DNA of 28,154 bases from a virus: positions 1-28,154 of IMG/VR virus record IMGVR_UViG_3300025759_000521; one strand, given 5' to 3'. Positions 1 to 28,154 of the stretch are shown here, piece after piece. How positions within the stretch are numbered: the stretch's first letter is position 1; each line of letters starts with the position of its first letter. Both the position numbers and the translations under genes were made by a program. The notes beneath the pieces are model-generated. The model did no database searches and was not told where the DNA came from. It saw only the letters and a list, made by a program, of their open reading frames with translations.

Positions 1-689
1 GATCCGTCGCACGCCATGCACTCCGCGCACGTTACGCCGGTTTCTGACGGGCAATAGAATTCCCCAGGTAGCAAACTTTCCCCACCGCGAAGCACGCGAA
101 AGCTTCCGGCAGTCTGCCCGATAACGGGAAGCGCCCGAACGCGCGCGACGTCGTCGGCGCTATCTGTCGAAGCCTGGCACCACTGCAGAACGTCACGGAG
201 CCTAGGGTTCCGCCATTGGTGCGAGTAGCCCGTATGTCCGGCGGAGTAGCGTAGGACGTCCGCCCATATGTGCGCCGGAACGGCGGCGGGGTCACCGTAG
301 GCGCCTAAACGTATTTTGACGCCCCGAAACATTTCGGGCGTCCATTCCGTCGCGTAGCGCCCCGCCTTGTAAGCTTTCCAAACGGCGGCGGGCGCTTGTC
401 CCACGTTCACATAGCACGAACGTCGGCGCCCCGCTTTCGCGTTCCCCCGATGGACACAAGCGCCGCATATGTGGACATCCATGGCCCGCCGTACAGCTTC
501 AACGGGGCTCACGCTTTCGAGAAGTATCCACGTTTGAGCCAAGGCGCCCAACGTACGGCGCGCATCGCCTTTTCCCGTTTTCCGGTTGCTCGTTTTAAAC
601 GTCGCGACGGCCACAATACGCGCGCCGCTTTTCGCCCCGCTTGTGATACGCGAAAGCCCGGACCAAAGCACTACGCCCGACGCCCTCAT
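1..689 (-). CDS. Cysteine-rich conserved phage/plasmid protein, C-terminus cut by window edge
   Basis: The frame is open for 229 codons from the ATG at 689 to the left edge with no stop, so the C-terminus is missing. Its ATG overlaps the upstream stop as ATGA, indicating translational coupling. I recognise the type as a conserved protein of unknown function in phages and plasmids: it has QTWIL near residue 52, CGACVHR (C75, C78), CYVNVGQAPAAVWKAYKAGRY-type sequence from C92, LGAYGDPAAVP near 128 and GYSHQW near 154. A late cysteine cluster (C213, C221, C224, C227) follows. The cysteine pairs suggest metal or Fe-S binding, which is inference. The DNA is much richer in CpG than most of the window. 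Reading it as a real gene is secure; its function is not known to me. Confidence 0.8.
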   Translation of the reverse strand, partial: MRASGVVLWSGLSRITSGAKSGARIVAVATFKTSNRKTGKGDARRTLGALAQTWILLESVSPVEAVRRAMDVHICGACVHRGNAKAGRRRSCYVNVGQAPAAVWKAYKAGRYATEWTPEMFRGVKIRLGAYGDPAAVPAHIWADVLRYSAGHTGYSHQWRNPRLRDVLQWCQASTDSADDVARVRALPVIGQTAGSFRVLRGGESLLPGEFYCPSETGVTCAECMACDG

Positions 690-1078
690 TCCGCCCCCCA
701 AACGTAGGCGCGCCCGGAATGCGTTAGAGCGATAAAATCCGCCCGCGAAAAAGGAAAGCGCGAGCCAGGAACGTCGAAGCCCGCCGCGTAAAATTGCGAA
801 TCGACGCGAGGGTCGAAACGTACTGCGGCCTCAGGTTCCGACGTTGGAAGGTCGGTCGGATCGATGCGCTGCCCGTCAAAAAACGCGCACACTTCACGTA
901 CGCCACGGTCCTGGCACCGACGCACCCCTCCGGGGCGAACGCGCGTAGAAACGTCACGAAGCGCGACAGCGTCCAAGTATTCCACGACCTTCCCGCGCTC
1001 CGTCCGCGTCCATTGTGGGCCGCCGCGCTTGGCATTGTGAAGATTACGGTGGATGCGGACGATCGGCGCGCCGGCCAT
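686..1078 (-). CDS. Hypothetical protein, middle gene of the left-end operon
   Basis: This is a 130-residue protein that I do not recognise. The ATG at 1078 overlaps the stop of the preceding gene as TAATG, which is a better start than the in-frame ATG at 1093 inside that gene. Its own stop overlaps the next start as ATGA. The sequence is basic at the N-terminus (around HRNLHNAKRGGPQW) and acidic or aromatic toward the end (SGRAYVWGAE). It has two cysteines in a basic stretch near residues 55-65 and no signal peptide or membrane segment. The perfect coupling on both sides is the main evidence that it is expressed. Function unknown. Confidence 0.65.
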   Translation of the reverse strand: MAGAPIVRIHRNLHNAKRGGPQWTRTERGKVVEYLDAVALRDVSTRVRPGGVRRCQDRGVREVCAFFDGQRIDPTDLPTSEPEAAVRFDPRVDSQFYAAGFDVPGSRFPFSRADFIALTHSGRAYVWGAE

Positions 1079-1374
1079 TATTCGCCACTCCAAAGAAAGC
1101 GCCCACCGTCAGGACGAACCGTAGCCCATTTATCGGCGTCGATCAGGAGAACGCCGAAAGAATCTGCGTGAGCGGACTCCAGGCGGCGGGCGATCCGCCC
1201 CGCGCGGCGGGCCCCATCCATTGCCCGAACGATACCGCGTCCGATCCGAACGTCGGAAGCGCGAGCGGCAAGGCGCCCGCCATGGTTCGGGGCTTGTGCG
1301 CGCCCCGTCCGCAGATCTGTAACGGTCCGCGTCGCGCGCTCGCCAGAAAAGCGGCGGATGATTCCGTAAAGCAT
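1078..1374 (-). CDS. Small basic hypothetical protein, first gene of the left-end operon
   Basis: This is a 98-residue, arginine-rich protein (region RRAGRIARRLES near residue 60) with a final LLIDADKWATVRPDGGRFLW segment. I chose the ATG at 1374 because GGGGAG lies seven bases upstream of it. In-frame ATGs at 1389 and 1407 would give 5 to 11 more residues but lack a site as good. The stop forms TAATG with the next gene. I do not recognise the family; a nucleic-acid-binding role is conceivable from the charge but unsupported. Confidence 0.6.
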   Translation of the reverse strand: MLYGIIRRFSGERATRTVTDLRTGRAQAPNHGGRLAARASDVRIGRGIVRAMDGARRAGRIARRLESAHADSFGVLLIDADKWATVRPDGGRFLWSGE

Positions 1375-1927
1375 TGTTTCGCTCCCCATTGGTTTGGCGC
1401 CCCGCAATGGCGCCGTATGAATTGTGCAGCATTCATAAACGCGAAAAAGAACGGGCGCAAGGGCCTTATATTGCGGCCACCTTTACGCGGCCCCGGATTG
1501 CGTTACCCTATGACCGACAATTCCGGCGAACGGACACAAGCGGCGGCGCCCAACGTATGGGTGGCGCTTTTTTCGTGCGGCTAATGGGGAAACCTGGCGC
1601 GATCCGGCGCGATCCGGCGGGGCTGGAATCGACCCATTCCGCCGCGCCTTTTGCCATGCTACTCGACGCGAGCGCGGGCGCGTAGTACGGGCTCGACCTG
1701 TACAATTTTTTGAGCCCAGCGCGTTGGGTTCGGCAAGGAAAAAACGTACCTACCAACGCGGAGCTCCAGGTATATGAGGGGGCGTGAGATCCGTCGGCCT
1801 CATGGTTTTTTAAGCCGAAAACGAGCCGCAAGGGCATGGAGGAGTGCGCCGCGAGTTTGGTTACCCTCGGGCTCTTCTACAGCGGGACGCCTAAAGCCTC
1901 TACACGGAACCCGCCAAGCAACAGAAA
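1375..1927. other. Intergenic region without a convincing gene
   Basis: No frame has both a credible ribosome site and family resemblance. A plus-strand frame (ATG at 1407 to 1685) and a minus-strand frame (ATG at 1657 to 1508) are open, but neither has a Shine-Dalgarno site. A GCGCC/GGCGC hairpin followed by six Ts (1546-1573) could terminate plus-strand transcription and falls inside the plus frame, arguing against it. A TTGCGC / TATGAA pair with 17-base spacing, about 50-80 bases upstream of 1374, is a weak promoter candidate for the minus genes. The repeated GTAC motif at 1683-1711 lies here too. Confidence 0.4.
1683..1711. repeat. GTAC dyad motif, copy 1
   Basis: TAGTACGG, seven bases, then CTGTACA, one base, TTTTTT. 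The same elements recur at 4511-4538 with six bases between the blocks. This copy also sits inside a GGGCTC/GAGCCC inverted repeat (1689-1694 and 1712-1717). Both copies lie upstream of minus-strand operons (starts at 1374 and 4275). They could be operators or promoters of a phage-specific system; the spacing does not fit an ordinary sigma-70 promoter. Confidence 0.5.
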
Positions 1928-1967
1928 GCCCCCCCGCCGAAAACATCGACGGAGGGGCCGGGGGGCT
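1920..1967 (-). terminator. Rho-independent-type terminator of the small-gene operon
   Basis: In minus-strand RNA an AGCCCCCC arm (1967-1960) pairs with GGGGGGCT (1934-1927), with an inner CCGTCG/CGGCGG stem, followed by a short U-rich tail (TTCTGT). It lies 15 bases after the stop of the last gene of the 1982-4275 operon, the expected place for a terminator. Confidence 0.75.
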
Positions 1968-1981
1968 GGGAGCCAACGGGC

Positions 1982-2359
1982 CTAGTACCCTCGGATCGCC
2001 TCCAGATCTTCAGAGTCCCCGTCTACCTGCCAACGCCTACCCAACGGATGACACGTGATACAGTGATGCGTCACGCCGTCGCGTGTTTGGTAGTGCGTGA
2101 CACCTGGGCGAATCGCGAACCCACACTCGTCACACGGCACCCGTGTATCGTTGGCCCCCGCCTTCCATATCGCGTCGGGGTCGAACTGCTCAAGCTTGTG
2201 AAAGCTGACCCACACGGACCCCTGACCCCCAAGCGGCGTGATCCGTGCCTGAAGGTTGCCGTAGGCGCGGCGCGTCTCCTGGACTAGCACCGGCACCCCT
2301 AAGCGGTCCTGGGAGGTGTTATTGGTCCACCAGATAGCGTCCGGCTTATCGGTTGTCAT
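1982..2359 (-). CDS. Zinc-ribbon-like hypothetical protein, last gene of the small-gene operon
   Basis: This 125-residue protein has CDECGF near residue 85 and HHCITCHP near residue 104, a CxxC...CxxC arrangement typical of a small zinc ribbon. The N-terminal two thirds contains W-rich and beta-type sequence (SVWVSFHKLEQF). The ATG at 2359 is preferred over the one at 2374 because GAGGA lies six bases upstream. It overlaps the end of the previous gene by 14 bases and is followed by a strong terminator. Such small metal-binding proteins are common in phage early operons, but I cannot assign a role. Confidence 0.7.
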   Translation of the reverse strand: MTTDKPDAIWWTNNTSQDRLGVPVLVQETRRAYGNLQARITPLGGQGSVWVSFHKLEQFDPDAIWKAGANDTRVPCDECGFAIRPGVTHYQTRDGVTHHCITCHPLGRRWQVDGDSEDLEAIRGY

Positions 2360-2543
2360 GGTATTCCTCGTCATTATCGTGGCGGCTCATAGCGATCTCC
2401 AGCACTTCGTGGATCCGTCGCGCCTCGTCAATGGTCAGACTGAGGTGCGCTTGGTCGAGCATGAGAACGATGGGCTTCCATGATTCATGTAAGGGCCTCC
2501 CGTCTTCGTCACGTCGGGTTGCGGCTCGGATCGTCATAGCCAT
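2346..2543 (-). CDS. Small hypothetical protein
   Basis: A 65-residue, charged protein with a helical middle (LSLTIDEARRIHEVLEIAM) and an acidic, histidine-containing tail. An ATG at 2537 forms ATGA with the upstream stop, while the ATG at 2543 is better spaced (seven bases) from GGGATGG. I give the longer form, and the difference is two residues. I do not recognise the family. Its position in an unbroken coupled operon supports expression. Confidence 0.6.
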   Translation of the reverse strand: MAMTIRAATRRDEDGRPLHESWKPIVLMLDQAHLSLTIDEARRIHEVLEIAMSRHDNDEEYHDNR

Positions 2544-2773
2544 AGCTGTACCATCCCAGAGAAGAGCCCGAATGCGCCGCCGTTCGCCTCGACACCGAAA
2601 AGCGCCCCAGGGCCGTTGCCCTCTTCATCCCTCGACGGGTAAAGGATCGTCCCATCGTCCAGCAGTAACACCATGGCCGCGGTCGAGTGATCGTCCCAAC
2701 CCTCTGCCTCGACTTCCTCCCGACTCATGGGGCGGACCTCCACGATTACGCGCCCGACCAAGCTTACCGACAT
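2534..2773 (-). CDS. Conserved phage hypothetical protein
   Basis: A 79-residue protein with the pattern VRPMSREEVEAEGWD, GTILYPSRDEEGNGPG and ALFGVEANGG, which I recognise as a recurring small phage protein of unknown function. GGAGGACTC precedes the ATG. It overlaps the previous gene by 10 bases and the next by the ATG/TGA junction. There is no membrane segment; it is acidic and probably a soluble cytoplasmic protein. The strongly conserved look suggests a defined fold, but I know of no assigned activity. Confidence 0.7.
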   Translation of the reverse strand: MSVSLVGRVIVEVRPMSREEVEAEGWDDHSTAAMVLLLDDGTILYPSRDEEGNGPGALFGVEANGGAFGLFSGMVQLWL

Positions 2774-3015
2774 GAGTCCTCCTCTGCGTCACCTTCGTGT
2801 GACCAGTAAAACGCCTCCCCGACCTTGTTCCCGTTGCTATCGCGGAGCCGGATGCACTCGTCCTCACCCAGGCCCCGTTGTGATAGCTCAGACGCTACCA
2901 GGTCGAGAATCCAGGAGACTTCTTGATCCTTGGCGGAAACCCCACCCGCTTCTGGATCAACGTCCTGAAAAGCTGCGTTGTCCGTCGAGATCCGCAGTAC
3001 GAAATCACCTTTCAT
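2764..3015 (-). CDS. Small acidic hypothetical protein
   Basis: This 83-residue, strongly acidic protein contains the segment EVSWILDLVASELSQRG and a C-terminus rich in Glu and Asp (HEGDAEEDS). The ATG at 3015 has a GGAGG site eight bases upstream and overlaps the preceding stop as ATGA. The longer in-frame start at 3039 lies inside the previous gene and lacks a site. Function is unknown. The acidic character would suit a DNA mimic, as known for other small phage proteins, but this is speculation. Confidence 0.65.
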   Translation of the reverse strand: MKGDFVLRISTDNAAFQDVDPEAGGVSAKDQEVSWILDLVASELSQRGLGEDECIRLRDSNGNKVGEAFYWSHEGDAEEDSCR

Positions 3016-3281
3016 CGTGCCACCTCCATTTCGCCCCAAGGCGTCTTATAAGGCCAGAAGTCATCCCCCCATGTCACCCAGTACAGGCCCGACCGATACC
3101 GGGGAGCCTGGGCGTCGGCGACCATACGGTCGCACCCGATCGCGACCTGGAGGCGGCGCACCGTATCGCCCGTGAACGGACAGCGACGGGCCTCCAGTTC
3201 CATAACATAGTGATAGTCGTATGCGGCGGGCGCGTTCGTGAAAAGCTCCATCGTCGCTCCGTTGGTTTTGGCGTGTCTCAT
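3012..3281 (-). CDS. Hypothetical protein
   Basis: The protein has 89 residues if started at 3281 (GAAGGA ten bases upstream) or 79 if started at the internal ATG at 3251, which has GGAG five bases upstream; both are plausible. The C-terminal half is rich in tryptophan and tyrosine (SGLYWVTWGDDFWPYKTPW). It ends in an ATGA overlap with the next gene. No family recognised. The gap to the preceding stop is one base. Confidence 0.6.
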   Translation of the reverse strand: MRHAKTNGATMELFTNAPAAYDYHYVMELEARRCPFTGDTVRRLQVAIGCDRMVADAQAPRYRSGLYWVTWGDDFWPYKTPWGEMEVAR

Positions 3282-3282
3282 A

Positions 3283-3576
3283 TCAGATCGGTCCTTCGAC
3301 CCGTCCGTCAGGCCAGACGGCTGGAGTAGTGCCGTCAGCGATAACGTCCCACCATGACTCGGTCATCAATACCCCAGAGTAGTCGGACAGCCAGACGATG
3401 CCGGGGTGCTCCTCGCGGGCGCCCTCCGGTCCAATCAGCGCCCACCGGCACGGGTGGACCTCCGATGCGTTGCAGTCCACCTCGCGCCGTATAGCGGCCT
3501 CCAAACTGCGCCACTCCTGGCCGTCATGGAGCCCGTGAGCGCGGCACCATTCATGCGCCTTGCTTGTGCCCGTCAT
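3283..3576 (-). CDS. Hypothetical protein
   Basis: A 97-residue protein with an N-terminal EWCRAHG segment, an internal LEAAIRREVDCNA helix and a C-terminal part rich in Trp, Pro and Gly. Its ATG overlaps the previous stop as ATGA. Three cysteines are present (near 11, 35 and 43), too scattered for an obvious metal site. No family recognised; expression is supported by coupling on the 5' side and by position. Confidence 0.6.
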   Translation of the reverse strand: MTGTSKAHEWCRAHGLHDGQEWRSLEAAIRREVDCNASEVHPCRWALIGPEGAREEHPGIVWLSDYSGVLMTESWWDVIADGTTPAVWPDGRVEGPI

Positions 3577-3797
3577 CGTGCCTCCCCCTTCGTGTCATAC
3601 GGCAACAGTTGCTCACACTCGCTCAAAGCCTCATCGATGGCGGCATCAACATCGCCGGAAAACCCTGGCGACACACTCGCCGCGTAAAAGGCCCCGTCTT
3701 CTGGGTCGAATTCGACCTCGACATTGTCAAGACAAACGGCGTCATAAACGACCGTCCCGTCGCTGTCGAGTAGGGCGACCACAACACGAATCTCCAT
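3573..3797 (-). CDS. Small acidic hypothetical protein
   Basis: A 74-residue protein beginning with beta-strand-like sequence (IRVVVALLDSDGTVVYDAV), then an acidic loop and a helix (AAIDEALSECEQLL). It starts with TGATG overlap to the upstream gene, preceded by GGGGGAGGT, and ends in ATGA overlap with the next. The strand-loop-strand start resembles small alpha/beta phage proteins, but I cannot name a family. Confidence 0.6.
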   Translation of the reverse strand: MEIRVVVALLDSDGTVVYDAVCLDNVEVEFDPEDGAFYAASVSPGFSGDVDAAIDEALSECEQLLPYDTKGEAR

Positions 3798-4045
3798 CAG
3801 AGCACCTCCCCCATGATCCAGGCGCGACCTGGGCCGGTGCCTGTCTCAACGTTGAGCCCGACTTTCGTGACGATAGCGTCCGTGCCCTCCCACTCGACCA
3901 GGTTGTGATCCGCGTCGGACATGATCCAGGAGAGAACGTCCGCACGTTGTGCTGGGGTCATTTTCCGCCATGCGTTGCGAGCATCGTACACGCGCCGCTT
4001 GTCCCCGGCGTCGAGGGTCCGTAGTGCCTTGCCGTTGCGATTCAT
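3797..4045 (-). CDS. Small hypothetical protein
   Basis: This 82-residue, mainly helical and basic N-terminal protein (RRVYDARNAWRKMTPAQRADVLSWI-type region, residues 17-41) has a C-terminal strand-rich tail. The ATG forms ATGA with the upstream stop. The TPAQRADVL segment is the kind of helix seen in small DNA-binding or adaptor proteins, but the similarity is too general to assign. Second gene of the operon. Confidence 0.6.
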   Translation of the reverse strand: MNRNGKALRTLDAGDKRRVYDARNAWRKMTPAQRADVLSWIMSDADHNLVEWEGTDAIVTKVGLNVETGTGPGRAWIMGEVL

Positions 4046-4275
4046 CCCGCCACCTCCATAAGAATTTCTTCGGCCCCGAAGACCTCATCCGCCCCGCAAG
4101 TGTCGCACGGGTAGTTTCTCGCATCCGGCTCGACCTGGTAACGGCTCGCCCCGCAAGCAATGCAAAAACCTTCGTCGGTCAGGCCGACCTGGGATTCCTC
4201 GACGGCGGCGAAAAGGGTGTCGAGGTCAATGGACGGATGCAGCCGAACGGCCCGCCCTTTTGATAGGACTTTCAT
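4042..4275 (-). CDS. Conserved zinc-ribbon phage protein, first gene of the small-gene operon
   Basis: This 77-residue protein has FCIACGA and PCDTCGADEVFGAEEIL, two CxxC knuckles about 17 residues apart, a classic zinc ribbon. I recognise the pattern GFCIACGA...EPDARNY...C..CG...VFGAEE as recurrent in phages and phage-related plasmids, without known function. The ATG at 4275 has GGAGGG at the right distance, while the longer in-frame start at 4353 would fall in the promoter region. It ends with ATGA coupling to the next gene. A nucleic-acid or protein-binding adaptor role is likely from the fold type. Confidence 0.8.
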   Translation of the reverse strand: MKVLSKGRAVRLHPSIDLDTLFAAVEESQVGLTDEGFCIACGASRYQVEPDARNYPCDTCGADEVFGAEEILMEVAG

Positions 4276-4339
4276 AGTCCCTCCTACCAGAATGTGTAAG
4301 CCGGATTCCATCCCGCATGGATTGAACCGGGGCGAAAAG

Positions 4340-4367
4340 CTTAAACCAAGCACCGCCTGATCGTCAA
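4340..4367 (-). promoter_or_regulatory. Candidate sigma-70 promoter of the small-gene operon
   Basis: On the minus strand TTGACG (4367-4362) and TTTAAG (4345-4340) are separated by 16 bases, matching 5 of 6 and 4 of 6 consensus positions. The -10 lies about 65 bases upstream of the first ATG at 4275, a suitable leader length. Prediction from sequence alone. Confidence 0.5.
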
Positions 4368-4431
4368 CCGTTGCCCTGAATCCTTATCGGGAACAATGCG
4401 AGAGACGGGCTGGCTCTGACCCCGAACAGCA

Positions 4432-4458
4432 CCCGAAACCCGAACACACCCCAAACCC
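4432..4458 (-). other. Potential G-quadruplex
   Basis: The minus strand carries GGG, GGGG, GGG and GGG runs with loops of 3, 7 and 4 bases, and a fifth GGGG follows at 4423-4420. This meets the usual quadruplex motif (four runs of three or more G, loops up to seven). It lies about 65-90 bases upstream of the promoter candidate, on the template side for the plus operon. Confidence 0.45.
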
Positions 4459-4510
4459 TCGAGCGGCGTTGAAACGCGCCCTCAAAAACGCCCCCCGGCT
4501 TTGCGCTTAT

Positions 4511-4538
4511 TAGTACGGCGATTGCTGTACAGTTTTTT
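4511..4538. repeat. GTAC dyad motif, copy 2
   Basis: TAGTACGG, six bases, CTGTACA, one base, TTTTTT: the same arrangement as at 1683-1711. It lies between the divergent operons, about 145 bases upstream of the minus promoter candidate and 220 bases upstream of the plus-strand start at 4757. The two GTAC centres are about 14 bases apart, so a dimeric regulator is possible. Confidence 0.5.
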
Positions 4539-4756
4539 AGGACTTCGTGTGGCGTGAGGTGTCAATATTTTTCGCGGCGAAATCCTTATGAGCGAATAAA
4601 CATCAGAAGTCATTCTGCCTTTTGCCTTAACCCTCCGAGTCCAACTACTCAGCCGGATGTGGGAACGTATGGTTGCAGCATCTGGCTCCGAGAAACAGAT
4701 TGCTCGAATTGTGACAGTTCACAGCCGCCACAAATTTCCCAGCGGGAGTCAGGTAG

Positions 4757-5164
4757 GTGATACGAGAAGAAGTTCTGTATCAGTTCTACCGCTTGCCGCG
4801 CCTCATTGCGCGTGAGGTGCTCGCGATCAGAGCGGCCCTTCCTTACTGGATTGGGGCGAATGTGTTTCTGAACCGCGACAAAGAAAAAGACTCGCTACAA
4901 AAGAACGAGTGGCCTCCGACCAACAGCGCCAATGAAATCCTCAAGTCACATGGGATCGATTGGGGTTACGAGCGTGGAGAGGTCAGGTTTTGCCACATTG
5001 AGTACGAGTTACGCCGCCAAGCCGCAGAAGTCATTTTTGACGTTGACAACCCCCGGCGGCATACTGTGAGAGAAGAGGTCATTTCCTTACTCAGTGATGT
5101 TGGAGTCTATGTGGAGACTGACACCCTGGGTTATCGCTGCGGAGACGCCAATGAGGATGGGTAA
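4757..5164 (+). CDS. Hypothetical protein, first gene of the plus operon
   Basis: A 135-residue protein starting at a GTG with GGGAG eight bases upstream. The N-terminus is helical and basic (YQFYRLPRLIAREVLAIRAAL); the rest is mixed and charged, with a WPPTNSANEILKSHGIDWGY stretch in the middle. No signal peptide, no membrane helix, no known motif. It overlaps the next gene by 14 bases. GC content is lower than in the neighbouring minus operon. No function assignable. Confidence 0.6.
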   Translation: MIREEVLYQFYRLPRLIAREVLAIRAALPYWIGANVFLNRDKEKDSLQKNEWPPTNSANEILKSHGIDWGYERGEVRFCHIEYELRRQAAEVIFDVDNPRRHTVREEVISLLSDVGVYVETDTLGYRCGDANEDG

Positions 5165-5390
5165 GAATTTCGAGATCGTCGGCATTCTAGGGCTACAGAA
5201 GGTGGGTGACGACGAATTCGTAAGTGCCATTGAACTGGACGCTGACTTTCTGTTATTGCCTCCAGAGGTGACGTGCCCCGCGTTGGAGACATATATCGCG
5301 ATCATGCAGAATATCCTTGATGACCACGAGGCGGAATGGATTGCAACGAGCCAGGGTGATCAACCTCCTAATATGACCCAGATGAACTAA
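5151..5390 (+). CDS. Small acidic hypothetical protein
   Basis: A 79-residue acidic protein. The ATG at 5151 has GGAG six bases upstream, inside the end of the previous gene; the further upstream in-frame start at 5094 is less likely. It has an FEIVGILGLQKVGDDEFVSAI core and helical region ETYIAIMQNILDDHEAEW. Its stop forms TAATG with the following membrane protein gene. No recognised family. Confidence 0.6.
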   Translation: MRMGKNFEIVGILGLQKVGDDEFVSAIELDADFLLLPPEVTCPALETYIAIMQNILDDHEAEWIATSQGDQPPNMTQMN

Positions 5391-5782
5391 TGGGAATCCA
5401 AAGAAACCCCCATCCGGTGTTCTCTGTGCTGTGGGGTGTCTGGGGGTTGGCGACGATCTACCTGTTTGCGACAGGCCCAACGCTAACTCCGTGGGCTATG
5501 TGGTTCGTGTATTTCTTGGCTGTCGAGTTAACCGGCGTGTTCTACAAAGGCCCGAACCAGGAACGCGACACCCTCTCCGAGACGATGACTTACCTACAGA
5601 GATCGTTCTCGCAGCACCGCCGCTTTGGTCGAGGTTGGAATGCCGCCTTGTTAGCCATCGTGCTCATGGTGTCGTGGGTGGGCGTCTATCCGGTGCCCAA
5701 TGATTTCCAACGCGCCGTCATGGGGATATTAGTCGCCGTGTGGTTGTATGATCATTGGATGAGCCCCGATATCCACGGATGA
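5390..5782 (+). CDS. Multi-pass membrane protein
   Basis: This 130-residue protein has four predicted hydrophobic segments, at about residues 10-28, 33-52, 84-103 and 108-124. A soluble loop between the second and third contains GPNQERDTLSETMTYL and an arginine-rich SFSQHRRFGRGW. The ERDTLSE loop reminds me of small phage membrane proteins of unknown role. It starts by TAATG overlap and ends by ATGA overlap with the methyltransferase. It could act at the host inner membrane, for instance in superinfection exclusion, but there is no direct evidence. The short basic and acidic loops argue against a signal-anchored enzyme. Confidence 0.65.
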   Translation: MGIQRNPHPVFSVLWGVWGLATIYLFATGPTLTPWAMWFVYFLAVELTGVFYKGPNQERDTLSETMTYLQRSFSQHRRFGRGWNAALLAIVLMVSWVGVYPVPNDFQRAVMGILVAVWLYDHWMSPDIHG

Positions 5783-6669
5783 AGGTCGGAAGCCTGTTCG
5801 CTGGTATTGGTGGGATAGATTTAGGGCTAGAACGCGCTGGGTTTAGTGTCATCTGGCAAGTTGAAAAAGACCAATTCTGCCGTGATGTTCTTCACAAACA
5901 CTGGCCTCACATTCCTCAACACATTTTCGTTGAAGAGGTCGGTGCTCATAACCTGGAGGAATGTGATGTCATCTGCGGAGGATTCCCCTGCCAAGACATC
6001 TCAACAGCCGCGCCAAATGGGATGGGCCTGGCAGGAGCGAGATCTGGGCTGTGGTTTGAATTTGCCCGAGTCATTCGCGAACTACGACCCCGCTACGTTG
6101 TCGTGGAGAACGTCCCAGTACTCACTACTCGAGGGCTTGACCAAGTTCTCTCATCCTTGGCCGAAATGGGGTACGATGCGGAATGGTTCTGTGTACCAGC
6201 TTCCGCCTTTGGTGCGCCGCATCTCCGATGGAGAATGTTCATTGTTGCCTACACCGAGTGCGAGTTCGTATGGCAACAACAGAGGGGGGTCGGCGGGACG
6301 GGTTGGGCCGATCCGTCACAGTCTTCAATCAATGGCTCGCCACAATCTTTGGCCGACTCCTGTGGCAAAAGATGCTCAGGGTGCGAGGAATGCTACGTCG
6401 GTGAGGAAGCCTGGAAGTCAGCACAACGACGGTCGGACGCTGACGGACGCGGTGATTCTTTCGGGAGACGCGACCCTAGAAGAAACGGAGAAGGGGAATC
6501 GGGTGGTTGGTGGAGCATTGAACCCCCGGTGGGTAGAGTGGCTGATGGGGTTCCCGGTCGGGTGGACAGCCTTAGATCTCTAGGTAATGCAGTTGTCCCA
6601 CAGGTAGCCGAGTGGATCGGCCACCGGATTATTACCCATGCTCTTGCGAGCGAAACGCCCCACAAATAA
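5779..6669 (+). CDS. C5-cytosine DNA methyltransferase
   Basis: The 296-residue enzyme transfers a methyl group from S-adenosylmethionine to cytosine in DNA. It shows motif I FAGIGGIDLG (7-16), the catalytic motif IV GGFPCQDIS with C71, motif VI ENV (110-112), a motif VIII-like R..WR segment near 140-142 and a C-terminal LRSLGNAVVPQ motif. The variable target-recognition stretch (about 150-250) is Gly/Ser/Arg-rich and atypical. The cause may be a second reading frame running through it (5966-6583). The ATG at 5779 overlaps the upstream stop as ATGA; a TTG at 5755 is possible but unneeded. No restriction enzyme gene is nearby, so this is probably an orphan phage methyltransferase for protection from host restriction. 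Target site unknown. Confidence 0.93.
   Translation: MKVGSLFAGIGGIDLGLERAGFSVIWQVEKDQFCRDVLHKHWPHIPQHIFVEEVGAHNLEECDVICGGFPCQDISTAAPNGMGLAGARSGLWFEFARVIRELRPRYVVVENVPVLTTRGLDQVLSSLAEMGYDAEWFCVPASAFGAPHLRWRMFIVAYTECEFVWQQQRGVGGTGWADPSQSSINGSPQSLADSCGKRCSGCEECYVGEEAWKSAQRRSDADGRGDSFGRRDPRRNGEGESGGWWSIEPPVGRVADGVPGRVDSLRSLGNAVVPQVAEWIGHRIITHALASETPHK
5966..6583 (+). CDS. Overprinted +1-frame ORF inside the methyltransferase gene
   Basis: This is a 205-codon ORF in the +1 frame of the methyltransferase. Its ATG at 5966 has GGAGGA five bases upstream, an ideal ribosome site within the coding sequence of the enzyme. The product has SPAKTSQQ at the start, SWRTSQYSLLEGL, WPKWGTMRNGS, LPTPSASSYG, LWPTPVAKDAQG and ends in LNPRWVEWLMGFPVGWTAL. 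From memory, these blocks match phage proteins annotated as hypothetical or methyltransferase-associated, not noise. The final block is the +1 reading of the same bases that encode EPPVGRVADGVPGRVD in the enzyme. Either both frames are used, or this frame is a conserved by-product of the enzyme gene. Function unknown. Confidence 0.55.
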   Translation: MSSAEDSPAKTSQQPRQMGWAWQERDLGCGLNLPESFANYDPATLSWRTSQYSLLEGLTKFSHPWPKWGTMRNGSVYQLPPLVRRISDGECSLLPTPSASSYGNNRGGSAGRVGPIRHSLQSMARHNLWPTPVAKDAQGARNATSVRKPGSQHNDGRTLTDAVILSGDATLEETEKGNRVVGGALNPRWVEWLMGFPVGWTALDL

Positions 6670-6678
6670 CCTAATGAG

Positions 6679-6699
6679 CCTCAAGGATACCCCTTGAGG
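6679..6699 (+). other. Hairpin between methyltransferase gene and next gene
   Basis: CCTCAAGG and CCTTGAGG form a perfect eight-base stem with a five-base loop, starting 10 bases after the methyltransferase stop. No T-tract follows, so it is not a standard terminator. Its 3' arm contains the GAGG that would serve as ribosome site for the GTG start at 6710, so it may limit translation of that gene. Confidence 0.5.
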
Positions 6700-6709
6700 T
6701 CGTGTCTTA

Positions 6710-6943
6710 GTGAGTAGGGGCGCTGTGCGGTATCAGATGGTTCCCAAAACTCAGGGGTCAAATCCTGAGAAGTGGCGAAAAACCCGTTGGATACAGTTGG
6801 ACCCAGCGGAGGTCAGAACGCTGATCGTGGATCGTTATGGGGACGCCATGGCTGACTACCTATATCAGCAACTCAATCACGGACACGTCATCGAAACAGC
6901 CTGGGGTTATCTCAGGCAGGAACCCGCCAAGGGGGACTTGTAA
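6710..6943 (+). CDS. Hypothetical protein upstream of ssb
   Basis: A 77-residue protein from a GTG start (an internal ATG at 6737 would remove nine residues). Basic N-terminal half (EKWRKTRWIQLDP), then a helix-rich part (EVRTLIVDRYGDAMADYLYQQL). It ends in TAATG overlap with the single-strand-binding protein gene. I do not recognise it. Tight coupling with ssb suggests a role at replication or recombination, which is inference from position only. Confidence 0.6.
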   Translation: MSRGAVRYQMVPKTQGSNPEKWRKTRWIQLDPAEVRTLIVDRYGDAMADYLYQQLNHGHVIETAWGYLRQEPAKGDL

Positions 6944-7299
6944 TGAACATCTTCACCGTAATTGGCAATGTCGGTGGCGATCCAGAAGTCAGGACATTTG
7001 ACTCTGGGTCGAAGCTGGTAGAGTTCAGTGTTGCCGAGAACCGTAAGTTCAAAGGTGAGACGCTGACCAACTGGTTCCGGTGCAAAGCATGGGGCCAGAA
7101 GGGCGAACTGATCGCTCAATACGTCAAGAAAGGCGACAAGATCGGCATTAACGGTCGTATCGAAATCCGAAAGGATGAGCAGGGCAGATACTGGACCGAT
7201 GTCATCGTGAACCAGGTCGAGTTCCTTGGTCGCCGCGCCGTCGATGGTGAGGCCGCTCCCTCACCTACCGCTGACCCGAAAGACGACCTCCCGTGGTAG
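6943..7299 (+). CDS. ssb: Single-stranded DNA-binding protein
   Basis: This 118-residue OB-fold protein binds single-stranded DNA during replication and recombination. It has the hallmark start MNIFTVIGNVGGDPEVR, LVEFSVAENRKF, NWFRCKAWG, KGDKIGINGRIEIR and the second-strand VIVNQVEFLG. A short linker leads to the acidic tip DDLPW, equivalent to the DDIPF tip that recruits partner proteins in bacterial SSB. It is shorter than the bacterial protein (about 178 residues), mainly through a reduced linker, as is usual in phages. It starts at TAATG with the upstream gene. Its stop lies in the perfect inverted repeat TAGACG-AA-CGTCTA, which might stabilise the message end. Confidence 0.95.
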   Translation: MNIFTVIGNVGGDPEVRTFDSGSKLVEFSVAENRKFKGETLTNWFRCKAWGQKGELIAQYVKKGDKIGINGRIEIRKDEQGRYWTDVIVNQVEFLGRRAVDGEAAPSPTADPKDDLPW

Positions 7300-7325
7300 A
7301 CGAACGTCTATCAGTTGGAGTGGTC

Positions 7326-7454
7326 ATGGCGTTCACAAGTGTGCTGGGTGTTTCGTTGATCAATTTTGGTCAACATCACCTGTGGGCTGTCGGAGTCTTC
7401 TTCGGTGGTGTGCTTGTGAGCCTCTCCATTCTTGGTGGGCCAACCAACGAGTAA
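7326..7454 (+). CDS. Small single-pass membrane protein
   Basis: A 42-codon ORF with GGAG six bases before the ATG. The product is almost entirely one hydrophobic helix (HLWAVGVFFGGVLVSLSIL, residues 18-36) with short polar ends. It lies between ssb and the structured RNA region. Too short for standard gene finding. It could be a holin-like, spanin-accessory or membrane-regulatory peptide; nothing points to one of these. The good ribosome site and one clean helix make translation likely. Confidence 0.6.
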   Translation: MAFTSVLGVSLINFGQHHLWAVGVFFGGVLVSLSILGGPTNE

Positions 7455-7515
7455 GTCCAATGCTCTTTGTTCGTGGAGGGTGCCCGCGCGCACCCAGTGA
7501 AACGGGCTTAGGGAA

Positions 7516-7587
7516 GTCGGATGTTGGGCGAGATGGTGTAGCAAAGGGAGGTCATGGCTCCTGCGCGCATTTGAGCCCACATCCGGC
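7516..7587 (+). ncRNA. Structured leader: long hairpin just upstream of the tmRNA-like RNA
   Basis: GTCGGATGT-T-GGGC (7516-7529) pairs with GCCC-ACATCCGGC (7575-7587): 13 pairs with one bulged T and one G-U. Inside it is a smaller GGAG/CTCC stem. A GGGTGC/GCACCC hairpin lies further upstream (7478-7495). The stretch 7455-7592 has no convincing gene, only a possible six-codon ATG frame. It ends five bases before the tmRNA-like domain and may be part of the same primary transcript. Confidence 0.45.
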
Positions 7588-7592
7588 GCATG

Positions 7593-7671
7593 GGGGGTGG
7601 TAACGGTTTCGACGGTTAGTAAGGCCGTTAGCGGCACTGACCGGACCTGGGTTCGACTCCCAGCACCTCCA
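7593..7671 (+). ncRNA. tmRNA-like RNA: tRNA-like domain without messenger domain
   Basis: This 79-nt element carries both halves of a tmRNA tRNA-like domain. The 5' GGGGGTG (7593-7599) pairs with CACCTCC (7664-7670), including a G-U at the third pair, the known recognition feature for alanyl-tRNA synthetase, and A7671 is the discriminator. GGTTTCGACGG (7605-7615) matches the stemless D-region of tmRNA at the same distance from the acceptor as in E. coli. CGGAC then a perfect T-arm (CTGGG TTCGACT CCCAG, 7647-7663) match the tmRNA 3' end. In place of the roughly 300-nt messenger and pseudoknot region, CGGTTAGT/ACTGACCG (7613-7620, 7636-7643) forms the start of helix P2, closed by GCCG-TTAG-CGGC. 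No anticodon loop, no tag frame; CCA is not encoded. A decoding tRNA is excluded by this arm; an attachment-site remnant is possible. Confidence 0.75.
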
Positions 7672-7707
7672 TGATGGCGATTCTCTTCAAAAACAAGTGA
7701 GGGGCTG

Positions 7708-7893
7708 ATGTCAACCAGTGAACAGCGAACCCTGGTTGAGCTTGCCGTGAATAAGAACGGCCCTACCGTCCTGCGTGGTCAGGAGTATCGACGGCTTTCG
7801 ATTGCCAAACGCATCGCCTTGCTAGAGCGGTGGCATGAAAGCCTCTCTATAGAACTGGCCGACCTTGAAGACCAGTACCATGCAGAAGGGTGA
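7708..7893 (+). CDS. Small helical hypothetical protein
   Basis: A 61-residue charged protein, mostly helical (SIAKRIALLERWHESLSIEL), with a GAGGGG site before the ATG. It starts 36 bases after the end of the tmRNA-like RNA and overlaps the next gene by 14 bases. Length and composition resemble small DNA-binding or adaptor proteins, but no family is recognised. Confidence 0.6.
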   Translation: MSTSEQRTLVELAVNKNGPTVLRGQEYRRLSIAKRIALLERWHESLSIELADLEDQYHAEG

Positions 7894-8353
7894 GATCGAC
7901 TTGGACGAAATCGTCCTCAGTTGGTCTAGTGGCGGTCTTCGTGAGGGTAGTCATCTTTGGTGGGAGATCGCAGAAGCCTTCCGGCGAGGGGAACCCCTGA
8001 AGCCCTATGAAGCAGTGCCTGGGTGTACTTGTATCCGCTGCACGGGCGTGATCCCGAAGCCTCCCACCAGAACTCAGGGATTACAAACCTCAATCACCGA
8101 TGATCAAATCGCTCGAGCACGATCTTACCCAATTGTAGATGCCCTAGAGGAGCTTGGGTGTCGTCCCATTAGACGCGGGAATAGAGTTACGGCTCTGTGT
8201 CCGCTTCACGAAGATTCTCGACCCTCCACAGACATCACGCCAGGCAAGAACCTTTGGTACTGTTTCGTGTGCGCCGAAGGTGGCGATGTGATAAAGTTGT
8301 GGATGGCGGCGAAACGGATGTCGTTTGCTGACGCTGTCCGAGCACTCAGTTGA
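7880..8353 (+). CDS. CHC2 zinc-finger protein, primase-like N-terminal domain
   Basis: The 157-residue protein ends with a DnaG-type CHC2 zinc finger: CPLH (C107, H110) and YCFVC (C128, C131), followed by GGDVIKLWMAAKRMSFADAV. That block is the one through which primases contact template DNA. The N-terminal part has a second cluster, CTCIRC (C49, C51, C54), which may bind metal too. The polymerase (TOPRIM) domain of DnaG is missing, so this is either a DNA-recognition subunit of a split primase or a regulator using the same fold. The ATG at 7880 is preferred to the TTG at 7865. Within the plus operon it stands close to ssb, in line with a replication role. Confidence 0.8.
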   Translation: MQKGEIDLDEIVLSWSSGGLREGSHLWWEIAEAFRRGEPLKPYEAVPGCTCIRCTGVIPKPPTRTQGLQTSITDDQIARARSYPIVDALEELGCRPIRRGNRVTALCPLHEDSRPSTDITPGKNLWYCFVCAEGGDVIKLWMAAKRMSFADAVRALS

Positions 8354-8374
8354 CCTTCACAAAGAGTGATTGAG

Positions 8375-8593
8375 ATGGGGAAAAGAAAACACACCGGCTG
8401 GCTTGGTGTCGCGAAGGAACGCGGTCGGTCCACGAAACCCATGAGCCCAGAAAAGATCGCCAAGAGGTGGCGCAAACTTGTCGCCATTTCATCCGGCAAG
8501 GGGACGATGCCAGGTCGGGACTCTTCCGGCACTATGCGTTATCCAACCCCGAAAGATGCGCCTAATATGGCCCGTGTGGAGACGATGAAATGA
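8375..8593 (+). CDS. Small basic hypothetical protein
   Basis: A 72-residue, strongly basic protein (KRKHTGW, KERGRSTKP, KIAKRWRKL) with a Pro/Met-rich tail. The ATG at 8375 is eight bases after AAAGAG; a GTG at 8366 would add three residues. It ends in ATGA overlap with the next gene. The charge suggests nucleic-acid binding. No family recognised. Confidence 0.6.
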   Translation: MGKRKHTGWLGVAKERGRSTKPMSPEKIAKRWRKLVAISSGKGTMPGRDSSGTMRYPTPKDAPNMARVETMK

Positions 8594-8799
8594 GCAGCCA
8601 TCAACCCTTCTGGGATGACGCGAAAGAGTTACGCGCCTTTATGCGACACCTCTACCTCCACGGCTGGTTCGACTCCGAACAGGGGATGTTGACATTTCTG
8701 GAGAAGCCTTGGAAATACGGCAGTGAATACCGTGAGTTTCGGAACTTAAGGATGATTAACGAGGTCATCGAACAGGGCTTGGAGGAACTTAATGCCTGA
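8590..8799 (+). CDS. Small hypothetical protein
   Basis: A 69-residue helical protein rich in aromatic residues (WDDAKELRAFMRHLYLHGWF). It starts by ATGA overlap and overlaps the next small membrane gene by eight bases, whose GGAGG ribosome site lies inside its last codons. No recognised family. Confidence 0.6.
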   Translation: MSSHQPFWDDAKELRAFMRHLYLHGWFDSEQGMLTFLEKPWKYGSEYREFRNLRMINEVIEQGLEELNA

Positions 8800-8950
8800 G
8801 AATTTTGGAGCCTTCGCCGTGACAGTCATTGTGTTCCTGGTCGCTGTCGTCGTCCTTCAATGGTGGGGTGGGTCGAGTAAGACGACCATCCTACCCAAGC
8901 CGACATCGATTCGACTTGAGGAGATGGAAGAGGACGACAACGAGAAATGA
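8792..8950 (+). CDS. Small single-pass membrane protein
   Basis: A 52-codon ORF with GGAGGA seven bases before its ATG. Residues 8-25 form one hydrophobic helix (FAVTVIVFLVAVVVLQWW), followed by a soluble tail that becomes very acidic (LEEMEEDDNEK). Its stop overlaps the start of the PP-loop gene as ATGA. It has the layout of a tiny membrane-anchored adaptor with a cytoplasmic acidic tail; function unknown. Second such micro-protein in this operon after 7326-7454. Confidence 0.7.
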   Translation: MPENFGAFAVTVIVFLVAVVVLQWWGGSSKTTILPKPTSIRLEEMEEDDNEK

Positions 8951-9714
8951 GCGACGAACTGCCGATCATTTGGTCCTACGGAGGCGGCACTCAATCAGTA
9001 GCAATCGCCGTGTTGGTTGCTAGGGGCGAGTTACCTCGTCCCGATAGGGTGGTGATCGCAGACACAGGGCGCGAGGCCCAGGAGACATGGGATTACACGC
9101 GCGATGTGGTGAACCCGTTACTGGAACCCGTTGGCCTTGAGGTCGAGATTGCGTCACACGATTACGCAACAGTAGACCTCTACGCGCTCAATGGTGATCT
9201 CTTGATCCCTGCATTCACTGGGGAATCTGGTGCCCTGCCTGGCTTCTGTAGTAACGAGTGGAAGAAACGTGTGATTAGTCGGTGGGCAAAAGATCAAGGC
9301 TATGGCAAAAAGAATCCAGCAAGAATGTGGTTAGGAATCTCTGTCGATGAGGTTCATCGTGCGAAGCCTAGTGGGATTCCCTGGCTGCACTATCACTGGC
9401 CTTTGCTTTTAGATGTGCCACGCCGAAGAGATGAGTGTATTAACCTGGTGCAACTGTCTGGGTTGCCTACCCCGCCCAGGTCAGCGTGTTGGATGTGCCC
9501 GTATCGATCCAATGAAGAATGGAGACACATTCGGGACAACTACCCCGAGGAGTGGCAGAAAGCCATAGAACTCGAAAAAGAGATTCAGGATAAGGACGAG
9601 AGAGATGGGCTTTTGTTCCTGCACAAGAGTCGGGTGTCTCTTCAGGATGCCGTACTCGACCATGACAACTTGGATCTTTTTGGTGGTTGTGATTCCGGTT
9701 TCTGCATGGTCTGA
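8947..9714 (+). CDS. PP-loop ATPase of the PAPS-reductase-like family
   Basis: A 255-residue protein of the adenine-nucleotide alpha-hydrolase superfamily. The ATP-binding loop is SYGGGTQSVA (10-19), a variant of SGGxDS, followed by VVIADTGREAQETWDY, typical of PAPS-reductase-like enzymes. C101, C164 and CWMCPYR (C181, C184) form a cysteine set that may hold an iron-sulphur cluster or zinc; two more cysteines end the protein (C249, C254). Family members activate substrates by adenylation or reduce PAPS. Phage versions are common and mostly unassigned; relatives such as DndC act in DNA phosphorothioation. ATGA overlap with the upstream micro-protein. Nearby methyltransferase makes DNA or RNA modification a fair guess, but not more. 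Confidence 0.8.
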   Translation: MSDELPIIWSYGGGTQSVAIAVLVARGELPRPDRVVIADTGREAQETWDYTRDVVNPLLEPVGLEVEIASHDYATVDLYALNGDLLIPAFTGESGALPGFCSNEWKKRVISRWAKDQGYGKKNPARMWLGISVDEVHRAKPSGIPWLHYHWPLLLDVPRRRDECINLVQLSGLPTPPRSACWMCPYRSNEEWRHIRDNYPEEWQKAIELEKEIQDKDERDGLLFLHKSRVSLQDAVLDHDNLDLFGGCDSGFCMV

Positions 9715-9720
9715 ATTTTG

Positions 9721-10191
9721 ATGCCCGACAATCTTGAAGGCTTGATCGCAGCCTACAAAGTCGGACTAAGAAGATCGGAAGCCGCCAGAGCGCGTGGTGG
9801 CACCCACCGATACGGGTGGAAACCCTCGACCGATCGTCAGAGGTATGTCGATGGGATGTCTGCCGCCGCAGAGTGGTTGGTCACAGAGGCAACAGGACGC
9901 GAGTGGCTGTCTAATGGGTTGGTGCCCGACCCATCCTCAGAAGATGTCAGCGGCGGGATCAGTGTCCGCTGGACTGAACGCGATAACGGGTCGCTGATCA
10001 TCTACCCCCACGACGATGCTCCATACTCCGCTCTTGTGACGGGTGACCACTGGAACTTGAGGGTCCGTGGCTATATCCACACAGATGTCGGCAAGAACAA
10101 GAACTTCTGGCGAGAGGATGTCAGATCCCCGGCGTACTTCGTTCCGCAACATCAGTTGCTGCCGATCACGGAACTCCGTCTAGCACCCTAA
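9721..10191 (+). CDS. Conserved phage hypothetical protein, last gene of the plus operon
   Basis: A 156-residue protein. The C-terminal block HWNLRVRGYIHTDVGKNKNF...AYFVPQHQLLP resembles a motif (G-x-I...D-x-x-K...AYFVP) I have seen in phage proteins of unknown function. The N-terminus is basic and helical. The start is weakly supported: ATG at 9721 or TTG at 9718, neither with a strong ribosome site. It follows the PP-loop gene by six bases and ends just before the inverted-repeat region at 10199. Confidence 0.7.
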   Translation: MPDNLEGLIAAYKVGLRRSEAARARGGTHRYGWKPSTDRQRYVDGMSAAAEWLVTEATGREWLSNGLVPDPSSEDVSGGISVRWTERDNGSLIIYPHDDAPYSALVTGDHWNLRVRGYIHTDVGKNKNFWREDVRSPAYFVPQHQLLPITELRLAP

Positions 10192-10198
10192 ACGACAG

Positions 10199-10258
10199 CG
10201 CCCCTCCGACCAGGAAGGGGCGATATGGAAGGTCGGAGGGGCTAGGCGTCGGAAGGGG
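10199..10258. repeat. Nested inverted repeats between convergent operons
   Basis: GCCCCTCCGACC (10200-10211) and GGTCGGAGGGGC (10231-10242) form a perfect 12-base inverted repeat with a 19-base spacer. Inside, CGCCCCT (10199-10205) can pair with AGGGGCG (10216-10222), so the two foldings exclude each other. A third copy of the 3' arm (GTCGGAAGGGG, 10248-10258) follows directly. It lies between the end of the plus operon and the integrase operon. Neither strand has a T-tract after the stem. Bidirectional terminator or recombination site (attP) are the main options. Confidence 0.7.
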
Positions 10259-10417
10259 TTACGAGGATACCCGTGTTCTGTGGCGCAGTACGCGACCGAC
10301 ACTTGAGGGTGATATTACCTCCCCCTTTCTGGTCAATCAAACGCAGTGTTCGCAGTCAGTCATGGGCGTCTCCTGACGCTTCCGCGAACGTGATCGGCAC
10401 AGCGGTCAAGACCATCT

Positions 10418-10555
10418 TCATCGTTCCCACCAGTTCCGAAGCGTTCGACCACTGAGCCGCGCCAGCGTTGTCCGGCGTCCCCTCCTCCAGCCGTGTCGCC
10501 AGACGGCATAAGTGTAGACGGCTAAGACCGTCGCACTCCAGATGGTTGTGATCAT
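10418..10555 (-). CDS. Small membrane-type protein downstream of integrase
   Basis: A 45-codon ORF whose ATG overlaps the integrase stop as ATGA. Hydrophobic N-terminus (ITTIWSATVLAVYTYAVW, 2-19) followed by a strongly basic tail (RHGWRRGRRTTLARL), the orientation of a membrane anchor with a positive inside tail. A further tiny ORF (10421-10356, 21 codons) follows with ATGA overlap but is too short to assess, and an orphan GGGGGAGGT site without a standard start codon lies further on. Coupling makes translation plausible; function unknown. Confidence 0.5.
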   Translation of the reverse strand: MITTIWSATVLAVYTYAVWRHGWRRGRRTTLARLSGRTLRNWWER

Positions 10556-11601
10556 GTTGCTGCCACCTCTATGAATCTGTTTGTTGTGAACATCTGACGC
10601 ACACTAGCGACGGCATCAACTCGCGCATTGTTTGCATCTGAAGTCATGCGGTCAAATCGGCGACGGATCACGTTACCTGGGGTCGTACCCATGCACATGG
10701 CAATAAGGAATGGGTGCGCGTCTGCCTCGACCATGCCAATAGCACCGGCATCACGAATCTCTTGGAAACGCACACCGATCTTGCGAGCACGATTCGTCAT
10801 TTGTTTGGCGTTCCCAAAGTAGGCCAAAGCTGCTCGTACATCATCTGCGTATCGTGATGGCACCAGCACGGCCCTCTCCACCCCCCGAGCCATCTTGCCT
10901 TTGAACGGCGTACCGGGGATGCGAACGGTCACGCACGGAACCTCACCAAGCGGGTGACGCTCGACCCATTCGCGAACGATCCATGAAGAGGACGTAGCCG
11001 CATACACTTCATGCGACGACACGGAGGAGTGACCAGCAAGCTCCATGGCTGTACGGATGTCGGCACCTTGATCAAGCATCGCCGTCAAAGAGGTGTGGCG
11101 TAGCGCGTGGGGCGTCGAGGTGTCTGTGACACGCTCTAGGTAGTTCGAAATAATGAGCCTCATACCCGACTCACTGATCGAACCGCCCCTGTATGAGGTG
11201 AAGACAAACGGACTATCGCCGCGCTCTGGGAGCAACTCGAGGGCACTCATGCCGACAGGAACAGTGCGCCTCTTCCCACCCTTGCCCACAACCCGCAAAG
11301 AGTCGTTGTCGAGAACATCACTCCAGGTGAGTCGGCGAATCTCAATCTGCCGTAGCCCCATCACAGTGGCGAGGTAGAGGATGGCGTAATCACGACGAGA
11401 GTCCGCGAGGCTCAACAGATCGATCGACTCATCAACACTCAAGGCGCGGCCATGATCGTAGGAGCTTGGTGGGCTCCAGCCGTCCAAGACATCCTCCGGC
11501 TGGGCGGCTGCGATGTCGCGCAACGTCATTCCGGCAAACGATGCGATCACGGCACCACGGTCGTGGGCGTTGTCTAGTCGAGCCAGAATTTCATTAATCA
11601 T
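10552..11601 (-). CDS. int: Tyrosine recombinase / phage integrase with unusual architecture
   Basis: The 349-residue protein carries all catalytic residues of tyrosine recombinases: R84 (MGLRQIE), K107 (VVGKGGK), H165 and R168 (HALRHT), H191 (LAGHSS) and Y200 (HEVY). These enzymes cut and rejoin DNA at att or dif-type sites. The catalytic domain starts near residue 50, so the usual ~100-residue core-binding domain is missing or very reduced. Instead about 145 residues follow the active tyrosine, an extension without recognised motif. I start at the ATG at 11601, which forms ATGA with the upstream stop, has a GGAG site, and excludes a track of 27 residues inside the previous gene. The operon partner genes lie upstream. 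Confidence 0.88.
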   Translation of the reverse strand: MINEILARLDNAHDRGAVIASFAGMTLRDIAAAQPEDVLDGWSPPSSYDHGRALSVDESIDLLSLADSRRDYAILYLATVMGLRQIEIRRLTWSDVLDNDSLRVVGKGGKRRTVPVGMSALELLPERGDSPFVFTSYRGGSISESGMRLIISNYLERVTDTSTPHALRHTSLTAMLDQGADIRTAMELAGHSSVSSHEVYAATSSSWIVREWVERHPLGEVPCVTVRIPGTPFKGKMARGVERAVLVPSRYADDVRAALAYFGNAKQMTNRARKIGVRFQEIRDAGAIGMVEADAHPFLIAMCMGTTPGNVIRRRFDRMTSDANNARVDAVASVRQMFTTNRFIEVAAT

Positions 11602-11909
11602 GCTCCATCCTCCCAATTGCCGAGCCACTCGAAAGCGACCTCGTAGTGTGAGGGCAGACCAGTTGGGGACTTGCCACCCCACCTGACTGCCAGACGAATG
11701 TCGTCAGCGTTATCGCGACCGCGAGCCACCTCTGCCATCAAGCCAAGTGCGTCGGTGTACCGCTTGGATACGAGCCCTAGACCCCACGGGTCATGGGCTG
11801 TCCCAAACATGACCCGCCCACGCTCCCCTGTCGGCTCGACCACAAACTCTGGCATGAGTGCCGCCAGCCGTGTGAGCGCGTCTTTCGTTGACCTCGTCAC
11901 CTTGCTCAT
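11598..11909 (-). CDS. Hypothetical protein between DUF2786-like gene and integrase
   Basis: A 103-residue protein with a helical N-terminus (TKDALTRLAALM), then GRVMFGTAHDPWGLGLV and a C-terminal beta/aromatic part (HYEVAFEWLGNW). Coupled by ATGA at both ends. No family recognised; its fixed place directly before int suggests a shared transcript, not necessarily a shared function. Confidence 0.6.
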   Translation of the reverse strand: MSKVTRSTKDALTRLAALMPEFVVEPTGERGRVMFGTAHDPWGLGLVSKRYTDALGLMAEVARGRDNADDIRLAVRWGGKSPTGLPSHYEVAFEWLGNWEDGA

Positions 11910-12649
11910 CTCAGTGCTCCATTCGACCGGCTCTGACCCAAACCGTTCGCGTTGAGGTTCATCGACGCCCCGTGCGAGCGTCCGCTTGAGTATGCTCCGC
12001 TATGCGTGTTGGCGTAGCGAGGTGCGGCAGACCGAAGCCTGACGTTGTCGTTGATCCATGCGTCAGCCGCTTCAGTTCCGGTGGCGAGTCGCACAAGGGC
12101 CGTCGTGTTCCCGGCGTACTGCTGTTCACGCTTAACCCTAGCGTCACGAAGCTGGCGACGGATGCCATCGACGGCACCCTCTAGCCAAGACCGACGCCAG
12201 TAACGAGGCGCGTATTCGTACTCAGCCTTGTACTGCTTGAGTGCTTTTCGCGACAGTCGGTCGAGGTCAGCCACCAAGCGCGAGAGAAGGTAGGTCGCGA
12301 CAGCGCGATCTGATTCCTTGCCGACAATGGTGATGCGGCTCGTTCCACTGGTGTAGTACATCCGGCATCCATGATGGCTCGCCAGAGTGCTTGCCAGTTG
12401 GGACACCCAAGGGGTGCTCTTCCTTGCGCCACCGACACCCATGTCGCGGGTGTCCACCTGTTCCGCTTGGACATCCTCTTGCTCATAACGAGAGAAGTCG
12501 ATGTCGGTTGCGGTCAGACGGTGCTGCGCCAGGAGTTCGCTAACCTTGGCCGCGAACGCAGCAGCCTCATGCTCGTTGCCGATAGCCGCCGCACTGTCCG
12601 CGTGATCGCGGAGCTTGCGGATGCGAAGCAGGAGTGCTTCGTGAGTCAT
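11906..12649 (-). CDS. DUF2786-like protein
   Basis: A 247-residue protein. Its N-terminal 45 residues (LLLRIRKLRDHADSAA, then NEHEAAAFAAKVSELLAQH and LTATDID) match the DUF2786 pattern, a small helical domain found in many phage and mobile-element proteins. The middle (residues 70-150) contains RITIVGKESDRAVATYLLSRL, as in the usual second domain of these proteins, and the tail is Ser/Gly/Asn-rich. The ATG at 12649 has GGAGG eight bases upstream. A TTGACA box at 12712-12707 lies about 60 bases upstream, but no good -10 follows. Function of the family is unknown; zinc- or peptidase-type activity is not visible. Confidence 0.75.
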   Translation of the reverse strand: MTHEALLLRIRKLRDHADSAAAIGNEHEAAAFAAKVSELLAQHRLTATDIDFSRYEQEDVQAEQVDTRDMGVGGARKSTPWVSQLASTLASHHGCRMYYTSGTSRITIVGKESDRAVATYLLSRLVADLDRLSRKALKQYKAEYEYAPRYWRRSWLEGAVDGIRRQLRDARVKREQQYAGNTTALVRLATGTEAADAWINDNVRLRSAAPRYANTHSGAYSSGRSHGASMNLNANGLGQSRSNGALR

Positions 12650-12722
12650 TGCCACCTCCCATGGTGCAATCAATTGTGTCCATCAAGATCGCACGATAAG
12701 TGGGGGTGTCAAGGAGGTAAGT

Positions 12723-12815
12723 CTACGCCTGTAGAAAGAACCAGATTACGGAACCCCAAAAGAGTCCACACACGACAAACGTCAATAAGCAGCCGCGCAA
12801 AGCGTCACGGTTCAT
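12723..12815 (-). CDS. Very small membrane protein
   Basis: A 30-codon ORF with AGGAGC before the ATG, overlapping the upstream stop as ATGA. The product is one hydrophobic helix (LLTFVVCGLFWGSVIWFFL, residues 10-28) with a basic start. It follows the structural operon near lysis-type candidates, so a lysis or membrane accessory role is possible but unproven. Confidence 0.55.
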   Translation of the reverse strand: MNRDALRGCLLTFVVCGLFWGSVIWFFLQA

Positions 12816-12973
12816 GGATGCTCCTGTGGGTAGACGTTACCGAGCAGGAGGGCGCGCACCTGGCGAGCGTAACCCAGTAAACTCTTGTCGTCGTCAGCCT
12901 TCGCTATACGATCCAGCAGTCTTTGGACTTCGCCTTCCTTCGTACCCACTACTTCGCGCTTCCGTGCTGCCAT
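12812..12973 (-). CDS. Small charged hypothetical protein
   Basis: A 53-residue protein with an excellent GGGGAGGTGATCG ribosome site ahead of its ATG. Basic and helical (GEVQRLLDRIAKADDDKSLL, then GYARQVRALLL). It is coupled to the 30-residue membrane protein downstream and lies 64 bases after the stop of the 13037 gene. No family recognised. It is too short for common gene finders, but the ribosome site makes it convincing. Confidence 0.65.
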   Translation of the reverse strand: MAARKREVVGTKEGEVQRLLDRIAKADDDKSLLGYARQVRALLLGNVYPQEHP

Positions 12974-13036
12974 CGATCACCTCCCCTGTTTTCGTTTGGC
13001 TAGAAACGATACAAGCGATGGTGAGAGTGCCGCAAG

Positions 13037-13375
13037 TTATCGGTCGCTGTCGCGCGACCTTGAATCGTCTTGCACGGTCAGTTGGATCATTTCGTCCAAC
13101 TTCTCTTCAAGCCGGATCAACGAAGCGTCTTGGCGGTCTACCGCAACAGAGAACTCGCGCAACGTGACGAGTTGGGATGCCTGACGTTGGGATACGGCTG
13201 TAGCCTCAAGGGTCGCGATACGATGGCCTAGCTCCATCAACGTCCTGGTCGTCCAAGCCCCAAGACCCAACGCCACCGTCAGGCACACACCAAGCACTGT
13301 TTGCACAAAAGGGTGAACGATTACCCTCACAGGGCGTCCGTCGCCATCACCTTGAGTGGAGGCATAAATCATCAT
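13037..13375 (-). CDS. Membrane-anchored coiled-coil protein
   Basis: The 112-residue protein has a hydrophobic helix at about 26-43 (VLGVCLTVALGLGAW) followed by a long heptad-like helix to the C-terminus (LMELGHRIATLEATAV, LIRLEEKLDEMIQL). This is the layout of spanin-type or holin-accessory phage proteins, and its place at the end of the tail module fits lysis. GAGGTGA precedes the tandem ATGs at 13375/13372. Identification as a lysis protein is inference from layout and position. Basic start and acidic tail suggest N-in, C-out. Confidence 0.6.
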   Translation of the reverse strand: MMIYASTQGDGDGRPVRVIVHPFVQTVLGVCLTVALGLGAWTTRTLMELGHRIATLEATAVSQRQASQLVTLREFSVAVDRQDASLIRLEEKLDEMIQLTVQDDSRSRDSDR

Positions 13376-13378
13376 TCA

Positions 13379-13738
13379 TCACCTCAGGCTTGGTCCGACA
13401 TTGATGGTTGCCGTCTGGGTCGGCCCGTCTGTGGTAGCGTCCACGATGTAACCCGCTACCTCGTAGATACCAGACTGATTAAAGTCACCCGCAATAGTCG
13501 TCGCTTCAATGTAGCCGTCCGTCCCATCACCGGCACCAATTGGCGAACCCGTAAAGGTGACACTACCACCCGTGTATGTCTTGCTCGTACCGTCTGGACG
13601 CTTGAGGTCGATCTCCTTGGTAGTCGCCGCCGATATGTTTGCCGCAGACTTGTAGCCCGTCAACGGGTCACGATCCTGAAGTTGGAGAATGATGCGAAAG
13701 CCGACCTGGCCCACAGTCGCATCGTATTCGTGACTCAT
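13379..13738 (-). CDS. Probable virion accessory protein, Ig/BppU-like beta fold
   Basis: A 119-residue beta-rich protein: AATTKEIDLKRPDGTSKTY, VTFTGSPIGAGDG and GIYEVAGYIVDATTDG. The pattern of a strand with PDG turn and a YxV-G-x-I strand is that of small phage baseplate or fibre-associated Ig-like proteins (the BppU N-terminal type). ATGA overlap with the previous small gene. It sits directly downstream of the large fibre gene. Structural assignment rests on pattern and context. Confidence 0.65.
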   Translation of the reverse strand: MSHEYDATVGQVGFRIILQLQDRDPLTGYKSAANISAATTKEIDLKRPDGTSKTYTGGSVTFTGSPIGAGDGTDGYIEATTIAGDFNQSGIYEVAGYIVDATTDGPTQTATINVGPSLR

Positions 13739-13890
13739 CTCAGTACCTCACTCACCGAAGCTGAATCCTTTTGTGCCTTACGCAGCACACGGGTTACATA
13801 GTCGGCTTCACAAAGCATCAAGGTTGATACGTCGGTCGATTTTATGGTCGCTTGGCTGTAAACGACGGGCACAATGATTAATTCGGTCAT
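13735..13890 (-). CDS. Small protein in the tail module
   Basis: A 51-codon ORF fully embedded in the coupled chain: ATGA overlap with the upstream gene and ATGA with the downstream one. Sequence starts MTELIIVPVVYSQ and includes a central CEADYVTRVLRKAQK. Not long enough for family recognition, and absent from ordinary gene calls; the junctions argue strongly that it is translated. Likely a minor virion or assembly protein by position. Confidence 0.6.
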   Translation of the reverse strand: MTELIIVPVVYSQATIKSTDVSTLMLCEADYVTRVLRKAQKDSASVSEVLR

Positions 13891-14045
13891 GCCTTCAGTA
13901 CCTTCTCAGCAAAGCTCCGGTAAAACCCAACTACAAAGATGTGGGCTCGTCCAATCACCTCTAGTATAAGGCTTTGTCTTCCGTAGCCGAAACACGCCAC
14001 AGAACCGGCGTTTGACCCCTTTCCATACCCGTATGTCGGGATCAC
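13887..14045 (-). CDS. Small Gly/Tyr-rich tail-module protein
   Basis: This 52-residue protein starts with a GTG that overlaps the stop of the fibre gene as GTGA, with GGAG eight bases upstream. The N-terminal half has two GYG blocks (PTYGYGKGSNAGSVACFGYG), a pattern I recognise in small proteins next to phage fibre genes; the C-terminal half is helical and hydrophobic. A 67-residue frame on the same strand (13906-14109) is the shadow of this gene. Function unknown; probably structural. Confidence 0.65.
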   Translation of the reverse strand: MIPTYGYGKGSNAGSVACFGYGRQSLILEVIGRAHIFVVGFYRSFAEKVLKA

Positions 14046-16774
14046 TGGAGGCGCTCCCGACGATCAACACCTTGTCCCTGGTACGGCTGAGTCGCCGCGA
14101 CATCCTCATAGATGTTCGCAGTAACCAGGGGTGTCAGGCCGTCGTCATCGTAGATAGTGAGAGTGCCAGCGGTCGGGTCAGTCTCCAGCCGGTTGCGCGT
14201 GATCTTTTCGATCAGCGTGAGGCGGCGACCGTCAATCAGTTCGTCTATCACAGTCGCGCCGACCGATGAGTCGAGGAGCTTGCCGACTCCACGAACGACC
14301 ACAGTGCCCCCGGTGACTGTCGATTCCAAAATCACCTGACCACTAGCGAGGTCGATAGACGCGCTTTCTAGGCCGGTTTTATTGCGGAGGGTGATGCCAC
14401 CGTGATAGCCACGCATAGATAGAGTGCCGCCGGCGCCACCCATGTCTAGGATTGGTGTGCTTTCTCCGGCTACGCCTGACCAACAGTCCACGATGCTCGC
14501 GGTTGTGTTCCCGCCGCCAACGGTGTTTTTCGTGATTGTACCCATCAGCGTACAGCCGCGAAGCTCGCCGTTTCGGATCTCAAGATCCTCAGCCATGCAG
14601 TTGACGAGGGAGGACTCGTTATCGAGAACCCCCGTCACATACGCCATCGTGATCGTACACTCTTCCAGTGTGGCGTCTTGATCGACTGTGATCGCCGTCC
14701 GACGCATCCCCTCACCCATGATCGTGTAGCCGGTCATCGTTATGGCCGGGCCTATCGTGAGGTCCGACATCGCATGGAGGTGCGTGATGTTGTGCTCTGC
14801 GGCGACCGTCAGCGCATCAGCGATGTTGTCCACTGGGTGGAGCATTGTGCCCTGCGGATAGCGGGTGCCGGATGTGCCGTTTACGGCGTCGATGTGTACA
14901 GCACCGCCGAAGCTCATATCTTGCTGGAACGAGCCGTCGATCAAGTTGTTTACCACGTTGACGTTCGGCCCTGAGTTGTCGATTAGCGTCCCGACGCCTG
15001 TGATGTAAATGGTACAGGCACCCGTGACGGTCGAGTCAAGCTCAAGCGTCCCCGTTACCATGTCGATGGACATGGGCTTGGTGCCGGTCTTGTTGACGAC
15101 CTTCATCTCGCCTGACCAAGCGCGAGCGTTGATCATCGCGTCACCGTTGCAGTCGATAATCGCCGGTTGTCCGACATTGAAAGCGTCTGCGGACGAGCAC
15201 GAGTTCAGCATGATGATCCCCCCAGCGAGGTTCCCTCTCATGCTATACGAAAGGCCAGCAGCTAGGTCGCCACGAACCACGCATCGCTCCGCGTGACCGG
15301 CGAAATTGTCCACGCCTTTCAAGGCGACAGATGTGATATAGGTGCCGCCAGACAGAGGGCCTGTCAGAAGCATATTCCTGTACTCAGCGCCTGTCACCGT
15401 TGCACCCGCAGGGATGGTTAGCGCGGTAGTGCGCGGCGAGCGACCCTGAAAAAGCATATCGGTGTGATCTGGGCCGATGTCCAGAGTCAGATGGTCGGTC
15501 AAGCGAATAGTCGAAAGACCCTTGGCGTTTGCAATGGTCTGCGCGTCGGTTGAGTTGCTGACGGGCTGACGTGAAGTGCCCACCGGGAACAGAGTCCCAG
15601 CAGTGCCTGAGCCTGTGCTCACCCAGACTGAGGCGTCGGCATACGAAGCGAACTCCGCGTCCTCTGAGGTTATGAGTCCGGTGATGTCGAGGCTGTCCGG
15701 TGTCCCCTGGTTGTCAATCGGCGCAATAACACCACGCACCGCGTAGTCGCCGCCACTGACGCTGGCGTTGAGTCTCAGATAGCCAGATCTGAAATCAATG
15801 TTCGCTACGTCACCGGCTTGCGTGTTGTGGATTTCCAACCCGCCTGTGTAGCCGATGATTTGGATGTTTGTGTCCGCAGCCGCCAATAAGTTGCAAAGCT
15901 CGCCGGGAGCCGCACCGGGAATCCCAGAAGCAAGATTGACGCAGCTAAAGTCGTCGCCCAGGAAAACGCGGTTGTCTAAACCGGCGGGGTCAGGGAGTAG
16001 TAGACTCTCAGTGAAGATGCCTCGCAGATTTTGAAAACCACCAAAAAATCCGACGAAATCACCGTAAAATGGATCTGTACCTCCCGCCGTGCCCGAGAGA
16101 TACGTCCTCTCAAATCGTGTGCCGTTGACGACATTGCCCGTGGCAAGGAAAATATGCTGACCCGACGTGATCGGCACGATGTTGAGATCCGACACATCGA
16201 CGTCAATCGTGATCGGGGTGGCAACGCCACCCGCGAAAAATCGAATCTCGTAGATGCCATACTCAGCACAGAGTTGGGCAGCGTCCGAGAAATTGTCTAC
16301 GGGTTGAGCTGGTGTCCCCCAAGGATGTTCGATTGCGGTCGCGGGTGCGCCGTTAATGGAGTCAAGCCACACAGCGCCTTGATAGTCGAGACGTTCTTGG
16401 AAGCCGCTGATGTCCTGAAGGCCCGCCGAGTTCGCTGACCGGATCGACACTTGGTTGACGTTCGTCACGTCCGCGACGTTGCTGTTTGCGCCAGCCAGGT
16501 TGACCGCATATTGACCGTCCTCGAAAGTCACCGTGTAGCCGTTGATGATTTCGATGACGCGAGCAAGTGTCACACCCCCGACCGTAACCGTCGTGTTGTG
16601 GCGGTGCGTGTCGAGGTACGGCATCCCTTGCGCGTCGTCCTCGAGATCTTTCAGGGTCAGGCGAAACGTGTCGAGGTCAAGCTGCCTAATCTCAGTCGGA
16701 GTAGACTGAACAAGCGTCGTGTCGGCCTTCGGGACATTAATGATCTTCTGCCCCCAATCCACTGAGATCGCCAT
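14042..16774 (-). CDS. Large tail fibre / receptor-binding type virion protein
   Basis: A 910-residue protein. N-terminus (WGQKIINVPKADTTLVQS, YLDTHRHNTTVTVGGVTLAR, IINGYTVTFEDGQYAVNL) and C-terminus (DPTAGTLTIYDDDG, YQGQGVDRRERL) match a widespread phage virion family, the attachment and closing ends. Between them lie three tandem, diverged units at about 130-380, 380-620 and 622-860. Each begins with an (A)VW/H...NG..GT..P.GT..PV.N block and continues into beta-helix-like, Gly/Asn/Thr-rich sequence. This suggests a trimeric beta-helical fibre for host binding, located at the tail tip. It is coupled to small proteins downstream. The ATG follows the coiled-coil gene after three bases. Confidence 0.8.
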   Translation of the reverse strand: MAISVDWGQKIINVPKADTTLVQSTPTEIRQLDLDTFRLTLKDLEDDAQGMPYLDTHRHNTTVTVGGVTLARVIEIINGYTVTFEDGQYAVNLAGANSNVADVTNVNQVSIRSANSAGLQDISGFQERLDYQGAVWLDSINGAPATAIEHPWGTPAQPVDNFSDAAQLCAEYGIYEIRFFAGGVATPITIDVDVSDLNIVPITSGQHIFLATGNVVNGTRFERTYLSGTAGGTDPFYGDFVGFFGGFQNLRGIFTESLLLPDPAGLDNRVFLGDDFSCVNLASGIPGAAPGELCNLLAAADTNIQIIGYTGGLEIHNTQAGDVANIDFRSGYLRLNASVSGGDYAVRGVIAPIDNQGTPDSLDITGLITSEDAEFASYADASVWVSTGSGTAGTLFPVGTSRQPVSNSTDAQTIANAKGLSTIRLTDHLTLDIGPDHTDMLFQGRSPRTTALTIPAGATVTGAEYRNMLLTGPLSGGTYITSVALKGVDNFAGHAERCVVRGDLAAGLSYSMRGNLAGGIIMLNSCSSADAFNVGQPAIIDCNGDAMINARAWSGEMKVVNKTGTKPMSIDMVTGTLELDSTVTGACTIYITGVGTLIDNSGPNVNVVNNLIDGSFQQDMSFGGAVHIDAVNGTSGTRYPQGTMLHPVDNIADALTVAAEHNITHLHAMSDLTIGPAITMTGYTIMGEGMRRTAITVDQDATLEECTITMAYVTGVLDNESSLVNCMAEDLEIRNGELRGCTLMGTITKNTVGGGNTTASIVDCWSGVAGESTPILDMGGAGGTLSMRGYHGGITLRNKTGLESASIDLASGQVILESTVTGGTVVVRGVGKLLDSSVGATVIDELIDGRRLTLIEKITRNRLETDPTAGTLTIYDDDGLTPLVTANIYEDVAATQPYQGQGVDRRERLQ

Positions 16775-16777
16775 AGC

Positions 16778-17017
16778 CTAACTCCGACTCGTCGGGCCGC
16801 GATTCGCCAAGGCGACAGCCGCCAACGCTTGCACTCGTGCCTCTAGCTCTACTACCCGCTGCTGCAAGGCGACGTGCTGCTGCTTTACGGCGGCGACCTC
16901 CTCCGCGCTCTCAGTTTTAAACCGGCTAATCGCATCTGCCAGCGACACCGAGTTGCGGTATTCGATAGACCGCGAAAGCACGCGCCGTTCTTCGGGAGTG
17001 ATGTCGTTGAGGCTCAT
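16778..17017 (-). CDS. Small coiled-coil protein
   Basis: A 79-residue, almost completely helical protein with a C-terminal coiled coil (EEVAAVKQQHVALQQRVVEL then EARVQALAAVALA). It could be a trimerisation or chaperone partner of the adjoining fibre proteins. ATGA overlap with the upstream fibre-like gene. Assignment to the virion module is by context; composition excludes an enzyme. Confidence 0.65.
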   Translation of the reverse strand: MSLNDITPEERRVLSRSIEYRNSVSLADAISRFKTESAEEVAAVKQQHVALQQRVVELEARVQALAAVALANRGPTSRS

Positions 17018-18654
17018 TGGTCGAGGATTAGCAGCACGGTCACGTCGAAACCGGTGTCGCTAATGGTTCCGGTGATCTGCCCTGTCTTGTAATACGGGCC
17101 GGGGGGCGAAGCGTAGCGGACACGACCAGTGACGGGTTGCGGATTTGTGTAGGCAAAACCCGCGTCCTCGATGACACCAGACCCATTGGTCGTGCCGGAC
17201 AGGATGTCGGTACCAACAGCCAGGTCGCCGCCGCTTGCAGCCTCTAACAAAACGCGAGCCCCAGAGATCGCGCTCTGATCGTCGGCGTCTAGCACCGTGA
17301 CGCGCACCGTTTTTGTATTGTTGATTACGACTGACGCGCCCGCCGAGCGATACGTCGGCGTGTTGGTATTGTCGCCGCCGATGTTGATTGTGACCGTGCC
17401 GCTTGTGGCTGAAACGAAGATCGCGGCGTCGTTAGTCGTGTCTGCACCGTAGCCGGTGAAGCGGAGGCCGGTCAGGTTATAGGTCGTCGCCGTATCCAGT
17501 TCAATCGCGTGACCAGAACCGGCCTGCTCAAACTCCGTATCGTGTAGGCCGGTCGTCGTACCGAAGGTCGGATCTTGCAGGCAAGCCACAGCAGAAGCGG
17601 AGTCGGTCACGATCTTGGCGTTCTGAATCTCCGCGCTGCTCTGTGTCAGAAGAGAACATCCGACCGTCGCGCCATTAACATCGACTGCGCTAGTCAGAGT
17701 GACGTTGCGAAAGTTCGTCAAGACGCCCGTGATCGTCGCCGTGCCGCTAGTCCCAGACACCACAAAGTCAGGGCGCGTGTCGCTGGTGGCCGATGAGCCA
17801 AGACCGATATGCGTGGAAGCGTCCGAAAACACAGAGGTGGCATTTTGCAGATCGACGAGGACGCCAAGGTCACCTGGCCCGTGGTAACCGTCAGGGTAGA
17901 CCACGACCTCATCTGCCGACGTGAAGACAGTGGCAGTAGCTGATCCAATGTCGAGTCGTCCATTGCAGGTAATCGGTGACCCTGCACCAGCGGCTTGCGT
18001 TACGACGCCGTAGCGGTTGGTGGAGGTATTTTGGTCGCTCTCCACGAAGTCGGCGTAGGTGCCGTCAGGGTCAGCACCGTCGCCACTGACCAGCAAGAGG
18101 CCCGTGCCGATGTCGATGGCGTCAAGTCCGACGTTTTCTGCCTTCGAGTTTCCATTCTGGAACGCCGCCTCAAAACCAAAATAGTCCACCGCTGTGAGGC
18201 TAGGTGAACCAGACCCTGTGCCTTCCCGCCATGCTGCGATGTTGGGGTTGAGTCCGAAAATGAGGAAGCCGCCCTGCGGAGGGTATTCGTCGAAACGTCC
18301 CCGATTCGCATTGGTTCCCGCGACAATGTAGTGATAGAAGGCGTTGTTCGCAGAACCGAGTGAAACCCTAGCGCCAGCGGCCACCACAAGGTCCGCAAAG
18401 TCTGCGACTACGGCCTTCACAAACCAGAGAGGACGATTGGCGGCGGTCATATCCACAGCACCAGTGCCGGGGTCGTAATCAATGCCGCCGAACGACGCAG
18501 AGGTTATCTGCTTGTTGACGATGTTAGAGCCTTGATAACGGTTCTGCGGCTCTGCTGACGGCGATGGCCCCGTCGAGTTAAGGTTGCCCCAGTTAGTATT
18601 CGCGTCGGAGGCGTTTACCCTCGTGCCCTGGAATGACACAGCCACGGCGGTCAT
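17014..18654 (-). CDS. Beta-rich tail spike / fibre-like protein
   Basis: A 546-residue protein rich in Gly, Thr, Ser, Ala and Asn with few charged residues, typical of parallel beta-helix spikes. Recurrent VTL, ATVGC, ATTYNLTGLRF and GTVTINIGG strand-type patterns occupy residues 230-440. The last 100 residues (KTVRVTVLDADDQSAISGAR, with GTTNGSGV) look like a carboxypeptidase-regulatory or Ig-like domain. N-terminal STGPSPSAEPQNRYQG may be the attachment part. Role in host binding is inferred from type and neighbours. No catalytic motif of a depolymerase was recognised. Confidence 0.7.
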   Translation of the reverse strand: MTAVAVSFQGTRVNASDANTNWGNLNSTGPSPSAEPQNRYQGSNIVNKQITSASFGGIDYDPGTGAVDMTAANRPLWFVKAVVADFADLVVAAGARVSLGSANNAFYHYIVAGTNANRGRFDEYPPQGGFLIFGLNPNIAAWREGTGSGSPSLTAVDYFGFEAAFQNGNSKAENVGLDAIDIGTGLLLVSGDGADPDGTYADFVESDQNTSTNRYGVVTQAAGAGSPITCNGRLDIGSATATVFTSADEVVVYPDGYHGPGDLGVLVDLQNATSVFSDASTHIGLGSSATSDTRPDFVVSGTSGTATITGVLTNFRNVTLTSAVDVNGATVGCSLLTQSSAEIQNAKIVTDSASAVACLQDPTFGTTTGLHDTEFEQAGSGHAIELDTATTYNLTGLRFTGYGADTTNDAAIFVSATSGTVTINIGGDNTNTPTYRSAGASVVINNTKTVRVTVLDADDQSAISGARVLLEAASGGDLAVGTDILSGTTNGSGVIEDAGFAYTNPQPVTGRVRYASPPGPYYKTGQITGTISDTGFDVTVLLILDQ

Positions 18655-18656
18655 TA

Positions 18657-19070
18657 CTACTTGACCCCTTCAAAACCATCCAGCGATCCGTTGATCGTGA
18701 ATAAAAGGCCCATGGCATATTCAAACCAAGCTTGTGCTTCTGCCAGAGTGATCTCTCCAGCCTCATGGCGAACGTCGATGGCGGCAAGGTGAGCAGCATT
18801 TTCGGCGACAAACTCCGCTGCGTCTTGCGCTTCGCCCTTCTTAATCGCAAATGCTACCGCGTCTTCATCGAAGTTCTGAGAAATGAATCGCAACGACTCA
18901 GGCAGATATTCGTTTTTTCCATCTTCCCCGACGCCGACTAGTTTGGCAGTCGCCTTGACGCCTCGTATAGGTTGGTCAGGACTTGAAGGCGCAGAGTAAA
19001 CAAATTGAGAAACGTGAAGCCGATTGAACGTGACATCTGGATAGCGCCGATCAGCGACATCGATACTCAT
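18657..19070 (-). CDS. Hypothetical virion-module protein
   Basis: A 137-residue protein: N-terminal beta part (VTFNRLHVSQFVYSAPSSPD, GVKATAKLVGVGEDG) and a helical, Ala-rich C-terminal part (AEFVAENAAHLAAI, LAEAQAWFEYAMGLL). It lies between two large virion genes with gaps of 11 and 2 bases. Could be a head-tail joining or tail accessory protein; no family recognised. Confidence 0.6.
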   Translation of the reverse strand: MSIDVADRRYPDVTFNRLHVSQFVYSAPSSPDQPIRGVKATAKLVGVGEDGKNEYLPESLRFISQNFDEDAVAFAIKKGEAQDAAEFVAENAAHLAAIDVRHEAGEITLAEAQAWFEYAMGLLFTINGSLDGFEGVK

Positions 19071-19081
19071 CTAGGCCATCC

Positions 19082-21040
19082 TTACGCATCAGAGGTGCGG
19101 ATCGCAGTCGTAGATCCACCCGTCGAGAAAAGGGTTCCGCTCGTTTCAAAAGTCTTGATGCCAATATTGTCGCCAGCCGTGCCACCATCGCGAACTCGAA
19201 TAAACAGAGCGCGGTCGCTGCTGTAGACTGACGTGAAAGTCTCTGACGTTGAGGTGGCTAGGGCGTCGATGTAGCTGATGAAGACGTTGTTGCCGATACT
19301 GGCGTTCGTGACATCGAAGTCCGCGACATTCGGGACTGCGGCCTCCGACGCGGTGGGGTCAATGGTGAACGTTGCCCCAGTGTACGAGGTGTAAACCAGG
19401 CGGCGATACACGCCATCGTTGTCCGCAACGCGAATCGTACCAGAGGAAGGCGTATCCGATGGGATCGTGGTGTTAACCTCCACCGACGTGATGTTGGCAG
19501 TCGTCAGGGCCGTGGTGGCAATCGTGAACTGCCCGAGGTTGAGCGCCGAGCCGGTGCGCGGCCCAACAAGCACCCGATCCTCCCCAGAAACAAGACCAAG
19601 TACCTCGAACGTGACGTTGTTAGGAGGCGTACGCTGAGTGTTAGTGAGGTCGAACAGCTTGTCGGTGACGAGGAGCTTTGTCGGGTCTACGCCAACACCA
19701 AACGAGCCGATGAGCGCAGCACCCGTCGAAGTTCCAAGATACTCTGGAGAGACTGTGCGCGTTGTCACGCTGCCGTTTACGTCGGCGGTCGTTCCGTTGG
19801 TGCGGCCCGTAATCTCGTAGGTGTTGGCGGGGGGCAATCCATATGTCAACTGAATCCACTGGATGCCGGTGGTACCGTTGTCGTCCAGGGCCAGCAACAC
19901 GCCCGACCCCCCGGTGTTGCCGTTGCCGGTAGGGGTACCGAACACGTCGGCAGTCATGTCGCCGCCGTCTAGCTGACTGATGGCGTCATTGTCGGAAAGG
20001 GTCGCACCGTTTTCGACAGCAACCACCATCGTGCCGGTTGTGCCTTGGTCATCAACGTAGAGCAGCTTGCCGACCGCAGTGCCGATGGCAAGGTACTCGC
20101 CGACGGTCCACGATGTCGCACCGGCCTCACCGTCGTAGGAGAACTTCGTCCCCCAGACGACTGTCTCGTCTTCGATGAACCCCGTGCCGCTTTCGTTTTG
20201 GTATGCCCACTGGTGCGTGATGCCACGGAAAAGCTCGCCATTGATTCCGTGAAGGTTGGTTGAGCTCCCACGCCGCTGGGTGTATTTCGTCCACTCGTAC
20301 AGGTCGTTAATAACCGGCGAGGCTGGGGTTGCACCCGCTCCCCACGTCCACTTTGAGTAATACTCCTCATCAGTGCCATCGCCAGTGACATCAAAGAGTT
20401 GATAGCCTTCGGTGTTGGTGAACTGATCGTACGTCGCAACGGTACCGACAACCGTCTCGTTGTTTAGGTCGTTGGAGGTAAAGATAGCCGCCGTCGAGTT
20501 ACCCACACCGAGTGTGGACTCAAACTCCGAGTAAGTGTCACCGAACTCACGCGCCTGTACGCGCACCTTCTTGCCGTCGATGTCGGCACCGTTGACGCGG
20601 GTCTTGACCATAATGCGCAGCAGGATGTTCTGCGCTGCGTCGGCGTTCAGGCCGGCCCCCCAGTAATTCGTCAGGAGCGCGTTGTCCTGTACGATTTGGA
20701 GGTTGGTACCGGCCTCGACCGATCCGACGACGACCAGCCCAGAGTACACGGTATCCCCGTCGTTCTGGGTGATTGAACCGTCGTAGATGTACTCAGCGGC
20801 GGTGTCGTCAATGTTGTAGATGACGCCGCCACCGGGAGCGAGGAGCGTGATGATGTTGTCCGTGGCGCGTTCGGATGGCGTCTGGCTGCTAATGTCCACC
20901 AGATCGTTGCCGGATGCTACGGCGTCGTCGGCGAGGTCTTGCAGCCAACGGTGGAACTCAAGGACCGTGTAGGTCGTCGTCCCTGAGACGTGGCGAATGT
21001 CGCCGTTCACTGCTACTGAAAAATCGTCACCGATAGCCAT
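19082..21040 (-). CDS. Conserved phage virion structural protein
   Basis: A 652-residue protein whose N-terminus (DDFSVAVNGDIRHVSGTTTY, TVLEFHRWLQDLADDAV, ERATDNIITLLAPGG, YNIDDTAAEYIYDGSI) matches a family I recognise from many environmental tailed phages as a structural (tail or neck) protein. The following domains are beta-rich with GTTGTMVVAVENG and GTTADVNGSVTTR motifs. No enzyme motif is seen. It is the first gene of the structural run on this strand. The ATG at 21040 has no strong ribosome site and may depend on coupling from a short upstream frame (21027-21146). Confidence 0.75.
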   Translation of the reverse strand: MAIGDDFSVAVNGDIRHVSGTTTYTVLEFHRWLQDLADDAVASGNDLVDISSQTPSERATDNIITLLAPGGGVIYNIDDTAAEYIYDGSITQNDGDTVYSGLVVVGSVEAGTNLQIVQDNALLTNYWGAGLNADAAQNILLRIMVKTRVNGADIDGKKVRVQAREFGDTYSEFESTLGVGNSTAAIFTSNDLNNETVVGTVATYDQFTNTEGYQLFDVTGDGTDEEYYSKWTWGAGATPASPVINDLYEWTKYTQRRGSSTNLHGINGELFRGITHQWAYQNESGTGFIEDETVVWGTKFSYDGEAGATSWTVGEYLAIGTAVGKLLYVDDQGTTGTMVVAVENGATLSDNDAISQLDGGDMTADVFGTPTGNGNTGGSGVLLALDDNGTTGIQWIQLTYGLPPANTYEITGRTNGTTADVNGSVTTRTVSPEYLGTSTGAALIGSFGVGVDPTKLLVTDKLFDLTNTQRTPPNNVTFEVLGLVSGEDRVLVGPRTGSALNLGQFTIATTALTTANITSVEVNTTIPSDTPSSGTIRVADNDGVYRRLVYTSYTGATFTIDPTASEAAVPNVADFDVTNASIGNNVFISYIDALATSTSETFTSVYSSDRALFIRVRDGGTAGDNIGIKTFETSGTLFSTGGSTTAIRTSDA

Positions 21041-21146
21041 TATTTCTTCGCGTCAGACGTGGATGCACCGCCACGGGAGGTGGCACGGATTCTCCAATAA
21101 TACGCGCCAGAAACACTGGATCAATCTGAACTACAACATTCGGCAC
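21027..21146 (-). CDS. Possible small coupled ORF
   Basis: A 39-codon frame from GTG at 21146, five bases after a GGAAG, giving MPNVVVQIDPVFLARIIGES and a Pro/Arg-rich tail. It overlaps the end of rusA and the start of the 652-residue virion protein. The strand-helix start looks protein-like, but no homology is known to me. Treat as tentative; the alternative is an untranslated 90-base spacer with a GCCAC/GTGGC hairpin. Confidence 0.3.
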   Translation of the reverse strand: MPNVVVQIDPVFLARIIGESVPPPVAVHPRLTRRNNGYR

Positions 21147-21622
21147 CGCCGCTTCCGAGGCTTTTGGCTCTTTTTGCGAATAATTAGGTCTAGGCCACGG
21201 TTTTTACGATCAATACGCTGATGAGGCCATTCTGTTGGAGTGTGAAGCTCCCGAGGCGAGTCGTCACTTACGAAACCTTCTTTCACTAGAAAGTCGCAAG
21301 CCCACTTCAAGCCAGCCGCCAACTCAATGGGATCCCGAAGGGCGTGTAGGCGAAACCCGGCGTACTCCAGATGCCAGTATTTCCACGGCTCTTCTGGGGG
21401 CCGGATTCCCTGCGCCATAGCTTCCCGCAGACATTCACGTTGGTATGCGTAGCGAGCGTTGTCGTACACAATCGGTAGTGCTCGCTTCATCCAACCGCCA
21501 TCCCTGCCGCGCTTAGTGCGCTTCTTCGCCATATCCAACATGGCGTTCATGCTAGGAGGTTCTGGGAGTCGCAGGACGAGCTTAGTAGGCGAATCTTTCT
21601 TCTTGCGCGTGTTCCGCGTCAT
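21131..21622 (-). CDS. rusA: RusA-like Holliday junction resolvase
   Basis: A 163-residue, basic endonuclease-type protein. LRLPEPPSMNAML near residue 17-29 and the acidic series D97...K106...D110...D120-D121 (RDPIE, LKWACDFLVKEG, VSDDSP) fit the RusA family. Its Asp residues bind Mg2+ and cut four-way junctions. The tail is highly basic (RKKSQKPRKRRCRML), suited to DNA. It overlaps the end of the DnaB gene by 41 bases. It resolves branched replication or recombination intermediates before packaging. Start at 21622 has no strong ribosome site. Confidence 0.8.
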   Translation of the reverse strand: MTRNTRKKKDSPTKLVLRLPEPPSMNAMLDMAKKRTKRGRDGGWMKRALPIVYDNARYAYQRECLREAMAQGIRPPEEPWKYWHLEYAGFRLHALRDPIELAAGLKWACDFLVKEGFVSDDSPRELHTPTEWPHQRIDRKNRGLDLIIRKKSQKPRKRRCRML

Positions 21623-22949
21623 CGAAGCGCGTGTACCCCCGATGCCAATAGAGTGGTATCGAACCCGTTGGCCCGTTCCTCTGCTTGGCTAGGATTAGTT
21701 CCGCAGCACCTTCAAGCGCCGGATCGTCACGGAAATAGTACTCTGGCCGGAACAGAAAAGCCACCAAGTCGGCGTCCTGTTCTATGGAGCCAGACTCGCG
21801 TAGGTCTGAAAGCATGGGGCGCTTGTCCTGCCGTTGCTCTGGAGAACGCGACAACTGTGATAGGCAGATGACGGGCACTCTAAGTTCTCGAGCGAGCCCT
21901 TTCAGCGCGAGGCTCATCTGAGCAACCTCTTGTTCCCGTGAGCGGCTTGAAGATCCACTAACTGGTCTAAGAAGCTGAAGGTAGTCAATCAAGACCAGCT
22001 TCAAGCCCCTGGGGGACGCCTTGAGCCGACGACACTTAGATCGTATGTCGAGCACGGTCTGGGTGGCATGGTCATCAATCCACAACGTCGAGGCACTGAT
22101 GGAGCTTGCTCCCACGTTAACCCGTTTGATTTCCTCTGGTGTCATTGCACCACGCCGCCATTGATGAGCAGACACCATTGCCTCTGCGGACAACAGCCTC
22201 TCCATAAGACTGTCCGTATCCATTTCGAGGCTGAAAACAGCTACTTCGCCATGGTCCTTACCCCGCGCCACATTCATCGCAACATTCAACGCAAAAGCCG
22301 TCTTGCCCATCGAAGGACGCCCAGCAACGATCAACAATTGGCCTGGCTGCAATCCACCCGTCATTCGATCTAGGTCACGGAACCCCGTACCGATTCCAGT
22401 GATACCGTTGCGTGATGGCTCATAACGCTCCAATCGCTCGACTGTATCGAAGATGAGATCCGCAGCCCTGGCACTTGTTTGTTCGTGATTGGCTCCGACC
22501 TGGACCTCAAGGATTAACGATTCAATTGAATCGATGATCTCTCTGGGTGACTGATCTGTGTTGCCGCTCGTCGCACTGACAATACCCTGGCGGCAAACCT
22601 CGACCGTAGCCCGAAGTGCCGCGTAATCGGATACGATTTTACAATGCGTTTCGAGATAGTCCACGCTCAAGTCAACAGGAGCGCCGTACATTTCCGCCAA
22701 GGTGTTGATACCACCGACAGCTTCCACTGTCCCGTTGCTCTTCAGCTTTTCGTGAATCGCAACCGGGGTTGGTGCGCCACCTGAAGACAGAACCTGAAGG
22801 ATGGCTTCGTAGATGTGGCCTAGGCTCGTCCAATAGAAGTGTGACGGCTGGATGATCGCCGTAGCCACACTCGCCAAATCTGGGTCAGCCAAAAGAGCGC
22901 AGACGACACTCTCTTCCGCTTCACGCGACTGAGGTATCTGATCGATCAA
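21582..22949 (-). CDS. dnaB: Replicative DNA helicase, DnaB type
   Basis: The protein unwinds DNA at the fork as a ring of six. It shows the N-terminal domain (PQSREAEESVVCALL), Walker A GRPSMGKTAFA (about 210-220), VAVFSLEM, Walker B LVLIDYLQLL, and the final signature QDADLVAFLFRPEYY...LAKQRNGPTGSIPL. About 455 residues, the full usual size. I place the start at the TTG at 22949, which overlaps the preceding stop as TTGA and has GAGG eight bases upstream; the next in-frame TTG at 22979 lies inside the upstream gene. It follows a loader/initiator-like gene and precedes rusA. Confidence 0.95.
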   Translation of the reverse strand: MIDQIPQSREAEESVVCALLADPDLASVATAIIQPSHFYWTSLGHIYEAILQVLSSGGAPTPVAIHEKLKSNGTVEAVGGINTLAEMYGAPVDLSVDYLETHCKIVSDYAALRATVEVCRQGIVSATSGNTDQSPREIIDSIESLILEVQVGANHEQTSARAADLIFDTVERLERYEPSRNGITGIGTGFRDLDRMTGGLQPGQLLIVAGRPSMGKTAFALNVAMNVARGKDHGEVAVFSLEMDTDSLMERLLSAEAMVSAHQWRRGAMTPEEIKRVNVGASSISASTLWIDDHATQTVLDIRSKCRRLKASPRGLKLVLIDYLQLLRPVSGSSSRSREQEVAQMSLALKGLARELRVPVICLSQLSRSPEQRQDKRPMLSDLRESGSIEQDADLVAFLFRPEYYFRDDPALEGAAELILAKQRNGPTGSIPLYWHRGYTRFDDAEHAQEERFAY

Positions 22950-23740
22950 CGCGCAGCCCTCGTCACGATCTCGCTCCAAACAGCCTCTTCCATTGTGTCA
23001 CGGAATCGCGATAGGCCCGTCAGGCGCTTCTTGCGCTCATTGAATTCAGCTTGAAGAACCGTTTGTTGCTCCGCGCTCATGGCGGCATATAGCGCATTGA
23101 TGTCTGGTGTTTCTAGGCTTGGCTGACTAGGCGTAGGACGAACAAATCCTGACAATTTCTTCCTCTCCTCCGCATGAGACGGGGAGAGGGGCTTGTGGCC
23201 TGAAGCCTCTTCTAACCAAGACTCACACCTATCTGTATTGCGAAACAACGACTCTGGAGCGTGGAGCTTCAGATCACTCATATAGAACTCCTTAGACTGA
23301 ACGACCCGACAGAGCTTGCGAAATTTGTCCAACGGGTCTTTTTCCTTGTTCAGTCCTGCGAAGAGAAGGCAACCGTAAGCCGCACGACGGGCTTTGGTGA
23401 GTGTAAGGCGACGACCAAAAAGTTCGTTGTAGAGCTTATGAAGGGCCTCTACCATCTCACGTTGCGCGGCGGGTGGTCCTTGTGCTAGACCGTGGCGGAT
23501 CGCCGGTCGCCCCACACGCTCCCTTTTGGGGTTCCACCACCCCGAATCGACCAAGGACTGAGTGAATCGCTCCACCTCGTCGGGTGCCCACGACCACCGC
23601 AGGGAAAAAAAATCCCGAGCCTCGCCCTTAACGATCCCTGACTCATACGAGCCCACCAAGTCCAGAAACGCTTCAGGCTGAGAGAACCTTCGTGGCTTTA
23701 GCCAGGCGGCGGATGAGAAGAAAGTGTGCTTCAATTCCAT
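22946..23740 (-). CDS. Probable replication initiator / helicase loader
   Basis: A 264-residue basic protein directly upstream of dnaB, coupled by TTGA. WSWAPDEVERFTQSLVDSGWW near residue 50-70 has the pattern of a winged-helix domain seen in phage initiator and DnaD-like proteins. The central region contains ALHKLYNELFGRRLTLTKAR and the C-terminus FNERKKRLTGLSRFRDT. Such proteins bind the origin and deliver the helicase. The assignment rests on position and on the winged-helix look; sequence identity to a named family is not clear. Confidence 0.55.
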   Translation of the reverse strand: MELKHTFFSSAAWLKPRRFSQPEAFLDLVGSYESGIVKGEARDFFSLRWSWAPDEVERFTQSLVDSGWWNPKRERVGRPAIRHGLAQGPPAAQREMVEALHKLYNELFGRRLTLTKARRAAYGCLLFAGLNKEKDPLDKFRKLCRVVQSKEFYMSDLKLHAPESLFRNTDRCESWLEEASGHKPLSPSHAEERKKLSGFVRPTPSQPSLETPDINALYAAMSAEQQTVLQAEFNERKKRLTGLSRFRDTMEEAVWSEIVTRAAR

Positions 23741-23752
23741 TCAACTACACAC

Positions 23753-24148
23753 TCACCACTTCGCATCAACGGAGTCGCGCTCTGCCGCTGTGACACCATC
23801 CCACACGCTTACATCGTCTAGGTCGTCCCGACCCAGAGCCATGAAAGTGAGTAGGGCGAGAAAATTCCATGTTGCGTGAGCGAGGTGTAGGTGGCCCGTT
23901 TCGGCGTCTTTCGCTTCCACTCCGTAATGCATGACCTGTATCATGTGGCGCATTCCGCAGTCGAGAAGCGTGGAGTAACTCTGGCCGACCAACCAATCCT
24001 TGGGCGCATACTTCTTGGCACCGGCAGTCGCCACCGGCATGATCAACTCCAAACCCTTCAAGGGGGCGAACCACCAACCTGAAGGCTTGCCCTCAGAATA
24101 GCGAGTGCCACCAGCCGACTCTGTATCAGTCAAGGTGTCGCGTGACAT
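23753..24148 (-). CDS. dATP/dGTP diphosphohydrolase-like protein (DUF5664 type)
   Basis: A 131-residue protein with GTRYSEGKPS, GLELIMPVATAGAKKYAPKD, CGMRHMIQVMHYGVEAKDAE and GHLHLAHATWNFLALL. This matches the phage family named dATP/dGTP diphosphohydrolase N-terminal domain (formerly DUF5664), a MazG-like all-helical fold with acidic and histidine metal ligands. Members are thought to hydrolyse purine dNTPs and adjust the pool during infection. The ATG at 24148 overlaps the transglycosylase gene by 23 bases; the longer frame start at 24211 is inside it. No PurZ or MazZ gene is visible, so modified-base synthesis cannot be claimed. Confidence 0.75.
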   Translation of the reverse strand: MSRDTLTDTESAGGTRYSEGKPSGWWFAPLKGLELIMPVATAGAKKYAPKDWLVGQSYSTLLDCGMRHMIQVMHYGVEAKDAETGHLHLAHATWNFLALLTFMALGRDDLDDVSVWDGVTAAERDSVDAKW

Positions 24149-24647
24149 GATCGTAATAGACCTCGCAGTAAGCCGAACGGCACCCGTTGTAAGCCAGCAG
24201 CGCACGTTCAAGATCGACGTTGGTTTCTAAGTAGTGGAGTAGGATCAGAACACCTTTGCAGATATTTGTGTCGATGTCGGCAAGGTCGTAACCACAATGA
24301 GGAAACTCCTCACTCCAGTAACGCGGCATCACCTGAAGAAGACCGACTGCGCCCGCATAGCTAACCGTGTCCGGTTTCAACCAAGGATTCTCGACACGCA
24401 TGACAGCTAGGACTAAGTCCGGCTTCACCCCCGCCTTGTAAGCATTCTTGGCTACCGCGTTCGCTACTCGAGGAACAAGGGAACTGTCCGCTAAGGGCCA
24501 ACGATAGAGGCTGGATTCAATGTCTGAGACATGGTGCTCCCACGGTTCTGGCAGAGGCACAGGTGTCGATCCATCCACCTCAGACACTGCAATGCCACTA
24601 GGGCTGATTGCAAAAAGAAGAGCAACAGTAAGGATCGTGCGAAACAT
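24126..24647 (-). CDS. Exported lytic transglycosylase (SLT domain)
   Basis: A 173-residue enzyme that cuts the glycan strands of peptidoglycan. Residues 1-22 form a signal peptide (MFRTILTVALLFAISPSGIA), probably cleaved near residue 20-25. SLT motifs follow: AVMRVENPW with the catalytic E86, AVGLLQVMP (100-108) and LLAYNGC (140-146). C118, C130, C146 and C151 could form disulphides, in line with export. ATG at 24647 with AGAGGTGA upstream; a GTG two codons earlier is less likely. Role: host lysis, or local wall opening at genome entry. Exported by the host Sec route, it would not need a holin. Confidence 0.85.
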   Translation of the reverse strand: MFRTILTVALLFAISPSGIAVSEVDGSTPVPLPEPWEHHVSDIESSLYRWPLADSSLVPRVANAVAKNAYKAGVKPDLVLAVMRVENPWLKPDTVSYAGAVGLLQVMPRYWSEEFPHCGYDLADIDTNICKGVLILLHYLETNVDLERALLAYNGCRSAYCEVYYDHVTRHLD

Positions 24648-24683
24648 CTTCACCTCTCATGTGATGGTGCCCCGACGCCTTGC

Positions 24684-25622
24684 CTAGTTAACTGCGATCT
24701 TCCCCTTCTTCTTTTTCGCCTTCTTCGTGCCTCCCTGGGGGAGCATCGCGAAGACCTCACGGAAATCACCCTCTGTCCATGTCTTAGGGTCTGACTCAAC
24801 AGGAAGGGCATCGACAACGACCTGAGACACAAAAGCGTTGAAGTCGAAATCTGGATTGGCCTTCAAGTAGTCGCGAACCTGGCTCTTGTAGTCGCGAGCA
24901 GCGGTCGTGGGAGCCTCGACACCGTCCGAAAGCCACCGGACCAGATCACGACCGAAGTTCTCCGTCACGATCCCATGGAAGCTGTCGATATCGCTCCAAC
25001 GAGTCTTGTCGATGGTCATCGTATGCTCGCGAGAGATGTCGCCGATCAGATCGAACTCATACTCAACGCCATCACGCTGAACCGGAGCCATGCCGACCTT
25101 GCGGATCTGAGTCCGCCCACGCTCGTCTTTCTCTTGGACATACGACATCTTGGACCGCATAGTAGCGATGATGTGAGCCTTGGACGAAATCAACTTCTCC
25201 ATCAGAGCGTTGTGCTCCGGCGTCACCTTGGCCCACGCTTGAAACGTGTTGCCAGACTTAGACCGTGCGGCGAAACGATCCTTCATTTCCAAGGCACCAC
25301 CCTTGCCGACCCATGCATGACTCAGTGAATCGATAATGATGATGTCGAAGCCAGCATCTTCACACGCTTCGATAGCCTTGACGTAACTCGCAGGGGAGTG
25401 GTCGGGCAGCGTCGAAGCAGGAACCATGAAGTCGAACTGATCGCTGTACTTCGCGGCAGAGTTATGCTCTGTGTCGATGACGACAATCGAAGCGTTCTTT
25501 CCGATTTCTTTCGCCATGCCCGTCGCCATGACGAGCGCGGTATAGGTCTTCCCTGCTCCGGTTGGGCCAATCAAGGCGACCCGCGCCTTAGCTTGCGATT
25601 TTCGCGCCTTTACGAAATCCAT
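24684..25622 (-). CDS. Sak4-like RecA-fold ATPase (AAA_24 type)
   Basis: A 312-residue ATPase. Walker A is GPTGAGKT (19-26), followed by VVIDTEHNSAAKYSD, Walker B DIIIIDSLSHAW near residues 93-104, NTFQAWAKVTPEHNALMEKL and IIATMRSKMSYVQE. This order is that of the phage AAA_24/Sak4-like family, RecA-core ATPases that work in single-strand annealing recombination, often next to SSB and nucleases. The last 15 residues are a Lys-rich tail (TKKAKKKKGK), likely for DNA. It starts one base after the stop of the RecE-like gene. DNA-recombination pair with that nuclease is the natural reading. Confidence 0.85.
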   Translation of the reverse strand: MDFVKARKSQAKARVALIGPTGAGKTYTALVMATGMAKEIGKNASIVVIDTEHNSAAKYSDQFDFMVPASTLPDHSPASYVKAIEACEDAGFDIIIIDSLSHAWVGKGGALEMKDRFAARSKSGNTFQAWAKVTPEHNALMEKLISSKAHIIATMRSKMSYVQEKDERGRTQIRKVGMAPVQRDGVEYEFDLIGDISREHTMTIDKTRWSDIDSFHGIVTENFGRDLVRWLSDGVEAPTTAARDYKSQVRDYLKANPDFDFNAFVSQVVVDALPVESDPKTWTEGDFREVFAMLPQGGTKKAKKKKGKIAVN

Positions 25623-25623
25623 C

Positions 25624-26517
25624 TTACTCCTCCTCCTCGTAGTTCATCCACTCAGGTAGAAACAGGGTGACGCTGCCATTCGCCCCAAACCCAGGCCACT
25701 CATCCGACTCACGGCACTCGCCAATCTCTGACAGCCAACGGTACAACGTCTCCGCTGCCTGTGAGATCATGTCTGGCCCCGGCTGATACACAACCGTGTC
25801 GTAAGGGGGAACGGACTCTTGAGCGATCCAGTAGAAATTCTTTCGTGCTCGCCCGACATTCAGCGCACCGTTGAAGTAGAAAGCTGCTTGGCGATGATAG
25901 CCGTAACGAAGGATTGAGCGACGGAAACCATCTGGGTTGATGTCCCGAGTCGTCTTCAGATCAATGATCGCGTCTTCGTCGGACGAGTCGGCATCGATCA
26001 ACGCCTTGCAGCGCATACCGGATGTCTCCTCAGTCCAGACGTAGGCCATTTCTCGCTCGACAGCAGAGTCGAGCAGGAAAGCCGCCATGTCCAACTCTAG
26101 GGTCGCCTCCATCATCCGATGTGCTTGATCCCAAACCGTTGCGGTGACGACCTCGACCCCATCTGGTTCCATGCCCCTGGGTCGATGTGTGGTGCAGAAC
26201 ATTGTGCCGTCGATGACAACTTGCGCCTTCTTAGAACACTGCGAGCCACGCGCTGTGGTCTGTGAGCACTGGCCTTGAAGGATGTATTCCGCAGTAAAGA
26301 GGGCGGGAGTCAGCACCAGACTATGGTAGACCCGTCCGAGGTTGGTCGCGGCAGTGGAATCTGAATGATCCGCCAGGAAGTGCCGCATCGACCCTTTGCC
26401 GAGCTTGTTCAGTCGGCTTGAGTTTACCGCATCCCAGCCCCGATAAATGTGGAAGGGGACTCTGGGGAAGACGAGGGGTTGGTCGTCTTCGGGCAGCAGG
26501 AGAGGAAACTCCCCCAT
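25624..26517 (-). CDS. RecE-like PD-(D/E)XK exonuclease with zinc-finger insertion
   Basis: A 297-residue nuclease. The core motifs are LGRVYHSLVL (60-69), ALIDAD (172-177), IIDLKT (184-189, with D186 and K188) and YGYHRQAAFYF (205-215), as in RecE/Cas4-type 5'-3' exonucleases. Between the first helix and the core is an insertion QCSQTTARGSQC...FCTTH (C84, C94, C108, H111), a compact CCCH zinc finger. It resects DNA ends so that the Sak4-like ATPase and SSB can anneal strands. Strong GGAGGT site before ATG 26517; the first gene after a regulatory-looking spacer. Product ends in EEEE. Confidence 0.85.
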   Translation of the reverse strand: MGEFPLLLPEDDQPLVFPRVPFHIYRGWDAVNSSRLNKLGKGSMRHFLADHSDSTAATNLGRVYHSLVLTPALFTAEYILQGQCSQTTARGSQCSKKAQVVIDGTMFCTTHRPRGMEPDGVEVVTATVWDQAHRMMEATLELDMAAFLLDSAVEREMAYVWTEETSGMRCKALIDADSSDEDAIIDLKTTRDINPDGFRRSILRYGYHRQAAFYFNGALNVGRARKNFYWIAQESVPPYDTVVYQPGPDMISQAAETLYRWLSEIGECRESDEWPGFGANGSVTLFLPEWMNYEEEE

Positions 26518-26537
26518 GATACCTCCTTGATGATGTT

Positions 26538-26582
26538 TCGATTACGTCGATTTCGTATTAGGACGATACTGTAATCGATCAA
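26538..26582 (-). promoter_or_regulatory. Dyad (operator candidate) over a weak promoter
   Basis: TCGATTAC (26538-26545) and GTAATCGA (26571-26578) are perfect inverted arms 25 bases apart. On the minus strand a TTGATC (26582-26577) and TAATAC (26560-26555), 16 bases apart, form a modest promoter ahead of the RecE-like gene. One arm covers the -35 box. The spacer between 26518 and 26608 contains no gene. A regulator binding the two arms would control the recombination operon; the helix-turn-helix gene just upstream is a candidate. Confidence 0.45.
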
Positions 26583-26608
26583 GGAGATCTTTAGCAACCT
26601 GTACTTCT

Positions 26609-26854
26609 TTAGTCTACCGGCTGGCTGAGTCTATACGCGACGACAGGGTAGGTCTGCCCGCGTAGATCTTCCCGAAAGACTGTGACGCGCTCCAGGCGTC
26701 CCAAGTCCTTCGCAACGTGCAGCCGATTTCTTATCGTCTTCTCCCCAAGTCCTGTCGCCGACATCCACTCCCGAGTCGTGAGCGCATCGTCTGGACCTTG
26801 GCGCACGATCTCTTGAATGCGTTCAAGCTCCGCAATCATCTCATTCTCTGTCAT
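26609..26854 (-). CDS. Small winged-helix-type DNA-binding protein
   Basis: An 81-residue protein: an N-terminal helix (ENEMIAELERIQEIV), then LTTREWMSATGLGEKTIRNRL as a helix-turn-helix, and a VTVFREDLRGQTYPVVAYRL wing-like pair of strands. This is the layout of small transcription regulators. The ATG at 26854 overlaps the metallophosphoesterase stop as ATGA, so longer in-frame starts inside that gene are unlikely. It lies immediately upstream of the dyad at 26538-26582. Regulatory role is inferred from fold and place. Confidence 0.7.
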   Translation of the reverse strand: MTENEMIAELERIQEIVRQGPDDALTTREWMSATGLGEKTIRNRLHVAKDLGRLERVTVFREDLRGQTYPVVAYRLSQPVD

Positions 26855-27699
26855 GGCTTCCAAATCCTTTGAGGGTCGGCCTCTGGTTTGTATAGAAGAG
26901 GGTGGACTTGAGGGACACCGTCGTGCAACAAGATGACCAAGCCGCCACAATCCGGCATCGATTCGATACTAATCCGGCGAGTGAACTCGTCGTGCAATTT
27001 CCAGCAGGGGAGTTGGATCGCTCTTGTGATGCCCCGGTGGTCATAGCCGGAGTCCATGTACTTATGTAGGTGCGCCCGAATCGCCACATCCGCTGGTCGG
27101 CGACCCTCTAGGTGATGACTCAAATACATATCCAAGGCGTAGAGCCTCGAGTAACTTGCCCGAGTGTGCTCCCGCTGACCGGCGCGTCCATGGTGGCGAA
27201 TATCGAAGAGGACACCGTCGATCTCCGCGTAGACGAACGGCCAGACAAAACTGTTCGTAGTGGGGTCTTTTACGATATGCTTGACGCCCTCGCGGTTCAG
27301 CCGTCCCATGACAGCCTTTTCTAGCCCCGCAGCTTTGCCAACGTGGGCTGGTGTTCCCCTCACAGCGTGGAGGGATTCGTACTTGAAACCTTCTAGCAAG
27401 AATTGGATGCAATCCGCTGCGACTTGGATGTGAATGCCTTCATCGTTACTCAGAAGCTGGGTGCTACGATGGTGGTCAGCATCTGTAAGATCTCCCACCC
27501 CGAAAACGTGAGTGCGATAACCCTTGGTTAGCCGTGCGATGTCGGCGCGAAACTTCACCCAGTTTCCCCACAGATACTCTTGCAATTTCGACGGCATGAT
27601 CATTTGACCGTCGTCGTGCATGACACCATCTGGGTGCATGAGGCCGATCGTAGAACCACAATGAGTGTCCGAGAAGAACACCAAAGCTGACTTTGTCAA
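26851..27699 (-). CDS. Calcineurin-like metallophosphoesterase
   Basis: A 282-residue enzyme with the di-metal motifs D11-x-H13 (FFSDTHCGS), GDLTD (69-73), GTPAH (115-119, in the place of the usual GN-H/D), RHHG (168-171) and AHLH (209-212, in the place of GHxH). Many phage members have these same variants. They hydrolyse phosphomono- or diesters, and some process DNA ends. The start is a TTG at 27699 forming TTGA with the preceding stop, like the dnaB start. Neighbours are a membrane protein and a DNA-binding regulator. Substrate unknown. Confidence 0.85.
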   Translation of the reverse strand: MTKSALVFFSDTHCGSTIGLMHPDGVMHDDGQMIMPSKLQEYLWGNWVKFRADIARLTKGYRTHVFGVGDLTDADHHRSTQLLSNDEGIHIQVAADCIQFLLEGFKYESLHAVRGTPAHVGKAAGLEKAVMGRLNREGVKHIVKDPTTNSFVWPFVYAEIDGVLFDIRHHGRAGQREHTRASYSRLYALDMYLSHHLEGRRPADVAIRAHLHKYMDSGYDHRGITRAIQLPCWKLHDEFTRRISIESMPDCGGLVILLHDGVPQVHPLLYKPEADPQRIWKP

Positions 27700-28154
27700 A
27701 ACGCACCACCCAAAAAGACTCCCGCCGCCAACGGGATCGCGAACTCCATCGCACCCTTGAGCCAGGACATACGAGATTGAAGCACAATTACTGAGTCAGC
27801 ATTCACCCTAGCCGACCAACTGCCACGAACACTGTAATCCGTGCCAATCAGATCACCATTGGAGAGTAAGCCGGTCAAGAACACTTCATTGCGTCCAGTC
27901 CACATCGCTTGATCGACAGATACTGAACGAAGAAGCAGCGTTGGTTCAACGTACACTGTATCCGTCACCGTCTGGCTTACCGTAATGGGCCGACAAAACG
28001 CTTGAACCTCGCTCTGTGCCCCCTGGGAGGCGACCGCGACCTGCACCGGGGGTACGTTGACGTACTTAATGCGATCCACAAAAGTGACAACCGTGTCCGG
28101 TTCTCGCTCTAAGAGAACCTCCACCGGCACCTCGACCCGTTGATAACGCACCTC
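27696..28154 (-). CDS. Conserved phage protein with C-terminal membrane helix, N-terminus beyond the window
   Basis: The frame is open to the right edge; a GTG at 28151 exists, but the codon before it is also open, so the real start is probably outside. At least 151 residues: a Val-rich start (VEVPVEVLLEREPDTV), a middle with FCRPITVSQTVTDTVYVEPTLLLRS, then GSWSARVNADSVIVLQSRMS and a final hydrophobic segment (MEFAIPLAAGVFLGGAF). I recognise similar phage proteins of unknown function, normally beginning with a membrane helix. It might be a spanin- or envelope-related protein. TTGA overlap with the phosphoesterase. Confidence 0.6.
   Translation of the reverse strand, partial: EVRYQRVEVPVEVLLEREPDTVVTFVDRIKYVNVPPVQVAVASQGAQSEVQAFCRPITVSQTVTDTVYVEPTLLLRSVSVDQAMWTGRNEVFLTGLLSNGDLIGTDYSVRGSWSARVNADSVIVLQSRMSWLKGAMEFAIPLAAGVFLGGAF

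Follow-up and report, generated by a model that had tools for sequence, protein, structure and literature searches.

The window, by which we mean the whole stretch of DNA that was analysed, is an entire IMG/VR record of 28,154 bases, classed as linear. Its recognised genes are phage-like and encode a C5-methylase, an SSB, a primase zinc-finger protein, a DnaB-like helicase, a Sak4-like protein, exonuclease VIII, and a tyrosine integrase; no structural gene was found in it, and its three largest open reading frames have no family match. Between the SSB and primase genes, and on the same strand as both, lies a 79-nt element (7593-7671, + strand) that holds a complete tRNA-like domain (TLD) of tmRNA and that we call a mini-tmRNA. 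Its parts, together with the integrase gene, are as follows.

7593-7599, + strand: acceptor stem 5' strand, GGGGGUG (G3 is 7595); relatives covary at pairs 4-6
7600-7612, + strand: D-loop-like joining segment, GG plus the UUCGA of the tmRNA TLD; GG is invariant in the 21 rows of alignment A3
7613-7620, + strand: P2 5' strand, CGGUUAGU (Rfam match and fold); P2 covaries in relatives
7621-7635, + strand: AAG bulge and apical hairpin GCCG-UUAG-CGGC (fold), in the place of the whole messenger and pseudoknot region
7636-7643, + strand: P2 3' strand, ACUGACCG (Rfam match and fold)
7644-7646, + strand: GAC linker of the TLD (Rfam match)
7647-7663, + strand: T-arm, 5-bp stem with loop UUCGACU (Rfam match and fold)
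7664-7671, + strand: acceptor 3' strand CACCUCC (U70 is 7668) and discriminator A73 (7671) (sequence and Rfam match)
10552-11682, - strand: tyrosine integrase, about 2.9 kb from the element

The earlier note had placed a tmRNA-like RNA with the full TLD and no messenger domain at exactly these coordinates. Consistent with this, the Rfam tmRNA model RF00023 matches the element end to end at 64.6 bits (E = 2.7e-23; gathering cut-off, 47) with 308 internal model positions deleted, which leaves neither a messenger-like domain nor a tag reading frame. The parts that the note had listed could all be located in sequence and fold: the acceptor of 7 pairs (7593-7599 with 7664-7670), whose third pair is G7595-U7668 (G3-U70), GGUUUCGAC at 7605-7613, CGGAC at 7642-7646, the T-arm, and the A discriminator. 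Its description of P2 as closed by a 4-base loop was right about the loop and incomplete about the stem, since P2 proper comprises 8 bp (7613-7620 with 7636-7643) and is followed by the 3-nt AAG bulge (7621-7623) and an apical stem of 4 bp that bears the UUAG loop. When 7593-7674 was folded alone, the minimum free energy (MFE) was -35.4 kcal/mol (z, -2.37) and the centroid was exactly the TLD fold; the MFE structure has an extra 2-bp helix in the D-loop-like segment. The fold contains no anticodon stem and no pseudoknot between the P2 strands, which are separated by only 15 nt (bulge plus hairpin). CCA is not encoded; TGA comes next.

No other Rfam family matched anywhere in the window at E up to 1; the mitochondrial tmRNA model RF02544 is not among the reported matches, of which only the best is kept where matches of one clan overlap. 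R1, a covariance model derived from 21 other elements with the window excluded, scored the element at 74.5 bits (E = 1.9e-15), and ARAGORN reported 0 genes in the window, neither tRNA nor tmRNA. Like standard tmRNA (RF00023), the element thus has a TLD with a G3-U70 acceptor, UUCGAC, P2, and a T-arm, and it scores above the gathering cut-off. Unlike standard tmRNA, it is without a messenger domain or pseudoknot region, mini-tmRNAs being about 80 nt long, whereas the full tmRNA genes seen here measure 350 to 400 nt.

The same shortened element, with strongly covarying P2 pairs, was found in at least 117 plus at least 36 further viral contigs. A first IMG/VR pattern, which fixed only UUCGAC, GGAC, and the T-arm and left the acceptor free, returned at least 119 stretches, with an acceptor of 6 to 7 bp in at least 117 viral contigs (L011 and L096, with no acceptor, were left out). 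When the window and two copies from Streptomyces phages are added, the set amounts to at least 120 loci, at least 83 distinct sequences, and at least 49 clusters at about 85% similarity. A second pattern, looser and with UCCA required at the 3' end, returned at least 120 stretches and thereby at least 37 new loci, 36 of the 37 scoring at least 44 bits with R1. The two scans and a few named records (88 + 44 sources) yield at least 121 distinct mini-tmRNAs of at least 44 bits with this model, which gives full or permuted tmRNA loci at most 34 bits. Six of the 132 R1 matches fell below 44 bits and were left out: L158:2892 and L222 are tRNAs by Rfam, L217 lies inside a full tmRNA, L221 adjoins a permuted one, L184 is of unclear identity, and L142:592 is diverged.

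Seven cultured phages carry a mini-tmRNA, and in none is it annotated as an RNA: Streptomyces phages pSt2308, LuckySocke, GiJojo, BRock, Alone3, and Riptide, and Stenotrophomonas virus Jojan60, whose copy sits immediately 5' of the DNA primase gene. A 27-kb Pseudonocardia 'plasmid unnamed3' (L224, NZ_CP053567.1) carries one as well; this replicon resembles a phage genome, with capsid, prohead protease, and integrase genes. The Riptide element (L218:972-1048) has lost UUCGAC and GGAC and has kept G3-U70, a P2-like stem, and an apical AAAGCCGCACGCGGAA hairpin. Two contigs have two mini-tmRNA-like RNAs each, L142 at 592-668 and 737-800 and L183 at 5-81 and 1317-1392; the first copy in L142 is diverged (34.9 bits) but retains a family-type apical hairpin.

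Named phages gave no megablast match to 25 kb of the window, the only close relative of the window phage is a 99.96% identical record (L042/L160), and three distant relatives with a related neighbour protein (L161-L163) had no R1 match in the stretch searched. The elements of L022, L013, and L083, used as queries, brought no additional full-length named phage. Distant BLAST matches in fetched phage records were discarded: those in crAss-like, Enterococcus, Flavobacterium, Ruegeria, Pseudomonas, and Streptococcus phage records (one or two each) are full or permuted tmRNAs, that in a Vibrio phage record is a tRNA, and those in two Synechococcus phages are not of the mini form. The crAss-like phage cr50_1 (L164:868-1034) has a RAGATH-22 RNA (155.6 bits) shortly upstream of a permuted tmRNA. 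Among 35 matches in bacterial genomes, 29 were dropped, 27 lying inside full tmRNAs, L157 in a tmRNA cut by a contig end, and L146 having no Rfam match. An R1 scan of 396 genomes from the phylum of the Mycobacterium MAG, in which about 12 candidates were scored per genome and losses are likely, gave a single match, the starting genome itself.

Comparison of the relatives points to constraint on the fold. P2 extends over a mean of 6.9 contiguous pairs, against 1.9 (maximum, 2.5) with shuffled partners, a test that is independent of alignment A4. In A4, which comprises 90 rows (two weak matches among them, one of these a tRNA) and is fitted to the model and hence biased towards structure, 97.8% of cells are paired, with 505 double-change cells (0 of 500 shuffles as high) and double changes at 16 pairs against a shuffled mean of 12; sliding the partners by 1 to 3 columns left 38 to 56% paired. 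Acceptor pairs 4, 5, and 6 have 26, 37, and 32 double-change rows, respectively, pairs 1 and 2 show no variation, and pair 3 is G-U in 89 of the 90 rows, the remaining row being the tRNA. Conservation of UUCGAC, which the search pattern fixed, is not a free observation; that of G3-U70 and A73 is, because the first pattern left the acceptor unfixed. Among the matches listed, G3-U70 is present in 82 of 83 distinct elements and A73 in all 83, the sole exception to G3-U70 being L023, which carries a small deletion and is otherwise nearly identical to L007. A seven-pair acceptor, G3-U70, and A73 occur without exception in the 121 distinct elements of at least 44 bits with R1. Both G3-U70 and A73 are established determinants of alanine charging by AlaRS.

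The apical hairpin motif CC[GA]CNNG[CT]GG recurs in 32 of the 83 distinct elements and an A-rich stretch 5' of the CC in 71, a pattern that favours a shared origin over the repeated shortening of host ssrA. An Ala codon with an in-frame stop inside the element is no commoner than in shuffled sequences (28 of 83; shuffled mean, 24; range, 13 to 33), and a hidden very short tag was rejected on this ground. Judging by these sequence comparisons, the mini-tmRNA fold is under strong selection and is no relic, and the element comprises a complete TLD with alanine identity elements and no tag frame, much as the earlier note had envisaged.

ARAGORN gave no match in the examined stretch at 94 of 120 loci, and at L061:5905-6228 and L041:11236-11879 it lays long or permuted tmRNAs with implausible tags over the mini-tmRNA, so that some annotated phage tmRNAs may be mini forms. 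Rfam does not catch every mini-tmRNA either, since the elements of Alone3 (36.8 bits with the tmRNA model, under the cut-off), Riptide (no tmRNA match at E up to 0.001), and Parafrankia (no tmRNA match at the cut-off) score 64.1, 64.5, and 70.8 bits, respectively, with R1.

The genes that neighbour mini-tmRNAs vary and lie on either strand. In 63 representative loci, open reading frames of at least 70 aa were taken by simple longest-ORF calling (54 of 61 nearest downstream, 54 of 60 nearest upstream), and no constant neighbour gene or protein partner emerged among the 54 downstream and 54 upstream frames, as would be expected if the RNA acts in trans and relies on host proteins alone. A portal gene and a DnaB-like helicase gene were each nearest downstream in 2 of 54, and an HNH nuclease gene was nearest upstream in 4 of 54. 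Hitch-hiking in tRNA arrays was rejected, as a same-strand tRNA lies within 300 nt at only 18 of 120 loci (21 less L041, L061, and L093, where the ARAGORN call overlaps the element). A simple scan found no promoter-like or terminator-like site near the window element, which has no TANNNT at -12. Elsewhere, 8 of 80 distinct upstream sequences (some of the 8 near copies, L034 and L038) have a TANNNT box beginning at -12, against at most 4 for any other position, as if transcription starts at G1 in those relatives. Just 5' of the window element, a very stable hairpin (7516-7587; -37.2 kcal/mol; z, -4.3) has no Rfam match; strong hairpins also stand 5' of other mini-tmRNAs (z below -2 in 21 of 80, upstream tRNAs included), some of them terminator-like (L007, L073).

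A phage tmRNA reduced to the TLD is already known. The available portions of PMC4131195 and PMC11915505, through which we cite the finding, name a single phage example, that of Mycobacterium phage DS6A (tmID 11587; Mao et al. 2009). Like this RNA, the window element is phage-encoded, in one piece, and little more than a TLD with no tag CDS, at 79 nt in a virus record of 28,154 bases, a likeness drawn from the published description as excerpted there. According to the same portions, a molecule like the DS6A tmRNA was reported to inhibit endogenous tmRNA in E. coli (PMC11915505), and in one of the two citing papers (PMC4131195 or PMC11915505) a similar molecule inhibits 'whether or not chargeable'. 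The 2025 tmRNA database, in the part available, holds 9 'standard, no CDS' entries among 97,179 tmRNAs and 79 phage sequences in all (PMC11915505), and an excerpted survey counts 402 phage genomes with tmRNA genes among 18,146, one-piece and two-piece forms being told apart by ARAGORN (PMC9004378). CDS-less mitochondrial tmRNA (RF02544) and the ~65-bp plastid tmRNAs of Mallomonadaceae likewise have no tag frame but are organellar, the mitochondrial ones usually permuted, whereas the window element is one piece and phage-borne (PMC11915505, in excerpt). We recognised no description of a broad phage family of TLD-only tmRNAs in the accessible portions of the open-licence literature. What is new is the breadth of the family and its kept alanine identity.

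SmpB was found in 0 of 75 carrier records, where each absence is weak, the records often being fragments (10 of 14 control genomes gave a match); the RNA would therefore depend on host SmpB. With the standard model only, no full-length standard tmRNA appeared in 37 viral records, often fragments, and 3 phages; that model gave no match at all in L015 and L031, their own elements included, and a score below the cut-off for L041. We think it rather probable that this phage RNA, charged by the host and bound by EF-Tu and host SmpB, suppresses or diverts trans-translation during infection, and that it most likely acts as an alanylated decoy engaging host AlaRS, EF-Tu, and SmpB. The mini-tmRNA would be transcribed in the infected host, matured by host tRNA enzymes (by RNase P or, in some relatives, through its own start at G1, with CCA added), loaded with alanine by host AlaRS, and recognised by EF-Tu and host SmpB. 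Such a complex may then enter stalled ribosomes and/or tie up SmpB, leaving host tmRNA unable to tag and resume. Because the mini-tmRNA offers no message on which to resume, it should block or divert rescue. That G3-U70 persists where neighbouring pairs have drifted suggests that the RNA does more than titrate SmpB and that its function includes charging, hence peptidyl transfer on the ribosome; a pure sponge should not need this pair, and the reported inhibition 'whether or not chargeable' does not explain its retention. However, acceptor pairs 1 and 2 are also invariant, and pair 3 is thus not alone in being constrained.

A bolder formulation may be offered tentatively, and we regard it as possible though doubtful: a widespread phage RNA family would have made the charging half of tmRNA into a stand-alone effector for which alanylation is essential, and which enters stalled ribosomes with host SmpB, moves the nascent chain onto alanine, and either ends the round untagged, so that ribosomes are recovered and truncated phage proteins are spared tagging, or locks host rescue in an active dead end. 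Rescue without a tag, taken on its own, seems to us unlikely. Here the charged mini-tmRNA and SmpB would take over the stalled peptide and end the round through release by another factor, recovering ribosomes and leaving proteins unmarked for proteolysis. The kept alanine identity, superfluous for a pure sponge, would suit such a role, and CDS-less mitochondrial tmRNA is thought still to aid with incomplete mRNAs (PMC11915505, in the part available); yet there is no template to resume on, the release step is putative, and the effect reported in the portions cited above for a similar molecule is inhibition. Still less likely is another use of the charged RNA, or of the TLD within a longer transcript, as an alanine donor outside the ribosome or as a signal that acts in cis in cleavage or regulation. 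In its favour, the nearest downstream gene encodes a major head protein in 6 of 54 loci, and five that were identified (L007, L024, L040, L049, L081) have it next 3' on the strand of the element; but the remaining neighbours vary and lie on either strand, and alanine identity and the TLD features point to tmRNA factors. The earlier suggestion that the RNA might prime or recruit something found no support.

Five bacterial genomes or MAGs with the element, whose element-bearing contigs may be misbinned phages in the case of MAGs, all have a full tmRNA as well; the standard-model scan also listed the element in four of them, while the search of bacterial genomes and R1 place it in the fifth (Parafrankia). 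Compared with host ssrA, the acceptor stem differs in 4 of the 5 and the 3' end in 5 of 5. Tyrosine integrases were matched in 10 of 75 carrier records, near copies included (the window and L042, L059 and L111, L086 and L092). The alternative raised in the earlier note, an attP core of ssrA integration or a decayed tmRNA, fits these data poorly and strikes us as highly improbable: the window does encode a tyrosine integrase about 2.9 kb away, an integrase match lies no more than about 1.1 kb from the element in L059 and L086, and one Pseudomonas phage record has an attR-marked stretch inside its ssrA gene, itself full-length, but the 5' and 3' halves of the mini-tmRNA are joined with covarying P2 and apical hairpin, 65 of the 75 records have no match in a search for tyrosine integrases alone, and the 3' end is unlike that of host ssrA in every genome compared.

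In conclusion, the mini-tmRNA represents, to judge by sequence, a phage RNA family that is common and highly conserved and that probably serves to obstruct or redirect ribosome rescue in the host. For annotation, it carries a warning that ARAGORN mostly overlooks these genes or puts false long tmRNAs on them. With at least 121 distinct members, phage interference with ribosome rescue may be common and not a curiosity. The family supplies natural variants, including those of cultured Streptomyces phages, with which to test why phages target trans-translation, and these variants bear on whether a TLD without a message works as a sponge, a dead-end substrate, or a tagless rescuer.
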